NCBI GenBank assembly: GCA_902627935.1
Contig: CACOLA010000001.1
Coordinates: 1-64,000 of the forward strand
Length of the DNA: 64,000 bases
Direction of reading: 5' to 3'
From: an uncultured Pelagibacteraceae bacterium
Lineage (GTDB): Bacteria; Pseudomonadota; Alphaproteobacteria; Pelagibacterales; Pelagibacteraceae
The position numbers and the translations under genes were made by a program. Under the pieces are notes generated by a model that saw only the letters and a program-made list of their open reading frames with translations, was not told the origin of the DNA and made no database searches. Position 1 is the first letter of the stretch. Each line of letters starts with the position of its first letter. Below, one piece after another: positions 1 to 64,000 of the stretch.

Positions 1-576
1 ACTTTGTATTCCTACAAGGCTAAACCTTTTGTAGATAGATATAAATTTATAAAAGGTTTTGAGGAAGGTGATCTCGATTTTTATTCTATTAAAAAGAATG
101 ATATAACAAACTCCATATTAAGAATTGATAATTTTAAGATACAAGAAATCCCAGTTTTAGCTAAATTATTAACTTTGGCCTCTTTACAAGGTATAGCCGA
201 TCTTTTAACTGGTGAAGGGATAAGATTTACGGATTTTGAAATGAAATTTTCTAATAAAGACAAACTTATGACCATTAATGAGCTTTATGCGATAGGACCC
301 GCTATTTCAATTTTAATGGAGGGATATATACAAAGTAAAAAACTGATAAGTTTAAGAGGCACATTAGTTCCTGCAACGACAATAAATAGAACTATTTCAT
401 CAATACCATTAATTGGAGACATATTAGTTGGAAAAAAAGTTGGTGAAGGAGTTTTTGGAGTAAGTTTTAAAATTAAAGGTCCACCTAGTAAATTAGAAAC
501 TACAGTAAATCCAATAAAAACATTAACACCTAGATTTATCACACGTACTTTAGAAAAGATTAAAAAAATTAAATAA
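1..576 (+). CDS. AsmA-like / DUF3971 C-terminal region (5' end outside window)
   Basis: The reading frame is open from the first base of the window, so this is the C-terminal about 190 residues of a longer protein. The visible part has the pattern seen at the end of AsmA/YhdP-like proteins: a SLQGIADLLTGEGIRF segment near residue 60, an IGPAISILMEG-type stretch, and a TINRTISSIPLIGDILVG segment near residue 125. That family consists of large envelope proteins anchored in the inner membrane and linked to outer-membrane lipid homeostasis. It ends in a basic tail and overlaps the convergent tyrS stop by 8 bp. The TTG at position 4 is only an apparent start. Family call is from recalled sequence pattern. 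Confidence 0.7.
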   Translation, partial: TLYSYKAKPFVDRYKFIKGFEEGDLDFYSIKKNDITNSILRIDNFKIQEIPVLAKLLTLASLQGIADLLTGEGIRFTDFEMKFSNKDKLMTINELYAIGPAISILMEGYIQSKKLISLRGTLVPATTINRTISSIPLIGDILVGKKVGEGVFGVSFKIKGPPSKLETTVNPIKTLTPRFITRTLEKIKKIK

Positions 577-1798
577 GTTCAATTTTAATGTGTCTTTTTT
601 TTCCAATTGAAAGCTTCAAATAATTTCCATTAAATAAATTTTTATTAATAATCATTTTTTCATCTTTAATAAGCTCATCATTAATTTTAATTGCATTACC
701 TTTTAGCAGTCTTCTTATTTCACTTTTAGAACTTTCTAATTTGGATTTAATTATAAGATCTAAGATACTAATCTGATTGTTGATATCTCTAAATTTGATT
801 TCTACTTTAGGAAAATGAGCTCCAAGAGAATTTTTTGAGAAAACTTCTTTAGCAGCTTTCTCACAGTTGATAGCAGCTTTTTTTCCGTGAAGCATTTCTG
901 TAGTTTTATTTGCTAATAATATTTTTAAATCATTGATGTCATTATTCTTTAAATTATCAATTTCATTCAAATCAAGATCAGTAAAAATTTTTAAAAATTT
1001 TATAACATCTCTATCGTCTGTATTTCTCCAAAATTGCCAATAATCATATTCAGATAATAATTTTTTGTCTAGCCAAATTGCTCCTGTTTCGGTTTTTCCC
1101 ATTTTTGATCCTGAGGCTAAAGTTATTAAGGGAGTTGTCAAACCATAAGCTCGTTTATTGGAATATCTTTTTATCAATTCAACTCCGTTTACAATATTAC
1201 CCCATTGATCAGAGCCACCTATTTGTAGGGAACAATTTTTCTTTTTGTTTAATTCAAGAAAATCATAAGCCTGAAGTATCATATAGTTAAATTCCATATA
1301 GCTTAGTGATTGCTCTCTCTCAAGTCTTGTTTTGATGCTATCAAAGCTTAACATTTTATTTATTGTAAAATGTTTACCTATATCTCTTAAAAAGGAAATA
1401 TAATTCAAATTTCTGAGCCAAGAATAATTATTTACAAAAATTGGTTTAGTTTTTGGATCTCTATTATCTAAAAAGTTTTTGAATAGTTTTTCTATATTCT
1501 TAATATTTTTTTCTATTTCCTTTTCACTTAATATTGCTCTTGTTTTATCTTTACCCGATGGATCACCAATTCTAGTTGTTCCTCCACCTAATAAGATAAT
1601 TGGTCTATGCCCATGTTTTTGAAGAAGTCTTAAGCACATTATTTGAAGAAGACTACCAACATGTAGACTTTCAGCAGTACAATCAAATCCAATGTAACCA
1701 TTTATTTTCTGATTTTCTAATAAACTGGATAGTTCATCCTCATTAGTGCACTGATAGAAAAAACCTCTATCTTTAAATTCTTTTAAAAATTTATTCAT
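569..1798 (-). CDS. tyrS: Tyrosyl-tRNA synthetase
   Basis: Class I aminoacyl-tRNA synthetase that charges tRNA-Tyr with tyrosine in the cytosol. The HIGH-type motif is visible as HVGS near residue 46, the tyrosine-binding region as QAYDF and QIGGSDQWGN near residues 175-195, and the KMSKS loop as KMGKT near residue 228. A C-terminal S4-like RNA-binding domain follows (SKSEIRRLLKGNAIKIN). I chose the ATG at 1798 (MNKFLKEF) over an upstream in-frame TTG at 1816, giving about 409 residues, normal for the bacterial TyrRS family. It is divergent from anmK across about 47 bp, a pairing common in alphaproteobacteria. Confidence 0.95.
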   Translation of the reverse strand: MNKFLKEFKDRGFFYQCTNEDELSSLLENQKINGYIGFDCTAESLHVGSLLQIMCLRLLQKHGHRPIILLGGGTTRIGDPSGKDKTRAILSEKEIEKNIKNIEKLFKNFLDNRDPKTKPIFVNNYSWLRNLNYISFLRDIGKHFTINKMLSFDSIKTRLEREQSLSYMEFNYMILQAYDFLELNKKKNCSLQIGGSDQWGNIVNGVELIKRYSNKRAYGLTTPLITLASGSKMGKTETGAIWLDKKLLSEYDYWQFWRNTDDRDVIKFLKIFTDLDLNEIDNLKNNDINDLKILLANKTTEMLHGKKAAINCEKAAKEVFSKNSLGAHFPKVEIKFRDINNQISILDLIIKSKLESSKSEIRRLLKGNAIKINDELIKDEKMIINKNLFNGNYLKLSIGKKRHIKIELI

Positions 1799-1845
1799 AA
1801 GCTTATAGTTGTACAATATACAAATTTTTTTAAAAAAAAATAAAT

Positions 1846-2991
1846 ATGAAAAAAAAGATATTTACCGCCTTAGGCTTGATGAGTGGAACATCAATGGACG
1901 GTATAGACTTGTCATTAATAAAATCAGATGGCTATAACTATATAGAGCAAATTTACGATAAATATTACGAATTTGAGGGTAAATTGTACAAAGAATTAAT
2001 TCTGTTAAGAGAGAATTTACTAGACTTTAAAGATCTCTTAAAAAATCCATCAAAAATTAACAAAATTGAAAAAGAATTTACTTTATTTAATGCTAAGATT
2101 ATTAATGATTTCATAAAGAAAGAGGGCCTCAAACCAGATTTGATAGGTTTTCATGGACAGACAATTTTTCACCAGCCTCATAAAAAAATTTCAATTCAAA
2201 TAGGAGACAGCTTTCTTTTATCTCAATTAACAAAATGCTTAGTAATAAGTAAATTTAGACAGCAAGATTTGGAAAATGGTGGTCAAGGAGCACCATTAAC
2301 CCCAATATTTCATTATTTAATCTCAAAAAAAATTAATAAGGAGTTCGATTTAAAATACCCAATAAATTTTGTTAATATTGGTGGCATTACAAATGTTACA
2401 TCAATTATTAAAAAAGAAAGTACAGAAAAAGATATTTTTGCTTATGATATTGCTCCTGGAAATTGTCTAATAGACGAATGGTTGAGAAAAAATAGTGATA
2501 AAAAATTCGATGATCAAGGAGACATAGCTTTATCAGGTAAAATTGATACACTTACTTTAAATCAATCTATAGATAATTTTGAAATAAAATCATTTGATGA
2601 GTCTTTAGATATTAAAGATTTTGATATATCTTTTTTCAAAGGTTTAAATCTAGAGGATGGTTGTGCAACAGTTACAGAATTTACAGCTCATCTTATTTCA
2701 GAAGGCTTAAAGAAAGTTGATCAAATTCATAATATAGAAACCAGAAACTTTATTCTATGTGGCGGTGGAAGAAAAAATCATTTTCTAATTAATAAAATTT
2801 ACCATTTGATGAAATATAAAGAGATTTATTTTAAGAATATTGATAACTATAAGATTAATGGAGATTTTGTTGAGTCCCAAGCATTTGCATATCTCGCAAT
2901 TAGATGTTTACTAAATTTAGATATATCGTTCCCAAATACAACAAGGTGTATAAAAGCTTGTTCAGGTGGAAAGATAAGTAAAAATTTTTAA
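1846..2991 (+). CDS. anmK: Anhydro-N-acetylmuramic acid kinase
   Basis: Phosphorylates and hydrolyses 1,6-anhydro-MurNAc to MurNAc-6-phosphate in peptidoglycan recycling. The ATP-binding loop GLMSGTSMDGIDLSL lies at residues 10-24, the IGFHGQTIFHQP motif near residue 101, and the ASKHA-fold C-terminal GGG(R)KN phosphate-binding turn near residue 305. At 381 residues it is full length for the family. It overlaps the convergent hydrolase gene by 4 bp at its 3' end. No other recycling enzyme (NagZ, MurQ, AmpG) is encoded in this window. Confidence 0.93.
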   Translation: MKKKIFTALGLMSGTSMDGIDLSLIKSDGYNYIEQIYDKYYEFEGKLYKELILLRENLLDFKDLLKNPSKINKIEKEFTLFNAKIINDFIKKEGLKPDLIGFHGQTIFHQPHKKISIQIGDSFLLSQLTKCLVISKFRQQDLENGGQGAPLTPIFHYLISKKINKEFDLKYPINFVNIGGITNVTSIIKKESTEKDIFAYDIAPGNCLIDEWLRKNSDKKFDDQGDIALSGKIDTLTLNQSIDNFEIKSFDESLDIKDFDISFFKGLNLEDGCATVTEFTAHLISEGLKKVDQIHNIETRNFILCGGGRKNHFLINKIYHLMKYKEIYFKNIDNYKINGDFVESQAFAYLAIRCLLNLDISFPNTTRCIKACSGGKISKNF

Positions 2992-3644
2992 TATAAAGCT
3001 GTCTCTTTTTTTATATATTTGTCCAGGTATTGGACTAGCTGGTGTTCGCTATTTGAAAAAAAATGATTTGCATCTGGCACTGACTGAAACTCAACTTTAA
3101 TACCTTTTTGAGCACTTAATCTTTTATCTAATTCTGAAATGTATTCTAATGGAACTAATTCATCTTTTTTGCCATAAATCATGAACCCAGATGTTGGACA
3201 AGGTGATAAAAAAGAAAAATCATAAACATTTGGTTGTGGTGATATTGCGATAAATCTATTTATTTCAGGTCGTCTCATTAATAATTGCATTGCAATCAAA
3301 GAGCCAAAAGAGAAGCCTGATACCCAACATTGAGAATTATCAAAGTTTTCTCTTTCTAACCAATCAAGAGCTGCTGCGGCATCAGCTAGCTCACCTTGGC
3401 CATTATCAAATTCACCATCACTTTTCCCAACACCTCTAAAATTTACCCTACAAACAGAAAAATCATTTTCCATGAATGATTTAAAAGTTTCAACAACTAC
3501 CTTATTATTCATAGTACCACCATATTGTGGATGTGGCTGCAAAACCAAAGCAACAGGTGATGTGCTTTTTTTACTCTTATAATATTTTGCTTCAAGTCTT
3601 CCTGCTGGACCTGGAATAAATATTTCTAAAATTTTATTATCCAT
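2988..3644 (-). CDS. Alpha/beta hydrolase (dienelactone-hydrolase-like)
   Basis: Small cytosolic serine hydrolase of 218 residues with no signal peptide. The nucleophile elbow reads GFSFGS near residue 112, a candidate catalytic aspartate follows KKDELVP near residue 160, and the catalytic histidine is in the ANHFF motif near residue 193. The early segment QPHPQYGGTMNNKV and the RGVGKSDGEFDNG strand-loop are typical of a subgroup conserved in alphaproteobacteria, often next to Fe-S assembly genes. Substrate is not known. It is transcribed divergently from iscR, so its promoter lies in the same roughly 140 bp spacer as the IscR operator. Confidence 0.85.
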   Translation of the reverse strand: MDNKILEIFIPGPAGRLEAKYYKSKKSTSPVALVLQPHPQYGGTMNNKVVVETFKSFMENDFSVCRVNFRGVGKSDGEFDNGQGELADAAAALDWLERENFDNSQCWVSGFSFGSLIAMQLLMRRPEINRFIAISPQPNVYDFSFLSPCPTSGFMIYGKKDELVPLEYISELDKRLSAQKGIKVEFQSVPDANHFFSNSEHQLVQYLDKYIKKETALY

Positions 3645-3727
3645 AATTGCTATTGATAATTATTCTCAAAAAAAAATTACACATATCATAAGTAAGCGAC
3701 AATATGTTGTTTTTTTTATAATATTCT

Positions 3728-3752
3728 ATACTTGACCAAATTAGTCAGGTAT
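3728..3752 (+). promoter_or_regulatory. IscR type 1-like operator
   Basis: A 25-bp interrupted dyad with left part ATACTTGACC and right part TAGTCAGGTAT around an AAAT centre. It agrees at 24 of 25 positions with the type 1 [2Fe-2S]-IscR site consensus I recall from E. coli (ATA-S-YY-GAC ... AGTC-RR-S-TAT). It covers the -35 element of the promoter read into iscR, so bound holo-IscR should repress the operon when Fe-S clusters are sufficient. Confidence 0.8.
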
Positions 3753-3759
3753 GTATAAA
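3732..3759 (+). promoter_or_regulatory. Sigma-70 promoter of iscR-suf
   Basis: TTGACC at 3732-3737 and TATAAA at 3754-3759 with a 16-bp spacer predict transcription starting near 3766. The -35 lies inside the IscR dyad. This also rules out the ATG at 3751 as the start of iscR because it precedes the -10 element. Inference from hexamer match only. Confidence 0.6.
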
Positions 3760-3783
3760 AAGCAGCGTAAAATAAAGGGTAAT

Positions 3784-4209
3784 ATGAAACTAACATCTAA
3801 AGGCAGATATGCCGTGATGGCATTAGTAGATTTGGCAAGGTTTGATAACATCAACCCTGTATCACTAAGAGATATATCATTACGTCAAAATATTTCATTA
3901 GACTATTTAGAACAAATTTTTTCTAAACTAAAAAAAAACCAAATTGTGCATAGCATTAGAGGAACACATGGAGGATATGTTCTTACAAAAAAACCGAATG
4001 AAATTAAATTAACCAACATATTTGATGCTGTTGATGAAAAAGTGAAAACTGTTCAGTGTAAAAAAGACTCAAAAAAAGGATGTAATGGTAAATCAACAAA
4101 ATGTTTAACACATAATTTATGGGATGAACTCGAGAACCATATTAATGATTTTTTTGAAAAAAAAAGTTTAGACGATCTTATTAAAGATAATGTTGAGAGA
4201 AGAGTTTAA
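3784..4209 (+). CDS. iscR: Rrf2-family Fe-S regulator IscR
   Basis: Transcription factor that senses Fe-S cluster status through a [2Fe-2S] cluster. The N-terminal [18 protein letters not shown] opening and the winged helix ([25 protein letters not shown]) are typical of Rrf2 proteins. Three cysteines and a histidine are spaced C-x7-C-x6-C-x2-H before LWDEL, so the cluster ligands are retained. The start at 3784 is preceded by AAAGGG and gives 141 residues; the ATG at 3751 sits inside the operator and upstream of the -10. It heads the suf operon, with sufB starting 2 bp after its stop. Confidence 0.93.
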
Positions 4210-4211
4210 AA

Positions 4212-5654
4212 ATGGATACTAGAGAAAAAGACATAGAAAAGTTAAAAGATTATAAGTATGGTTTTACTACCGATATAGAAAATATTAAAGCTCCAAAAGG
4301 GCTTAATGAAGATATAATAAGATTTATTTCTAATATTAAAAAAGAGCCACAGTGGATGTTAGATTTTAGATTGAAGGCTTATGAGCGGTTGAAACTTTTA
4401 AAAGAACCTAATTGGCAAAAACCAAAATATCCTAAGATTGATTATCAAGATTTATATTATTACTCGGCACCAAAAAGCATGAATGATAAACCAAAAAGTT
4501 TGGATGAGCTTGACCCTAAACTTTTAGAAACATATAAAAAACTTGGAATTCCATTACAAGAACAAGCAAGACTAAATGGAATTGCTGTAGACGCTGTATT
4601 TGACTCTGTTTCAGTTGCAACTACTTTTAAGGGTGAATTAACAAAACATGGAATAATTTTTTGTTCAATGTCGGAGGCAATTAAAAAATATCCTGAGCTT
4701 GTAAAAAAATATTTAGGTACAGTTATACCAGTTACTGATCATTTCTTTGCCACACTAAATTCTGCTGTATTTACAGATGGATCATTTGTTTATATTCCTG
4801 AAGGTGTTAAGTGTCCGATGGAATTATCAACATATTTTAGAATCAATGCTTCACAAACAGGTCAATTTGAAAGAACATTGATTATCGCTGATAAAGGGAG
4901 TTATGTGAGTTATCTCGAAGGATGTACTGCTCCAATGAGAGATGAAAATCAATTACATGCTGCTAATGTTGAATTGATAGCCTTAGATGATGCAGAAATA
5001 AAATATTCAACTGTGCAAAATTGGTATCCAGGCGATGAAAATGGTAAAGGTGGAATTTATAATTTTGTAACTAAAAGAGGATTATGTAAGGGAAAAAATT
5101 CTAAGATATCTTGGACTCAAGTTGAAACAGGATCAGCTATAACTTGGAAATATCCAAGCTGTATATTAAAAGGAGATAATTCAATCGGTGAATTTTATTC
5201 TATAGCAATTACAAACAATCATCAAAAAGCAGATACTGGAACTAAGATGATTCATTTAGGAAAAAATACTAAAAGTAAGATTATTTCCAAAGGTATAAGT
5301 GCTGGATTTTCTGATATGACTTACAGAGGTTTAGTAGATATTAATTCAAAAGCTAAAAATTCCAGTAACTATACACAATGTGACTCATTACTTATGGGAA
5401 ATAAGTGTGGTGCACATACAGTGCCTTATATTAAAAATAAAAATTTTGACTCAAATATTGCACACGAAGCCACGACATCAAAAATAAGTGAGGAACAATT
5501 ACATTATTGTCAACAAAGAGGACTGAATCCTGAAGAAGCTGTAGGATTAATTGTAAATGGTTTTTGTAAGGAAGTATTACAACAATTACCAATGGAGTTT
5601 GCGGTCGAAGCTCAGAAACTTGTAGGTATTAGTTTAGAGGGGAGTGTTGGCTAA
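4212..5654 (+). CDS. sufB: Fe-S cluster assembly scaffold SufB
   Basis: Core scaffold of the SufBCD complex on which nascent Fe-S clusters are built. It has 480 residues with the SufB/SufD beta-helix domain. The conserved [21 protein letters not shown] stretch region begins near residue 195, and the C-terminal CGAHTVPYI motif carries the conserved cysteine equivalent to the cluster/sulfur acceptor of E. coli SufB. The C-terminal half ([14 protein letters not shown], then the [11 protein letters not shown] tail) matches the SufB rather than the SufD pattern. Its TAA overlaps the sufC ATG by one base, suggesting translational coupling. Confidence 0.96.
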
Positions 5655-6388
5655 TGCTTAAAATCAACAATTTAAATGCTAACGTTGAAAATAAGACAAT
5701 ATTAAAGGGTTTTTCCTTAGACATAAATCCTGGTGAAGTTCACGCAATTATGGGTCCAAACGGGTCGGGAAAAAGCACATTATCAAACATTTTATCCGGT
5801 AAAAAAGGGTACGAGGTGTCTGGTGAGATCTTATTTGAGAATAAAAATTTATTTGAACTCGAGACAGAGGAAAGAGCACATAAAGGGATATTTTTAGCTT
5901 TTCAATATCCATTAGAAATTCCAGGAGTAAATACAAATATATTTTTAAAAACATCGTTAAACGCAATTAGAAAAGCACGTGGAGAAAAAGAATTAGATGC
6001 AATTGAATTTTTAAAGCTTGTTAAACAAAAAGCTAAAGAATTAAAATTTGATGAAGAAAAACTAAATAGACAATTAAATGTTGGTTTTTCTGGAGGGGAA
6101 AAAAAGAAAAATGAAATTTTACAAATGTCTATGTTGGCTCCGAAATTGTCCATTTTAGATGAAACTGACTCAGGTTTAGATATTGATGCTTTAAAAATAG
6201 TAGCCGATGGGGTTAATACTTTAAGAAATAAAAATAATTCTTTTTTGATAATAACTCACTATCAAAGATTATTAGATTACATAAAACCTGACTTTGTCCA
6301 TGTTTTAATGAATGGAAAAATAATTAGATCTGGTGGCCCAGAATTAGCAATAGAGTTAGAAAAAAAAGGTTATGAAAGTTTTAATTAA
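5654..6388 (+). CDS. sufC: Fe-S assembly ATPase SufC
   Basis: ABC-type ATPase of the SufBCD complex, driving conformational changes for cluster assembly; not a transporter. Walker A GPNGSGKSTL is at residues 34-43, the signature FSGGEKKKNEI near residue 147, Walker B LSILDETDSGLD near residue 169, and the switch histidine in ITHYQRLL near residue 201. The EKKKNE extension of the signature and the Q-loop region AFQYPLEIPGV are characteristic of SufC. Full length at 244 residues, directly abutting sufD. Confidence 0.97.
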   Translation: MLKINNLNANVENKTILKGFSLDINPGEVHAIMGPNGSGKSTLSNILSGKKGYEVSGEILFENKNLFELETEERAHKGIFLAFQYPLEIPGVNTNIFLKTSLNAIRKARGEKELDAIEFLKLVKQKAKELKFDEEKLNRQLNVGFSGGEKKKNEILQMSMLAPKLSILDETDSGLDIDALKIVADGVNTLRNKNNSFLIITHYQRLLDYIKPDFVHVLMNGKIIRSGGPELAIELEKKGYESFN

Positions 6389-7636
6389 ATGAATGAACAA
6401 TTACAATTAGATTTTGATAAAATAATAAAGACTTTAAAAATTTCAGAAAAGGAAATTCAATTAAAAAAAAGTTTTTTAAAGAAATTTATTGAAAACGGCT
6501 TTCCAAATAGAAAACAAGAAGATTGGAAATTTTTGGATATTAGTCAAATTATTAAAAAAAATATTGGTGAATTGAGCTTCTTTAACGATTACTCATTACC
6601 AAATAAAATTGATCCATCTATTTTTGTTGATGGTTTAGAGCACAATAAGATTATTTTTATTAATGGTAGAATTGAAAAAATTGATTTTAATTACGAAGAT
6701 CGAAATCAAATTGAAATAAATGACGAAATTGGAAAAAATATTACATTTGATTATGAGAATTCTTTAATTGACTTGAATAATGCTTTCACTAATAAAGTTT
6801 ATAAAATTTTAATCAAAAAGAATTATTCTTTAAAGAAACCCTTAATAATCTATCATTCAACAAATAATAAGATTAAGTCAAAAAATGTAAATTTAAGTTT
6901 AAATTTTGAATTAGAGGAAAATAGCTGTTTAAGACTTATTGACTATTTTAGTGACAATACAGACAAAAATTTTGTAAATATATTGTATAATTTTAATTTA
7001 AAAAAATACTCAATTCTTAAAAATTATAAACTTGATAAGTTTAGAAATAACAATTTAAAGTACTCATTTAATAATATTGAGCAAGACGATAATAGTATTT
7101 CAGAAACATTTATATTGTCTGCTGGTTCAGACTATTTTAAAAATGAAGTTAATTGCAATTTAAATGGTGAGTATTCATCTGCTTTCATTAATGGGATTTT
7201 TTCATTAAAAGAAAATCAACAGCATGAAATTAGATCTACAATAAATCATTTGGTTGAGAACACCAAAAGTTATCAACTTATTAAAAGCGTACTTGGAAAA
7301 AATTCAAAATCTGCGTATCAAGGAAGAATTTTTGTAGACTCTAAAGCTCAAAAAACTGATGGCTATCAGTTAAGTAAAGCAATATTATTAGATGAAACCT
7401 CTGAGTTTAATGCAAAACCAGAATTAGAAATTTATGCTGATGATGTAAAATGCTCCCACGGATCAGCGTCAGGAAGTTTAAATGAAAACTCAATCTTTTA
7501 TTTAATGTCTCGAGGTTTAAACTATCAACAATCTAAAGAACTTTTAATAAATGGATTTTTACTCGATGTTGTTGAAAAAATAACAGATCCAGAAATAAGA
7601 AATTTAGTTAAAAATATTATTGGATTAAAAGAATGA
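6389..7636 (+). CDS. sufD: Fe-S cluster assembly protein SufD
   Basis: Partner of SufB in the SufBC2D scaffold, needed for iron entry. It has 415 residues: an N-terminal helical part with FPNRKQEDWKFLDI near residue 38 (typical for SufD) and a C-terminal beta-helix with AYQGRIFVDSKAQKTDGYQLSKAI-type sequence starting near residue 310, then CSHGSASGSL and the closing MSRGL...LLINGFL motif. The central part is strongly Asn/Lys/Ile biased, as expected at this base composition. Its ATG follows the sufC stop with no gap, and its end overlaps sufS by 4 bp. Confidence 0.94.
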   Translation: MNEQLQLDFDKIIKTLKISEKEIQLKKSFLKKFIENGFPNRKQEDWKFLDISQIIKKNIGELSFFNDYSLPNKIDPSIFVDGLEHNKIIFINGRIEKIDFNYEDRNQIEINDEIGKNITFDYENSLIDLNNAFTNKVYKILIKKNYSLKKPLIIYHSTNNKIKSKNVNLSLNFELEENSCLRLIDYFSDNTDKNFVNILYNFNLKKYSILKNYKLDKFRNNNLKYSFNNIEQDDNSISETFILSAGSDYFKNEVNCNLNGEYSSAFINGIFSLKENQQHEIRSTINHLVENTKSYQLIKSVLGKNSKSAYQGRIFVDSKAQKTDGYQLSKAILLDETSEFNAKPELEIYADDVKCSHGSASGSLNENSIFYLMSRGLNYQQSKELLINGFLLDVVEKITDPEIRNLVKNIIGLKE

Positions 7637-8853
7637 ATATAAATAATATTAAAAAAGAATTTCCAATTTTTGATGAAAAAATCCAAAATAATGATTTGGT
7701 TTATTTGGATAGTGCCAATTCATCTCAAAAACCCAAGGTAGTTCTAGATAGAATTAATGATTTTTATTCTAAACAATTTTCAAATGTAGGTAGAAGTATT
7801 CATTATTTGGCTGTTGCAGCCACTAATTTGTATGAAAATACAAGGTCTTCAGTTCAAAAGTACATAAACGCTAAAGATAAAAATGAAATTGTATTTACCA
7901 AGGGTGCTACTGAGGCTCTTAATTTAGTTGCAAATACTCTTGGCCAGGCAATCTTAGAGCCAAATGATGAAATTTTAATTACAGAATTAGAGCATCATTC
8001 AAATTATGTTCCATGGCATTTTTTAAGAAAATCTAAAAATATTAAAATAAAGTTTGCAGAGGTTAATGAAGATGGAGATATTCCAATTGAAAATATTGAG
8101 AAAGAAATTACAAATAAAACTAAGGTAATAGCAATAACTCATTTATCTAATGTTACTGGTGCAGTTTTACCAATTAAAGAGATAACTCAATTAGCACATT
8201 CAAAGGGTATAGTTGTTGTAGTTGATGGATGTCAGGGAGGACCACATTTAAAATTAGATATGCAGGACTTGGATTGTGATTTTTATGCAATTTCATGTCA
8301 TAAAATGTATGGACCAACCGGGCTTGGAGTTTTGTATGGAAAAAAGAAATGGTTAGAGCAGCTTCCACCATATCAAGGGGGTGGGGGAATGATAAATGAA
8401 GTAAAAAAAGATAGAATCTCTTATGGCGAACTTCCAAATAAGTATGAGGCTGGAACAATGGCTACAGCACAAGTAATTGCATTTGATCAATCAATAAAAT
8501 TTTTAGAAAGTATTGGAATTGAAAATATAGTTAAGCATGAAAAAGAACTTATAGAATACGGGCAAGAAATTTTAAAAAAAAATAATTCTGTGAAACTAAT
8601 TGGAAACCCGAAAGAAAGAGGAGGAGTATTATCTTTTACTGTTGAAGGAGTTCATCCACACGATATTGCAACTATTTTAGATGAAACTGGAGTTGCTATA
8701 AGAGCGGGGCATCATTGTTGTCAAATACTTCATGACAAGTTAGGAATACCTGCAAGTGCGAGGGCATCTTTAGGTGTTTATAATACTAAAGATGATCTAG
8801 ATAAATTAAACGATGGAATAAATAATTGTAAAAAAATTTTTGATTTAAAATGA
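7633..8853 (+). CDS. sufS: Cysteine desulfurase SufS
   Basis: PLP-dependent group II cysteine desulfurase that supplies persulfide sulfur for Fe-S clusters. The YLDSANSSQKP opening, ELEHHSNYVPW near residue 119, the PLP-binding lysine in SCHKMYGPTG near residue 224 and the catalytic cysteine in IRAGHHCCQ near residue 362 are all present. The short C-terminal active-site loop marks a SufS rather than an IscS type. Length 406 residues is standard. ATGA overlaps join it to sufD before and sufU after, consistent with transfer of sulfur to SufU. Confidence 0.96.
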   Translation: MNINNIKKEFPIFDEKIQNNDLVYLDSANSSQKPKVVLDRINDFYSKQFSNVGRSIHYLAVAATNLYENTRSSVQKYINAKDKNEIVFTKGATEALNLVANTLGQAILEPNDEILITELEHHSNYVPWHFLRKSKNIKIKFAEVNEDGDIPIENIEKEITNKTKVIAITHLSNVTGAVLPIKEITQLAHSKGIVVVVDGCQGGPHLKLDMQDLDCDFYAISCHKMYGPTGLGVLYGKKKWLEQLPPYQGGGGMINEVKKDRISYGELPNKYEAGTMATAQVIAFDQSIKFLESIGIENIVKHEKELIEYGQEILKKNNSVKLIGNPKERGGVLSFTVEGVHPHDIATILDETGVAIRAGHHCCQILHDKLGIPASARASLGVYNTKDDLDKLNDGINNCKKIFDLK

Positions 8854-9314
8854 ACTTAAAAGAATTATATCAAGAAATAATCTTAGAGCATGGAAAGAAT
8901 CCAAGAAATTTGGGAAAAACAGAAAATTTTAATAAGGATGCTAAAGGAAACAATCCATTATGTGGGGATAATGTACATGTGTATTTGAAATTAAACGATC
9001 AGAGAAAAGTAGAAGATATTTCTTTTGAAGGAAGTGGATGTGCGATATCAATGGCATCAGCTTCGATCATGACTGATTTGATTAAAGGCAAAAGTGATAA
9101 CGAAGCAAAAGAAATAATTGAAGATTTCTTAGGAATGATAAAAGAAAATCCTGAACTTAAAAATAATATTTTGAAAGAGGACGATAAAACAAAGTTAATG
9201 TGTCTCTCAGGTGTTAAACAGTATCCAATGAGAGTTAAATGTGCTACTTTATCATGGCACACTTTGGTATCTGCAATGGAAAATGATGGAAAAGAAATAA
9301 CTACTGAAAATTAA
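8850..9314 (+). CDS. sufU: SufU-type sulfur acceptor / scaffold
   Basis: U-type protein that in the SUF context accepts sulfur from SufS by zinc-ligand exchange. The ligands are visible as C38 and D40 in NPLCGDNV, C64 in GSGCAIS and C131 in RVKCATL, and the about 20-residue insertion before the last cysteine distinguishes SufU from IscU. It lacks the LPPVK HscA-binding motif of IscU. There is no sufE in this operon, so SufU is the likely sulfur relay. 154 residues. Confidence 0.92.
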   Translation: MNLKELYQEIILEHGKNPRNLGKTENFNKDAKGNNPLCGDNVHVYLKLNDQRKVEDISFEGSGCAISMASASIMTDLIKGKSDNEAKEIIEDFLGMIKENPELKNNILKEDDKTKLMCLSGVKQYPMRVKCATLSWHTLVSAMENDGKEITTEN

Positions 9315-9316
9315 AC

Positions 9317-9613
9317 ATGGATATAAAAGACAAAATAATTGATGAAATTAGAAAAATCTATGACCCTGAGATCCCGGTTAATATTTATGAACTTGGTTTA
9401 ATTTATGATATTGAAGTTAGTGGTAAAAAAGCTAAAATTAAAATGACATTAACTACACCGAATTGTCCAGTTGCAGAAAGTTTACCTAAAGAGGTAAAAG
9501 AAAGCGCGATGCAAGTTGAGGAAATTGATGAGGTTGATCTTGAATTAGTTTGGGATCCTCCCTGGAATAAAGATATGATGTCCGACGCTGCAAAATTGGA
9601 GTTGAATTTATAA
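9317..9613 (+). CDS. sufT: SufT, DUF59/MIP18-family Fe-S maturation factor
   Basis: Small protein of 98 residues in the MIP18 (DUF59) family, which assists Fe-S protein maturation. It carries the family opening KIYDPEIPVNIYELGLIYD at residues 15-33, the TTPNCPVAESLP motif with the single conserved cysteine near residue 51, and the closing VWDPPWNKDMMSDAAKLEL. It lies 2 bp after sufU and its stop codon overlaps the next gene, so it belongs to the suf transcription unit. Confidence 0.93.
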   Translation: MDIKDKIIDEIRKIYDPEIPVNIYELGLIYDIEVSGKKAKIKMTLTTPNCPVAESLPKEVKESAMQVEEIDEVDLELVWDPPWNKDMMSDAAKLELNL

Positions 9614-9945
9614 TGAATCCTATCATTAAATTAAGTGATAATGCAGCTTTAAGGATTAAAGAAATAATGTCTAACGCTGAAAAAAATGCGATAGGTGTAA
9701 GAGTTTCTGTAAAATCAGGTGGTTGTGCAGGCATGTCATATGTAATGGAATATTTAAAAGAGGTTAATCCTAATGACGAATTGATAGAAGATAAAGGGGT
9801 GAAGGTTTATATAGATTCGGGTGCAGTTATGTATCTCTTAGGAACTGAAATGGACTATAAAAAAGAGGATTTTTCATCCTCATTTATCTTTAATAATCCC
9901 AATGAAACCGAGCGTTGTGGCTGCGGTGAATCTTTTAAAGTTTAA
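9613..9945 (+). CDS. sufA: A-type Fe-S carrier (SufA/IscA/HesB family)
   Basis: Delivers clusters or iron to target apoproteins. The three conserved cysteines occur as C39 in SGGCAGMSY and the C-terminal C-G-C pair in ERCGCGESF, typical of HesB-like carriers. Length 110 residues. The TAATG junction with sufT (overlap of one base) and the end of same-strand close packing at 9945 make it the last gene of the iscR-suf operon. Whether to call it sufA, iscA or erpA cannot be settled from sequence alone. Confidence 0.92.
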   Translation: MNPIIKLSDNAALRIKEIMSNAEKNAIGVRVSVKSGGCAGMSYVMEYLKEVNPNDELIEDKGVKVYIDSGAVMYLLGTEMDYKKEDFSSSFIFNNPNETERCGCGESFKV

Positions 9946-9967
9946 TCCCATTTTGAACATATCAGGA

Positions 9968-9996
9968 TTGCAATAAACGCATAGATAATGTATATT
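9968..9996 (+). promoter_or_regulatory. Possible promoter of the 56-residue ORF
   Basis: TTGCAA at 9968-9973 and TATATT at 9991-9996 have a 17-bp spacer. The predicted start of transcription, near 10003, coincides with the ATG, so a leaderless mRNA is possible. Support is hexamer similarity in an AT-rich spacer, which is weak. Confidence 0.3.
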
Positions 9997-10002
9997 TTAA
10001 TT

Positions 10003-10173
10003 ATGAACGTTTTTGAATTTAGAAATTTGCTCAAGAGTGAAGATAAAAAGGAGAAAAGAAAAAGTTTTCTTAGATCTCTAATTAAATCTGTTGATACTGG
10101 AGCAAATGGAACACAAGACTACATTGTTAAAAAGGGTCCTGGCAAAAACAAAATTGCTACAACTAGACAGTAA
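10003..10173 (+). CDS. Small basic protein of unknown function
   Basis: A 56-residue protein starting MNVFEFRNLL, without a signal peptide or membrane segment. It is rich in Lys/Arg (KKEKRKSFLRSLIK) and ends GPGKNKIATTRQ. I do not recognise the family. An in-frame ATG at 9988 would add five hydrophobic residues, but no Shine-Dalgarno precedes either start. It lies between the suf operon and the convergent glnA, 3 bp from the glnA stop. Coding nature rests on codon composition and placement only. Confidence 0.5.
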   Translation: MNVFEFRNLLKSEDKKEKRKSFLRSLIKSVDTGANGTQDYIVKKGPGKNKIATTRQ

Positions 10174-10176
10174 AAA

Positions 10177-11583
10177 TTAACAACTGTAATACATCTCAAA
10201 CTCTATCGGATGAGGTGTGTGTTCAAAGTTATGAATTTCTTCAAATTTTAATGCTATGTAAGCATCTATTTGATCATCAGTAAAAACATTGCCTTGTTTC
10301 AAGAAATCTCTATCTTTATCAAGACTTTCCATAGCTTCTCTTAATGAACCACAAACAGTAGGAATTTTTTTAACTTCCTCTTCAGATAAAGCATAAAGAT
10401 CTTTATCAAATGATTTACCTGGATCTATTTTATTTTTAATTCCATCTAAACCTGCCATTAACATCGCAGCAAAAGTTAAATATGGATTACCTGCAGCATC
10501 ACCAAATCTAATTTCACATCTAGCTGCTTTTTTACTTAATGTAATTGGAATTCTGCATGATGCAGATCTATTTCTAGCTGAGTAAGCTAATAAAACTGGA
10601 GCTTCAAACCCAGGAATTAGTCTTTTATAACTGTTAGTTGTAGCATTTGAAAAAGCGTTTATCGCTTTAGCATGTTTTAAAATTCCACCTATGTAATATA
10701 AAGCTGTATCGGATAAACCTGCATACTTATCACCAGAGAATAATGCAGTATCACCTTTCCAAATTGATTGGTGGACGTGCATCCCCGAACCATTGTCACC
10801 TTTAACAGGCTTAGGCATAAAAGTTGCTGTTTTACCAAATGAGTGAGAAACCATATGAACTGCGTATTTATAAAGTTGTAAATTATCCGCTTGATCCACA
10901 AGAGTACCAAAATACATTCCAAGTTCATGTTGACTTGGAGCAACTTCATGGTGATGCTTTTCAACTTTTATCCCCATCTCTTTCATTGCTTTCAAATACT
11001 CACTTCTCATATCTTGCTCACTATCAACTGGGGGAACAGGGAAATAACCACCTTTAACTCCAGGTCTGTGACCCATGTTACCATTTTCATATTCTCTACC
11101 AGAATTATAAGGACCTTCTTTGCTATCTATTTTAAATCCAGTCTCATTCATATCATTCTTAAATCTAACATCATCAAATACGAAAAACTCTGCCTCTGGT
11201 CCAAAATATGCTTTATCACCAATACCTGAACTTTGTAAGTATGCCTCAGCTTTTTTTGCTGTACTTCTAGGATCTCTTTCATAAGGATCTTTTTTTATTG
11301 CATCAAGAACATCACAAAAAAGGTTTAAAGTATTATGAGATGTAAATGGATCTACAATTGCTCTTGATGTATCTGGTTTTAGGATCATGTCTGACTCATT
11401 TATTGCTTTCCATCCGGCAATAGAAGATCCATCAAAAAATATTCCTTCATTCAACATTTCATCATCCACCATTTTGGCATCCATTGTTACATGTTGAAGC
11501 TTGCCTCTTGGGTCAGTAAATCTTAAATCTACATATTCAATCTCTTTATCTTTCAAAGTTTTTAACACTTCATTTGAGCTCAT
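10177..11583 (-). CDS. glnA: Glutamine synthetase type I
   Basis: Makes glutamine from glutamate, ammonium and ATP; central for nitrogen assimilation. The ATG at 11583 is preceded by AGGAGAG and gives 468 residues, the GSI norm; the longer frame to 11658 is excluded because its upstream 25 residues resemble no GS. Visible motifs include FDGSSIAGW, metal ligands in [27 protein letters not shown], and NRSASCRIP. The adenylylation-site pattern DLYALSEEE keeps the tyrosine near residue 395, so covalent control by GlnE is possible. No glnB lies next to it. The roughly 140-bp leader contains an inverted repeat. Confidence 0.96.
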
Positions 11584-11651
11584 AATCTCTCCTATATATT
11601 CTGATCGTTGTAATAACAAAAAAAGACTGATAAAGAATGTTCTTTTAATTG

Positions 11652-11693
11652 ATATCACCTATGCATTTTTTACATAAGTTTAATAGGTAATAT
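11652..11693 (-). promoter_or_regulatory. Inverted repeat in the glnA leader
   Basis: Arms at 11652-11662 and 11683-11693 are complementary over 11 positions; the only non-Watson-Crick position becomes a G-U pair in the glnA-sense RNA. The loop is 20 nt. The structure lies about 70 nt upstream of the glnA start and could be an RNA hairpin or a regulator-binding dyad. Function not established. Confidence 0.4.
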
Positions 11694-11723
11694 GAAAAAT
11701 AACTAACAATTAAAAGTTGAATA

Positions 11724-12203
11724 ATGAGTTTATTAAGTAAAGAGCCTGTTAAGAGAGTTGAAAAAATCATCCAAAATTATGATAAATCTCAAAATATAAT
11801 TGTTTTAGAGAACTCAGCACGAACAGCGCTTGAGGCTGCTTCGTCTTTAGGTTGTGAGGTAGGAGCAATTGTAAAAAGTTTACTCTTTAAAACTGATAAT
11901 AATTTTACTTTATGCTTAGTTGCTGGTGATAAAATGGCTTCTTTAAAAAGTATAAAAAAGGTACTTAAAGTAAAGAGTGCATCTATGGCTTCTGCTGAAG
12001 ATGTAAAAAATGTAACAGGCTTTACTATTGGAGGTGTTTCACCTGTTGGACATTTCAAAGATATTGAAATTTTAATAGACAAATCATTAAATAGATTTAG
12101 TTCGTTATTTGCTGCTGCAGGCCATCCAAACTGCGTATTTAAAATAGATTTCATAAATCTACAAAAAATTACAAATGGTTATACTGAAGAGATTTCCGAA
12201 TGA
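11724..12203 (+). CDS. YbaK/ProX-type aminoacyl-tRNA deacylase
   Basis: Trans-editing protein that likely hydrolyses mischarged tRNA (Cys-tRNA-Pro or Ala-tRNA-Pro in characterised relatives). The 159-residue protein is a single YbaK/EbsC domain, with AAxxLGCEVGAIVKSLLFK near residues 35-55, the KSIKKVL helix and the characteristic GFTIGGVSPVGH near residue 97. The exact substrate cannot be deduced. It is divergent from glnA and overlaps the downstream transporter gene by 4 bp (ATGA), suggesting co-translation although a functional link is not apparent. Confidence 0.87.
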   Translation: MSLLSKEPVKRVEKIIQNYDKSQNIIVLENSARTALEAASSLGCEVGAIVKSLLFKTDNNFTLCLVAGDKMASLKSIKKVLKVKSASMASAEDVKNVTGFTIGGVSPVGHFKDIEILIDKSLNRFSSLFAAAGHPNCVFKIDFINLQKITNGYTEEISE

Positions 12204-13072
12204 GAAAACCTAAAATTGTAGATTATCTTTTATTAGTTTTGCTTGCATTAATTTGGGCATCTGCTTTTTTCAATATAAAGATTGCAACATATTCATTTGG
12301 CCCAGTTACAATCGCATTTCTAAGAGTTTTTTTTGGTGCGTTTCCAGTTTTATTACTTTGTTATTATAAAAATATTAAAATAGAAGCTTTCTCGAAAGAT
12401 TGGCACTGGTTTGCTTTGATAGGATTTATTAATTTAGTTGCTCCCTTTTTTTTAATAGCTTATGGCGTTCAATCTGTTCAAAGTAACTTAGCTGCAATAC
12501 TTATGTCTACTACGCCTTTAAGTTCAACTGTTCTTGGTCATTTTTACACAAAAAATGAAAAATTTAACTTTATTAAAACGTTCGGAATTCTAATTGGCTT
12601 TTCAGGAATATTATATTTATTTTCAGATAATCTTTTAATTGATGAAAATAATCTTTTATCAGCTTTACTTATTCTTCTTGGTTCTACCTGTTATGTGATA
12701 GGAGGTGTTTTAACCTTAAAAATTAGTAAAAAAAAAAATGAAAATGTAACAGGTTCTATTTTAATTTGGTCTGTTATTATTTTACTTCCACTTGTAATTT
12801 TCATAGAGGAACCGTGGAATTTTACTCCCAGATTAGATTCAACGATATCTGTTATTTATCTCGGTTTAGTTTCAACTGGAATTGCTTGGTTATTGAGATT
12901 TAGGATATTGGTGACTAATGGTTTAATCTTTCAATCACAAGTTTCTTATTTAATTCCAATTTTTGGAACACTCTTAAGTTATATTTTCTTAAAAGAATTA
13001 ATTACGATGAAAGTATTAATTTCATTAATTGCAGTTGTAATTGGAATTTATTTTGTAAAAAAAGCTGAATAA
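12200..13072 (+). CDS. DMT-family permease (two EamA domains)
   Basis: Inner-membrane transporter of the drug/metabolite superfamily, 290 residues with about ten hydrophobic segments arranged as two EamA repeats. The first repeat opens LLLVLLALIWASAFFNIKIA, and the second contains GLVSTGIAWLLRFRIL followed by SYLIPIFGTLLSYIFLKE, the common EamA ending. Such proteins usually export amino acids or metabolites, but the substrate is unknown. It overlaps the YbaK-like gene and meets the convergent glycosyltransferase gene with no gap. Confidence 0.87.
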   Translation: MRKPKIVDYLLLVLLALIWASAFFNIKIATYSFGPVTIAFLRVFFGAFPVLLLCYYKNIKIEAFSKDWHWFALIGFINLVAPFFLIAYGVQSVQSNLAAILMSTTPLSSTVLGHFYTKNEKFNFIKTFGILIGFSGILYLFSDNLLIDENNLLSALLILLGSTCYVIGGVLTLKISKKKNENVTGSILIWSVIILLPLVIFIEEPWNFTPRLDSTISVIYLGLVSTGIAWLLRFRILVTNGLIFQSQVSYLIPIFGTLLSYIFLKELITMKVLISLIAVVIGIYFVKKAE

Positions 13073-13969
13073 TTAATTCCTAAAATCTGATGGTTTATTC
13101 AACATTGAATGATAAATACCTAAAAATCTATGTTTATACTTATTTTTTAAAATTTTGTTAAAAGTTATTGAGTAAAATACTGTCTTAATAAAAGATTTTA
13201 TGAATTTTCCTATTAGTTTATAACAAGCAAATAAATAATTATTATGTTTTTTATAAAAATAAAAGCTTGACCACATCCAGTGCCACTCCCTAAGTAAATC
13301 TGTATTAATTTTATCGTTTAAATTTTTTCCTAAAGAACTTTTAAACCCCAAGTGATGAATTTTTAAATCTTTACACGTAAAAATATTTCCACCACGTTTA
13401 ATCACATATTTACAAAGATCTATTTCTTCAAAATACAAAAAATAATTTTCATCAAAAATTTTATTTTGCTTAAATTTCCTTAAATTAATTAACATTGAGC
13501 AACCTGTTACCCATTCAACTTTTGTTAATGTTTTTATATTATTTTTCATAAATTTATCTTTAAAATTTTGATTTTCATTTTTATTAAAAAATCCCGCAGG
13601 CATATAAATTTTATCTTTGAGATACTGACAACCAATTATATGAAAGTTAGTTTTATTTCTTAATAAAATTGAAATATTTTTAAAAAGATATTTATCACAT
13701 AAAATATCTGGGTTAAGAATTAATACGTATTTAGTTTTAATTTTTTTTAAACCAAAGTTGTTTCCACCTCCATACCCAAGGTTTTTTCCACTGCAAATAT
13801 ATTTTGTATTTTTATACTTTCTTATACTTTTAGCGTGTTCAAATTTATTTGAATTTTCTACTATTAATATTTTTACTTTTTTATTAATTGATTTGATACA
13901 ATTTGTTAAAATATTTTTATCAGTTTTGTAAGTTACAATTAAAACTGTAAGTTCGTCTAAATTTTTCAT
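13073..13969 (-). CDS. Family 2 glycosyltransferase
   Basis: GT-A fold glycosyltransferase, about 298 residues. It opens with LTVLIVTYKT, has GKNLGYGGGNNFGL near residue 82, the DxD-like ILNPDIL near residue 104, and the EWVTGCSMLINLRKF / YFEEIDLC motifs near 175-205 found in rhamnosyl- and similar transferases of surface polysaccharide synthesis. The nucleotide-sugar donor is not deducible. The ATG at 13969 is used because the codon before it is TTG. It begins immediately after the homocysteine methyltransferase stop codon, so it may be co-transcribed from the riboswitch promoter, an unexpected pairing. Confidence 0.85.
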   Translation of the reverse strand: MKNLDELTVLIVTYKTDKNILTNCIKSINKKVKILIVENSNKFEHAKSIRKYKNTKYICSGKNLGYGGGNNFGLKKIKTKYVLILNPDILCDKYLFKNISILLRNKTNFHIIGCQYLKDKIYMPAGFFNKNENQNFKDKFMKNNIKTLTKVEWVTGCSMLINLRKFKQNKIFDENYFLYFEEIDLCKYVIKRGGNIFTCKDLKIHHLGFKSSLGKNLNDKINTDLLREWHWMWSSFYFYKKHNNYLFACYKLIGKFIKSFIKTVFYSITFNKILKNKYKHRFLGIYHSMLNKPSDFRN

Positions 13970-13972
13970 CAA

Positions 13973-14878
13973 CTATTTTATTTTAGCAATTTCTCTTATA
14001 TGTGCTGGACTTGTTTCACAACATCCTCCTAAAATAGATGCTCCATTTTTTTTAAATTTTCTTACAATTTTAGCAATATTCTCAGGGGTAAGATCTTTTC
14101 TTTTACCTAAAACTTCTACAGGGTTTCCAGTTTTACTTTTCAAGTAATTTTCATTGTAGCTAGGATGTGGCTTAGTAGTTATAAATCCGTTTAATTTAAA
14201 ACCAAATGGAACTCCTAAACTTTTCATCTCATCTAAGTTTAATTCAAAATTTTCAGGTGAGACACAAGATAAAAGAACTCCTAATAGTTTATCATCAATT
14301 ATATTCTTTAAGTCAGTTATTTTATCGCCTCCAGGCATAGTAGTACCTTCTGAAATATGAATTCCAATTAAATATGGTTTTTTAAATTCTTTTATTGCAT
14401 CTATTCCACATTTAAATTCTTTAATACTGCTTAATACATCAAAATAAAAAAAATCAATATATGGATTTAATATACTTGCTTGTTCATAAAAATTTCTAGT
14501 AATTTCGTCACTGTTTCTATTATCAGCTTCGTAAGTTAAATTTTGAGGAGGTAGTCCACCTGCTATCAAAATGTGTGGATATTTTTCTTTTACTTTTTTT
14601 GCTATTTCACCAGCTTTTTTATTAAGGTATTCAAATTTGTCCTCTACATTATTATCTTTCAATCTTTTTTTTCTAGTTGCGAACGTAGTGGTTACAATAA
14701 CCTCAGCGCCTGCTTTTATATAATCTAAGTGAGTATTTAATAATAGATCATGATATTTTTTATCTAACAAGGCATTTGCGCTCCATAAAGTGCCATTTAC
14801 CTCCAATCCTCTGGCTAAAAGTTCTTGACCCATTCCACCATCTAATATTCTAGTTTTTTTAAAAAAATCTAAATTCAT
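13973..14878 (-). CDS. Homocysteine S-methyltransferase (MmuM/BHMT family)
   Basis: Transfers a methyl group to homocysteine to form methionine; donors in the family are betaine or S-methylmethionine. It has 301 residues, the opening LDGGMGQELLARG at residues 12-24, and all three zinc cysteines: one in LLSCVSPEN near residue 205 and the adjacent pair in GGCCETSPAHI near residue 290. It lacks a cobalamin domain. SAR11 relatives are described as using betaine (bhmT), but the donor here is an inference. Regulation is by the SAM-II/V-type leader immediately upstream, consistent with feedback by SAM. Confidence 0.88.
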   Translation of the reverse strand: MNLDFFKKTRILDGGMGQELLARGLEVNGTLWSANALLDKKYHDLLLNTHLDYIKAGAEVIVTTTFATRKKRLKDNNVEDKFEYLNKKAGEIAKKVKEKYPHILIAGGLPPQNLTYEADNRNSDEITRNFYEQASILNPYIDFFYFDVLSSIKEFKCGIDAIKEFKKPYLIGIHISEGTTMPGGDKITDLKNIIDDKLLGVLLSCVSPENFELNLDEMKSLGVPFGFKLNGFITTKPHPSYNENYLKSKTGNPVEVLGKRKDLTPENIAKIVRKFKKNGASILGGCCETSPAHIREIAKIK

Positions 14879-14889
14879 TTTTTATCATC

Positions 14890-14981
14890 AATTTATTGAT
14901 CATCCAGGAATTTCCATTTTAGCAGTAAATGCCCGCAATAGGATCAAATCGGCAAATTATTTATATAATGATCAATAAATT
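14890..14981 (-). repeat. 14-bp inverted repeat enclosing the SAM aptamer
   Basis: AATTTATTGATCAT at 14890-14903 and its exact complement ATGATCAATAAATT at 14968-14981 flank the aptamer. The copy nearer the gene ends 11 nt before the ATG at 14878. In RNA the two arms could form a long stem around the riboswitch, placing the ribosome-binding region in structure, so it is a candidate expression platform. Confidence 0.65.
14912..14956 (-). promoter_or_regulatory. SAM-II/SAM-V-type riboswitch aptamer
   Basis: On the minus strand a short stem TGCC (14951-14954) / GGCA (14930-14933) encloses a loop containing GATTT and ATTGC. It is followed by a TTTACTGCTAAAATGGA segment whose GGA (14913-14915) can pair with TCC (14941-14943) in the loop, making an H-type pseudoknot. 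The order GATTT..., ATTGC, then GCTAAAA-x-GG is the conserved core I recall for SAM-II; SAM-V shares a similar core. The downstream gene makes methionine, fitting SAM feedback. Confidence 0.75.
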
Positions 14982-15044
14982 TGTAAACTATTTTTTATAC
15001 TTTAAATCTAAACTAAATCTAAGAATGAATTTTACGAAAAATTG

Positions 15045-15395
15045 TTAATTTTTTTGATCATTATCTACAACAAGACATATTTCAGATTTTGTTAAAAACC
15101 TTTTTCCAGTACCATTGTCCAAAGAAAACATTCCACCAATACCTTTAACAGCATCAATGGTTAAATCCGTGTGTTTCCATTTTTCATATTGGTCATCATT
15201 CATGTAAAAAGGCACTCCACCGATTTCTCCAAGTTTCACATCGCTTGAGCCAACCATATACTCATTTCTTGGATAACACATTGGTGCGCTACCATCACAA
15301 CATCCACCAGACTGGTGAAATAATAGTTCATCACCATGCTGAGCTTTAAGCTCTTCAATTAATTTTAATGCTGATTTTGTTGCTTTTACTTTCAT
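15045..15395 (-). CDS. DUF779 family protein, aldehyde dehydrogenase partner
   Basis: A 116-residue protein of the DUF779 family, with the cysteine-rich FHQSGGCCDGSAPMCYP motif near residue 28 and the closing GMFSLDNGTGKRFL. Members are regularly encoded beside AldB/ExaC-type aldehyde dehydrogenases; the role is unknown, perhaps metal or thiol related. The start at 15395 (MKVKATKS) is chosen because the upstream frame MAREESRA comes from an inverted repeat that looks like a terminator. That hairpin separates it from the aldehyde dehydrogenase and could reduce its expression relative to the enzyme. Confidence 0.85.
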   Translation of the reverse strand: MKVKATKSALKLIEELKAQHGDELLFHQSGGCCDGSAPMCYPRNEYMVGSSDVKLGEIGGVPFYMNDDQYEKWKHTDLTIDAVKGIGGMFSLDNGTGKRFLTKSEICLVVDNDQKN

Positions 15396-15402
15396 AAAAA
15401 AT

Positions 15403-15428
15403 ATGGCCCGTGATTCTTCACGGGCCAT
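15403..15428 (-). terminator. Hairpin with U-tract between aldehyde dehydrogenase and DUF779 genes
   Basis: A perfect 11-bp stem (15403-15413 with 15418-15428) and a 4-nt loop, followed on the minus strand by ATATTTTTTAT. It has the form of a Rho-independent terminator or attenuator placed about 18 bp after the dehydrogenase stop and 8 bp before the DUF779 ATG. Confidence 0.75.
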
Positions 15429-15445
15429 TATATATAAGATTATTT

Positions 15446-17185
15446 TTAAAAGAAGCCTAATTTCTTTTCACTGTAAGACACGTGAAGATTTTTCACTTGT
15501 CTGTAGTGGTTTAGCATCATTTTATGTGTTTCTCTTCCGATACCAGATTGTTTGTATCCACCGAATGCAGCATGTGCAGGATAAGCGTGATAACAGTTAG
15601 TCCATACTCTACCAGCTTGTATTTCTCTACCCATTCTGTAAGCGATATTTCCATTTCTAGTCCAAACACCAGCACCTAATCCATAAAGAGTATCATTGGC
15701 AATTTCTAATGCCTCTGCCTCATCTTTAAACTTAGTTACTGATACAACTGGTCCAAAAATTTCTTCTTGGAAGATACGCATTGAATTATTTCCCTCAAAA
15801 ATAGTTGGTTCAATATAGTTTCCTTTCTCTAAACCACTATTGATTTTTGCAACATTTCCACCACATAGAACTTTGGCACCTTCTTTCTTACCTAAATCTA
15901 GGTAAGATTTTATTTTCTCCATTTGCTCTAATGATGCTTGTGCACCAATCATTGTTTCCATTTTTAAAGGATTGTCCTGTTTAACAGCTTTCGTTCTAGC
16001 AATAGCTTTTTCCATGAACTTATCATAGATAGACTCTTGAACTAATACTCTACTTGGACAAGTACAAACTTCACCTTGGTTTAAAGTGAACATTGCAAAA
16101 CCTTCAAGACATTTATCAAAGAAATCATCATCTTTAGCCATGACATCCTCGAAGAAAATGTTTGGAGATTTTCCACCTAATTCCAAAGTGATTGGTATTA
16201 AGTTTTGAGATGCATATTGCATAATCAATCTACCAGTTGTAGTTTCACCAGTAAAAGCAATCTTTTTGATTCTTTTAGATGATGCTAGTGGTTTACCAGC
16301 CTCCAAACCATAGCCACTTACAACGTTTACTACTCCTGGAGGTAATAAGTCCCCGATTAGTTCCATAAGTAACATAATTGATGCTGGTGTTTGCTCAGCT
16401 GGTTTTAGCACTACACAGTTACCTGCAGCTAAAGCTGGAGCAAGTTTCCAAGTTGCCATTAATAATGGAAAGTTCCATGGTATAATTTGTCCAACAACAC
16501 CTAGTGGTTCAGGAATGTGATAAGAATATTCACTATTACTAATTTCAGCAACTGAACCTTCTTCTGCTCTGATTACTCCAGCAAAATATCTCCAATGATC
16601 TATTACTAGTGGTAAATCAGCAGCCATACATTCTCTTATTGGCTTACCATTATCTAAACATTCAGCTGTTGCTAATACATTTAAATTTTTTTCAATTACA
16701 TCAGCAATTTTAAGAAGAATGTTTGATCTTTCCGTGATTGAAGTCTTGCCCCAAGTTGGGAAAGCTGCGTGAGCTGCATCTAATGCAGCATCTACGTCTT
16801 TTTCATTTGATCGTGCAATCGAACAGATTACTTCATTTGAAATTGGGGATGTATTGTCAAAATATTTTCCTGATTTTGGCTCTACAAACTTACCATTGAT
16901 ATAATTTCCATATTTTGCTTTAAACGGAAATTTTACTTTCAAATGAGAAGTATCTAATACAGATGACACTTTCATAGCTTCTGCACTCATTTTTTTTACT
17001 CCTCTTGTTTTTTTTGTTGATTTAAGTCTATTATTTTTTCTAGAAGTTTTAGAACGAATATTAGTCGCAGATTTTTTTGTCCTGACTTTTTTCTTCGTTT
17101 TAATTTTTTTTCTAGATTTTTTGACCAATTTAGACTTTTTTTTACTGGTCTTTTTTTTTGCTATTTTTTTTCTTTTAATAGCCAT
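15446..17185 (-). CDS. aldB: NAD-dependent aldehyde dehydrogenase (AldB/ExaC type) with lysine-rich N-terminal tail
   Basis: Oxidises short aliphatic aldehydes to acids. The core, from about residue 85, shows [24 protein letters not shown], the [14 protein letters not shown] glutamate motif and the catalytic cysteine in [11 protein letters not shown]; the AldB/ExaC type is supported by the adjacent DUF779 gene. Unusually, the open frame begins with about 65 residues made almost only of Lys, Arg, Ser, Thr, Ile, Val, Ala and Asn, with no acidic or aromatic residue. A second start at 16990 (MSAEAMKV) has a strong AGAGGAG site 8 nt upstream and gives a normal 514-residue enzyme. Which start is used, or whether both are, is open. 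Confidence 0.9.
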
Positions 17186-17258
17186 ATTTGATTAAACTAA
17201 GAAACTTGAATTGTGTCTATTCATAATAATTTTATTTTCTACCTCTAAGTGAATTAAT

Positions 17259-17270
17259 ACAACATGTTGT
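17259..17270. promoter_or_regulatory. Perfect 12-bp palindrome upstream of aldB
   Basis: ACAACATGTTGT lies 74 bp upstream of the long aldB start in a 158-bp spacer otherwise without notable structure apart from a loose GAGAA/TTCTC repeat just beyond it. It could be a regulator operator; no regulator is encoded next to it. Confidence 0.35.
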
Positions 17271-17343
17271 GGTTACTTGAGAAAATTTAATATTCTCTTA
17301 AATATTTCTAGTGATTATCTCAAAAGTTGGGAAAAACTTAAAA

Positions 17344-18057
17344 TTATATTAATTTAAGTAATTCATCAAACTCAATAATATTCATTAATTTTTTATGATC
17401 ATTAAAATAAAATGAAAATCTCAATTTTTTAAAATTCTCAATTGAATGATCGAGCAAATTTTGATTATTCCTTTTAAAAATTACACCTATACCATTATCA
17501 GCATAGCAGGTATAAACATCTAAATTTTTTTTAGTTCTGCACTCAACTATTGCTTTCCACACATCTCCATTCCACACATACTGACAACGAGGAATAGCTT
17601 GTGCATAAAAATTGTTTGGTAAGCAATCATGAAGTAAAATAATACCACCTTCATTCAAAGAATTTAATGAATTGTCTATATCTTTTTTGACTTGAGTATA
17701 TTCATGTAAACCATCAATGAATATACAATCAAACTTATCTTTATTATCTTTAAAAAATTGGTCGCTTGTTTTTCTAATTGTACCACCAGAGACAGGATCT
17801 ACACCAACTTTATTTTCACATTTTATATAATTAAATAATTCATCACTAAAACAGCCTATTTCTAAATAATTTTTATAATTTTTCTTATCAATTATTTCTT
17901 GAATAATTTCTTTTCTATTTTTTTTTTTACTAAAATCAAATCCAATATTTTCTGAATGATTATTAAATAATCTATGGTAAAAATAAAAAAATTTAAGCAT
18001 TTTTGAACTATTAAGTAATCTATAAATTTTTTTATCTATAAATTGCAAAAAATGCAT
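17344..18057 (-). CDS. Class I SAM-dependent methyltransferase (Methyltransf_24-like)
   Basis: A 237-residue protein with a Rossmann methyltransferase core: the SAM-binding YLEIGCFSDELF near residue 79, VGVDPVSGG as the acidic strand-2 end, and FDCIFIDGLHEYTQVKKDI near residue 128, then GGIILLHDC. The IDGxH(E/S)Y pattern is typical of methyltransferases attached to glycan or amino-sugar clusters. The substrate is unknown. It is flanked by aldB and a thioesterase on the same strand with spacers of about 158 and 46 bp, so an operon is not implied. Confidence 0.8.
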   Translation of the reverse strand: MHFLQFIDKKIYRLLNSSKMLKFFYFYHRLFNNHSENIGFDFSKKKNRKEIIQEIIDKKNYKNYLEIGCFSDELFNYIKCENKVGVDPVSGGTIRKTSDQFFKDNKDKFDCIFIDGLHEYTQVKKDIDNSLNSLNEGGIILLHDCLPNNFYAQAIPRCQYVWNGDVWKAIVECRTKKNLDVYTCYADNGIGVIFKRNNQNLLDHSIENFKKLRFSFYFNDHKKLMNIIEFDELLKLI

Positions 18058-18103
18058 TTTAATTGTTAACTTTAGAATGTTGCAAGCAACTTAAATTGAA
18101 TAC

Positions 18104-18574
18104 TCATTTTTTCAATTTATACGAAAATTTTAAATTTTCATTATTAAATCTTAATTTATTTTCTTTAATATAATTATCCATTAATTCTAGCTTTTCAGCC
18201 TCAAACTCTGAAACCTTTCTTGTATTTAAATCAACATATAACGCAAGTATCTCTATTGTTGAGGCCAAATACTTTTTTTCTTTATGTATCATTTCCATTT
18301 TGTACTGAAGTCTTTTTTTGTCATGATCAAAATATGTCAAATTAATATCGACTTTATCATCAACCTTTAGTTCTTGATTATATGTTATATTAGATTCAAC
18401 TATCATAGTGCTTTTTCCTGTTGTTTTTGCAGAATGTTCACCCATTTTAAAAATATTATTCAATGTATCTGCTCCATATTTGTCAAATATTAAAAGATAA
18501 TAAGAGACGTTCATATGATTATTGTAGTCTATCCACTCTTTGATAACTTTTTGTGAACTCAAAAAAATTGACAT
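18104..18574 (-). CDS. Hotdog-fold acyl-CoA thioesterase
   Basis: A 156-residue hotdog-fold protein. The motif EWIDYNNHMNVSYYLLIFD at residues 13-31 contains the Asp/Asn-His active-site pattern of 4-hydroxybenzoyl-CoA-thioesterase-like enzymes. The sequence resembles thioesterases associated with carnitine/betaine breakdown (betainyl-CoA thioesterase), but no carnitine dehydrogenase is adjacent. Substrate remains open. A dioxygenase resembling gamma-butyrobetaine hydroxylase is about 6 kb away, a weak contextual hint to carnitine metabolism. Confidence 0.75.
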   Translation of the reverse strand: MSIFLSSQKVIKEWIDYNNHMNVSYYLLIFDKYGADTLNNIFKMGEHSAKTTGKSTMIVESNITYNQELKVDDKVDINLTYFDHDKKRLQYKMEMIHKEKKYLASTIEILALYVDLNTRKVSEFEAEKLELMDNYIKENKLRFNNENLKFSYKLKK

Positions 18575-18614
18575 TTATAGCAATATATCTTTTTAACTTT
18601 ATAGATTTATTATA

Positions 18615-18646
18615 AAAAACTTCCAGCCCCGTTTCTGGAAGTTTTT
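18615..18646 (-). terminator. Terminator downstream of the GYD-domain gene
   Basis: A 12-bp stem (18615-18626 with 18635-18646) enclosing 8 nt, with A/T runs at both edges, so it can work on either strand. It starts 7 bp after the stop of the minus-strand GYD gene at 18653. Confidence 0.8.
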
Positions 18647-18652
18647 ATTTTA

Positions 18653-18970
18653 TTATTGTCCCGGTGCTTTATAACCAATTTTACTAGCTTTTGTTGTTGC
18701 TTTTGTAAAATCAATTGCCTCTAGCAGGGTTAGATTTTTGACTGCACCTGAAGCTTCTACAACTAACTTTACAGCTGCGAAATCATCAAAACTACCCATC
18801 TCATTTATAACTACAAAATCGTAAGAACCTCTAACAATATCCATGCTATGCATCGTTCCACCCATAGCATTTGTTAATTGTTCTACTACAGCTTTTCTAT
18901 CACTTGTTGGATCTTTTAAAAATCCTTGAAAAGCTTTTTCAGTGTAATTACCCATTATATATGCTTTCAT
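18653..18970 (-). CDS. GYD domain protein
   Basis: A 105-residue single-domain protein of the GYD family, a ferredoxin-like dimeric alpha/beta fold of unknown biochemical role. It opens MKAYIMGNYTEKAFQGFLKDPTSDR and has the family core GGTMHSMDIVRGSYDFVVINEMGSFDDFAAVKL. A strong AAGGAG ribosome-binding site precedes the ATG, and a good terminator follows, so it is probably a well-expressed monocistronic gene. The large-effect start region of 100 bp separates it from the divergent aldehyde dehydrogenase. Confidence 0.85.
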   Translation of the reverse strand: MKAYIMGNYTEKAFQGFLKDPTSDRKAVVEQLTNAMGGTMHSMDIVRGSYDFVVINEMGSFDDFAAVKLVVEASGAVKNLTLLEAIDFTKATTKASKIGYKAPGQ

Positions 18971-19072
18971 ATTTAACTCCTTTTTAATTATTTAAATTAT
19001 CATCATTTAATCGTTATTTGATGTGTAAAAATTACATAGTAGACACAATTTAAAGTAATGTTAAATTAAATA

Positions 19073-20515
19073 ATGTACGAAAAATTTGGCCAATTTATTG
19101 ATGGAAATTGGTCACCTTCATCTAATGGAGAAACCTACGAAGTAATTAATCCTGCAACAGAGGAAATTTTAGGCAATGCCTCAAAGGCATCATCCAGTGA
19201 CGTTGAGAGAGCGTTAAAATCAGCTGAAAAAGGTTTAGAGGTTTGGAAAAAAACTGCTCCTTGGCAAAGGTCTTATATTATTAGAAAAATTGCAGACAAG
19301 ATTAGAGAAAAGCAGAATGATCTAGCTAAATGGATGACGCTAGAGGTAGGGAAACCTTTAATTGAAGCCAAGGGTGAAATTAGTGGTGCAGCAGATATTT
19401 TTGAATGGAACGCTGAAGAAACTAAAAGAATTTATGGTCAAACAGTTGAGAGCAGATTTGAAGACACAAGAGTTCATGTTTATTATCAACCAGTAGGAGT
19501 TGTTGCAGCTTTAACACCTTGGAATTTTCCAGCAGTTTTGTCAGCAAGAAAAATTTCTACAGCTTTGGCAGCTGGTTGTTCAGTTATAATAAAACCAGAC
19601 ATAATTACTCCAGGAGTAGTAATGGAGATGGTGGATATTTGTAAAGAGTGTGGGGTACCTCCGGGTGTTGTAAATCTTTTGTCAGGCGATCCGCCAAGTA
19701 TAGCACAACAACTTATCTCATCCGATATTGTAAAGAAGATTTCAATCACTGGATCATCAAGAGTGGGAAAATTAATATTAAAACAAGCAGCTGATAAAGT
19801 TCAAAGAGTAACTATGGAACTCTCAGGCCATTCACCCTTTATTGTTTTCGATGATGCAGATATTAAAAAAGCTACTGAAATAGCAATTGCAGCTAAATTC
19901 AGAAACAATGGTCAAGTGTGCATATCACCTAATAGATTTTATATACATGATAGTAAAAAGGAAGAATTTATAAATTTGTTTGTGAAAGAGACAAAAAAGT
20001 TAAAAATTGGAAATGGCATGGATCCCAATACACAATTAGGTCCACTTACAACTAAAAAAAGACTAAATGAGGTTGAAGAGTTAGTTGAAAAAACTAAACA
20101 CGAGGGAGCAAAAATTTTATTAGGAGGAAAAAGACCCTCAGGATTTAATAAAGGATTTTTTTATGAACCTACTATTTTTGATAACGTGAATGATGAATTT
20201 ACGATTATGAAGCAAGAGCCTTTTGGACCTTTAGTTCCTATGCTTAGCTTCAAATCATTCGATGAAGTTATTAAAAGAGCAAATAATCACGAGCTCGGTT
20301 TATGTAGTTATGTGTGTACAAAATCTATGGAAAAAGCTCACTTGGCATCTGAACAACTTGAAACAGGATCTGTTGCTGTCAATACAGGTGTTGTGGCAAT
20401 AGCAGAAGCACCTTTTGGAGGTATTAAGCAAAGCGGATATGGTAGAGAAGGTGGATCCAATGCAATAAAAGATTATTTAAACGTGAAATATACACATATG
20501 GGTATTAAAGGATAA
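19073..20515 (+). CDS. Aldehyde dehydrogenase family protein (semialdehyde/betaine-aldehyde-like)
   Basis: NAD(P)-dependent aldehyde dehydrogenase, 480 residues, no tail. Visible features are ALTPWNFPAVLSARKISTAL near residue 145, the active-site glutamate in TMELSGHSPFIVFDDAD near residue 251, and the catalytic cysteine in NNGQVCISPNRF near residue 285. The usual ELGG is ELSG here. General similarity is to succinate-semialdehyde and betaine-aldehyde dehydrogenases; the substrate cannot be assigned. It precedes ppc by 28 bp on the same strand and may be co-transcribed with ppc, ccdA and azoreductase. Confidence 0.88.
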   Translation: MYEKFGQFIDGNWSPSSNGETYEVINPATEEILGNASKASSSDVERALKSAEKGLEVWKKTAPWQRSYIIRKIADKIREKQNDLAKWMTLEVGKPLIEAKGEISGAADIFEWNAEETKRIYGQTVESRFEDTRVHVYYQPVGVVAALTPWNFPAVLSARKISTALAAGCSVIIKPDIITPGVVMEMVDICKECGVPPGVVNLLSGDPPSIAQQLISSDIVKKISITGSSRVGKLILKQAADKVQRVTMELSGHSPFIVFDDADIKKATEIAIAAKFRNNGQVCISPNRFYIHDSKKEEFINLFVKETKKLKIGNGMDPNTQLGPLTTKKRLNEVEELVEKTKHEGAKILLGGKRPSGFNKGFFYEPTIFDNVNDEFTIMKQEPFGPLVPMLSFKSFDEVIKRANNHELGLCSYVCTKSMEKAHLASEQLETGSVAVNTGVVAIAEAPFGGIKQSGYGREGGSNAIKDYLNVKYTHMGIKG

Positions 20516-20543
20516 CAGTTATTATAAAAATTTATTTGAGATA

Positions 20544-23231
20544 ATGCAAAAAAGAGATTTATATTATGAGAGAATTCCAACAAAACTTCTTAGAGAAGAT
20601 GTAAGATATTTAGGTAGCGTTTTAGGAAAAGTCATAAAAGCGCAAGAGGGACAAAAATTTTTTGATCTTGTTGAAAAAATAAGAAAATTATCTAAGGCAA
20701 ATAAAACAAATCCAAATTCAAATCAAACTAATCGTAAAGTTATAAGAGCGATAAAAAATTTAAGTCCAAGAAATACATTTAAGTTAACTCGAGCGTTTAA
20801 ACATTTTATGAATTTTATCAATTTGGCAGAGTTAATAGATGTATCTAGAATTTTAAATGAATATGAGAATAGTAAAAAAAAATTGGCTAATAACAATTTG
20901 TTTATTGAGGAAATATTTGAAGACTTGTTTAACAATAAAAATATTACGGAAAATAAAATTTATGACACTGCAAAAAATTTGAATATTGGTATAGTTTTAA
21001 CAGCTCACCCAACAGAAGTTAAAAGAAGAACCTTAATTCAAAAATACCATAAGATTATTGAAATTCTTGAAGAGAGGGATCTTTTAAAGAATTTTCCATC
21101 AAAAATAAAAATACTAGATAAAAAACTTTTTGATGAGTTGACTATAATTTGGAATACAGACGACTTAAAAAGAGTCAAGCCATCTCCATTTGATGAAGCT
21201 AGATGGGGTTTGGCTATAATTGAAGACAGTCTCTGGGACACTATTCCGAAAGTTTATAGAAGATTGAATTCAATTTTTGTTCAAAACATGGACAAGGGGT
21301 TACCTAAAAATTTCAATCCGATTGAGTTTGGATCATGGATGGGTGGTGACAGAGACGGCAATCCAAATGTTACTGCGGATGTCACTAGAGAGGTAATTTT
21401 ATTATCTAGATGGGAAGCGGCTAAATTGTATGAGAAGGCATTGACAAAAATAATTAGGTCTTACTCAATGGAAAAATGTTCGAATAAAATAAAAAATAAA
21501 GTTGGCAACACTTATGAACCCTATAGAGTTTTTTTAAGACCTCTCAGAGATAAAATGAGGACTACTCATAGAGCTATTGAACAACACCTAGTAAATAAAA
21601 AACCTTTAGACCAAAAAAAATTGTTAAGTTCGCGAGAGGAAATATTAAAACCATTGAGAGTAGTAAGAGAGTCCCTTGAACAAAATCAAAATGAAAATAT
21701 TGCAAGTGGCGAACTTTTAGATCTCATGCGAAGGGCAAAATGTTTTGGTATAAATCTAGCAAGACTAGATATTAGACAAGAGTCTTCAAGACACAGTCAA
21801 TTAATCTCTGAATTTGTTAAGAAAAAATATCGTAAAAATTATACCCAGATGAGCGAAAAAGAAAAAATTAACTTTTTAAAATTGCACTTGTTAAGTAAAA
21901 AAAATTATATCAATAAATTTAAATTTAAGAATCAAGAAAATAAAGAGGTTTGGTCTACATTTAAGATATTGGCCAATGAACCACATGAATGTTTGGGAGC
22001 ATACGTTATATCAATGACTACATCAGCATCAGATATTTTATCAGTGTCTTTTTTGCAAAAAGAAGCAAATATTAAATATAGATTAAGAGTTGTTCCATTA
22101 TTTGAAACATTAGATGATTTAATTAATGCTAAAGGAATTATGGAAAGTTTATTTTCACAATCTTGGTACAGAAAGTTAATTAAGAATAATCAAGAAGTGA
22201 TGATTGGCTACTCTGACTCTAGTAAGGATGCAGGAAAAATTTGTGCCAGTTGGCACCAATATAAAGCTCAAGAGGAAATCATAAAATTGGGAAAAAAATA
22301 TAATATAAATATTGTTTTCTTCCATGGCAGAGGAGGATCTGCAGGAAGAGGAGGTGGTCCAATACAAGCCACATTGAGATCTCAACCCCCAAATTCTGTA
22401 AATGGTAAAATTAGAATTACAGACCAAGGAGAAGTTATTCAGCAGAAATATGGTTATGAACCTTTAGCAAAATATAATTTATGCAGTTATATAGGTGCTG
22501 TAACTGCAGCTACATTAAATCCGCCTCCATATCCAAAAAAAGAATGGAGATCTTTAATAGAAAAAATGTCTGAAATATCTAAAAATTCTTATAGAAAAAA
22601 TATTAATCAAAGTTCAGATTTTATAAAATATTTTAAAACTGTAACTCCACATAGAGCGTTAGGAAAACTCTCTATTGGATCAAGACCTTCTAAAAGAAAA
22701 AATGTTGATAATATTAAAAGTTTAAGAGCTATTCCGTGGGTATTTGCATGGACTCAAATAAGATTAATGCTTCCTGCATGGTTAGGTAGTGCTGAAGCTT
22801 TGAGATATTCTCACATTAAGCAATTCAGAAAAACTTTGTATGATATGGAGAGAAACTGGCCTTTTTTTAATTCTATGCTTGATATGTTAGATATGGTTAT
22901 TTCAAAAGCTGATCCAGAAATATCTAAAATATATGAAGAGTATCTTGCTGACGAAAGTTTAAAAAGAGTTGGAAAAAGACTTAGATTTCAATTTGAAGTA
23001 ATTAAAGATTTGAATAAAAAAATAACACCTAAGGAAATAATTAATTCTAGAAAACAATTTAGGACATCAGTAATTGTAAGGAATATATATTCAGAAGTTT
23101 TAAATATTGTTCAACCAATAGTTATTAAAAAATTAAAAACCAATCAGAATATTCATAATAAAAAATTTTTAGATGATGCTCTTTTAACTTCAATAGCTGG
23201 TATTTCTGCTGCGATGAAAAATACAGGGTAA
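20544..23231 (+). CDS. ppc: Phosphoenolpyruvate carboxylase
   Basis: Anaplerotic enzyme that carboxylates PEP with bicarbonate to oxaloacetate. At 895 residues it is full length. The first catalytic motif LTAHPTEVKRRT lies near residue 153, MGGDRDGNPNVT near residue 267, the second motif FFHGRGGSAGRGGGP near residue 593 carries the catalytic histidine and glycine loop, and the protein ends AAMKNTG, the conserved C-terminus of the family. The next gene ccdA starts with the base after its stop. Anaplerosis matters in a cell living on C1/C2 compounds, though that link is inference. Confidence 0.97.
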   Translation: MQKRDLYYERIPTKLLREDVRYLGSVLGKVIKAQEGQKFFDLVEKIRKLSKANKTNPNSNQTNRKVIRAIKNLSPRNTFKLTRAFKHFMNFINLAELIDVSRILNEYENSKKKLANNNLFIEEIFEDLFNNKNITENKIYDTAKNLNIGIVLTAHPTEVKRRTLIQKYHKIIEILEERDLLKNFPSKIKILDKKLFDELTIIWNTDDLKRVKPSPFDEARWGLAIIEDSLWDTIPKVYRRLNSIFVQNMDKGLPKNFNPIEFGSWMGGDRDGNPNVTADVTREVILLSRWEAAKLYEKALTKIIRSYSMEKCSNKIKNKVGNTYEPYRVFLRPLRDKMRTTHRAIEQHLVNKKPLDQKKLLSSREEILKPLRVVRESLEQNQNENIASGELLDLMRRAKCFGINLARLDIRQESSRHSQLISEFVKKKYRKNYTQMSEKEKINFLKLHLLSKKNYINKFKFKNQENKEVWSTFKILANEPHECLGAYVISMTTSASDILSVSFLQKEANIKYRLRVVPLFETLDDLINAKGIMESLFSQSWYRKLIKNNQEVMIGYSDSSKDAGKICASWHQYKAQEEIIKLGKKYNINIVFFHGRGGSAGRGGGPIQATLRSQPPNSVNGKIRITDQGEVIQQKYGYEPLAKYNLCSYIGAVTAATLNPPPYPKKEWRSLIEKMSEISKNSYRKNINQSSDFIKYFKTVTPHRALGKLSIGSRPSKRKNVDNIKSLRAIPWVFAWTQIRLMLPAWLGSAEALRYSHIKQFRKTLYDMERNWPFFNSMLDMLDMVISKADPEISKIYEEYLADESLKRVGKRLRFQFEVIKDLNKKITPKEIINSRKQFRTSVIVRNIYSEVLNIVQPIVIKKLKTNQNIHNKKFLDDALLTSIAGISAAMKNTG

Positions 23232-23939
23232 ATGATTGAACCGCTAATTTCTTTTGGAGCTGGGCTCTTAAGCTTTTTATCTCCTTGTGTTTTACCTCTT
23301 ATTCCAGGATATATTTCTTACGTATCTGGCCAACCACTTCAAGAAGTAATCAATTCAAAAAAAATAAATATTTTTTCATTAATTCTATTTTGTTTGGGCT
23401 TTTCAACAGTTTTCATAATTTTTGGAGCCTCTGCCTCTTTATTGGGAAAGTTATTTTTACAAAACTCAGAAATATTAAGAATTTCGGCTGGGATAATAAT
23501 AGTCATTTTTTCACTTCAATTAATTGGAGTTATAAATATTCCATACCTAAATTTTGAAAAAAGATTTGATGCCAAAGGATCAACAAATATATTTTTTCCA
23601 TATATTATTGGTCTTGCATTTGGGTTTGGATGGACTCCTTGTATTGGACCTATACTAGGATCTATACTAGCTTTAGCATCTATTGAAGAAACTTTATTCA
23701 AAGCAGTAATATTGCTACTATTTTATTCTTTAGGACTTGCTTTACCATTTATCTTATCAGGTTATTTGATACAAAAATTTCTTTTATTGTCTAAAAATTG
23801 TAAGAAAAATATTAATTTGATCTCCAAAATAGGAGGAATAACTTTATTAATCACAGGTATTTTAATATTAACAAATCAATTACAGGTTTTAGGGTTTTAT
23901 ATCATCGAAGTATTTCCTTTTATGGGGAATTTTGGATAA
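23232..23939 (+). CDS. ccdA: Cytochrome c biogenesis protein CcdA
   Basis: Inner-membrane thiol-disulfide transporter moving reductant from cytoplasmic thioredoxin to the periplasm, needed for cytochrome c maturation. It has 235 residues with six predicted membrane helices. Both redox cysteines are present in SFLSPCVLPLIPGYISY (residues 14-30) and GFGWTPCIGPILGSI near residue 135, the symmetric CcdA motifs. It is shorter than DsbD because it lacks the periplasmic domains. No thioredoxin-like partner is adjacent. Confidence 0.95.
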   Translation: MIEPLISFGAGLLSFLSPCVLPLIPGYISYVSGQPLQEVINSKKINIFSLILFCLGFSTVFIIFGASASLLGKLFLQNSEILRISAGIIIVIFSLQLIGVINIPYLNFEKRFDAKGSTNIFFPYIIGLAFGFGWTPCIGPILGSILALASIEETLFKAVILLLFYSLGLALPFILSGYLIQKFLLLSKNCKKNINLISKIGGITLLITGILILTNQLQVLGFYIIEVFPFMGNFG

Positions 23940-23948
23940 AAGATATTT

Positions 23949-24530
23949 ATGATAATTTATCAAATAGATTCAAGTGCTAGAAAAGATGGCTCAACTTCAA
24001 GAGCTTTAGCAAAAAAACTTTTAGACAAAATTAAAAAACCTACTGATGAAGTTATTTATAGAGATCTAAATGACGAGATGGTTTTCGTATCTAATTTGAC
24101 AGAGTCTGGAATGAAAATAGATCCAAAAGATCAAACAGAGACACATAAAGAAATGTTCAAACTTTCAGACACACTTGTAAAAGAATTAAAAGAAAGTGAT
24201 ATTATAATCATTTCTGCTCCAATTTATAATTATGGTCCTCCAGCGACTTTAAAAGCATGGTCGGATCTTGCTGCAAGAGTAGGGGAAACCTTTAGATTCA
24301 AACCCAATGGTCGAAGAGAGGGGTTACTAAAAAATAAGAGGGCTTATTTAGTAATTACTTCCGGCGGAACAAAACTAAATAGTAATGAAGATTTTCTTAC
24401 TCCTTGGTTGAAGTTTATTTTAAATTTTTTTGGTATAGAAAAGGTAGATGTAGTAAGTGCTGATCAAATGTCACTAGATTATGAAAAATCAATAAAAGAG
24501 GCTGAGAAACAGATAGAAAATTTATCTTAA
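23949..24530 (+). CDS. azoR: FMN-dependent NADH-azoreductase
   Basis: Flavodoxin-fold quinone/azo reductase of 193 residues. FMN-binding segments are QIDSSARKDGSTSRALAKK at the N-terminus, APIYNYGPPATLKAWSDLAARVGETF near residue 95 and VITSGGT near residue 138, all typical for AzoR. The physiological substrate is likely quinones or electrophiles. It starts 9 bp after ccdA and overlaps the convergent dioxygenase gene by 4 bp. Confidence 0.88.
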   Translation: MIIYQIDSSARKDGSTSRALAKKLLDKIKKPTDEVIYRDLNDEMVFVSNLTESGMKIDPKDQTETHKEMFKLSDTLVKELKESDIIIISAPIYNYGPPATLKAWSDLAARVGETFRFKPNGRREGLLKNKRAYLVITSGGTKLNSNEDFLTPWLKFILNFFGIEKVDVVSADQMSLDYEKSIKEAEKQIENLS

Positions 24531-25627
24531 TAATTAAATTTTCTTTTTAAATGTTTAAGCCTTCCCTCAGTACTATCGTAATCAATATAACATCCCTGAA
24601 GAAAACGATTTCCTTCATTAGCATCATAAGTAGTTCTACCATGTAACAATCTGTAGTTATCCATCATTAACAGATCACCAGGAAGAAGTTTAAACTCTAT
24701 TCTATAATTTTCGGAATTATAGAGTTCAGATATTTTTTTTCTCGCAGAATAAAATAAATCTAATTTTTCTTTGTCTAAAAGTGGAACGAAATCTAATCTT
24801 GGACTAAAACGAACTTGTTTGAAATTTTTATTTTCATCTAATTGTATCATCTCAGCCCAATCCTCTAAAATTACACTTTCATCAATAAATTGAAATCGTA
24901 TTTTTACTTCAGTTAAAATTTTATAATACTCTGAAAAATCTTTTTTTAGTTTCTCAGAAACAGTATATCCGTCAACTAAAGTTGACCAACCGCCTGTAAC
25001 TTCATTTTCAATACAATGAAGCATTTGTATACATGGCACAGGATTTCTATAAGGATTATCAGTATGAGGAGCTAAAGGTAAAGATGTATAGGCCAAGTCA
25101 TTTGGATTTGGTTTTGATTTTACATTAAAAAACTCACCAAAGTTTGTACGTCTCACACTTCCAATTGAATTTGCAAAATTTATAATAAAGTTATTTTTTG
25201 TTGGCACATTTTTAAAGATTACAAAACCATATTGGTAAAAATTTATTAATGCTTTGTACATTTCCATTGTTTCGAATAAATTTTCTTTGAATTCAAAACT
25301 ATTTTTATCTTTAAATGAAGAGTCCCATTTTATTTTTTCGATTTGCTTAACATCATTAATATTTGAGAATTCCTTAAAAATATCAATTATAGAAATTTTT
25401 GTTGAAGCTCCATCATTGAATTTAATTTCTAAAAAATTACTATTTAAACTCAAATCTTTTATTTGAATATTTTCTTGTAATTGAGTTGGATCAAATAATC
25501 TTTGTTGAGTAGACTTATCAACAAAATCTTCTCCATTTACTCTTTCTCTAAGCCAAAACGGATGAATTTCATTTTTTTGACCCTTACTTTCAAAAAATAC
25601 CTTGTTATCTTCTAATTTTAATTTCAT
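24527..25627 (-). CDS. Gamma-butyrobetaine-hydroxylase-like 2-oxoglutarate dioxygenase
   Basis: Fe(II)/2-oxoglutarate dioxygenase of 366 residues with two domains: an N-terminal DUF971-like domain (residues 1-85, with IHPFWLRERVNGEDFVD) and a TauD/TfdA catalytic domain. The HxD iron ligands are in PLAPHTDNPYRNPVPC near residue 188, and the distal histidine in DNYRLLHGRTTYDA near residue 332 with the following arginine for 2-oxoglutarate. This architecture is that of gamma-butyrobetaine or trimethyllysine hydroxylases, and of 2-trimethylaminoethylphosphonate hydroxylase TmpA. The substrate is presumably a quaternary amine. Confidence 0.85.
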   Translation of the reverse strand: MKLKLEDNKVFFESKGQKNEIHPFWLRERVNGEDFVDKSTQQRLFDPTQLQENIQIKDLSLNSNFLEIKFNDGASTKISIIDIFKEFSNINDVKQIEKIKWDSSFKDKNSFEFKENLFETMEMYKALINFYQYGFVIFKNVPTKNNFIINFANSIGSVRRTNFGEFFNVKSKPNPNDLAYTSLPLAPHTDNPYRNPVPCIQMLHCIENEVTGGWSTLVDGYTVSEKLKKDFSEYYKILTEVKIRFQFIDESVILEDWAEMIQLDENKNFKQVRFSPRLDFVPLLDKEKLDLFYSARKKISELYNSENYRIEFKLLPGDLLMMDNYRLLHGRTTYDANEGNRFLQGCYIDYDSTEGRLKHLKRKFNY

Positions 25628-25692
25628 GTATTTTTAAATCATTATTTAAAATTTTGCTTTAATCAATACTAATAAAATAGTATTAGAGCGTT

Positions 25693-26496
25693 GTGCAAAT
25701 TTTAAAACCATCAGATTATAAGCTTTATTCTAAATTCATTGAAAATTTAGCTAAGAAATTAACTAAATTTTACTACTCTAAATTAAACAAACCCTTTAAA
25801 GTATCAAATAAACTTAAAAGTGGTTATGACCCTGTAACAACTGCTGACAAGGCCTTTGAAAGATTTATTAGAAATGAAATCAAAAAAAAGTTTCCAAATC
25901 ACCAAATTATAGGAGAAGAATTTGGCTATAAAAAAACTAAAAGTGATTATTCATGGATTATTGATCCTATCGATGGAACCAGATCATTTGTGATAGGAAA
26001 TCCAACTTGGAGCAATTTAATATCACTAAATTATAAAGGGAATCCAGTTGTAGGGCTTGCAAATTTCCCAATTCTTAAAAAATTTTATTTTAATAACTCA
26101 TTTAATTCTGCCTATGTTTCAGAAAATGGAAAAAAAAAGAGATTACTTGTTAATCAAAAAGCTACTTATTCAAATATGAAATTGTCCGCAGCTTTTCATG
26201 GGAGTTTATCATTAAATAAACAAAAAAAAATTCCTCAAATTTTGAAAAGAATGCAGTTTCCATGTTCTGATGCTTTAAGTTATTCACATTTTGCTGAGGG
26301 CAAACTTGACGTTGTTATTCAATGTGGAAATAAGATTTGGGATATTCATGCTTTGATACCAATTATTGAGGCTGCAAAAGGAATTGTTACAACTTGGAAA
26401 AATAAAGATGCTAAGATAGCAGGAAATATTATCTGTTCTGCTAATAATAGTTTACATAAAAAAATGATTAAAATTTTAAAACCAGTTTCTAGCTAG
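25693..26496 (+). CDS. Inositol-monophosphatase-family phosphatase (HisN-like)
   Basis: Li-sensitive, Mg-dependent phosphatase family, 267 residues, with a GTG start. The metal-binding motifs are IIGEEFG near residue 71, WIIDPIDGTRSFVIGNPTWS near residue 93, and WDIHALIPIIEAAKG near residue 216. The DPIDGTRSF variant plus KIWDIHAL is typical of alphaproteobacterial histidinol-phosphate phosphatase HisN, but inositol or other sugar phosphates are possible. It overlaps the convergent SMR-family gene by 8 bp. Confidence 0.85.
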   Translation: MQILKPSDYKLYSKFIENLAKKLTKFYYSKLNKPFKVSNKLKSGYDPVTTADKAFERFIRNEIKKKFPNHQIIGEEFGYKKTKSDYSWIIDPIDGTRSFVIGNPTWSNLISLNYKGNPVVGLANFPILKKFYFNNSFNSAYVSENGKKKRLLVNQKATYSNMKLSAAFHGSLSLNKQKKIPQILKRMQFPCSDALSYSHFAEGKLDVVIQCGNKIWDIHALIPIIEAAKGIVTTWKNKDAKIAGNIICSANNSLHKKMIKILKPVSS

Positions 26497-26824
26497 TTTT
26501 ACCTAAAAGATTAACAATTAAAACTCCGGATATAATTAATATCAAACCAATAATTGTAAAAAGATCAGGTACTTGATTGAATTTATAAACTCCAATAATT
26601 GAAGTGGCAATTATACACAAACCAGCAAAAGATGCATAAGTAATACCAACTGGAATAGTTTTCATCACTAATGACAAAGTAAACATACATCCCACAATAC
26701 TTATAGCCGTAAGTAAGCTTGGAAAAAACAAAGTAAAACCCTGAGCACTTTTTGCAAATCCATTTGCTGCTGTTCCTAAAATAACTGCAGTTATCAGAAT
26801 GATATAAGCAGACATGTTAGACAT
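26489..26824 (-). CDS. Small multidrug resistance (SMR)-like membrane protein lacking the canonical glutamate
   Basis: A 111-residue protein with four membrane helices and SMR landmarks: KSAQGFT after helix 1, KTIPVGITYASFAGLCIIATSIIG around helix 3, and LIISGVLIVNLLGKTS at the end, aligning collinearly with EmrE. However, the position equal to EmrE Glu14, which couples proton and drug, is Gly17 in my hand alignment and no acidic residue occurs in helix 1. It may therefore not be a drug/proton antiporter; a different substrate or a heteromeric role is possible. It is the last gene of a run that begins with cysE. Confidence 0.8.
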   Translation of the reverse strand: MSNMSAYIILITAVILGTAANGFAKSAQGFTLFFPSLLTAISIVGCMFTLSLVMKTIPVGITYASFAGLCIIATSIIGVYKFNQVPDLFTIIGLILIISGVLIVNLLGKTS

Positions 26825-26839
26825 AAAGTAAGATTACGC

Positions 26840-27061
26840 TTATTTGGTAATTTTATCTACAAATTTTTGAACAACTGGGGCTACAATAGTGGTAGCGACC
26901 ATTGCAACTGGTAAACTTACAGACCAAGCTTTAAAAAATCTTTTATAATAAAGTTCATCATAACCTGTATTTATATATGTAATTATAAGAGTCATAAGCA
27001 AACTCATTCCCAAACCCATAAAGAAAATAAATAAAATATTAGAATATTTTTTTGAAAACAT
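26840..27061 (-). CDS. DUF2798-like small membrane protein
   Basis: A 73-residue protein with two hydrophobic helices (about residues 9-29 and 46-64) separated by an aromatic, charged connection YDELYYKRFFKAWSVSLPVAM. The KRFFKAW-x-x-SLPVA-x-V pattern matches DUF2798, a family of short two-helix membrane proteins of unknown function. The start shares one base with the stop of the NTF2-like gene upstream, so they are translationally linked. Confidence 0.7.
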   Translation of the reverse strand: MFSKKYSNILFIFFMGLGMSLLMTLIITYINTGYDELYYKRFFKAWSVSLPVAMVATTIVAPVVQKFVDKITK

Positions 27062-27381
27062 TATTTAGACATTGGAGTAGCTCCAGTTTCTAAGCTAATA
27101 ATTTTTCCATCTTTATATTTGTAAACTGCCATTACAGCTTCTACATTTCCATCATTAAAAGTTACAATTGAATGGTGGATGCCAACTTCATCATTTTCAT
27201 AAACAATTCGTGCTTTATTTTGATTAATATCACCACTCATTGCCCATTTAATTACATCAGCTTTACCTATTGTATTTCCAGATTTATGCATAGCGAACTT
27301 AAAATCATCATGTAAAAGTTCATTCATAGTTGCTTCATCTTTCTTATCAATTGCATCAGTATATCTTTTTAATATAGACAT
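27061..27381 (-). CDS. NTF2-like (SnoaL-type) domain protein
   Basis: A 106-residue protein with the NTF2-like cone fold suggested by its opening MSILKRYTDAIDKKDEATMNELLHDDFKFAMH and by later strands IVTFNDGNVEAVMAVYKYKDGKI. Such proteins act as small-molecule isomerases, dehydratases or ligand-binding modules; function here is unknown. It is encoded between ABM-like small proteins and DUF2798. Confidence 0.7.
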   Translation of the reverse strand: MSILKRYTDAIDKKDEATMNELLHDDFKFAMHKSGNTIGKADVIKWAMSGDINQNKARIVYENDEVGIHHSIVTFNDGNVEAVMAVYKYKDGKIISLETGATPMSK

Positions 27382-27409
27382 AAATTCCCTTTATTAGAAC
27401 CTAAACCCC

Positions 27410-27724
27410 CTAGTGTTTAATATATGCATCTGGATAGTTAGTAAGATACTCATCTGAAATTGGTATCATTACAGCACTTTCTATAACAGCTCCAGCTTCT
27501 CTTCTTTTCTCAGTAAGTTGCTTATCATCTCTGAAAGCTTGGAGTGCTTCCATGTTTGGAAATTGCATTACTGTATGAAGTTTTGATGGATCATCTTTTT
27601 GTGTACCCGCAAAAATAAACTTTATTCCATGTTCTTTTAATTTTTCATCCTGAGCATAAACCATCTCTTTCCACGTTTTAAATCCTTTAGTGATTGTAAT
27701 TTCACCTTTAACTAATATTCCCAT
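27410..27724 (-). CDS. Small ABM/DUF-type ferredoxin-like-fold protein (first of three)
   Basis: A 104-residue soluble protein. The pattern KGEITITKGFKTWKEMVYAQDEKLKEHGIKFIFAGTQKDDPSKLHTVMQFPNMEALQAFRDDKQLTEKRREAGAV is broken here for reading: strand, helix, strand, then an FPNMEALQAFRDD helix, as in dimeric alpha/beta-barrel proteins. I do not recognise a named family with confidence; DUF3764 is one possibility. An expected role is binding or oxidising a small molecule. Spacing to the next upstream gene is 10 bp. Confidence 0.6.
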   Translation of the reverse strand: MGILVKGEITITKGFKTWKEMVYAQDEKLKEHGIKFIFAGTQKDDPSKLHTVMQFPNMEALQAFRDDKQLTEKRREAGAVIESAVMIPISDEYLTNYPDAYIKH

Positions 27725-27734
27725 ACGAACCTCC

Positions 27735-28049
27735 TTAATCGTTAAATATAACTCTCATTTCGTCCTGAATAGTTCCTTCTTTAAAAACATTCTTCATTTT
27801 TTTTTGAAGTTCTATAAACTTAGGATCTGCAGACATATTTTGATCATTCTGAAACGCTTTGTCTGTAAACTGTTCACCAATAAGAGTTTCTCTTACTGTT
27901 CTAGGGTTTCCACCAACTTGAAATGAAAAATAAACCTCATGATCAGGATAATGCTTCTTTCTTACTTCAGCTAGACCCTTAGAAATTTCCATAGCTTCAT
28001 TAAGTTTATCGTCATAAACACCCATGGTTCTTGTATAGATTGCTTTCAT
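27735..28049 (-). CDS. Small protein of unknown function (second of three)
   Basis: A 104-residue soluble protein with no cysteine. It starts MKAIYTRTMGVYDDKLNEAMEI and contains GGNPRTVRETLIGEQFTDKAFQ, then an amphipathic region and QDEMRVIFND at the end. The beta-alpha-beta pattern with repeated QN-rich helices suggests an ABM-like dimeric fold, similar in size to its two neighbours. No family is recognised. It starts 2 bp after the stop of the upstream gene. Confidence 0.55.
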   Translation of the reverse strand: MKAIYTRTMGVYDDKLNEAMEISKGLAEVRKKHYPDHEVYFSFQVGGNPRTVRETLIGEQFTDKAFQNDQNMSADPKFIELQKKMKNVFKEGTIQDEMRVIFND

Positions 28050-28051
28050 TC

Positions 28052-28339
28052 CTAAGCGTTATAATCCATTACATTGTCTTCACATTCAACAAAATTATGA
28101 GGTTCAAAGAAATCATTCATTTGACCTAATTGCGTGTTAATTGCATCAGTATCAGTTCCTTTCCACCAACAAAACATTGTTAAAGTGTCACCAGGAGTAT
28201 TCCATGTCATTTGACATTTTGCATTATCGCCAGTCATTGACTTAACAATATCCTCCATCTTCATTGAACCAACCATCTCCATCATTTTAGCTTTAGCCTC
28301 TTTGGATTTGAACGTATGAGTTACCATGTAGTTTTTCAT
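28052..28339 (-). CDS. Small ABM-like protein (third of three)
   Basis: A 95-residue soluble protein opening MKNYMVTHTFKSKEAKAKMMEMVGSMKM, which reads as strand-helix, followed by CQMTWNTPGDTLTMFCWWKGTDTDAINTQLGQM, where the FCWWKG strand and the following helix recall DUF3303-like/ABM proteins. It has three cysteines, in KCQ, FCW and ECED. Function unknown. Its position between two exported proteins and two cytosolic ones suggests a single operon with mixed localisation. Confidence 0.55.
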   Translation of the reverse strand: MKNYMVTHTFKSKEAKAKMMEMVGSMKMEDIVKSMTGDNAKCQMTWNTPGDTLTMFCWWKGTDTDAINTQLGQMNDFFEPHNFVECEDNVMDYNA

Positions 28340-28359
28340 ATTTTTCCTGTTTGTTGTAT

Positions 28360-28605
28360 TTAACCTTTTAAGATTGTTAAAGCTTTCTTTAAAAAGATTT
28401 CAGACATTTCATGACTGCCTTCGTCATGAGCTTTTTTTCCTTTATCTCTTAAAGTTTGAGCTTCTTCAATTTGAGCGGCAGTTTTACCACTGTCTTTTGC
28501 TGTTTTTAAAAGCTCATCTACTTCTCCCCAAAGCATCGGACAAGAATAAGAAAATGCCGAAGTTGTAAAAAGTACAAAAGCTAATGTTACAATTATTTTT
28601 TTCAT
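28360..28605 (-). CDS. Small exported protein with a helical repeat-like body
   Basis: An 81-residue protein with a signal peptide (residues 1-19, MKKIIVTLAFVLFTTSAFS) and probable cleavage before YSCP. The mature part is helical and charged (EVDELLKTAKDSGKT, then AQTLRDKGKKAHDEGSH and an ALTILKG end) with a single cysteine at the N-terminus. It resembles small periplasmic proteins with no known function. A 20-bp gap separates it from each neighbouring gene. Confidence 0.6.
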   Translation of the reverse strand: MKKIIVTLAFVLFTTSAFSYSCPMLWGEVDELLKTAKDSGKTAAQIEEAQTLRDKGKKAHDEGSHEMSEIFLKKALTILKG

Positions 28606-28625
28606 TTTATCTCCTCTCTTATTTT

Positions 28626-29000
28626 TTAGTATAATGTTTGAACTACTTTTTTTACTCTCTCTGCACCATTAGGAATTGTATTTTCTACAAATGAATGACA
28701 TGCTTCAGTTTTTGCTTTGTCGTATTTAGATCCATAATGTTTATCTACAGCCTTATTAACTCCATCGTCCCATTCCTTTTCTGGTATTCCAATTTCAAGC
28801 GCGTATGATTTTAAAACTTTAACAGAAGCCATTGATTTTTCTTTCATACTGTATTCAAAACTTTCACCAGATGGTAAGAAATAATTTGCCATATAAATAC
28901 CACTACAATCCCAAGCTCTAGATTTATCTTTGTCACTCATTTCTGCGTAAGAAACACTATTAAAAAATACAAAAAATAAAATTAATAAAAACTTTTTCAT
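28626..29000 (-). CDS. Exported protein of unknown function
   Basis: A 124-residue protein with a clear signal peptide (about residues 1-19, ending SVSYA) and a mature helical domain with two cysteines (DCSGIY near residue 32 and ACHSF near residue 102), which could form a disulfide in the periplasm. I do not recognise the family. It is the first small gene after cysK, 41 bp away on the same strand. Confidence 0.6.
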   Translation of the reverse strand: MKKFLLILFFVFFNSVSYAEMSDKDKSRAWDCSGIYMANYFLPSGESFEYSMKEKSMASVKVLKSYALEIGIPEKEWDDGVNKAVDKHYGSKYDKAKTEACHSFVENTIPNGAERVKKVVQTLY

Positions 29001-29041
29001 GAAGATCTTTAACCTTTTTAAGTCGGTAGATATATGCGATA

Positions 29042-30043
29042 TTATAGCCAGCTTGGAATTGGCAGCTTTTTTTCTTCTAAAAAAGATTTGTTAAACATCT
29101 TTGAGTTGTATTTATCTGATTTATCACAAAGAATTGTAACAATAGTTTTTCCAGGACCTAATTCTTTTCCAAGTCTTATAGCTCCAGCTATATTAATTCC
29201 ACAGCTGGTTCCTAAACTTAAACCTTCATTTTGTATTAAGTCATAAAGAATGGGTAATGCCTCATGATCGTCAATTGAATAAGCGTCATCAATTTTTGCA
29301 TTTTCAAAATTTTTAGTTATACGACTTGATCCAATACCTTCTGTAATTGATCCACCTTCAGATTTTAATTCACCATTTTTAATGTAATTATAAAGAGCCG
29401 AACCTTTAGGATCTGAAAGATAAATCTTCACATCTTTATTTTTCTCTTTAAGTGCATTACTCACACCAGAAATAGTTCCACCAGTTCCAGATGAACAAAC
29501 AAACCCATCTACTTTACCCGCAGTTTGTTCCCAGATTTCTTTACCAGTGCCTTCATAATGTCCCTTAGCATTTGCTATATTATCAAATTGGTTTGCCCAA
29601 ACTACACCATTGTTATTAGTTGGTCTTAATTCATCAGCTAAACGTCCAGCAATTTTTACAAAGTTGTTATCATCTTTATAAGGTTTAGCTGGCACTAATC
29701 TTAATTCAGCACCTAGATTTCTAATTGTATCTTTCTTCTCCTGTGTTTGATTATCATTCATTACAATTATTGTTTTATAACCAAGAGAATTTCCTAACAA
29801 TCCTAGTCCAATACCAGTATTACCAGCAGTCCCTTCAACAACAATACCACCTTTTGCAATAAGTTTTTTTTGTTGAGCGTCTCTAAGTAAAGCAAGTGCA
29901 GCTCTATCTTTAACAGAGCCACCAGGGTTCATAAATTCTGCTTTACCATAAATATTACATCCCGTTATCTCTGAAGCAGCCTTAAGTTTTATAAGTGGAG
30001 TATTACCAATAGAATCTATAAAAGTATCTCTAATATCAGACAT
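29042..30043 (-). CDS. cysK: Cysteine synthase A (O-acetylserine sulfhydrylase)
   Basis: PLP enzyme that makes cysteine from O-acetylserine and sulfide. PLP-binding lysine lies in MNPGGSVKDRAAL near residue 44, substrate-loop GTAGNTGIGLGLL near residue 72, and phosphate-binding SSGTGGTISGVS near residue 180. The 333-residue length and SIGNTPLIKL opening are typical. It starts at the stop codon of cysE (one-base overlap), so the two enzymes of cysteine synthesis are translationally coupled and probably form the CysEK complex. Confidence 0.95.
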   Translation of the reverse strand: MSDIRDTFIDSIGNTPLIKLKAASEITGCNIYGKAEFMNPGGSVKDRAALALLRDAQQKKLIAKGGIVVEGTAGNTGIGLGLLGNSLGYKTIIVMNDNQTQEKKDTIRNLGAELRLVPAKPYKDDNNFVKIAGRLADELRPTNNNGVVWANQFDNIANAKGHYEGTGKEIWEQTAGKVDGFVCSSGTGGTISGVSNALKEKNKDVKIYLSDPKGSALYNYIKNGELKSEGGSITEGIGSSRITKNFENAKIDDAYSIDDHEALPILYDLIQNEGLSLGTSCGINIAGAIRLGKELGPGKTIVTILCDKSDKYNSKMFNKSFLEEKKLPIPSWL

Positions 30044-30609
30044 TACTCTTCTTTATCAGTAACAGCGTAAGGTTTAAATCCTTTAGTAGCGTCACCGACT
30101 CTTTTAGCAGGAATTCCAACCATTATAGATTTTTCTTGTACATCTTTTGTTACGACTGCATTAGCACCAATTAAAGAATTTTTTCCAATTGTTATTGGCC
30201 CTAAAATTTGAGCACCAGATCCTATTACAACATTGTCCTCTAAAGTTGGGTGCCTTTTAGTATTTCTTTGATCATTAGTATTTATACTTGGAGCAATTCC
30301 TCCTAATGTAACGTTGTGATAAATGGTGACGTTATTCCCAATCTCAGACGTTTCACCTATAACAACCCCCATACCGTGATCAATAAATAAATTTTTACCA
30401 ATTTTTGCTTTTGGATGAATTTCTATTCCTGTGAAGAATCTTGATAATTGTGAGATAATTTTTGCAATCAAATCAAATTTTGCAATAGCAAAAAAGTTTG
30501 CAATCTTATGAAAAAAAATAGCTTTAACTCCAGGATAAGTTAAAATTAAACTCAATTTAGACTTTGCAGCAGGATCTCGGTCAATTATAGATTGTAGATA
30601 ATCATTCAT
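30043..30609 (-). CDS. cysE: Serine O-acetyltransferase
   Basis: Acetylates serine to O-acetylserine, the entry step of cysteine synthesis. Length is 188 residues with left-handed beta-helix hexapeptide repeats: [29 protein letters not shown] starts near residue 61 and [11 protein letters not shown] near residue 90 carries the catalytic His region. The short N-terminal helical domain resembles the EpsC/short CysE type rather than the 273-residue enteric enzyme. It heads the cysE-cysK-small-gene run. The 71 bp to the divergent VOC gene show no clear operator. Confidence 0.94.
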
Positions 30610-30680
30610 AAAATTTGTTAGCTTGATATCAAAAGTTGATGGATATATAGTTATTTTATTAACTTTTTAAAGGATTTAAT

Positions 30681-31091
30681 ATGTATAGAAATACTAATTG
30701 TTTTCATTTAGCCATACCATGTGGGGATTTAGAGACTGCTAAAAAGTTTTATAGCGAAACTCTTGGATGTAGATTAGACAATTCAGCTCAAGAATGGGCT
30801 GATGTTGATTTTTGGGGGAATGAATTAACATTGCACGCGAGCGAACATAAGCTTGATAATGAAAGACACGACGTGGATATGGGAAATGTTTCAGTTCCAC
30901 ATTTTGGTGTTCATTTATCAAGAAAGGATTTTGATACTCTTAAAAATAGATTGAAGGAAAAAGGTGCTAAATATTATGATGAGCCTTATCTAAGATTCAA
31001 AGGCACAAAATATGAGCAAGAAACTTTTTTCATTAAAGATCCTAATGAAAATGTTTTAGAAATTAAGACTCTGACAGCAAACGCTGATTAA
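30681..31091 (+). CDS. VOC/glyoxalase family protein
   Basis: A 136-residue vicinal-oxygen-chelate protein. FHLAIPCGDLETAKKFYSETLGCRLDN at the N-terminus and the KDPNENVLEIKTL ending are classic for the fold; a putative second metal pair sits in VPHFGVHLS near residue 75. It resembles glyoxalase/dioxygenase-like proteins of unknown substrate. AGGATTT-type Shine-Dalgarno precedes the start. It begins a plus-strand run (VOC, LysE, AOX, flavodoxin, MsrB). Confidence 0.82.
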   Translation: MYRNTNCFHLAIPCGDLETAKKFYSETLGCRLDNSAQEWADVDFWGNELTLHASEHKLDNERHDVDMGNVSVPHFGVHLSRKDFDTLKNRLKEKGAKYYDEPYLRFKGTKYEQETFFIKDPNENVLEIKTLTANAD

Positions 31092-31123
31092 ATTAAAATT
31101 AAAAAGATCTTAAAACGTATTAG

Positions 31124-31738
31124 ATGGAATATCTAGTTTTAGGATTTTTAACAGGTCTTAGTTTAATACTTGCAATAGGTGCACAAAATATTTTTGTAAT
31201 AGAGCAGGGATTAAAACAACAATACGTATTTTTAGTTTGTATTGTTTGTTCTTTATCAGATTTTTTATTAATTTTTTTAGGTATATTTTTATTTCATTTT
31301 TTTCATCAATATTTCAATTTATTTGTAGAGATTGTTTTAAATGTACTATTGATTATTTTTTTGATTTATTTTGTCTTATCAAAAATAAAAGTTTTTCAAA
31401 AAAATATAAATGTAATTAGCAATTTAAAAGATTTTACAAAATTCGAAATATTTCTTAAAACTCTTGGATTCACCTATTTAAATGCTCATGTTTATTCAGA
31501 CACTGTTTTCTTTTTAGGAAATTTTTCAAAAAATTTCCTATTAGATGAAAAAATTTACTTTGGAGTTGGAGCATCAATTGCATCTTTAATTTTCTTTTTT
31601 GGATTAGGGTATTTGTCTAACTATTTTTCAAGATACGCTCAAAGTAATAAAACTTGGAAATACATTAATTTATTTATAATTATTTTTATGACAGCTTTAA
31701 CGATTTATATTGTAAAAGAGACAATCTATTTACTTTGA
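31124..31738 (+). CDS. LysE/ArgO-family amino acid exporter
   Basis: Inner-membrane exporter of 204 residues with about six helices. The LysE family opening EYLVLGFLTGLSLILAIGAQNIFVIEQGLKQQ at residues 2-33 is broken here into a membrane helix then the conserved GAQNxFV-x-xQGL motif, also seen in ArgO and RhtB. The natural substrate, probably lysine, arginine or another basic amino acid, cannot be proven. It starts 32 bp after the VOC gene. Confidence 0.88.
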   Translation: MEYLVLGFLTGLSLILAIGAQNIFVIEQGLKQQYVFLVCIVCSLSDFLLIFLGIFLFHFFHQYFNLFVEIVLNVLLIIFLIYFVLSKIKVFQKNINVISNLKDFTKFEIFLKTLGFTYLNAHVYSDTVFFLGNFSKNFLLDEKIYFGVGASIASLIFFFGLGYLSNYFSRYAQSNKTWKYINLFIIIFMTALTIYIVKETIYLL

Positions 31739-31807
31739 TAAATAACAGTTTTTTTAGACAATTTTAGCGCATAGTAATTTTACATAAAATTGCTATTTAA
31801 ATTTCTT

Positions 31808-32506
31808 ATGGATAACTTAAGTAAACATTTTCAACCAAAAAATTTTAGTGACAAAGTTGCATTGTCTTTTACAAAATTTTTAAGATTTTTAGCTGATACT
31901 TTTTTTAAAAAAAGGTATGGCCATAGAGCTGTAGTCCTTGAAACAATAGCAGCAGTTCCTGGTATGGTTGCGGGTATGATACTTCATTTAAAATCTCTTA
32001 GAAAAATGGAAGATGATAGGGGTTGGATTAAAACTTTATTAGATGAGGCAGAAAATGAAAGGATGCATCTGATGACTTTCATACATGTTGCTAAGCCAAC
32101 TTTTATAGAAAGATTAATTATTCTATTTGCGCAGTTTATTTTTATTATTACCTATGCAATAATTTACTTAATTTCTCAAAGAACAGCACATCGTATTGTT
32201 GGATACTTTGAGGAAGAAGCTGTAATCAGCTATACAGAATATCTTCATGAGTTAGAGAGTGGTGCGATACCTGATGAGCCAGCTCCAGAAGTTGCGATTA
32301 ATTATTGGAATCTTCCATTACACTCAACTTTAAAAGATGTGGTTAAAGTTATAAGAGATGATGAAGCGGGACATAGAGATGTAAATCATAATTTTGCAAA
32401 TGTTATTGATAACAGAGTAAATTCGAAGAAGCATAAAAAGGAAAATGAAATTGCTTCCGAAATAGATAATATCTCTAGTAAAGAAAAAAATTTCTCAAAC
32501 AAATAG
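31808..32506 (+). CDS. aox: Alternative oxidase (AOX), cyanide-insensitive quinol oxidase
   Basis: Di-iron membrane protein that reduces oxygen directly with ubiquinol, bypassing complexes III and IV and conserving no proton motive force. The four AOX iron-ligand motifs are all visible: LETIAAVPGMV near residue 46, NERMHLMTF near residue 87, EEEAVISYTEY near residue 136, and the RDDEAGHRDVNH pair near residue 184. Helices flank them, and a charged tail of about 25 residues ends the protein. The start at 31808 (MDNLSKHF) is chosen over a TTG at 31790. An NAD/flavodoxin protein follows 9 bp later. Confidence 0.94.
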   Translation: MDNLSKHFQPKNFSDKVALSFTKFLRFLADTFFKKRYGHRAVVLETIAAVPGMVAGMILHLKSLRKMEDDRGWIKTLLDEAENERMHLMTFIHVAKPTFIERLIILFAQFIFIITYAIIYLISQRTAHRIVGYFEEEAVISYTEYLHELESGAIPDEPAPEVAINYWNLPLHSTLKDVVKVIRDDEAGHRDVNHNFANVIDNRVNSKKHKKENEIASEIDNISSKEKNFSNK

Positions 32507-32515
32507 AAGGTTATT

Positions 32516-32956
32516 ATGGAAAATAAATTAAATATTCTTTGGGCATCTATGTCTGGAACAGCTGAAAATGTAGCAAATAAATTAAATGAAAAAGCAAAAT
32601 CAATGGGTTTCGACACCAATCAACTAGAATTAAACCAAGTAACAATGAATGATCTTTCATTGATGAAAAATGTAGCAATAGTTACTTCTACTACTGGCGA
32701 AGGTGATTTGCCTACAAATGGTGAGGATTTTTGGGATGATCTTAAAAATTCTGATAAAAATTTTAATAACCTTAATTATAGTGTATGTGCTTTAGGTGAT
32801 AGAGGTCATGACATTTTTTGTGGAGCTGGAAAAAAAGTTGATGAAAAACTTAGTCAATTAGGTGGTCAAAAGATTCTAGACAGACAAGATTGTGATGGTT
32901 CTGATGATGGATCTGAGGAATGGGGTAATAATTTTTTAGATAAAATTAAAATCTAA
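32516..32956 (+). CDS. Flavodoxin domain protein
   Basis: Single flavodoxin domain of 146 residues. The FMN phosphate loop SMSGTAENVANKL is at residues 11-23, TSTTGEGDLPTNGEDFW near residue 57 and CALGDRGHDIFCGAGK near residue 91; this pattern is like MioC and the flavodoxin domain of sulfite reductase. It probably transfers single electrons. Its close linkage to AOX (9 bp) and to MsrB (2 bp) suggests a redox role in this cluster. Confidence 0.88.
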   Translation: MENKLNILWASMSGTAENVANKLNEKAKSMGFDTNQLELNQVTMNDLSLMKNVAIVTSTTGEGDLPTNGEDFWDDLKNSDKNFNNLNYSVCALGDRGHDIFCGAGKKVDEKLSQLGGQKILDRQDCDGSDDGSEEWGNNFLDKIKI

Positions 32957-32958
32957 AA

Positions 32959-33420
32959 ATGTTTAACAAACGTCAAACACTTAAACTTATAGGTACATCT
33001 TTTATTTCATTACTTCTTTTACCTTATAAATATTTATATTCAGCAGCAAAAAAAATTATTAACCCTGAGCTTACAAATGAACAGAAGGATATAATGCTCA
33101 ACGAGGCTACTGAAAGACCTTTCACAAGCAAACTTTTAGATGAAAAAAGAGCTGGCTTTTACCATTGTGCTAATTGTGGAGCAAAGTTATTTGCTTCAAA
33201 TGCAAAATTTGATAGTGGCACAGGCTGGCCTTCATTTACAGAGGCATTACCAGGGGCATTCAAAACTAAGATAGATTTTTCATTTGGTATGAAAAGAATT
33301 GAGTATCATTGCGCAAATTGTGGAGTTCATCATGGACATGTTTTTGATGATGGACCATCAGCAACTGGAAAAAGATTTTGTAATAACGGGTTATGTCTTA
33401 TTTTCAGACCAGAAAATTAG
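32959..33420 (+). CDS. msrB: Membrane-anchored or exported peptide-methionine (R)-S-oxide reductase
   Basis: Reduces methionine-R-sulfoxide in oxidised proteins. The domain (residues 45-152) shows both zinc CxxC motifs (FYHCANCGAKLFAS and IEYHCANCGVHHGHVF), SGTGWPSF, and the catalytic cysteine in KRFCNNG; a second cysteine lies four residues further, four residues being an unusual spacing. The first 32 residues are a signal or anchor (MFNKRQTLKLIGTSFISLLLL), Tat-like with a single KR, so it likely acts at or outside the inner membrane. It overlaps the convergent dehydrogenase gene by 4 bp. Confidence 0.9.
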   Translation: MFNKRQTLKLIGTSFISLLLLPYKYLYSAAKKIINPELTNEQKDIMLNEATERPFTSKLLDEKRAGFYHCANCGAKLFASNAKFDSGTGWPSFTEALPGAFKTKIDFSFGMKRIEYHCANCGVHHGHVFDDGPSATGKRFCNNGLCLIFRPEN

Positions 33421-34703
33421 TTTGAAAAACCATATTTTCTCAGACGTACATCACCCGTCCGAGCATGAGCTTCCATTCCTTCATATCTTGAAATTCTTGC
33501 ACATGTAGCACCAACTGACTTAGTAGATTCTTTAGTCATTCTTTGAAAACTTAGAGTTTTTATAAACTTACCTACAAATAGCCCACCAGTATATCTTCCA
33601 GCACCTTTCGTTGGAAGTATATGGTTAGTGCCAGAGCATTTATCCCCATAAGCGACAGTTGTTTCTTCACCGATAAATAGCGATCCATAATTTTTAAGTC
33701 TTTTATGAAACCATTCTAGATTTTGTGTTTGTACTTCTAAATGTTCAGGTGCGTATTCGTCACTTATAGAAGCCATTTCCTCGTCAGTATCACATAAAAT
33801 TACTTCACCATAATCTCTCCATGCTGCTTCAGCACTTTTTCTAGGTAGTTCAGGAAGTTGTGCGATTAATTCTGGAACTCTTTTTATAACTTCATCAGCA
33901 ATTCTTTTACTAGTTGTATATAGCCATGCAGGGGAATTATAACCGTGTTCAGCTTGTCCTACTAAATCAACTGCAACCATTTCAGCGTCAGCATAGTCAT
34001 CTGCAATAACAGCTATTTCGGTTGGTCCAGCAAATAAATCAATTCCAACTTTTCCAAATAAAATTCTCTTTGCTTCTGCTACGAATTGATTTCCTGGTCC
34101 AACTAATATGTCGGCAGGAGGATTTTTAAACAATCCGTTAGTCATTGCTGCGATACCTGGAACACCTCCTAAGTTTAAAATAACATTAGCACCGCATAAA
34201 TTTGCTGTATAAATTATGGCAGGATGAGCTCCGACACCTTTTTTTGGCGGACTACAAGCAATAATATTTTTTACTCCAGCAACTTTTGCAGTAGTAACAC
34301 TCATTACAGCTGAGGCAATATGAGCATATCTGCCTCCTGGTATATAACAACCTGCAGTATTAACAGGGATTAATCTTTGCCCAGCAAATAAACCAGGAGA
34401 AAGTTCTACCTCAAAATCCTGACCATAATTTTTTAATTGTGCTTCAGCAAATTTTCTGACTCTCTCATGTGAAAACTGTATGTCATCTTTTGTTTTTTGA
34501 TCTAATTCCTTTGTAATTTTTTCTATTTTTTCTTTTGAAACAATTATTTCACCATCATAATCATCAAATTTTTTAGTAAGATCAATGCAAGCCTTTTCTT
34601 TGGAATTTTCAATTTCTTTCAACAATTTCTTAACTACTTCAGTAGTTTTATTATCATCAGTAGATGGTGTTTTTGGAGATTTCTTTAAATAAGTAATTGT
34701 CAT
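33417..34703 (-). CDS. HisD-family dehydrogenase, HpsN-like (sulfopropanediol 3-dehydrogenase)
   Basis: Zinc-dependent NAD dehydrogenase of the histidinol dehydrogenase family, 428 residues, with AGCYIPGGRYAHIASAVMSVTTAK near residue 115, VGPGNQFVAEAKR near residue 200 and the Glu-His pair in DEYAPEHLEV near residue 325. Several stretches match the sulfonate branch (HpsN, converting dihydroxypropanesulfonate to sulfolactate) better than HisD: the start MTITYLKKSPKTP, YGDKCSGTNHILPTKGAGRYTGGL, and ARISRYEGMEAHARTGDVRLRKY. No his genes are nearby. Whether it serves sulfonate use or histidine synthesis is a testable inference. Confidence 0.72.
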   Translation of the reverse strand: MTITYLKKSPKTPSTDDNKTTEVVKKLLKEIENSKEKACIDLTKKFDDYDGEIIVSKEKIEKITKELDQKTKDDIQFSHERVRKFAEAQLKNYGQDFEVELSPGLFAGQRLIPVNTAGCYIPGGRYAHIASAVMSVTTAKVAGVKNIIACSPPKKGVGAHPAIIYTANLCGANVILNLGGVPGIAAMTNGLFKNPPADILVGPGNQFVAEAKRILFGKVGIDLFAGPTEIAVIADDYADAEMVAVDLVGQAEHGYNSPAWLYTTSKRIADEVIKRVPELIAQLPELPRKSAEAAWRDYGEVILCDTDEEMASISDEYAPEHLEVQTQNLEWFHKRLKNYGSLFIGEETTVAYGDKCSGTNHILPTKGAGRYTGGLFVGKFIKTLSFQRMTKESTKSVGATCARISRYEGMEAHARTGDVRLRKYGFSN

Positions 34704-34764
34704 AACATCTATAATAAACTTTTAAATTATTTAAAGCATAATAGGTCTTATTTCAATGAAACAT

Positions 34765-35676
34765 TTAATCCAATGCAACAACTGCTGCAGCGATAGAAGC
34801 TAAACGTGCTGTTGCTTCATCAGAACGGCTAGTAATTACAACAGGAACTTTTCCACCAACCACTACACCTGCTGCACAGGCTCCACAAAAATAGATTAAC
34901 ATTTTAACTAATCCATTACCTGTTTCAACACTAGGAACCAATAATACATCGGCCATTCCAGCAACGTTATTTTTGATACCTTTGATTAATGCAGACTTCT
35001 TAGAAATACTATTGTCCAATGCTAGAGGACCGAAAACATCAGCATTTAAATTTTCTTTTATTGCTAATTTGGTTAATTCCTCGGCATCTTTTGAACTTGG
35101 TATGCTATCAAGAATTTCTTCAGTAGCTGATAAGATTGCAATTTTGGGCTTAGAAATTCCAATCCTATTAGAAAAATTTATAACATTTTTTAAAATATGC
35201 ATTTTTGTTTTGACATTAGGTAAAACGTTTAATGCACCGTCAGTTATAATTAATGGTTTATCCTCTTTTTCTAATGTCATATGCCAAATATGACTTAATC
35301 TTGTCTTCCCTAATAAGTTATATTCTCTTTTAAGAACTTCTTTCATAAGTACATCTGTATGAATATGACCTTTAACTATAATTTTTATTTTCCCTTCACT
35401 AGCAAGTTTTGCTGCTATAGGTGCAGTATTATTTTCAATAGGTTCATGTATGATGTCGTAATTAGAAATATCCCATTCTAAGTCATTAGCACATTTCATA
35501 ATTTCTTTTTCATCACCTATAAAAATAGGTTCAATTAAATTTTTTTTTACTGCATCTTGAATTGAAAGCATTGGTAAAGGTTTTCCTGCATTTACTATTC
35601 CAACTTTAACACCTTTTTTTTTATGTGCCTTATCCAATAAATTTTTTGGGCAAATAATTTCTTTATTAGAGAGCAT
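34765..35676 (-). CDS. Phosphate acyltransferase (Pta/Ptb domain)
   Basis: A 303-residue PTA_PTB domain protein: KVGIVNAGKPLPMLSIQDAVKKN near residue 25, GHIHTDVLMKEVLKREYNLL near residue 105, and NADVFGPLALDNSISKKSALIKGI and SVETGNGLVKMLIYFCGA near residues 212-268. It resembles the acetyl/butyryl phosphotransferase part of fused enoyl-CoA hydratase-Pta proteins, without the hydratase. In sulfonate pathways Pta converts acetyl phosphate to acetyl-CoA after sulfoacetaldehyde acetyltransferase, which fits its position between an HpsN-like and an Ldh2-family gene; no xsc is seen here. Confidence 0.85.
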   Translation of the reverse strand: MLSNKEIICPKNLLDKAHKKKGVKVGIVNAGKPLPMLSIQDAVKKNLIEPIFIGDEKEIMKCANDLEWDISNYDIIHEPIENNTAPIAAKLASEGKIKIIVKGHIHTDVLMKEVLKREYNLLGKTRLSHIWHMTLEKEDKPLIITDGALNVLPNVKTKMHILKNVINFSNRIGISKPKIAILSATEEILDSIPSSKDAEELTKLAIKENLNADVFGPLALDNSISKKSALIKGIKNNVAGMADVLLVPSVETGNGLVKMLIYFCGACAAGVVVGGKVPVVITSRSDEATARLASIAAAVVALD

Positions 35677-35680
35677 AACT

Positions 35681-36685
35681 TTATAATTCTAAAATTTTAA
35701 GGTCTTTTTTAATTAAATTTGATATTTTTATATCTTTTTTTGAATTGATTTTGAATCTTTTATATTTGTTTTGACCAGGATACATTATCTCTCTTACACC
35801 TTTAATTTTTGGCAAATTCTTGATTGTTTTTATATTTTTTCTGATTCTGTTATTAAAATTTTTGACGAATAGATTTGCTTTAAAAGTTATAAATAAATGT
35901 CCTATATTTTGAGGACCTGAAAAATCATCAAATGGATCTTTTACTTTTCCACCATGATTTCCACCTGTTAAAACACCACTTAAAATATCCACCATCCACG
36001 CTAATCCAGAACCTCTGAAACCTGCTATTGGTAACTGAACACCTTGAAGAGCTTTTTTTGCGTCTGTAGTTGGTTTACCAAATTTATCTAGCGCTACTCC
36101 TTCAGGAATTTTTTTTTTATTCCTAGCAGCAAATCTTATTTTTCCTCGGTTAATTATAGAAATTGAGGTATCTAATATAAAAGGAATTTTTGATCCAGAA
36201 GGTGCACCGAAACAAATCGGGTTTGTACCAAACAAACTTTTTATCGACCCATAAGGAGCTACGGCTGGGGGTGCGTTTGTGTAAATCATCGTAATTAGAT
36301 TTTTTTTTACTGCTTGCTCGGCATAATATCCCGAGAGACCATAATGACCACTATTCTTTACCGCTACTAGACCTATCCCAGTTTTTTTCGCATTTTTTAT
36401 GGATTTTTTCATTGCGATATCTGCTGCTACAAACCCTATGCTGTTGTTAGCATCTACATAAGAAATAGACTGAGAAATATCTTTTATCTTAATTTTTGGT
36501 TTAGGATTAATTAATTTTTTGTTTATTCTGTCACAATACATCTTTAGTCTTGATAAACCATGACCATAAGCACCGACTAACTCAGCATTAATTATAGCAT
36601 TGGCACATATCAATGAGTCTGTTTGATTTAGCCCTTTTTTTCTAAAAATTTTAATTAATAAAGTTTTAAGTTTATTTGCTTTCAT
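35681..36685 (-). CDS. Ldh2-family (malate/L-lactate/sulfolactate) dehydrogenase
   Basis: NAD(P)-dependent dehydrogenase of 334 residues with no relation to the classic Rossmann LDH. Landmarks: the HGLSRLKMYCDRI start near residue 42, NSGHYGLSGYYAEQA near residue 111 carrying the catalytic His, and LFGTNPICFGAPSG near residue 147. The family includes malate, lactate, ureidoglycolate and sulfolactate dehydrogenases (ComC/SlcC). The pairing with an HpsN-like gene favours sulfolactate, but this is context only. It is the first gene of a minus-strand trio, with a 4-bp gap to the Pta gene. Confidence 0.8.
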   Translation of the reverse strand: MKANKLKTLLIKIFRKKGLNQTDSLICANAIINAELVGAYGHGLSRLKMYCDRINKKLINPKPKIKIKDISQSISYVDANNSIGFVAADIAMKKSIKNAKKTGIGLVAVKNSGHYGLSGYYAEQAVKKNLITMIYTNAPPAVAPYGSIKSLFGTNPICFGAPSGSKIPFILDTSISIINRGKIRFAARNKKKIPEGVALDKFGKPTTDAKKALQGVQLPIAGFRGSGLAWMVDILSGVLTGGNHGGKVKDPFDDFSGPQNIGHLFITFKANLFVKNFNNRIRKNIKTIKNLPKIKGVREIMYPGQNKYKRFKINSKKDIKISNLIKKDLKILEL

Positions 36686-36772
36686 GTAAACATTACTACT
36701 ATATCATAATTTTAAAATATAATAATAATAAGATGTAATACTATTTTATAATAATTTAGATTGTTAAAATTT

Positions 36773-37654
36773 ATGAAAAATAAAAAAAGTATATTAATAA
36801 CCGGTGGTGCTGGGTTTGTAGGTTATAATTTGATTAAATTATTATTAAGTAATACAAAGTTCAATATAATAAGTTTAGATAATTATTCATCTGGATTTAA
36901 GAGAAATCATATTATTAATAAAAGAGTAAAATATTTAAAAGGAGAAACTAAAAATATTAGAGACTTAATTAAAAAACCAAAAACTATACACTCTGTTTTT
37001 CATTTTGGGGAATTTGCAAGAATATATCAAAGTTTTTTGAATATGACTGAGTGCATAGAGTCAAATACCATTGGTACAAACTCCGTATTTAATTTTTGTT
37101 TAGAAAATAGAATTAAATTAATTTACTCAGCTACATCTGCTTCACTGGGTAATAGAGGAACTGATAAAAACTTATCACCCTATGCATTCACAAAAGCAAA
37201 AAATTTAGAATTATTGGAAAATTTAAAAAAATGGTTTAACTTTAAATATGAAGTAATTTATTTTTATAATGTATATGGGCCAAGACAAATATCTAAGGGT
37301 AAAATGGCAACGGTAATTGGTATTTTTGAGGAGGCTTTTAAAAAAAAAAAACCATTACCCGTTGTATTACCAGGTTCACAAACAAGGAGATTTACGCATA
37401 TTGATGACACAGTTAATACCTGTTTTCAAGCTTGGAAAAAAAACTTATCAAGACATTATTCAATTTCTCATAAAGAGAGTTATTCAATCTTAGAAGTAGC
37501 CAAAATGTTTAATTCCAAAATTAAATTTTTAAAAAAACGTCCAGGAGAGAGATATGCTTCAGCATTAACAAATATGAATTTATCAAATAAAGTTTACAAA
37601 TACTTTGGTAAAAAAAGACTTACAGATTACATAAACAATATTGTCAAAAATTAA
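36773..37654 (+). CDS. NAD-dependent epimerase/dehydratase family protein
   Basis: An extended short-chain dehydrogenase of about 293 residues that modifies sugar nucleotides. The GGAGFVGYNLIKL Rossmann loop is at the N-terminus. The usual YxxxK becomes YAFTKAKN near residue 140, with the active-site Ser in SATSASLG near residue 122. VYGPRQ near residue 169 and RRFTHIDDTV near residue 208 complete the family pattern. The substrate is unknown. It is on the plus strand between two minus-strand catabolic units, so it is not part of either. The start at 36773 replaces a TTG 12 bp upstream. Confidence 0.82.
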   Translation: MKNKKSILITGGAGFVGYNLIKLLLSNTKFNIISLDNYSSGFKRNHIINKRVKYLKGETKNIRDLIKKPKTIHSVFHFGEFARIYQSFLNMTECIESNTIGTNSVFNFCLENRIKLIYSATSASLGNRGTDKNLSPYAFTKAKNLELLENLKKWFNFKYEVIYFYNVYGPRQISKGKMATVIGIFEEAFKKKKPLPVVLPGSQTRRFTHIDDTVNTCFQAWKKNLSRHYSISHKESYSILEVAKMFNSKIKFLKKRPGERYASALTNMNLSNKVYKYFGKKRLTDYINNIVKN

Positions 37655-37664
37655 AATTCAATTT

Positions 37665-39590
37665 TTAACCTTTTCCACGCCAAGGAATTGTTTTGTCAAT
37701 TATTTTTCTGAGTGTTATATCAAATAATAAACCTAGCATTCCCATAATAAATATAGTTATCCAAATAACTTCATATTGGAAATATTTTTTTGCAACATTT
37801 TCAACAAATCCAATGCCTGTAGTACCGGCTAAAAATTCAGCAGCAACTAATGTGCCCCAACACATTCCTACAGCTACTCTAATTCCTGTAAGAATTTCTG
37901 GTAACGAATTTGGAAAAATTACGTGCCTTAAAATCTGTCTTTTTGATGCTCCTAAAGAGTGTGCTGCATGAATTTTTGAAAGTTGAGTTCCTGAAGCTCC
38001 TGCTCGAGCGGAAATAATCATTATCGACAAAGAAACCATAAATAACAAAAATACTTTTCCTGTATTATCGATTCCCAAAACTGAAATAATTAAAGGCGCC
38101 CATGCGAGAGGAGGGACCGGTCTATAAAGCTCAATTAAAGGATCAAAAAAACCTTTTGCAAATCTATTTAATCCCATAAATAAGCCAAGCGGTACACCAA
38201 TTAATATTCCAAAAATTAAACCAAGAAAAACTCTCAAAAAGGAATCCCAAATATGTCCGTAAGGAACAGGAACTTTAAATAAATTAAAATCACCTGTCAC
38301 AATTTTTAAAACTCCCCCCTTAAAATTTTGTTTTACTATTCCATCTTTAGTATGAACAGGATATTCACCTGGCAAAATATCTGCAATCCAGTCTGGCAAA
38401 ATAAAACCAATCATTTTACTCACATCGACCATTTGTATCCATAAAAGAGGAATATCTTTATAACCAACACTAGGTTTTGACATTAATACGAATTTATTGA
38501 AAGTATCAGATGGTTTAGGGAGCCATCTACCTGAGCCTTGCTCCGAACAACTTGGACCACTTGCAACTATCGTTCCAGCGGGAAATAAAAACATATCAAT
38601 AAACCTAAGTCCACCCTGTGCATCTTTCTGTGCATTATCAAATTTGATAATTGCTGCTTGCATCTTATCTAATGCATTTGGAGGATAAATACTCGCAAAT
38701 TCAATTCTTCTTGCAATCTTAACAATATTCTTTGCGTATGTTGATGCAATTTCTTCATTATCACTCAAATCCTTTCTGTACGATTTTATTTCCTCTTTAA
38801 GTTCTTTAATCTTACTTTTGAACAAAGGATTATGATTTCTTAACTTAAAAAATTCATCACTTATTAAATTAAGCTTTTGAGCTGCAGCATGAAACTTTAA
38901 ACCTCTATAGGTTGCAGGCACTAAAGGTACTTCTAGTGTATTTTCAATAGAGCCTGAGCCTGCATCGACTTTAGTAATACCCCAACCACCTTCCTCTTTT
39001 ACCGCTTTTAGTCTTTCATTTAACTCCCTCTCAGTTTCAAATGGATAATCTGGCTTTTGAAAATTCTCAGTTAAAAGATTTATTTTTCCAGTGATATCAT
39101 CTATTTTTTTTTTAGTTTCATCTTCTATTAAATTCTCATTTGTAAGTAATGGGATAAGTTGGTTAGCTTTAATTATATAACTGATTAATATTGTTTTTTG
39201 TTGACCATTAAGCTCTTTAGAATTTTGAATTTCATTTTTGATTATTTTTAAATTTTTATTTTCTTTTTTAATTTGTGAAGTACTTTTGAATTCTCTTTCC
39301 TCAATTGGAAATTGATATTTTAATCCAAGTAGAGAATCATTAACTTTTGCAACCTGGCATAGTTCATTAGCAGATTTTGGATAAAATCCTTTTGCAATAT
39401 CCCAAGAATAATAGAGCCAAACCAAAAGTAAAAAACTACTTCCAACAATTACCCAGTGAGTACCGCCCAATGCTCTTTCAGGATTTCCAAATACTGCATC
39501 TACTTTTTCAGTTCTAATTAATCTCCTTCCATAAAGAATACAGCCAATTACAGCAAAAAATATTAGAAAAGTTAATATTTGAGTTAACAT
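37665..39590 (-). CDS. tauC: Taurine/sulfonate-type ABC permease with large extra domain
   Basis: Inner-membrane permease of 641 residues against about 250-280 for the TauC/SsuC family. The C-terminal 190 residues are the BPD_transp_1 module with PLGLFMGLNRFAKGFFDPLIELYRPVPPLAWAPL and the EAA loop GASKRQILRHVIFPNSLPEILTG. The first 65 residues hold two membrane helices around a short loop. Between them lies about 370 residues of largely charged, helical sequence (probable coiled coil, residues 100-320) that is presumably periplasmic. Together with tauB and tauA it forms an importer for a sulfonate or amino-sulfonate. Confidence 0.85.
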   Translation of the reverse strand: MLTQILTFLIFFAVIGCILYGRRLIRTEKVDAVFGNPERALGGTHWVIVGSSFLLLVWLYYSWDIAKGFYPKSANELCQVAKVNDSLLGLKYQFPIEEREFKSTSQIKKENKNLKIIKNEIQNSKELNGQQKTILISYIIKANQLIPLLTNENLIEDETKKKIDDITGKINLLTENFQKPDYPFETERELNERLKAVKEEGGWGITKVDAGSGSIENTLEVPLVPATYRGLKFHAAAQKLNLISDEFFKLRNHNPLFKSKIKELKEEIKSYRKDLSDNEEIASTYAKNIVKIARRIEFASIYPPNALDKMQAAIIKFDNAQKDAQGGLRFIDMFLFPAGTIVASGPSCSEQGSGRWLPKPSDTFNKFVLMSKPSVGYKDIPLLWIQMVDVSKMIGFILPDWIADILPGEYPVHTKDGIVKQNFKGGVLKIVTGDFNLFKVPVPYGHIWDSFLRVFLGLIFGILIGVPLGLFMGLNRFAKGFFDPLIELYRPVPPLAWAPLIISVLGIDNTGKVFLLFMVSLSIMIISARAGASGTQLSKIHAAHSLGASKRQILRHVIFPNSLPEILTGIRVAVGMCWGTLVAAEFLAGTTGIGFVENVAKKYFQYEVIWITIFIMGMLGLLFDITLRKIIDKTIPWRGKG

Positions 39591-40388
39591 TTAATTATCT
39601 TTACCCATTATTTCCTCTTCCATGTTCCAAATCATTTCAAGGATTTCCTCTCGTTTTTGAGAAAACTCCTTGTTTTTTTTTATTTCCCTTAAATCTTCCT
39701 TTAATCCCATTGAAGCGAACGGTAGATTATACTCTTTATGTATTCTTCCTGGTCTTGGAGCCATCACATATAGTCTTTCCCCAAGAAGTAAGGCCTCCTC
39801 GACTGAATGAGTAATAAGTATAATTGTTTTTCCAGTTTCTTTCCAAATTTTTAAAACTAGTGACTGCATTTTTTCTCTAGTAAGAGCATCGAGAGCTCCC
39901 AGTGGTTCATCCATTAAAATCAAATCTGGATTATTGATTAGACATCTTGCAAGAGCAACTCTTTGCTGCATTCCTCCAGATAATTGATAAGTTGGAGTAT
40001 TACCGAAACCTTTTAATCCAACAATATCTAACCATTCATCAACTTTTTTCTGAGTTTCAATTGGATCCTCTTTTTTCATTCTTAATCCAAAATCCACATT
40101 TTCAGCTACTGTTAGCCATTCAAATAAAGCACCTTGTTGAAAAACCATTCCTCTTTCAACACCTGGGCCATCTATCTCTTTATTGTTTAGAGTGATATTT
40201 CCTGAAGTTGGTTTGATAAATCCAGCAGTTATATTTAATAAAGTAGTTTTTCCACAACCTGAAGGACCTAACACAGTAAGAAGTTCTCCTTTTTTTAGAG
40301 TGAAATTTAAATCTTTTAGCGCATGAACAGTTTCTCCCTTAGGAGTCTTAAAAATCATATTAAGATTTTGGGAGATTAAATCACTCAT
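39591..40388 (-). CDS. tauB: Taurine-type ABC transporter ATPase
   Basis: ATP-binding component of 265 residues. Walker A GPSGCGKTTLLN near residue 39, Q-loop FQQGALFEWLTVAENV near residue 83, signature LSGGMQQRVALARCL near residue 141, and Walker B LILMDEPLGALD near residue 162 are all present. The sequence belongs to the nitrate/sulfonate/taurine (TauB/SsuB/NrtD) subfamily. It starts 88 bp after the tauA stop, on the same strand, with an intervening stem-loop, and its stop directly abuts the permease gene. Confidence 0.93.
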   Translation of the reverse strand: MSDLISQNLNMIFKTPKGETVHALKDLNFTLKKGELLTVLGPSGCGKTTLLNITAGFIKPTSGNITLNNKEIDGPGVERGMVFQQGALFEWLTVAENVDFGLRMKKEDPIETQKKVDEWLDIVGLKGFGNTPTYQLSGGMQQRVALARCLINNPDLILMDEPLGALDALTREKMQSLVLKIWKETGKTIILITHSVEEALLLGERLYVMAPRPGRIHKEYNLPFASMGLKEDLREIKKNKEFSQKREEILEMIWNMEEEIMGKDN

Positions 40389-40422
40389 ATAGAGACTTTA
40401 TATTTGAATTTTTAATAAAAAA

Positions 40423-40454
40423 ATAGGCACCAATTTATTACAATTGGTGCCTAT
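40423..40454 (-). terminator. Attenuating hairpin between tauA and tauB
   Basis: Perfect 13-bp stem (40423-40435 with 40442-40454), 6-nt loop, followed on the minus strand by TTTTTTTA. It sits 22 bp after the tauA stop and 34 bp before the tauB start. It has the form of a partial terminator or RNA-stabilising hairpin giving more binding protein than ATPase and permease. Confidence 0.75.
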
Positions 40455-40476
40455 CAAAATTTAAATTACCCTTAGA

Positions 40477-41418
40477 TTATAAAGGTAAGAAACTAGTATC
40501 TACGTTTCCACTTGGTGTTCCCATTCCTTTTAAGAATGCATCAAGATTTCCACTTTCCATAGATTGTTTAGTTTCCTCAGGTGTTAGAAATTTAAAGCCA
40601 CTTAAAGTTTCTTTCATATCAGCAACTTTCATTTCAGAAGCTTTTGACATTGAGTTCATATCGCTTTTTCCAGCTCTATATCTCGCATTAGCTTCATGAG
40701 TAACTTCAATAAAAGTTCTTAGCATACCTGGATTTTCCTTCATAAACTTAGTAGTTACTGAAGTGATATCAATACCTAAGATACCTGCGTCTCTAGCCTC
40801 TTGAACTGTAAGTAATCTAGATCCAACTGCAGTTGCAGCTTTAATTGAATTACCACCAAATAAACATGCCATTACAACATCACCGCTTACCAAAGCAGCA
40901 GCACCTTCTTCAGGATCCATTTGAATGATGTCCATTTTTTTTCTGTCCGCACCAACAACTTTCATACTTTCGTCAAAAACATACTCAGCCATTGTACCTA
41001 GCGGAACAGCAACTTTTTTACCTTCAAGTTCAGTAGCATTTGCTTTTGTTATACCAGAAGCATTAGATGTTACACATGTTGTACCACCCATTCCGTATTC
41101 CATAGCTATGTCTACAAGTTTGATAGGAGCTTTTGATTTAACAGCATTAATGAACGGAACTAAACCTTGAGAGTAAGAGATATCAATATCTCCTGCTAAC
41201 ATAGCATCAGTCATAGCACCACCATTAGTAAAGTTTGTCCACTTTACAGGAACTCCAAGAGCTTTAGCGAAGTTTTTCTTCATCATGTCCTCTAGATTTG
41301 GACTTGGCCACTCTAGAAAGTATGCCACTCTTACCTCATTAGCAGCTGAATTAGCTACAGAAATTGAGAGATTAAGAGCTACAAAACATCCAAGAATAAA
41401 ACTAATTATTTTTTTCAT
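40477..41418 (-). CDS. tauA: Periplasmic substrate-binding protein, taurine type
   Basis: Substrate-binding protein of 313 residues with a signal peptide (residues 1-26, ending SVANSAA). The mature protein has the type 2 periplasmic-binding fold; NEVRVAYFLEWPSPNLEDMM at the N-terminus, MEYGMGGTTCVTSNASGI near residue 106 and VAVPLGTMAEYVF near residue 138 follow the TauA/SsuA pattern. The short C-terminal motif NVDTSFLPL ends the protein. The ligand could be taurine or another sulfonate; the aminotransferase and alanine dehydrogenase just upstream favour an amino compound. Confidence 0.88.
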   Translation of the reverse strand: MKKIISFILGCFVALNLSISVANSAANEVRVAYFLEWPSPNLEDMMKKNFAKALGVPVKWTNFTNGGAMTDAMLAGDIDISYSQGLVPFINAVKSKAPIKLVDIAMEYGMGGTTCVTSNASGITKANATELEGKKVAVPLGTMAEYVFDESMKVVGADRKKMDIIQMDPEEGAAALVSGDVVMACLFGGNSIKAATAVGSRLLTVQEARDAGILGIDITSVTTKFMKENPGMLRTFIEVTHEANARYRAGKSDMNSMSKASEMKVADMKETLSGFKFLTPEETKQSMESGNLDAFLKGMGTPSGNVDTSFLPL

Positions 41419-41503
41419 TTTTCCCCTTTGTTATTTATTTATATGTTCTAAGTTTAAAATTAAAATGACTTGGATGTAAAACAAAAAGTGTTATTTTTAA
41501 ATA

Positions 41504-41516
41504 CAACTTTAAGTTG
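41504..41516. promoter_or_regulatory. Dyad in the tauA/aminotransferase divergent spacer
   Basis: CAACTT-T-AAGTTG is a perfect dyad with a one-base centre in the 179-bp spacer between the divergent tauA and aminotransferase genes, about 82 bp from the latter's ATG. It is a plausible operator for co-regulating uptake and catabolism, but such dyads also arise by chance in AT-rich DNA. Confidence 0.35.
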
Positions 41517-41597
41517 CGTCAATTATTTTGGTGGTTTATTTCGCCTATTTAGTCTAAAGAAAACTTTAATAACTATATTAAAAAATTTAATAATTCT

Positions 41598-42944
41598 ATG
41601 AGTTCAGAAAATCGTACGTCAGTACCAAATTCATTAAATGAGCATTGGATGCCATTTACATCTAATAAGGATTTTAAGCAAAACCCAAGACTTATTACCG
41701 AAGCCAAGGGAGTTTATTTAAAAACTCACCACGGAAAAACACAAATAGATGCAAGCTCAGGATTATTTTGTAATCCACTAGGTCATGGAAGAAAAGAAAT
41801 TACAGAAGCTGTGACCAAACAATTAGAAACTTTAGATTATGCGCAACCATTCCAACAAGGTTTTGGTGGTTCATTCGAATTAGCTACTAGAATTTCAAAA
41901 CATACACCAGGAAATTTAAATAAAATGTTTTACACAATATGCGGATCAACTGCTGTTGAAACAGCAATTAAAATTGCTGTTGCATATCATAGAGCTAAGG
42001 GAAATGCTCATAGATTTAGATTTGTTGGAAGAGAACGTGGTTATCATGGAATGAATATAGGATGTGTTTCTGTTGGAGGAATGATTAATAACGTCAAAAC
42101 TTTTGCAAGTATTTTAATGCCAGGAGTTCAACACATGAGACATACTCATTTGCCAGAACATAAATTTATAAGTGGACAGCCTGAGACTGGTGGAGATTTA
42201 GCAATGGATCTTGAGAGAATAGCAAGTAATTTTGGTCCAGAGAATATAGCAGCTTGTATTGTTGAACCAATAGCTGGGTCTACAGGAACACTTGTTCCAC
42301 CTAAAGGATATTTACAAAAATTAAGAGAAATTTGTGATAAACATGGAATACTTTTAATTTTTGATGAAGTAATTACAGGATGGGGTAGAACAGGGTCCTC
42401 ATTTGCTGGACACGAGTTTGGTGTTACTCCAGATATAATGACAATGGCTAAGGCAACAACAAATGGTGTAGTGCCAATGGGAGTAGTTGCATGTAAAGAT
42501 GAAATTTACGATGCTGTTATGGATGCCTCTCCAATGGGATCTGTTGAATTATTTCATGGCTACACTTATTCTGGAATTCCTGTTGCAGTTGCAGCAGCGC
42601 TAGCTGTTCAAGATATTTTTGAAAAAGATGATATTTTTAATAGAGCAAAAAATCTAGCTCCATATTTCCAAAAAGGTCTATTTTCACTTCAAGATTTAGA
42701 GTCAGTAGATAATATTAGAGGATATGGAATGATGGGTGGAATTGATATGAAAATGAAGGTAAAACCTGGAAAAGCTGGTTATGAATGCTTTAAAGCTTGT
42801 TATGAAGCAGGTGTAAATTTCAAAGCGACAGGTGATTGCTTAATTATAGCACCACAATTTATTTGTGAGGAAAAACATATTGATGAGATTATTGATAAAT
42901 TAAGAACAGGTATATTAAATTATCAAAAAAATCAAAAGAACTAG
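41598..42944 (+). CDS. Class III aminotransferase (omega-amino-acid:pyruvate type)
   Basis: PLP enzyme of 448 residues. It matches beta-alanine (omega-amino acid):pyruvate aminotransferases from the start HWMPFTSNKDF near residue 16 through GLFCNPLGHGRKEI, GRERGYHGMNIGCVSVGG near residue 147, the PLP aspartate and lysine regions LLIFDEVITGWGRTG near residue 252 and MAKATTNGVVPMG near residue 288, to the end. It transfers the amino group to pyruvate, forming alanine; substrates may be beta-alanine, taurine or hypotaurine. The adjacent alanine dehydrogenase recycles the pyruvate, and the adjacent transporter imports a likely substrate. Confidence 0.88.
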   Translation: MSSENRTSVPNSLNEHWMPFTSNKDFKQNPRLITEAKGVYLKTHHGKTQIDASSGLFCNPLGHGRKEITEAVTKQLETLDYAQPFQQGFGGSFELATRISKHTPGNLNKMFYTICGSTAVETAIKIAVAYHRAKGNAHRFRFVGRERGYHGMNIGCVSVGGMINNVKTFASILMPGVQHMRHTHLPEHKFISGQPETGGDLAMDLERIASNFGPENIAACIVEPIAGSTGTLVPPKGYLQKLREICDKHGILLIFDEVITGWGRTGSSFAGHEFGVTPDIMTMAKATTNGVVPMGVVACKDEIYDAVMDASPMGSVELFHGYTYSGIPVAVAAALAVQDIFEKDDIFNRAKNLAPYFQKGLFSLQDLESVDNIRGYGMMGGIDMKMKVKPGKAGYECFKACYEAGVNFKATGDCLIIAPQFICEEKHIDEIIDKLRTGILNYQKNQKN

Positions 42945-42985
42945 TTAATTATATATTCTAATATTTATAGTTTACTGAGGAAAAA

Positions 42986-44107
42986 ATGCGAATAGGTGTA
43001 CCTAAAGAAATCAAACCACAAGAAAACAGAATAGGACTAACACCAGAAAGTGTAAAAACTCTAGTCTCAGAAGGCCACGAAGTTTTAGTAGAAAATAATG
43101 GCGGATATGAAGCTGGATTTGAAAATGAACAGTATAAAAAAGCTGGTGCAAAAATTGTTAGCAAAGCATCAGATATTTTTAATGACTCAGAAATAATTGT
43201 TAAAGTGAAAGAACCTCAAAAAATTGAAATAGACATGATTAAAGAAAATCAAATTGTTTACACTTATCTTCATTTGGCTGCAGCTAAAGACCTTACAGAC
43301 GGTCTGATTAAATCTAAAAGTATTAATATAGCCTATGAAACAGTGACAGACGATAACGGCAGACTCCCGTTACTTGCTCCGATGAGCGCTGTAGCAGGTA
43401 GAATGTCTGTACAGGCTGGAGCACATTGTTTAGAAAAAAATCAAAAGGGTAGAGGAGTATTGTTAGGTGGTGCACCAGGGGGAGAACCAGCAAATGTATT
43501 AATTCTTGGAGGTGGTGTTGTTGGAGAAAACGCAGCAATTATAGCCACAGGTATGAGAGCCAAAGTTTATATTGTTGATAAATCTGAGGCTAGGTTAAAT
43601 CAGTTAGTGGAAATATTTGGAGATAAAATTATACCAGTACAAAGTGATAATACAGATTTAAAAAAGTTAGTAGCAGATGCAGATTTGTTAGTTGGAGGTG
43701 TTTTAATTCCAGGAGCTGAGGCACCAAAACTGGTCACAAAGGATATGCTTAAATTTATGAAAAGAGGATCAGTAATTGTTGATGTTGCAATAGATCAAGG
43801 AGGATGTGTAGAAACAAGCAAACCAACAACTCACAGCAATCCAACATTCATAGTAGATGATGTAGTTCATTATTGTGTTGCAAATATGCCAGGAGGTGTT
43901 CCAAGAACATCTACTTTAGCATTAAATCAAGCAACTCTTCCTTATTTAGTTAAATTAGCAAACAAGGGTTATCAAAAAGCTTTAGGTGAAGATAAAAATT
44001 TTTTAGCGGGACTTAATATTTACAAAGGGCAAGTAACATATAAAGCTGTTGCTAACGTATTTGGTCATGAATATGTTGAGCCGTCATCAGTTTTAAAATT
44101 AATATAA
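42986..44107 (+). CDS. ald: Alanine dehydrogenase
   Basis: NAD-dependent oxidative deamination of L-alanine to pyruvate and ammonium. Length 373 residues. Family signature begins MRIGVPKEIKPQENRIGLTP at residues 1-20, with the catalytic His in YLHLAA near residue 96 and the NAD-binding LILGGGVVGENAA near residue 174. GVPRTSTLALNQAT near residue 310 is typical of Ald. It starts 42 bp after the aminotransferase, so alanine formed from pyruvate by that enzyme is turned back to pyruvate and ammonium, closing a deamination cycle. Confidence 0.95.
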   Translation: MRIGVPKEIKPQENRIGLTPESVKTLVSEGHEVLVENNGGYEAGFENEQYKKAGAKIVSKASDIFNDSEIIVKVKEPQKIEIDMIKENQIVYTYLHLAAAKDLTDGLIKSKSINIAYETVTDDNGRLPLLAPMSAVAGRMSVQAGAHCLEKNQKGRGVLLGGAPGGEPANVLILGGGVVGENAAIIATGMRAKVYIVDKSEARLNQLVEIFGDKIIPVQSDNTDLKKLVADADLLVGGVLIPGAEAPKLVTKDMLKFMKRGSVIVDVAIDQGGCVETSKPTTHSNPTFIVDDVVHYCVANMPGGVPRTSTLALNQATLPYLVKLANKGYQKALGEDKNFLAGLNIYKGQVTYKAVANVFGHEYVEPSSVLKLI

Positions 44108-44109
44108 TA

Positions 44110-45267
44110 TTAATTTAAAATTTTATAATTTTTTACAACGTCTGAAGCAATTTTTTTAAGATCGTATTTTAGAACTGACTCATTTGTATTTTTTTTGTGT
44201 AGGATATAAGTATCCTCTTTTTGATAAGAAATGATTTCTTCAGCCATTTTAATAGCAGAATATTCATCAATTAATTTGCCATTCCAACCATTTACTATTA
44301 ATTCATTCCCTCCTTTTGTGTTGAAAGATAAAACTGGTAAACCGCAAGCTAAAGCCTCCAGTAATGTAATAGGAAATGCCTCTATTCTTGATAAACTAAC
44401 GTATATATGATTATTTTTATATATTTTAATTAATTCACTGTTTGGAAATATATCCTCCTCAAAATTTTGAATATTATCATAAAATTTGAAATTTTTTTCA
44501 TACCTGTCCATATCTTTAAATTTTTTAATTTGATCTATGTTTTTTCCAACTAAAGACCATTTATAGTTAATATTTTTTTCTGATAATTTATTTGCAATTT
44601 CAGGAATTAAATCTAAACCTTTTGTATTTTTTGCAAATCTTGCGACTGTTAAAATATGAATTTTATCCTTAATGTTTTCTTCAAGATTTTTAAATTTATT
44701 AATTTTTTCCAAACTTACTGAATTAGGCGAAGAAAAAATTCTTTTTTCGTCAATACCTATTTTCAAAATATCTTTTTTTATACTCTTTGATATTGTAAAA
44801 AAATAATCTATTTTGAAAATTACACTTTTAAATAGTCTTTCATAAGTTTCATCAATTCTAAAACCGTAATTAAAATTTTTATCAAACTGAATATCGGCCC
44901 CATGAAAAGTAACAATAATTTTTTTTTGGAAATATTTTAAGTTATCAATTAAATATAACATCTTATGATTTAAAAAATGAAAATGGAACAAATCATATTT
45001 ATCCACTTTTAGAAAATATTTTAGATATACTCTAAAAATGATAGATAAGTTAATTTTAAGGTAGAAATTCAAATAAAAAAATAAACTAATTATAAATTTA
45101 TTAATTATTATAAGTTTATATAAGTTATTTTTTACGTTTGACTTATTCAACAAAAAAAAATCAATGTCATAACCCATTTTTACTATAGTGTTTGCCATAT
45201 TGTGTGTTTGAACTTGCACACCTCCTGGCTGGGGAAAAAATATTCCTACAAAAAAAGCTATTTTCAT
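44110..45267 (-). CDS. GT4-family glycosyltransferase
   Basis: GT-B fold retaining glycosyltransferase of 385 residues. It opens MKIAFFVGIFFPQPGGVQ, has the nucleotide-sugar-binding domain ILTVARFAKNTKGLDLIPEI near residue 211, and the EX7E-type donor motif SRIEAFPITLLEALACGLPV near residue 305. It likely adds a hexose to lipopolysaccharide or exopolysaccharide. The central region is Asn/Ile/Lys rich, as in other surface-sugar genes here. It is followed on the same strand by none of the polymerisation genes. Confidence 0.88.
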   Translation of the reverse strand: MKIAFFVGIFFPQPGGVQVQTHNMANTIVKMGYDIDFFLLNKSNVKNNLYKLIIINKFIISLFFYLNFYLKINLSIIFRVYLKYFLKVDKYDLFHFHFLNHKMLYLIDNLKYFQKKIIVTFHGADIQFDKNFNYGFRIDETYERLFKSVIFKIDYFFTISKSIKKDILKIGIDEKRIFSSPNSVSLEKINKFKNLEENIKDKIHILTVARFAKNTKGLDLIPEIANKLSEKNINYKWSLVGKNIDQIKKFKDMDRYEKNFKFYDNIQNFEEDIFPNSELIKIYKNNHIYVSLSRIEAFPITLLEALACGLPVLSFNTKGGNELIVNGWNGKLIDEYSAIKMAEEIISYQKEDTYILHKKNTNESVLKYDLKKIASDVVKNYKILN

Positions 45268-45399
45268 AATTGTTTTAATATTATGCTTAAATTACTGTTT
45301 CGTCAAAGAGTGGACTGTAAATACAAAAAAAAATTAGTTTAATATTGTCTAAGATATTATTAAAATTTGTTTTTTTTAATAAGTAAGCTAAAAGATAAT

Positions 45400-46191
45400 A
45401 TGATTGAATTAGATAATTTAAGTAACGTTAGAAGATCTATTAAAAAAATATTACCTAATTTTTTTGTAAAAATAATCAGAAAATATTTGAGCGAACAAAG
45501 AGAAAATAAACAGTTGAAAATATTAGGCAATATAAAAACAAATTTTAAAAATATTGTTCAAACAAATACAAACAATATAATTTCAGAATTATGTGAAAAA
45601 TATGGAAGTGATAAAGGTTTTATTAATCCTGAAATTAAAAAACCTTATACATGGATGCCTCTAAGTTATACATCTTATTATCATTCAATATTTAGTTTAT
45701 CTAGGGAGAATATAAAGTCAGTTTTTGAATGTGGTCTAGGAACAAATAATCCAAAGCTTGTATCAAATATGACATTAACAGGAAAGCCAGGGGCATCCCT
45801 AAGAGTTTGGAGAGATTATTTTGTAAATGCTAATATTTATGGAGGAGATATTGATAAAGATATATTGTTTGAAGAAGATAGAATAAAAACTTTCTATGTT
45901 AATCAACTAGATTCGAACAGTATTAAATCTATGTGGAAAAATATCAATGTGGATAAATTTGATATCATCATTGACGATGGTTTACATACTCCTGAAGCAA
46001 ATCTAAATTTTTTTTTTAATTCATTTGAAAAATTAAAAAATAATGGAACTTATATAATTGAAGATGTAAAAAATAAAAACATTGAGTATGTGAAAAATGA
46101 ATTAAAAGATTATGATTTAGAAATAGTAATAATTTCTAATAAATATCAAAAAACTTATGGAAGTAGTCTTATTGTGATAAGAAAATCTTAA
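45400..46191 (+). CDS. SAM-dependent methyltransferase of the CmcI/macrocin type
   Basis: A 263-residue class I methyltransferase. Features are EKYGSDKGFINPE near residue 53, the SAM-site SVFECGLGTNNPK near residue 104, ASLRVWRDYFVNANIYGGDID near residue 126 and FDIIIDDGLHTPEANLNFFF near residue 187. This pattern occurs in O-methyltransferases that act on sugars or cephem intermediates and in methyltransferases of LPS clusters. The start at 45400 (MIELDN) replaces a TTG 33 bp upstream. The preceding 130 bp hold nothing notable. Confidence 0.78.
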   Translation: MIELDNLSNVRRSIKKILPNFFVKIIRKYLSEQRENKQLKILGNIKTNFKNIVQTNTNNIISELCEKYGSDKGFINPEIKKPYTWMPLSYTSYYHSIFSLSRENIKSVFECGLGTNNPKLVSNMTLTGKPGASLRVWRDYFVNANIYGGDIDKDILFEEDRIKTFYVNQLDSNSIKSMWKNINVDKFDIIIDDGLHTPEANLNFFFNSFEKLKNNGTYIIEDVKNKNIEYVKNELKDYDLEIVIISNKYQKTYGSSLIVIRKS

Positions 46192-46214
46192 ATAAGTAAA
46201 ATTAATAATATAAA

Positions 46215-47204
46215 CTATTTTTTTGAAATTGATTGTTTTTTTTCCCAATCAAAAGCAGTTTTTAAAATATATTCCAAGTTATCAAATTTAGGCGTCCAAT
46301 TAAATGTTTTATTAAATTTAGTTGGGTCTGCAACAACAAGCTTACTATCACCAGGACGTCTTGGTCCAACTTTAAACTTTATCTTTTTGTTTAGCACCTT
46401 TTCAAAAGTAGTTAAAACTTCTTTAACAGAAAATCCTTTTCCATAACCACAATTAAAAATATCTGATTTATTTTTTTGGAATAAGTATTTTGCTGAGACT
46501 AAGTGAATATCAGCTAAATCAGAAATATGAATAAAATCTCTTACAGGTGTTCCATCTTTAGTATCGTAATCACCACCGTTAATTATAATTTCATTTTTTT
46601 TATTTGTAGCTACTTCTGACATAACTTTAATCAAATGTGTTGAATAATTTGAAATTAATCCAGATCTTAATTTTTCATCTGCACCAGCAACATTAAAGTA
46701 TCTTAATATAATATATGAAATTTCATCAGTTTTAGATTTTTCTATTAGATATTTTTCTAATTTTAACTTTGTCTCAGCATAAGGATTTAAGGGATTTAGA
46801 TTATCATTTTCGGAAACTCTTAATTTATTAGGATTACCATAAACCGCAGCTGTTGATGAAAAAATTACTTTTTTTAAATTATTTTTAAAACATGTATTTA
46901 AAAAAATTTTAGCTTTTTTATAATTAAATTCATTGTATTTTTCTGGCTCATTGACTGACTCATCTACTCTTATAAGACCAGCAAAATGCATTATTACATC
47001 AAATTTTTTATAACTCAAAATTTCTAATATTCTTTTTGTGTCAGAAATATCACAGTTATGAAAATAGGCATTTTTGTTAACTAAATTTTTATTACCTGTG
47101 ATTAAACTATCAATAACATCAACATTAAAACCATTATCAATTAAGATATTAGTAACATTACTTCCTATATATCCTGCACCACCTGTTAATAGAATATTTT
47201 TCAT
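46215..47204 (-). CDS. galE: UDP-glucose 4-epimerase
   Basis: Interconverts UDP-glucose and UDP-galactose for polysaccharide synthesis. 329 residues. GGAGYIGSNVTNILI is the NAD-binding loop at residues 8-22, SSTAAVYGNP near residue 117 holds the catalytic serine, the catalytic YAETK near residue 142, and the family-typical YFNVAGAD near residue 169 and RDFIHISDLAD near residue 216. It closes the GalE-type motif set with the GPRRPGD segment near residue 278. Monocistronic in appearance. Confidence 0.93.
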   Translation of the reverse strand: MKNILLTGGAGYIGSNVTNILIDNGFNVDVIDSLITGNKNLVNKNAYFHNCDISDTKRILEILSYKKFDVIMHFAGLIRVDESVNEPEKYNEFNYKKAKIFLNTCFKNNLKKVIFSSTAAVYGNPNKLRVSENDNLNPLNPYAETKLKLEKYLIEKSKTDEISYIILRYFNVAGADEKLRSGLISNYSTHLIKVMSEVATNKKNEIIINGGDYDTKDGTPVRDFIHISDLADIHLVSAKYLFQKNKSDIFNCGYGKGFSVKEVLTTFEKVLNKKIKFKVGPRRPGDSKLVVADPTKFNKTFNWTPKFDNLEYILKTAFDWEKKQSISKK

Positions 47205-47318
47205 AAATAGAATAAATTTTAATTTTGATTTATTATCATTTCCTTTACAATTTATAAAACATTACTTTTATAAAATTGAAATAGTATGTTTTTACTAAGA
47301 TTATCTTAGAAAAAAAAA

Positions 47319-48665
47319 ATGAAAAATTTATATCATCAAGACATTTTTGATTTTAAAATACCTGTTAATAGTTATTGGGAAGAAACAACAAAAGAAAATT
47401 TTGATTTAGATAAATTAAAAAAAGATATTACCTCAGAAGTTACTATCATTGGTGGTGGTTATACAGGATTGTTGTGTGCAATAAATTTAATTGAAAATTA
47501 TAATTTAGATGTTGTTTTACTTGAAGCTGGTAAAATTGGCTGGGGAGCTTCATCAAGAAATGGAGGATTTTGTTCATTTCCTCCAATTAAAACCTCTTTT
47601 AAAAATTTACAAAAAATCTATGGAAAAGAAGAAACTAAGAAATTTTTTAAAAATTCAGTAGAAGGATCAAATTTCACAAGAGACATCATATCGGATTATA
47701 ATATTGACTGCGATGTTACGGGAGAGTCAAATTTTATTGTAGCTCATCATCCAAATAAATTTAAACAAATAAGAGATCAAGCTAAAATTTACAATAATGA
47801 GTTTGATATTGAGACAAAAATTTATTCTAAGGAGGAATTTAATAAAATTGGTCATGAAGGCACTGAGCAATTTGGCGCTTTGTCTTATAAACCTGGTTTT
47901 GCAATCAATCCATTAAAATTTGTGAATGGGATTGCCAAGTATGCTTTATCAAAAAAATTAAAAATATACGAACACACGTTAGTAAATAAAATTGATAAAG
48001 ATAATAGTAATTATATTTTACGAACAAATGAAGGATCTGTTAAAACAAAAAAAGTAGTTATCGCTACAAATGGATTTTATCAAGAAGGTCTAGTGCCTCA
48101 ATTGAACTCTAGAATTTTGCCGGTGATATCAAACATTATAGTAACAAGAAAACTCACAAAAAGTGAAATTGATTTACATAATTTTAAAACTTATTCCCCA
48201 ATAACTAATACAAGAAATCTTTTATATTATTATCGAAAATTACCAGATAATCGAATTCTTTTTGGAACAAGAGGAGATTTTATTGGAAGTGATCAATCTA
48301 ATCTACATAGGTCAAAAAAAATGGAAATATTTTTAAAAAATATTTTTCCAGGATGGTTAAATATTTCTATAGATTATAATTGGAGAGGATTGATAGCCAT
48401 GTCTCAAAAATTAACACCATCAATTGGAAAAATAGAAAATGAGGAAATATATTATGGCTTCGGATATCATGGAGTTGGCGTGAGTTCTGCCCCGTGGACT
48501 GGAAAACAGTTATCAAAATTAGTTTTTTCTTCAAATAGTAAAGATTTGAATGTTTCAAAAATATATAAAGGGTTACCCAAAAAATTTATTTTCCCAAGAT
48601 TAAGAATATTCTATTTTAGATTGGCAGTCCTATTTTATAATATAAAGGATAGGTTAAGAATTTGA
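47319..48665 (+). CDS. FAD-dependent amine oxidase, PuuB-like
   Basis: D-amino-acid-oxidase-fold flavoprotein, 448 residues. The FAD-binding VTIIGGGYTGLLCAINLI is at residues 42-59 and GASSRNGGFC near residue 76 is the flavin-attachment region typical of gamma-glutamylputrescine oxidase (PuuB). The N-terminal HQDIFDFKIPVNSYWEETTKE also matches that family. No other Puu gene is near, so a polyamine or other amine substrate is possible. It lies between galE and an epimerase, both on the other strand, out of place functionally. Confidence 0.82.
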   Translation: MKNLYHQDIFDFKIPVNSYWEETTKENFDLDKLKKDITSEVTIIGGGYTGLLCAINLIENYNLDVVLLEAGKIGWGASSRNGGFCSFPPIKTSFKNLQKIYGKEETKKFFKNSVEGSNFTRDIISDYNIDCDVTGESNFIVAHHPNKFKQIRDQAKIYNNEFDIETKIYSKEEFNKIGHEGTEQFGALSYKPGFAINPLKFVNGIAKYALSKKLKIYEHTLVNKIDKDNSNYILRTNEGSVKTKKVVIATNGFYQEGLVPQLNSRILPVISNIIVTRKLTKSEIDLHNFKTYSPITNTRNLLYYYRKLPDNRILFGTRGDFIGSDQSNLHRSKKMEIFLKNIFPGWLNISIDYNWRGLIAMSQKLTPSIGKIENEEIYYGFGYHGVGVSSAPWTGKQLSKLVFSSNSKDLNVSKIYKGLPKKFIFPRLRIFYFRLAVLFYNIKDRLRI

Positions 48666-48668
48666 AAT

Positions 48669-49670
48669 CTATTTATAAAAACTTAAGTACCAATCTATAA
48701 ATTTTTTAATTCCAACTTTGTAATTGGTTTTTGGATTATAGCCAGTAATTCTTTTCAAAAGAGAGCTGTCAGATAATGTTGAGTGGACATCTCCTTTTTG
48801 CATTGGCATATAATTTTTTTTAATTTTTTTTCCTAATTCTTTTTCAAGAGTTTTAATAAAATCTAATAAATAAATTTTTTTTGTGTTTCCAATATTCAAA
48901 ATTCTATACGGCGCAACTGGGGAGATACTATCATTTTTTATTTTCTTTTTCGAATTTAAATTTGGTGGCTTATTAATCAATTTATATATTCCATCTACTA
49001 TATCATCTATGTAAGTATAATCTCTGTACATTCTACCTTTATTGTAAATATCAATTTTTTTTCCAGACAAAATCTTTTTTGTAAATTTAAAATACGCCAT
49101 GTCAGGTCTACCAAAAGGACCATAAACTGTAAAAAATCTTAACATTGTAATTGGTAATTTCCATAAACTTGAGTAGGAATGAGCTATACTTTCTGTAGAT
49201 TTTTTTGTGGCAGCATAAAAGCTTAATTGATGATCAGTTTTATCAATTTCTTGAAATGGAAACTTCTTGTTTGATCCGTATACAGATGAGCTTGAACCAA
49301 TTATTAAATGCTTAATTTTTAGTTTTTGAGAAATTTTAAGAATATTAAAAGTGCCCATTATATTAGAATTTAAATAGGTATCTGGATTTTTAATACTATA
49401 TCTAACACCTGCTTGGGCCGCTAAATGTACTATTATTTGAGGTTTAAATTTGTTTAAACATAAAGTTAATTTTTTCTCATTTTCAAGTTTTCCTCTAGTA
49501 AAATAAAAATTTTTATATTTTTTAAGTATATTAAGTCGTGCTTTTTTTAATTTTATATCATAATAGTTATTCATAGAGTCAAATCCATGAACTTTAACTC
49601 CTTTATTGAGAAATTTTTGAGCTAGATGAAATCCAATGAAGCCCGAGGATCCAGTTATGAATATATTCAT
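48669..49670 (-). CDS. NAD-dependent epimerase, UDP-glucuronate 4-epimerase type
   Basis: A 333-residue sugar-nucleotide epimerase. GSSGFIGFHLAQKFL is the N-terminal Rossmann loop, MNNYYDIKLKKARLNIL near residue 38 and HLAAQAGVRYSIKNPDTYLNSN near residue 82 are characteristic of CapI/UDP-glucuronate 4-epimerases. The catalytic YAATKKSTE is near residue 153, and RFFTVYGPFGRPDMAYFKFTK near residue 180 follows the same family. The product would be UDP-galacturonate for surface polysaccharide. Exact substrate not provable. Confidence 0.85.
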   Translation of the reverse strand: MNIFITGSSGFIGFHLAQKFLNKGVKVHGFDSMNNYYDIKLKKARLNILKKYKNFYFTRGKLENEKKLTLCLNKFKPQIIVHLAAQAGVRYSIKNPDTYLNSNIMGTFNILKISQKLKIKHLIIGSSSSVYGSNKKFPFQEIDKTDHQLSFYAATKKSTESIAHSYSSLWKLPITMLRFFTVYGPFGRPDMAYFKFTKKILSGKKIDIYNKGRMYRDYTYIDDIVDGIYKLINKPPNLNSKKKIKNDSISPVAPYRILNIGNTKKIYLLDFIKTLEKELGKKIKKNYMPMQKGDVHSTLSDSSLLKRITGYNPKTNYKVGIKKFIDWYLSFYK

Positions 49671-49738
49671 AGAGTATTTTGTTTATTAATTTTTATTTTA
49701 GAATATACATTAGTTACAATTTATCAAACAACTTTAAA

Positions 49739-50800
49739 ATGATTTTAATTACTGGATCTACAGGCTTAATTGGTTCTGATGCTTGTTTATTTTATTTAAA
49801 CAAAAAAAAAACAGTAATAGGTATTGATAATGATTTAAGAAGTTACTTTTTTGGAAAAAGAGGAAGTAATAAATGGAAGGAATTAATTCTCAAAAAGAAT
49901 AAGCAATATAAACATTTTTCAACTGATATAAGAGATAAAAAAAAAATTTTTTATATATTTAAAAAATACGGAAAAAGAATAACCTCCATAATTCATACTG
50001 CAGCACAACCTTCTCACGATTGGGCAGCTAAAGAACCATTTACTGATTTTGAAATTAACGCCAATGGAACATTAAATCTATTAGAGGCATATAGAGTTTA
50101 CTGTCCACAAGCATCATTTATATTTACCTCAACAAATAAAGTCTATGGTGATAGACCTAATTTTTTACCCTTAAGAGAAAAAAAATTAAGATTTGAATTA
50201 AGTAAAAACCATGTTTTTTTTAAAAAAGGTATTGATGAAAGTATGTCATTAGATCACACAACACACTCAATTTTTGGAACATCCAAAACATCTGCTGATT
50301 TACTTGTACAAGAATACGGTAGATATTTTAATTTAAAAACAGCTACTTTTAGAGGTGGTTGTTTAACAGGAGAAAATCATTCAGGTGCTCAACTTCATGG
50401 TTTCTTATCTTTTTTAGTAAAATCAATTTTAACTGAAAAAGAATATTCAATCTTTGGCTACAAAGGAAAACAAGTTAGAGATAATATACATAGTATTGAT
50501 GTAGTAAATGCATTTGACCAATTTGTAAAAAAACCTTTAAATGGAGGTAAGGTCTATAATTTAGGTGGTGGAAGAGAAAATAGCTGCTCTATCCTTGAAG
50601 CAATAAAAATGATTGAACAAATTAGTGGTAAAAAAAGCAAGTATAAGATTTTGAATAAGAATAGAATTGGAGATCATATATGGTGGATTTCTGACAATTC
50701 AAAATTTAAAAAGGATTACCCTAATTGGAAAATAAAAATAAATTTAAAAAAATCACTTGAAAAAATGATTTCTCATGAAATAAAAAATCTTCATGGGTAA
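49739..50800 (+). CDS. NAD-dependent epimerase, CDP-paratose 2-epimerase-like
   Basis: A 353-residue sugar-nucleotide SDR. The start at 49739 (MILITGSTGLIGSDACLFYL) is chosen over a TTG 60 bp upstream. DNDLRSYFFGKRGSNKW near residue 29, HTAAQPSHDWAAKEPFTDFEINANGT near residue 84 and VYGDRPN near residue 126 follow the RfbE/CDP-tyvelose epimerase type. TSADLLVQEYGRYF near residue 187 and RDNIHSIDVVNAF near residue 243 are also typical. It may produce an unusual dideoxy or branched sugar. It overlaps the downstream flavoprotein gene by 8 bp. Confidence 0.8.
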   Translation: MILITGSTGLIGSDACLFYLNKKKTVIGIDNDLRSYFFGKRGSNKWKELILKKNKQYKHFSTDIRDKKKIFYIFKKYGKRITSIIHTAAQPSHDWAAKEPFTDFEINANGTLNLLEAYRVYCPQASFIFTSTNKVYGDRPNFLPLREKKLRFELSKNHVFFKKGIDESMSLDHTTHSIFGTSKTSADLLVQEYGRYFNLKTATFRGGCLTGENHSGAQLHGFLSFLVKSILTEKEYSIFGYKGKQVRDNIHSIDVVNAFDQFVKKPLNGGKVYNLGGGRENSCSILEAIKMIEQISGKKSKYKILNKNRIGDHIWWISDNSKFKKDYPNWKIKINLKKSLEKMISHEIKNLHG

Positions 50801-53237
50801 AAACTTACCATCATCTGTAAAAACTATAGTAATTGGAGGAGGAGTTATTGGATGCTCTGTGGCTTATCACTTAGCAAAATTTGGGTGGAAAGATACAATT
50901 CTTCTAGAGAGAGATCAGCTTACATCAGGAACAACATGGCATGCTGCGGGACTTGTAAGTCAATTAGGACCTTCGGCAACAATAACTAAAATAAGAAAAT
51001 ACTCATTAGATTTATATAAAGAACTTGAAAAAAAAGTTGATCATTCTGCTGGATTACGATTGAACGGTGCACTTTCTCTTGCAGAAACAAAAGGAAGATG
51101 GCAAGAACTACAAAGACAGGCTACAACTGCTCAATTGTATGATATTGATGTAAGAATATTAGATAAAAATCAAATTAAAAAAGAATTTCCAATTGTAAAC
51201 ACAGATAATGTAACAGGTGGAATTCTAATGCCAGGTGATGGTGCTGCAGATCCCTCTGGAGTAACTCATATGTTAGCAAAAGCTGCCAAACAAGAGGGTG
51301 CTCAAATTTTTGAAAAATCTCCTGTTGATGAAATTTTGACAAAAAATGGAAAAATTTCTGGAGTAAGAGTTAATGGTCAAAAAATAAGTTGTGAATATAT
51401 TGTTTTGGCCTCAGGAATGTGGTCAAGACAAATAGGTGAGAGAGCTGGAGTAAGTATACCTTTGTATCCTGCTGAACATTTTTATATAATAACAGAACCA
51501 ATAAAAAATCTTTCTAGCACCTTACCAACTATTAGAGATTTTGATAATCGTACTTATCTCAAAGAAGATGCTGGAAAAATATTGTTGGGTATATTTGAGG
51601 GAAATTCCATTCCAGCTTGGAACAAAACAAACAAAGTCCCAGAAAATTTTTCATTTGGAGAATTTCAAGAAAATTTTGAACATTTTGAACCATATTTAAA
51701 TAGTGCTTTAAAAAGATTTCCAGTTTTAGAAACAGCTGGAATAAGAAAATTTTTTTCTGGTCCTGAGTCATTTACTCCAGATACAAATACTTTGTTAGGA
51801 GAGGTACCAGAAATTAAAAATTTTTTTGTTTGTTGTGGATTAAATAGTATAGGAATAGGAAGTGGAGGTGGAGTAGGCAAAGCTACAGCTGAGTGGATGA
51901 TTAATGGACATATTAATGAGGATATATTTTGTTATGATATTAAAAGATTCCAAAAGTTTCATTCTGAACTTGGTTTTATTAAAAAAAGAATAACTGAGTC
52001 GTTAGGCGATTTATATGGAATGCACTGGCCATTTAAACAACATAAAACATCTAGAAATATTAAAAAACTTCCTTACCACGAAGATTTAAAAAGTTTTGGA
52101 GCATGTTTTGGTGTATCAGGCGGATATGAAAGACCTATGTGGTTTGCACTTGATGGTGAAAAGAATCAATATGAATATAGTTATAATTTTCAAAATTGGT
52201 ATCCGTCAGCAGAATATGAGACTAATAACACAACTAAGAATGTTGGTTTATTTGATCTTACACCTTTTTCTAAGTTTGAAATAAAATCTATCTCTGCTCA
52301 TCAAGAATTGCAAAAAATTTGCACTGCTAACATTAAGAATGAACCAGGCAAGTGCGTTTATACGCATATGTTAAATTCTGATGGAGGTATTGAGGCTGAC
52401 TTGACAGTTGTATGTATTGAAAAAGACAATTTTAGAATAATAAGCTCGGCTGCTACACGTGAAAGAGACAAGTTTCATATTAAAAAACATTTATCCTCAG
52501 ATATTGATTTGAAAGATATTACTGATGAATATTGTGTTTTTGGCTTATTCGGACCTAAAAGTAGAGATTTAATAAAAACTATCAGCCTTGATGATTTTGA
52601 TAATGAAAAATTTAGGTTTGGGACAGCAAAATACATAACGATAGACGATGTAAAAGTTTGGGCCCAAAGATTATCCTATGTGGGTGAGTTAGGTTTTGAA
52701 TTATATGTAAAATTTAATGATGCTCAAAAAATATATGAATTACTTATAGAAAATGGAAAAAAGTTCAATCTTTCAAATTGTGGAATGCATGCAATGGATA
52801 TTATGAGAATGGAGAGTGGTTTTTTACATTGGGGACATGATATTTCTCCTGAGGAAAATCAGTACCAAGCAGGATTGACTTTTACAATAAGTAATAAAAA
52901 AGATGTAGATTTCATTGGAAAGAAAGCACTAGAAAAAATTAAAAAGAATAAAATTAAAAGTAGATTTGCTATGTTTATACTCAAACATAGCAAACCAGGT
53001 GAGCCATTATTACTTCATGATGAGCCTATTTATTTAGATGAAAAAATTATTGGTAGATCAACTTCTGGAAATTATTCGTTTAATTTCAAGAAAAACTTAA
53101 CTTTTGGTTATATAAATAATGATTTTACAAATGAAGAACTTCAAAATAAGAACTTATTTATTGAGGTCGAAAAGAAAAAATATCCAATTAAAATAATTTA
53201 TAAACCTTTAAAGCAAACTAATTTTAAAAATAATTAA
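50793..53237 (+). CDS. Dimethylglycine/sarcosine-dehydrogenase-like flavoprotein with GcvT domains
   Basis: An 814-residue multi-domain oxidative demethylase. The FAD domain starts VIGGGVIGCSVAYHLAKFGW near residue 12, and TTWHAAGLVSQLGPS near residue 46 has the histidine used for covalent flavin in this family. The N-terminal DAO part is followed by a FAO_M-like linker (HEDLKSFGACFGVSGGYERPMW near residue 430) and GcvT-type folate domains (YVGELGFELYVKF near residue 630, GMHAMDIMRMESGF). It likely demethylates N-methyl amines, passing C1 to tetrahydrofolate. It overlaps the sugar-epimerase gene, an odd transcription unit. Confidence 0.9.
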   Translation: MGKNLPSSVKTIVIGGGVIGCSVAYHLAKFGWKDTILLERDQLTSGTTWHAAGLVSQLGPSATITKIRKYSLDLYKELEKKVDHSAGLRLNGALSLAETKGRWQELQRQATTAQLYDIDVRILDKNQIKKEFPIVNTDNVTGGILMPGDGAADPSGVTHMLAKAAKQEGAQIFEKSPVDEILTKNGKISGVRVNGQKISCEYIVLASGMWSRQIGERAGVSIPLYPAEHFYIITEPIKNLSSTLPTIRDFDNRTYLKEDAGKILLGIFEGNSIPAWNKTNKVPENFSFGEFQENFEHFEPYLNSALKRFPVLETAGIRKFFSGPESFTPDTNTLLGEVPEIKNFFVCCGLNSIGIGSGGGVGKATAEWMINGHINEDIFCYDIKRFQKFHSELGFIKKRITESLGDLYGMHWPFKQHKTSRNIKKLPYHEDLKSFGACFGVSGGYERPMWFALDGEKNQYEYSYNFQNWYPSAEYETNNTTKNVGLFDLTPFSKFEIKSISAHQELQKICTANIKNEPGKCVYTHMLNSDGGIEADLTVVCIEKDNFRIISSAATRERDKFHIKKHLSSDIDLKDITDEYCVFGLFGPKSRDLIKTISLDDFDNEKFRFGTAKYITIDDVKVWAQRLSYVGELGFELYVKFNDAQKIYELLIENGKKFNLSNCGMHAMDIMRMESGFLHWGHDISPEENQYQAGLTFTISNKKDVDFIGKKALEKIKKNKIKSRFAMFILKHSKPGEPLLLHDEPIYLDEKIIGRSTSGNYSFNFKKNLTFGYINNDFTNEELQNKNLFIEVEKKKYPIKIIYKPLKQTNFKNN

Positions 53238-54085
53238 ATTTTATTTTTAAGAAGAAAAACAAATAAAAGACCACTTACATACATTATAAGGGCATATGCT
53301 GCTGTTGGGGTAACATAAATTATATCTGAACCAAATATTTGTGTTGAAACAAATATTGCTAGAGTACCATTTTGAAGACCACATTCCAAAGCAATACATT
53401 TCATTTGCTTAATTCCTGAGGCAAAAGCTTTCGCAAGATAATACGCTAAAATCATCATTGTCAGATTTAAAATCAAAGTAATTAATCCAGCTTGCTTCAA
53501 GAAATTTATAAAGTTTTCTCTTTCCTGGTAAAATGCAGCTATAAAAAAAATAATAAAAAATACAATATTAATTTTGTCAAATATTACTATTTTTGAAACT
53601 ATAAAGTTTTCCGCAAATTTTCTTAGAATCATTCCCATGATAACAGGAACTGTTACAACTAGAAACATTTTTAGTGCAATACTAGTCATAGAAATATCTT
53701 TTGAAAAATCTGTAATTCCAAATAAATTAGCAGATGTAAAAATTATTAAAGGAACTGTAATAATACTAAATAAACTTATTACAGCTGTTAAAGTAATTGA
53801 TAAAGCAACATCTCCATTGGCAAATTTAGTTAATATATTTGATGTAACTCCACCTGGTGCTGCAGCAATGATCATTACTCCAATTGCAATTTCAGGAGGT
53901 GTTCTAAAAATTATTATCAATAGATAAGCAATAATTGGCAGAATAATTAATTGTGATAAAAACCCTAGAAAAAAATCTTTTGGTGTTTTTAATACTCTTG
54001 TAAAGTCCTCAATCTTTAAACCCAAACCCAATCCCAACATGATTAATGCTAAAATAATTGGTGCAATTTTTGTTACAATTTCCAC
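53234..54085 (-). CDS. BASS-family sodium:organic anion symporter
   Basis: A 283-residue transporter with about nine helices. Motifs of the bile acid:Na+ symporter family are IIAAAPGGVTSNILTKFANGDVALSITLT near residue 70 (broken here for reading as AAPGGVTSN and GDVALSITL) and CIALECGLQNGTLAIFVS near residue 227. In bacteria, such proteins move small organic anions. The gene uses a GTG start at 54085. It overlaps the demethylase gene at the 3' end by 4 bp in a convergent arrangement. Confidence 0.9.
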   Translation of the reverse strand: MEIVTKIAPIILALIMLGLGLGLKIEDFTRVLKTPKDFFLGFLSQLIILPIIAYLLIIIFRTPPEIAIGVMIIAAAPGGVTSNILTKFANGDVALSITLTAVISLFSIITVPLIIFTSANLFGITDFSKDISMTSIALKMFLVVTVPVIMGMILRKFAENFIVSKIVIFDKINIVFFIIFFIAAFYQERENFINFLKQAGLITLILNLTMMILAYYLAKAFASGIKQMKCIALECGLQNGTLAIFVSTQIFGSDIIYVTPTAAYALIMYVSGLLFVFLLKNKI

Positions 54086-54141
54086 ATATCCCTCTCAAAT
54101 GCTTTTTGTAATAGTGTAACAAAGATAAATATATTTTTAAT

Positions 54142-55122
54142 TTAAGAAATTACAAGAAGATTTAAAACTTTACGAATAAACTTTGCTTTATATTTAAAAA
54201 CTTTAGACTGATAAGGTAAAATTTTTTTAAAATTTAGTGTTGATAATTCATATTGTTTTTGTTTATTTACTTTTATTAAATCATTTTTTATTAAAAATTT
54301 ACATTTTCTAATAATTGTTGCTCTTGGAATATTTGTCATCTCAGAAATAGACATTGCACTAACACCACTATTAATACCAACATTATTTATAAGAATTTTA
54401 CTTGTAGCGTTATAATCAAGCGGAATATTATTTGAGTTTGGATTTTGTAACTCTTTTGAAACATTTAAAACTTGGTTCATCGCAACAGTTCCCCAAATAT
54501 GAAATGTAGTTAAATCTTGCATAAACTTATGATACCCAATGATTAGAGGTATCTGCATCCGATAATACCACCTCCAGCATAATGAAAATTTTTTTTTTAT
54601 AATTTCCTCAATGATTTTTGGATCAAGTTTTTTAGAATAAGTCTTATTTTTATTTAAAGCTTGAGAAACTAAATAAATATATTTTGATGAAAATTTAATT
54701 TGGTTGTTAGGTTTCACAAAATAAAAAGCTTTTCTATCAATTAATATTTTTTTTTTTATTCTGTTTATTACTCCTTCTTTCTCAAGTTCTAATACTTTTC
54801 TTCTTACAGTTTCTTTTGGTAAATCTAGTTTTTCACATAACTCAGCAATACTAAATTTTTCAATTTGTAGAAAGGATTTTGAGTAATACTCATCAAATGA
54901 ATACTGAATATTCATTTGATCATAAAATTGAAGAGTTTTTTCAATCAATGAAATTACAATCAAATGTTTATAATGATCGTTAAATGACCAATATATATTG
55001 TTCATCCAATTCCATTGATGACTAATCCATTCTTTACTTAATTCCGAGTAGTTACTCATTATTGTTTCGTAGACCTGATCGTCAGTTAAAGTTTTGGAAA
55101 AGTCTATTTGTTCTAAGCTCAT
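54142..55122 (-). CDS. Regulator-like protein with two helix-turn-helix segments
   Basis: A 326-residue protein with no recognised family. Two winged-helix segments of similar pattern are visible: SIAELCEKLDLPKETVRRKVLELEKEGVI near residue 93, and MSISEMTNIPRATIIRKCKFLIKNDLI near residue 262, each with the pattern (P-x-T/R-hydrophobic-R-K) of a recognition helix. An aromatic-rich region with WRWYYRMQIPLIIGYHKFM lies between. It could be a transcription regulator with duplicated DNA-binding domains. Its start lies 23 bp from an interrupted inverted repeat in the spacer, a possible operator. Confidence 0.6.
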   Translation of the reverse strand: MSLEQIDFSKTLTDDQVYETIMSNYSELSKEWISHQWNWMNNIYWSFNDHYKHLIVISLIEKTLQFYDQMNIQYSFDEYYSKSFLQIEKFSIAELCEKLDLPKETVRRKVLELEKEGVINRIKKKILIDRKAFYFVKPNNQIKFSSKYIYLVSQALNKNKTYSKKLDPKIIEEIIKKKFSLCWRWYYRMQIPLIIGYHKFMQDLTTFHIWGTVAMNQVLNVSKELQNPNSNNIPLDYNATSKILINNVGINSGVSAMSISEMTNIPRATIIRKCKFLIKNDLIKVNKQKQYELSTLNFKKILPYQSKVFKYKAKFIRKVLNLLVIS

Positions 55123-55145
55123 TGTTTAAATTTTTGATTAGAGAC

Positions 55146-55209
55146 CCAAAATGGTCACTTGTCAATCTATAGTTGCCCCATTTTGGACTTTAGCTTTTTT
55201 GCGGGCAAC
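55146..55209. promoter_or_regulatory. Overlapping inverted repeats in a divergent spacer
   Basis: Two inverted repeats share the middle: CCAAAATGG (55146-55154) with CCATTTTGG (55178-55186), and GTTGCCC (55172-55178) with GGGCAAC (55203-55209). One base is shared, so the corresponding RNA stems compete. They lie between the two-HTH protein and the first tail-anchored gene, each within about 25-90 bp of a start. They are candidate operators for the regulator or an RNA switch. Confidence 0.5.
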
Positions 55210-55232
55210 CTTGTTATATGATTTAATTTAGT

Positions 55233-55463
55233 ATGAATAAAAAAGGCTTTGATGCAGAAATAACACTTAACAAGACCCTAGAGTTTAATAATTCTGTTGA
55301 AAAGCCTTTGAAAAAAGAAATTAATCAAGTGAAAAAAGTGGATATAAATGTTCTAAAAGCTAGAGCTCAGGAAGCTCAAGACAAAGAAAATAAAAAAAAT
55401 ATTTCAATTTTTATCGTATTCCTATTAGCTCTTAGTGCTGCAGGAATTTACTTATCAGTATAA
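55233..55463 (+). CDS. Small tail-anchored protein (paralogue 1)
   Basis: A 76-residue protein with a soluble charged N-terminus and one C-terminal membrane helix (ISIFIVFLLALSAAGIYLSV, residues 57-76). Residues 37-56 (VDINVLKARAQEAQDKENKK) resemble the same part of the next gene product, with the same order NVL-x-x-R, then Q, KE and KK. Its function is unknown; the tail-anchored topology is a prediction. The two genes are 40 bp apart on the same strand and are probably a duplicated pair in a single transcript. Confidence 0.65.
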   Translation: MNKKGFDAEITLNKTLEFNNSVEKPLKKEINQVKKVDINVLKARAQEAQDKENKKNISIFIVFLLALSAAGIYLSV

Positions 55464-55503
55464 ATTATTTGAATAAAAATTAATAAGGTGATTAAATACT
55501 TTT

Positions 55504-55710
55504 GTGAAAAATACTCTAATATCACTCAGAAATAAATTTGTATCAAGATATACAATCAAAGATGTTGATACTTATGAAGCTAAATCAACTAATATTAATG
55601 TATTATTGAATAGAGTAAAACTCGATCAAAAAAAAGAAAGTAGAAAAAAAATATTATTTACTGCAGTAACGTCACTTGGCCTTCTTTTATTTGGTGTTAT
55701 GATATTTTAG
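55504..55710 (+). CDS. Small tail-anchored protein (paralogue 2)
   Basis: A 68-residue protein starting with GTG, preceded by an AAGGTG-like site. Residues 29-48 (TNINVLLNRVKLDQKKESRK) align with residues 38-57 of the previous protein, and a C-terminal membrane helix (ILFTAVTSLGLLLFGVMIF) follows. It has no recognised family. The shared NVLxxR, Q-x-KE and KK pattern supports a gene duplication and a conserved short motif rather than chance. The gene ends 85 bp before the tRNA promoter. Confidence 0.6.
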   Translation: MKNTLISLRNKFVSRYTIKDVDTYEAKSTNINVLLNRVKLDQKKESRKKILFTAVTSLGLLLFGVMIF

Positions 55711-55794
55711 TTAAATATTTACCTGTAAAAATTAAGATAATTTGGGACAATTCCTTTTCAATCAATCAATTATACAATTAAGCAGCTAAGCCAT

Positions 55795-55823
55795 TTGCAA
55801 CGTTTTTTTAAAAGTAGTATAAA
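55795..55823 (+). promoter_or_regulatory. Promoter of tRNA-Met
   Basis: TTGCAA at 55795-55800 and TATAAA at 55818-55823, 17-bp spacer, predict a start near 55830, just before the tRNA 5' end at 55836. Confidence 0.6.
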
Positions 55824-55835
55824 CCTAATAATTTT

Positions 55836-55912
55836 GGCGGGGTAGCTCAGTTGGTTAGAGCGCAGGACTCATAAGCCTGAGGTCAGTGGTTCGATCCCAC
55901 TTCCCGCTACCA
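55836..55912 (+). tRNA. tRNA-Met (CAU), elongator type
   Basis: A 77-nt cloverleaf with encoded CCA. The acceptor stem GGCGGGG pairs with TCCCGCT with G-U pairs at both ends, the D arm reads TAGCTCAG...GAGC, anticodon CAT sits in GGACTCATAAGCC, and the T arm is GTGGTTCGATCCCAC. The paired first acceptor bases and lack of the initiator GGG/CCC anticodon stem pattern favour the elongator tRNA-Met; alphaproteobacterial elongator tRNAs have a closely similar GGCGGAGTAGCTCAG start. A lysidine-modified tRNA-Ile(CAU) is a less likely alternative. Confidence 0.9.
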
Positions 55913-55918
55913 TTAAAT

Positions 55919-56623
55919 TTAAAGAATCTTTTTTAATTTACTAATATTCATACCCTGATTAGCTGGAATTTTGTCAGATTTTGATAATTTTGCTTTTTTA
56001 ACATTTATTTTTTTTGATTTTGCAAAATTATAAACAGATTGTTGTTTGCCACCAACATTAAGTATACCTTTTTTATTAATAATACTTGGTAAAATTTTAA
56101 CTAAATCTTCGTGATACATGAAATTAGAAATTAAATTGGTAAAAGCCTGCTTATATTGGAAAGGTTTTTCAGTCATAGTAATTCTTAAAATAAGAGAATT
56201 TTTATACATTGAGACAGCACATTCACCTCCAAGTTTAGAAATCCCGTAATTATTAAATGGTTTAACTGGGTCGGTTTCTTTGTAATTACCTTTTGAACCC
56301 TCGTAAACATACCCAGTTGAAAAATAAACAATTTTAATATTAAATTTATTACAAATTTTTACTAAATTTGCAGTCCCTATTATATTCAAATCAATACTTT
56401 TATTGATATTTTTTTCGTGAATGTTCATTGGCCTTGATAATCCTGCAGTATGTAAAATTATTTGAGGTTTAGTTTTTTTAATAATTTTTAGTATTGATCT
56501 TTCACTAAGAATATTACATTCTTTTTTAGTCGCGAAATATAAATTTAATTTAGTATTTTTATTTTTTAAAATTTTAGCAAATCTACCATCACTGCCTGTT
56601 ACTAAAATTTTTTTTTTAGACAT
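55919..56623 (-). CDS. RmlD-like NAD-dependent sugar reductase
   Basis: A 234-residue SDR, short compared with about 290 for dTDP-4-dehydrorhamnose reductase. VTGSDGRFAKILK at the N-terminus, HTAGLSRPMNIHEKNINKSIDLN near residue 57, catalytic FSTGYVYEG near residue 103 and YGISKLGGE near residue 128 are visible. The missing part is the C-terminal substrate domain, so either a different substrate or a reduced form is possible. It overlaps the rfbC start by 8 bp and ends 6 bp from the tRNA end. Confidence 0.78.
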   Translation of the reverse strand: MSKKKILVTGSDGRFAKILKNKNTKLNLYFATKKECNILSERSILKIIKKTKPQIILHTAGLSRPMNIHEKNINKSIDLNIIGTANLVKICNKFNIKIVYFSTGYVYEGSKGNYKETDPVKPFNNYGISKLGGECAVSMYKNSLILRITMTEKPFQYKQAFTNLISNFMYHEDLVKILPSIINKKGILNVGGKQQSVYNFAKSKKINVKKAKLSKSDKIPANQGMNISKLKKIL

Positions 56624-57143
56624 TATTTCTTTTTCTATAATCTAAATAAGATATACCATTTTGATCTTTTTTCGAAATAATCATCTTTTTAATTGGCCAT
56701 TTAATTTTCAATTTTTCATCATTATATCGTATTGTTGTTTCACTTTTTTGATTTCTATATTCAGTACATGAATAAGTTATAAAATTTTCTTTTGATAAAG
56801 TACAAAATCCATGAGCAAAGCCAGGTGGTATATAAATAGATTTAGAATTTTTATCACTTAAAATAATACTAAATACTTTTCCGAAAGATTTTGAGTTTTT
56901 TCTTAGATCTAAGGCAACATCGAAAATTTTACCTTTTAGAACTGTTATTATCTTTCCTTGAGGTCTTTTAGTTTGAATGTGAAGTCCTCTTAAAACATTT
57001 TTTTTTGAAAAAGACATTACATTAAAAATAAATTTTTTTTTAATATAATTTTCAGAATATAACTCTTGAAAATACCCTCTAGAATCTTCAAATTTTTTTT
57101 TTTGAATAATCAATAAATCTTTAAACTTTGTTTTAATTATCAT
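56616..57143 (-). CDS. rfbC: dTDP-4-dehydrorhamnose 3,5-epimerase
   Basis: Epimerises the dTDP-4-keto-6-deoxyglucose intermediate in dTDP-rhamnose synthesis. It has 175 residues from the ATG at 57143. KKFEDSRGYFQELYSEN near residue 15, the catalytic His in LRGLHIQTKRPQGKIITVLKG near residue 52, DVALDLRKNSKSFGK near residue 75 and YIPPGFAHGFCTLS near residue 103 are the RmlC cupin motifs. It shares an operon and 4-8 bp overlaps with rfbA before and the RmlD-like gene after. Confidence 0.93.
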   Translation of the reverse strand: MIIKTKFKDLLIIQKKKFEDSRGYFQELYSENYIKKKFIFNVMSFSKKNVLRGLHIQTKRPQGKIITVLKGKIFDVALDLRKNSKSFGKVFSIILSDKNSKSIYIPPGFAHGFCTLSKENFITYSCTEYRNQKSETTIRYNDEKLKIKWPIKKMIISKKDQNGISYLDYRKRNNV

Positions 57144-57145
57144 AA

Positions 57146-58012
57146 TCAAATAAGATTATTCAGATATTTTGAGTAATCACAATTACCATAAAATTTAATT
57201 GCATTTCTAATATGTTTTTTATTTATCCACTTAAAATTAAAAGCTATTTCTTCTAAACAGGCAATCTTGAAACCTTGTCTATTCTCTATCGCAGAAACAA
57301 ATGCAGAAGTCTTATAAAAATCTTCAATCGAACCCGTATCAAGCCATGCACCGCCTCTACCAATTAAGTCAGCAGTTAGTTGGTTTTTTTTCCGATAAAT
57401 ATTCAATAAATCAACAATTTCAAGCTCATTTCTTCTTGAGGGTCTAAGTTTTTTTGCGTAATTAACTACTTTTTTGTCAAAAAAATACAAACCTGTTATG
57501 GCTAAATCAGAAAAAAATTTTTTTGGTTTTTCTTTAATTGATAAAATCTTATTTTTGGAGTTTATTTTTGCAACTCCAAATGCCTCTGGTTTTTGAACTT
57601 TATACAAAACAATTTTAGCCCCATTTTTTAATTTTGTGTTTTCAAGAAGTTTACTTGACAAATATTGACCATAAAAAAAGTTATCTCCTAGTATCATTGC
57701 GACATTTTGATTTCCTATAAACTTTTCCCCTAGAATAAATGCATCAGGTAAACCTCTTGGTTTATCTTGCTCCTTATATTCAATCTTTAAGCCTAGATTA
57801 TTTCCATTTGGTAGTATCTTTTTATATTGATCTAATTGACCTTTATTAACAATGATTAATATATCTCTTATTTTAGCTAGCATTAAAATTGATAAAGGGT
57901 AAAAAATTAATGGCTTATCATAAACTGGAAGTAGTTGTTTATTCACCGCTTTGGTTAATGGACTCATTCTTGTTCCCTGACCTCCAGCTAATATAATTCC
58001 TTTTTTAATCAT
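57146..58012 (-). CDS. rfbA: Glucose-1-phosphate thymidylyltransferase
   Basis: Makes dTDP-glucose from dTTP and glucose-1-phosphate. 288 residues. The nucleotidyltransferase loop KGIILAGGQGTRMSPLTKAVNKQLLPVYDKP at residues 3-33 is read here in pieces: LAGGQGTRMSPLT and KQLLPVYDKP. MILGDNFFYG near residue 106, FGVAKINSKNKILSIKEKP near residue 144 and the closing WLDTGSIEDFYKTSAFV near residue 222 follow RmlA. It is in the rfbB-rfbA-rfbC order with overlapping ends. Confidence 0.95.
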   Translation of the reverse strand: MIKKGIILAGGQGTRMSPLTKAVNKQLLPVYDKPLIFYPLSILMLAKIRDILIIVNKGQLDQYKKILPNGNNLGLKIEYKEQDKPRGLPDAFILGEKFIGNQNVAMILGDNFFYGQYLSSKLLENTKLKNGAKIVLYKVQKPEAFGVAKINSKNKILSIKEKPKKFFSDLAITGLYFFDKKVVNYAKKLRPSRRNELEIVDLLNIYRKKNQLTADLIGRGGAWLDTGSIEDFYKTSAFVSAIENRQGFKIACLEEIAFNFKWINKKHIRNAIKFYGNCDYSKYLNNLI

Positions 58013-59022
58013 TTAGTGCCTAATCTTTTTATAATATCTTTTTTTGATAAATATTTATAATATTTTTTATTTTTCAAATACCAATCAAAAGTTAATTTAA
58101 TACCTTGTCTAAAATTTGTTCTTGGTTTCCAGTTAAGTTTATTCTTAATTTTGTTACTGTTTAAAGCATATCGAATATCATGTCCTGGTCTATCTTTAAT
58201 AAATAAAATTTTAACTTTTTTTCCAATTTTAATTAAAGATTTTGAAACATCTAATAATTCCTTTGAAACTTGTAAATTGCTTAAATTTTTACCTGATCCT
58301 ATGTTGTAAAACTCTCCAATCTTACCTTTATTAAATACTTTAAGTAAAGCTTCGCAGTGATCTTTTACATAAATCCATTCTCTTGAGTTGGTTCCTTTAC
58401 CATAAATTGGTAAAGGTTTGTTATTTAAAATATTATAGATAAGTTTTGGTACTAATTTTTCTGGGTGTTGTTTAGGACCATAATTATTTGAACAATTTGT
58501 TACAATCGCTGGAATTTTAAAAGTTCTTACATATGAATAAACTAAATGGTCTGAAGCAGCTTTACTTGCAGCATATGGAGAACTTGGTTTATATGGATAT
58601 TTTTCAGATGATCTGCCAGTTAAAATATCTCCATAAACTTCATCAGTGGATATATGGATTAATTTTGATTTATATTTTTTTGAGTATTCTTTGAAACATT
58701 CTAAAAGATTAAAAATACCAACGATATTACTTTGAATAAAATTTTTTGGACTATCTATTGACCTATCAACATGAGTTTCAGCTGCAAGATTAAAAACTGC
58801 CGCTGGTTTATATCGTTCTAGTATTCTTTTAATTTTTTTGTCTCTAATATCACATTTGATAAATTTATATTTTTTTGAATTCTTATATTCTTTAGTATTA
58901 TAAAAATTCGATGAGTATGTAGCTTTATCAATATTGATGACATAATAATTTTTACTTATTAGAAGATCTAATAAATTACTACCTATAAAACCTAGTCCAC
59001 CTGTAACAATTATTTTTTTCAT
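58009..59022 (-). CDS. rfbB: dTDP-glucose 4,6-dehydratase
   Basis: Converts dTDP-glucose to dTDP-4-keto-6-deoxyglucose. 337 residues. GGLGFIGSNLLDLLI at residues 8-22, HISTDEVYGDI near residue 123 (active-site Thr-Asp-Glu), YAASKAASDHLVYSY near residue 150 and NCSNNYGPKQHPEKLVPKLI near residue 177 define RmlB. It is the first gene of the four-gene rfb operon. The product could also feed dTDP-fucosamine-type sugars rather than only rhamnose. Confidence 0.95.
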   Translation of the reverse strand: MKKIIVTGGLGFIGSNLLDLLISKNYYVINIDKATYSSNFYNTKEYKNSKKYKFIKCDIRDKKIKRILERYKPAAVFNLAAETHVDRSIDSPKNFIQSNIVGIFNLLECFKEYSKKYKSKLIHISTDEVYGDILTGRSSEKYPYKPSSPYAASKAASDHLVYSYVRTFKIPAIVTNCSNNYGPKQHPEKLVPKLIYNILNNKPLPIYGKGTNSREWIYVKDHCEALLKVFNKGKIGEFYNIGSGKNLSNLQVSKELLDVSKSLIKIGKKVKILFIKDRPGHDIRYALNSNKIKNKLNWKPRTNFRQGIKLTFDWYLKNKKYYKYLSKKDIIKRLGTK

Positions 59023-59030
59023 TTTAAATT

Positions 59031-59558
59031 TTAATGTCCTGGAAATTCTATCAAATTTTCAACTTTATATCCTTCTTTAACTAAATTTTTACATCCATTT
59101 AAATCAAAAAGATTTATAACAAATATAAAACATGAAACTTGTCCACCTGAAATTTCAATTAATTTTGCTGCTGCTTCTGCGGTGCCTCCTGTAGCAATTA
59201 GGTCATCTATAACCAAAACATGGTCATTTTTTTGAATAGAATCTTTATGAACCTCAATTGTTGCAGTGCCGTACTCTAGTTCAAAATCAATGGAGTACAC
59301 ATCACCAGGCAACTTATTTTTTTTACGTAACATTACAAAAGGTTTTTTTAATAAGTATGAAACTGCTGAGGCAAAAACAAAACCTCTAGATTCTATTGCA
59401 GCTATTTTGTCTATTTGATAACTTTTTGATCTTTCAACTATTTGGTTAATACAATTTTCAAAAGCTTTTTCATTTTTAATAAGTGTAGTTATATCCCTAA
59501 ATAATATACCCTTTTTAGGATAATTAGGAATTGATCTTATAAAGTCTTTTAAATTCAT
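59031..59558 (-). CDS. apt: Adenine phosphoribosyltransferase
   Basis: Salvages adenine to AMP using PRPP. 175 residues. IRSIPNYPKKGILFRDITTLI at the N-terminus, IESRGFVFASAVSYLL near residue 54 and the PRPP-binding VLVIDDLIATGGTAEAAAKLI near residue 112 are the standard APT signature pieces. It is divergent from mtnP, whose reaction liberates adenine, so adenine from methylthioadenosine is recycled by the neighbouring gene. Its 5' end is 41 bp from mtnP, leaving space for two back-to-back promoters. Confidence 0.95.
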   Translation of the reverse strand: MNLKDFIRSIPNYPKKGILFRDITTLIKNEKAFENCINQIVERSKSYQIDKIAAIESRGFVFASAVSYLLKKPFVMLRKKNKLPGDVYSIDFELEYGTATIEVHKDSIQKNDHVLVIDDLIATGGTAEAAAKLIEISGGQVSCFIFVINLFDLNGCKNLVKEGYKVENLIEFPGH

Positions 59559-59599
59559 AATTGTTAATTATAAAAACATAAATAAATTAATATTTTACT

Positions 59600-60472
59600 A
59601 TGACAATAAATAAATTAGCATTTATAGGTGGAAGTGGGCTCTATGATGTTGAGGAGTTTAAAAATAGAGAATTATTGGATTTAAATACCCCTTGGGGAAA
59701 GCCATCAGATCAAATTTTAAAAACTGATTACAAAAATAAAGAGGTATATTTTTTACCTAGACATGGAAGAGGTCATATTATATCTCCCTCAAAAATAAAC
59801 TTTAGAGCTAATATCGATGCCCTTAAACAATTAGGGGTTACTGATATAGTATCAATTTCTGCTGTTGGCTCTCTAAAAGAAAATTTGCCTCCAGGAAAAT
59901 TTGTAATCATTGATCAATTTATAGACAGAACATTTACAAGAGAAAAAACTTTTTTTAATGATGAAATTGTTGCACATGTTTCCATGGCCCATCCAACATC
60001 TAATGGTTTAATGAATGCTTGTGAAGAATCAATAAAAAAGGAGAAAATAGAATATCAAAGAAATGGAACATATGTTGTGATAGAAGGTCCACAATTTTCA
60101 ACCTTAGCAGAATCAAATTTATATAGAACATGGAAAGCAGATGTTATTGGAATGACTAATATGCCAGAAGCAAAATTAGCAAGAGAGGCAGAAATAAGAT
60201 ATGCATCTGTTTCAATGGTAACAGATTATGATTGTTGGCATCCAGATCATGAAAATGTTGATGTTCAACAAGTTATAAAAAATTTATTAGGAAATGTAGC
60301 TAAAGCAAAAAATATGATTAAAGATTTAATTGAGAATTTTGAAAATTATATTGATCCAAATGATCCCGCAAATAACTGTTTGGATGTGGCAATTATTACT
60401 GCACCTGAAAAAAGAACAAAAAAAACCAAAGATAAACTAAAAACAATAGCCGGAAGAGTTCTAAGTAAATGA
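59600..60472 (+). CDS. mtnP: S-methyl-5'-thioadenosine phosphorylase
   Basis: Cleaves methylthioadenosine to adenine and methylthioribose-1-phosphate. 290 residues. GGSGLYDVEEFKN near residue 10, PRHGRGHIISPSKINFRANI near residue 53, SAVGSLKENLPPGKFVIIDQFIDRT near residue 90 (in two pieces: AVGSLKENLPPG and VIIDQFIDRT), GTYVVIEGPQFST near residue 154, and GMTNMPEAKLAREAEI near residue 190 are family hallmarks. It overlaps the exported hydrolase gene by 4 bp, making it the first gene of a five-gene operon. Confidence 0.95.
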   Translation: MTINKLAFIGGSGLYDVEEFKNRELLDLNTPWGKPSDQILKTDYKNKEVYFLPRHGRGHIISPSKINFRANIDALKQLGVTDIVSISAVGSLKENLPPGKFVIIDQFIDRTFTREKTFFNDEIVAHVSMAHPTSNGLMNACEESIKKEKIEYQRNGTYVVIEGPQFSTLAESNLYRTWKADVIGMTNMPEAKLAREAEIRYASVSMVTDYDCWHPDHENVDVQQVIKNLLGNVAKAKNMIKDLIENFENYIDPNDPANNCLDVAIITAPEKRTKKTKDKLKTIAGRVLSK

Positions 60473-61377
60473 AAAAATTTATAGCGATATCATTTATCAT
60501 TTTATTTAACACAAATGTCTTAGCTGATAAAATGACTAAGAGTGGATTTTTGACTGACAAAGTTAGTTATTCAAAAGAACAAAAAATAGAGAACCCGCAA
60601 AATAAAATTCTATTAATTTATAATCATGGTCAAACTACTCATGATGGTCCTTCCAGTGATTGCGCATGGAAGGGAGGAATGCATAATATGTCATCTTTAG
60701 TTGGAAAAAAAATTAAAGATAAAGAGATAGTGGTTTATCTCTTTTGTACAGGCAAACTTAAAGGAGATGATTATAAAAGATTATGGAATAAAAAAAAATT
60801 TACAGAACCATATAAAGGTAAGCCTAAACTTGAAAAAAGATTAGATGCAAATTTAAAACTTATTGAGGATTTTACTGCTCAAGGATTTAATAAAAAACAA
60901 ATGTTTATAACTGGGCGATCTTGTGGTGGATGGATGACAATGATGTTACTCAGTAGATATCAAGATATTGTCGCTGGTGGTATTTCTTTCGTACCTGAAT
61001 GCTATGGTCGTTTAACCAAAACGTATAAAGTTGAGAAAGTTGGAGTAGAGGATGCTTTAAAAAAATTTAAAGAAAAAGATGGTACTGGTCCAGCCAATAT
61101 GAGGCAAATGCAAATAGATGAGATCAAAAAAAGCTCAAATTTACCTGTATTAGTTTTTACTCATCCTAAAGATCCATTTGGTGGATTAGTATCTGATTGG
61201 GTTGAGGAAGTTTCTGGTGTTGAAAGAATAGTCATTTCTCAAGACAACAAGGTTAATGGAAAAAGCTGTAGTGTATGGGGAAAACCAATTAAAAATTATC
61301 ATGATATGGACAGGGCAAATTGTTTCAAAGAATTTAATCAAAAAATTTTAGATTTTATTGCTTCAAGAGTTAATTAA
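60469..61377 (+). CDS. Exported alpha/beta hydrolase-like protein
   Basis: A 302-residue protein with a signal peptide (MKKFIAISFIILFNTNVLA, residues 1-19). The nucleophile elbow reads GRSCGGWMTMMLL near residue 148, and YNHGQTTHDGPSSDCAW near residue 51 and FTHPKDPFGG near residue 233 provide oxyanion and acid loops. The C-terminal NYHDMDRANC provides a candidate histidine. It has several cysteines, some of which could form disulfides in the periplasm. Substrate unknown. It sits inside the MTA salvage operon with a 4-bp overlap upstream and no gap downstream. Confidence 0.72.
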   Translation: MKKFIAISFIILFNTNVLADKMTKSGFLTDKVSYSKEQKIENPQNKILLIYNHGQTTHDGPSSDCAWKGGMHNMSSLVGKKIKDKEIVVYLFCTGKLKGDDYKRLWNKKKFTEPYKGKPKLEKRLDANLKLIEDFTAQGFNKKQMFITGRSCGGWMTMMLLSRYQDIVAGGISFVPECYGRLTKTYKVEKVGVEDALKKFKEKDGTGPANMRQMQIDEIKKSSNLPVLVFTHPKDPFGGLVSDWVEEVSGVERIVISQDNKVNGKSCSVWGKPIKNYHDMDRANCFKEFNQKILDFIASRVN

Positions 61378-62448
61378 ATGAAAATAGAGGGAAAAGAATA
61401 TCGTACGATTTGGTTTGAAAACGATGTAGTAAAAATTATTGATCAAACCAAACTTCCACATCGATTTATTATAAAAGACCTTAAAACGGTTAAAGATGCA
61501 ATAAATGCAATTAAAGTAATGGAGGTGAGAGGTGCGCCATTAATAGGAGCGACAGCAGCTTATGGATTAGTATTAGCTATTATTGAAAATAATGACCAAT
61601 CTTTTTTAAAAAAATCATCTGAAGATTTAGTTAGTTCAAGACCTACAGCGATTAATCTTAAGTGGGCAGTAGATAGAATGATGAATAAATTATCAAGCGT
61701 AAATAGTGATAAAATTTTAGAAATAGCTTTGATTGAAGCAAAGGAAATCTGTGAGGAAGATATAAAGTTTTGTGAAAATATAGGGTTGAATGGTCTTAAA
61801 ATTATAGAAGGAATTTATAATAAAAAAAAAAATACAGTTAATATTTTAACTCATTGTAATGCTGGATGGCTTGCAACAATAAATTGGGGAACAGCAACGT
61901 CTCCCATATATCATGCTCATAAAAAAGGTATCCCAGTTCATGTTTGGGCAGATGAAACTAGACCAAGAAATCAAGGTGCAAATCTTACTTCATATGAATT
62001 AAATGAAGAAGGAATTAAAAATACAATAATAGCGGATAACACAGGTGGAATTTTGATGCAAAGAGGAGAGGTTGATATGTGTATTGTTGGAACAGATAGA
62101 ACTTTGGCTAATGGAGATGTTTGTAACAAAGTTGGTACCTATTTAAAAGCACTTGCTGCTCATGATAATAACATTCCTTTTTATGTTGCTCTTCCAAGTT
62201 CAACAATTGATTGGAATATTAAAGATCATAAAGAAATACCTATAGAGGAAAGGAATTCAGAAGAACTATCTCATTTGGAGGGTTTAGATGAAAATGGAAA
62301 AATTAAAAAAATACAAATATATCCTACAAAAAGTAAAGTGATGAATTTAGCTTTTGATGTAACACCAGCAAAATATGTGACAGGATTAATTACAGAAAAA
62401 GGTATATGCGAAGCATCAACAAAGGGATTAAAGAAGTTATTTAAATGA
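61378..62448 (+). CDS. mtnA: S-methyl-5-thioribose-1-phosphate isomerase
   Basis: Converts methylthioribose-1-phosphate to methylthioribulose-1-phosphate. 356 residues. MEVRGAPLIGATAAYGL near residue 48 and the catalytic cysteine in NILTHCNAGWLATINWGTA near residue 161, then VWADETRPRNQGANLTSYEL near residue 195, and the active-site aspartate of CIVGTDRTLANGDVCNKVGTY near residue 235 (read as VGTDRTLANGD) follow the MtnA/eIF2B-alpha family. It is full length, following the hydrolase stop directly and overlapping the aldolase gene by 4 bp. Confidence 0.94.
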   Translation: MKIEGKEYRTIWFENDVVKIIDQTKLPHRFIIKDLKTVKDAINAIKVMEVRGAPLIGATAAYGLVLAIIENNDQSFLKKSSEDLVSSRPTAINLKWAVDRMMNKLSSVNSDKILEIALIEAKEICEEDIKFCENIGLNGLKIIEGIYNKKKNTVNILTHCNAGWLATINWGTATSPIYHAHKKGIPVHVWADETRPRNQGANLTSYELNEEGIKNTIIADNTGGILMQRGEVDMCIVGTDRTLANGDVCNKVGTYLKALAAHDNNIPFYVALPSSTIDWNIKDHKEIPIEERNSEELSHLEGLDENGKIKKIQIYPTKSKVMNLAFDVTPAKYVTGLITEKGICEASTKGLKKLFK

Positions 62449-63101
62449 AAAATTTAGATCAAAGAAATAAAATTATTGAATATTCTTTAAAATTAAATTC
62501 TACAAATCTTTCACCTCTTAGATCTGGCAATATATCGTTAAGAGGGAGAGAGGATGATAAAGATGGATATTTAATTACTCCTTCTGGAAAAAAATATGAA
62601 ACTTTAAAACCGGAAGATATTGTTTTTATGGGTTTAAATGAAGAGACAGAAAATAACGACTCAATCAATAAACCCTCATCTGAATGGAGATTTCATAGAG
62701 ATATTTACATTAATAAAAAAAATGCTCAGGCTATTGTTCATGCTCATTCCCCACACGCAACAGCTGTATCTTCACATGGAAAAGCAATACCACCATTTCA
62801 TTATATGATTGCACTTGCAGGAGGTGAGGACATCAAATGTGCTGATTACGCTACTTTTGGAACAGAAGAGCTTTCCAATAATGTAATTAAAGCTTTAGAA
62901 AATAGAAGTGCTTGCTTGATGTCTAATCACGGACAGGTTGCTTTTGGAAAAAATTTAGATGAAGCTTTTGAACTTGCACAAGAGATAGAAAATATTTGTC
63001 ATCAATACACTATTGCTCTAAAGTTAGGAATGCCAAAGATTCTTTCTTTTGAAGAAATGAAAAAGGTTTTAGATAAGGCTAAAAATTATAAAAAAGGGTA
63101 A
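62445..63101 (+). CDS. Class II aldolase, methylthioribulose-phosphate aldolase type
   Basis: Zinc-dependent aldolase of 218 residues. SGNISLRG near residue 27, TPSGKKYETLKPEDIV near residue 45, PSSEWRFHRDIY near residue 77, the zinc-binding HAHSPHATAVSSHGKAIP near residue 98 and MSNHGQVAFGKNLDEAFELA near residue 158 are L-fuculose-phosphate-aldolase-type motifs. In the MTA DHAP shunt the homologue (Ald2) cleaves methylthioribulose-1-phosphate to DHAP and methylthioacetaldehyde. A dehydratase (MtnB) is homologous but usually occurs with MtnC/MtnD, absent here. It is placed 1 bp before speDE. Confidence 0.86.
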   Translation: MKNLDQRNKIIEYSLKLNSTNLSPLRSGNISLRGREDDKDGYLITPSGKKYETLKPEDIVFMGLNEETENNDSINKPSSEWRFHRDIYINKKNAQAIVHAHSPHATAVSSHGKAIPPFHYMIALAGGEDIKCADYATFGTEELSNNVIKALENRSACLMSNHGQVAFGKNLDEAFELAQEIENICHQYTIALKLGMPKILSFEEMKKVLDKAKNYKKG

Positions 63102-63102
63102 A

Positions 63103-64000
63103 ATGATAAAAGTTGGGGAGCATATTACTTTAGATATAATTGGAACTTCCAAGGAATACGATCCATCGGTTTATGAGAGAGTTATCAATAAAATCGCTAA
63201 AGCTGCAGATGTTACTATTCTTAATATTTCTAAATATAAATTTGAACCTCAAGGTTTTACAATTTTAGCTTTACTTGCAGAAAGTCATATAAGTTTTCAT
63301 ACTTTTCCAGAAAAAGGAATTATAAGTTTTGATTTTTTTACTTGTGGAAAAATAAGTCCGTCTGTCGCAATTGATATTATTAAGAATGAATTTAAACATA
63401 AAAGAATAGTAAAAAAAGAATTTAATAGAGATACAAGATCACTGTACCATGACATATATAGCTCACCTGGATTACAAAAATCATACGTAGTAAATGAAGT
63501 TTTGGAGGATTTTAAATCAAAAGTTGGGCAACATATCGAAATCTTAGATCTGGAACAATTTGGAAAATCATTGTTTATTGATGGTGAAATTCAAGTAGCA
63601 ACTTCTGATGAACATTTATATAGCTCAACGTTTGTTGGCGCAGGTTTAAAGTTAAATAAGTCTAATGAAAGAGCAGCTATCATTGGTGGCGGTGATGGTG
63701 GTGTAGCAAGGGAATGTATATCAAAAAATTTTAATTTTGTTGATTGGTATGAGCTTGATCCTGAAGTTGTGAATGTTTGTAATAAGCATTTAGGAGATAT
63801 TGGAAAAAAAGCTACTGAAAAAAATTCAGTAAAATGTGTATGGGGTGATGCTTTTGAAAGTATTAAATCAGTAGGAGAGGATGTGTATGATCATATTTTT
63901 GTTGATTTAAACGATGATCAATATTGCATAGATTTAGCAGCAAAAAATATGGACAACCTGGTAAGAATTTTAAAACCAAAAGGAGTAATTACGGCGCAAG
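63103..64000 (+). CDS. SpeD-SpeE fusion (AdoMet decarboxylase / spermidine synthase), 3' end outside window
   Basis: The frame stays open from the ATG at 63103 to the window end (299 codons). Residues 1-115 are an AdoMet decarboxylase of class 1b: the pyruvoyl-forming Ser61 after Glu60 in LAESHISFHTFPE, His66 and Cys81 (DFFTCG) match the catalytic residues at the positions expected from T. maritima SpeD. Residues 120-299 are spermidine-synthase-like, with IIGGGDGGVARE and HIFVDLNDDQ. One polypeptide would make decarboxylated SAM and transfer aminopropyl. The MTA produced is handled by the preceding genes. Confidence 0.9.
   Translation, partial: MIKVGEHITLDIIGTSKEYDPSVYERVINKIAKAADVTILNISKYKFEPQGFTILALLAESHISFHTFPEKGIISFDFFTCGKISPSVAIDIIKNEFKHKRIVKKEFNRDTRSLYHDIYSSPGLQKSYVVNEVLEDFKSKVGQHIEILDLEQFGKSLFIDGEIQVATSDEHLYSSTFVGAGLKLNKSNERAAIIGGGDGGVARECISKNFNFVDWYELDPEVVNVCNKHLGDIGKKATEKNSVKCVWGDAFESIKSVGEDVYDHIFVDLNDDQYCIDLAAKNMDNLVRILKPKGVITAQ

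Follow-up and report, generated by a model that had tools for sequence, protein, structure and literature searches.

A candidate short SAM-II-like aptamer without SAM-V in the mmuM leader of a Pelagibacteraceae bacterium

The mmuM locus and the core of its leader

The window, i.e. the whole stretch of 64,000 nucleotides analysed here from an uncultured Pelagibacteraceae bacterium, encodes on its minus strand a homocysteine S-methyltransferase, mmuM, in agreement with the original prediction for this gene. The ATG is located at 14878, and the gene upstream lies on the same strand, as does the hypothetical gene upstream of mmuM in HTCC1062 (Ca. Pelagibacter ubique) (PMC2704228):

13973..14878, minus strand: mmuM, homocysteine S-methyltransferase, 301 aa (PF02574, 4.8e-51)
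15045..15428, minus strand: DUF779 gene, upstream of mmuM

Further upstream, 15446-17185 (-) encodes an ExaC-like acetaldehyde dehydrogenase (892.6 bits, cut-off 900) with a Lys/Arg-rich N-terminal extension of ~80 residues beyond the family model. A comparable Lys-rich coding stretch was observed upstream of mmuM, on the opposite strand, in L017 and L022.

The minus-strand leader of mmuM contains a SAM-II-like core at 14954-14912, just as had been described, with the sequence TGCC-GATTTGATCCTATTGC-G-GGCA-TTTACT-GCTAAAATGGAA. The pairs of this short element were counted on 15 relatives, and its predicted parts are:

14911..14956, minus strand: short SAM-II-like aptamer (model R1, 69.4 bits, E 9.7e-17)
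14953-14951/14933-14931, minus strand: P1 (3 bp), counted on 15 relatives
14949-14945, minus strand: third strand AUUUG
14943-14941/14915-14913, minus strand: P2a, counted on 15 relatives
14938-14935 with 14923/14922/14920/14919, minus strand: P2b, counted on 15 relatives

Pairing was retained in 99.3% of the cells over the 15 relatives, with one double change apiece in P1 (G-C to A-U) and P2a (U-A to A-U). Across the leaders P1 is GCC/GGC in 138 cases, ACC/GGT in 2 and GCT/GGC in 2, and in 1 leader it is disrupted. P2a reads UCC/GGA, with compensation in isolated cases, and P2b does not vary. As P1 comprises just 3 bp and the sequence is mostly invariant, the covariation hangs on single cases. 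The connector from P1 to P2 is 5-9 nt in every relative counted, and there is no P3. A fourth P1 pair was considered and rejected, as T/A, T/T and T/G combinations all occur there and appear unconstrained. The ligand contacts of the SAM-V crystal structure (PMC6061858), with positions mapped by sequence, are all present in the core (U14948, U14947, U14946, A14939, U14938, U14937, G14936, U14921, A14920, A14919 and A14918); the contacts of SAM-II are reported to be very similar to those of SAM-V (PMC6061858).

Detection and relation to known SAM riboswitches

A covariance search with the Rfam models for SAM-II (RF00521), SAM-II long-loop (RF01726) and SAM-V (RF01826) did not report the leader, even at E 10, and so gave no match of the kind foreseen in the original prediction. 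Likewise, a genome-wide search with RF00521 and RF01726 yielded nothing at the leader, and the gathering threshold was not reached; RF01826 returned in this genome only the metY SAM-V (84.6 bits) and one sub-threshold match of 25.6 bits. This negative outcome misleads, however: where the short element lies beside confirmed SAM-V matches, it escapes these models too. Conversely, R1, a covariance model for which 15 diverse relatives were used and the window sequence was left out, matched 14911-14956 at 69.4 bits, with the second-best match at 10.8, and detected the short element in 156 of 399 genomes of the genus. Judged by homology, i.e. from the R1 score, the position of the element beside SAM-V in relatives and the presence of the SAM-V contacts, the leader appears to carry an aptamer of SAM-II/V type, as originally proposed.

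The short element has in common with SAM-II (RF00521 SAM_alpha; RF01726) the GATTTnAnCC..ATTGC loop, the GCTAAAA-x-GG strand, the predicted H-type pseudoknot, and the single base separating ATTGC from the 3' strand of P1. However, P1 is ~5-6 bp in SAM-II and 3 bp in the short element, in which just 5-9 nt lead from P1 to GCTAAAA, no terminator follows, and both Rfam models score it below their reporting limit. The 16-nt loop GATTTGATCCTATTGC is identical to that of SAM-II matches in Kangiella (L140, 35.2 bits) and SAR86 (L105, 26.8 bits), which points to kinship of the short element with SAM-II. In Kangiella sp. HZ709 (L140), the SAM-II-type match (4852-4926, +), slightly under gathering, is located ~220 nt from a SAM-I riboswitch on the other strand (4521-4634, -; 73.1 bits). 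The genome of the window also holds a canonical SAM-II candidate at C3:40059-40133 (L003:1501-1575), immediately followed by a T run; it scores 32.9 and 25.2 against Rfam gathering thresholds of 44 and 36, respectively, and so falls under both.

The likeness to SAM-V (RF01826) extends to a short P1, the AUUUG third strand, UAUUG and the U-A-A-A contact strand (PMC6061858), as well as to the association with SAR11 methionine genes including mmuM. In contrast to SAM-V, the short element has no P3 hairpin and gives no RF01826 match, and its P2a strand is located ~33 nt before the ATG (~35 nt for the GG at 14915-14914), without a Shine-Dalgarno site. Beyond cellular genomes, the plasmids searched gave no match, and the one match in viral contigs, without an evident SAM-V-type leader, was taken as chance; phage MmuM homologs are distant, with <30% identity among the matches listed.

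Tandem arrangement with SAM-V and its loss

In the genome of the window the same core is found directly upstream of the metY SAM-V (L001). Similarly, both the metY and the mmuM leader of HTCC1062 carry the short element before SAM-V, and in the mmuM leader of L020 the core again lies upstream of SAM-V, at coordinates agreeing with those of HTCC1062 mmuM. Among the 30 best-scoring SAM-V loci of the genus, picked irrespective of the short element, it was located just upstream at 29, the 30th being cut by a contig end (a stricter regular expression gave 15/30). The leaders collected with both elements comprise 80 of metY and 54 of mmuM.

Tandem SAM-II/SAM-V RNAs have been published, with a terminator described between the two aptamers (PMC9481103). 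The bhmT tandem is alike in placing a SAM-II-type aptamer ahead of SAM-V; its SAM-II is long and its linker contains poly-U (L226), in contrast to the short element and the 20-30 nt terminator-free linker of the metY and mmuM tandems. The long SAM-II with terminator is seen at bhmT of HTCC1062 (L225-L227), and no terminator poly-U was found between the elements in the listed metY and mmuM tandem leaders when read by eye. The window leader differs further from bhmT in having no SAM-V at all, and a terminator scan of it revealed no intrinsic terminator. The translational SAM-II of Sinorhizobium meliloti metA is reported to work without a terminator (PMC9373788), although this is a canonical aptamer, unlike the short element.

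Five mmuM leaders have the short element without an intact SAM-V, namely the window, L168, L137, L088 and L127. The window leader lacks SAM-V, which relatives have and which also occurs at metY in this genome. On an MmuM tree that took in four of these solo rows, with L168 left out, the solo label requires four changes, each forced by well-supported branches. This indicates that SAM-V was lost repeatedly, in at least four independent events, with the short core staying intact.

A short element left behind in this manner might be a relic that regulates nothing, its decay still to come. The window leader, which has no convincing expression platform, would be in line with such an outcome, and L138, the nearest tandem-like leader, shows how the remainder of the leader was rebuilt. 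However, the short core is retained after all of the at least four losses, in mmuM loci that were partly chosen for having it, and the SAM-V remnants of L088 and L127 are heavily degraded; moreover, SAM-V stands alone in 0 of 30 loci picked by protein similarity. A functionless remnant is consequently regarded as unlikely. As a separate observation, mmuM has no leader of any kind and lies close behind another coding gene in L012, L013, L016, L019, L230 and L232, so these six SAR11 loci have lost the entire riboswitch leader or had it replaced.

Predicted promoter and the inverted repeat

The remaining parts of the window leader surround the aptamer as follows:

14982..14987, minus strand: predicted -35 box TTTACA, the best -35 in 27 mmuM leaders
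14968..14981, minus strand: 5' arm of the 14-bp inverted repeat, within the predicted promoter spacer 14966-14981; not conserved
14960..14965, minus strand: predicted -10 box TATAAA, at a conserved position; implies a start at ~14953, the first base of P1
14890..14903, minus strand: 3' arm of the inverted repeat, of which the part GATCAATAA is common to the linkers of tandem relatives L138 and L062
14884..14903, minus strand: local imperfect hairpin AUGAUCAAUAAAUUGAUGAU directly before the start codon, from RNA folding of the predicted transcript

The predicted promoter is sigma-70-like, TTTACA-N16-TATAAA, with the 5' arm occupying its spacer. A sigma-70-like -10 precedes GATTT by 8-14 nt in 85% of mmuM leaders (by 9-10 nt in most of them) and in 68% of metY leaders, as compared to 11% for shuffled sequences. 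A simple consensus promoter scan of the window leader did not call the predicted -10 and -35, and the support for this promoter is consequently its conserved position.

The exact repeat is present as originally noted: the arms are 14 nt long, 100% complementary and 64 nt apart, and the inner one stops 11 nt short of the ATG. No other inverted repeat in the 64 kb reaches 14 bp with arms up to 100 nt apart. A first-order Markov model gives a chance expectation of 0.13 such repeats per 64 kb and ~0.001 for a 166-nt leader of the same composition; the repeat is thus improbable locally and unremarkable across the whole window.

According to the original prediction, the arms could close a large mRNA stem around the aptamer, controlled by SAM and affecting ribosome access to mmuM, and so form a distinct expression platform. 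The low chance expectation in the leader speaks for such a stem, as does its formation when 14870-14990 is folded (-21.2 kcal/mol), but the fold z-score is only -1.3 and 11 nt would separate the stem from the ATG. The longest stretch over which promoter region and linker are perfectly complementary measures 3-9 nt in other mmuM leaders and reaches 14 in the window alone, and duplexes of the linker with the upstream region are at background (z ~0.1, metY and mmuM alike). Furthermore, the 5' arm lies between a -35 and a -10 of conserved position and would therefore be absent from the mRNA. Both arms would be found in RNA reading through from the upstream DUF779 gene, and if such read-through occurs the stem could form in those transcripts. 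On balance a SAM-controlled closing stem is improbable, slightly more so than the relic, and as a conserved structure or expression platform it is not supported by the comparison of leaders, being peculiar to this genome. The part GATCAATAA shared with the two tandem linkers identifies the 3' arm as inherited linker. As the 5' arm is upstream of the predicted transcription start, the repeat is most likely a chance or lineage-specific by-product and not a stem at work in the mRNA. In combination, the proposal of a SAM-II/V-type riboswitch with a new platform is supported for the aptamer, by homology, and not for the 14-bp closing stem.

The arms could also be read as a DNA operator, with a regulator bound to TGATCA-containing sites both within the promoter spacer and beyond the start. 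Each arm contains the palindrome TGATCA, one copy falling between -35 and -10, and an imperfect third copy of the TGATCA-containing arm, 86% complementary to the 5' arm, was observed in the end codons of the DUF779 gene (15047-15067). Nevertheless, conservation across mmuM leaders is lacking for the 5' arm and for the TGATCA within it, and an operator is considered very unlikely.

Linker complementarity and proposed mechanism

The linker between the short element and the start codon contains a stretch that may pair back with the aptamer:

14896..14901, minus strand: candidate anti-aptamer strand GATCAA, complementary to TTGATC 14947-14942 of L1

The predicted duplex of the window linker with L1 is modest (-6.7 kcal/mol). 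Across the class, complementarity of the linker to the aptamer (P1/L1) exceeded that expected from composition in metY leaders (mean z -3.2, 97% at p<=0.05, n=80) and in mmuM tandems (mean z -2.0, 48% at p<=0.05, n=54); among the solo leaders the duplex reached p<=0.05 in 2/5. The P1 strand is GCT in three leaders, the linkers of which match that change; as the ACC-for-GCC swap leaves the duplex energy unaltered in L020 and L083, the GCT cases alone count as linker covariation. In metY the complementary linker stretch extends into the P1 strand of SAM-V (TCGGTAGGCA), suggesting gating of the second aptamer by the first. A comparable arrangement is known from the bhmT tandem, where the linker masks the SAM-II domain. 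Still, that domain, a different SAM-II, was unresponsive to SAM in the full-length RNA (PMC11508383), which counts against the explanation favoured here.

With a probability of roughly 70%, the window leader represents a SAM-II relative with a short P1 that stands alone, binds SAM as an H-type pseudoknot and lowers mmuM expression at high SAM, having arisen from a tandem of short element and SAM-V by loss of the latter. The sequence itself shows the homology to the first element of the tandem, the intact contact nucleotides, the limited compensation in P1 and P2a, the fixed position of the predicted promoter, the conserved linker complementarity of the class and the loss of SAM-V. Without SAM, the linker GAUCAA (14901-14896) would compete for L1 by pairing with it; with SAM bound, the pseudoknot would form and release the linker beside the start codon, altering translation so that mmuM expression would be lower. 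This OFF direction is based on the analogy to SAM-V and on the induction of mmuM in HTCC1062, where its transcripts go up under sulfur limitation (PMC5069961). Near the mmuM ATG nothing resembling a Shine-Dalgarno sequence can be seen, and in folding the predicted accessibility of the start site hardly changed on holding the aptamer (0.51 to 0.48), a weak test as the pseudoknot was mimicked only by a constraint. Since folding gave no change at the start codon, the final step of the mechanism is putative.

Implications

SAM-V is a well-studied riboswitch, and SAR11 are among the most abundant bacterial groups of the ocean. No account of the short element was found in the literature searched, which did not include the first publication on SAM-V (Poiata et al. 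2009). The metY aptamer used for crystallography is 53 nt, and metY of HTCC1062 has the additional short element upstream. The inverted repeat is in itself of little importance.

A broader proposal, tentative and held at somewhat below even odds, is that SAR11 metY and mmuM transcripts begin with a minimal SAM-II-type aptamer with a 3-bp P1, and that the linker behind it either pairs with this aptamer or frees the P1 strand of SAM-V, gating SAM-V without a terminator; the solo cases would then regulate mmuM via an undescribed platform. If it is true that nearly all SAM-V riboswitches of SAR11 metY and mmuM act behind an overlooked SAM aptamer, the limits of the regulatory unit have been set too narrowly, and solo leaders such as that of the window would be natural tests of the short aptamer acting alone.
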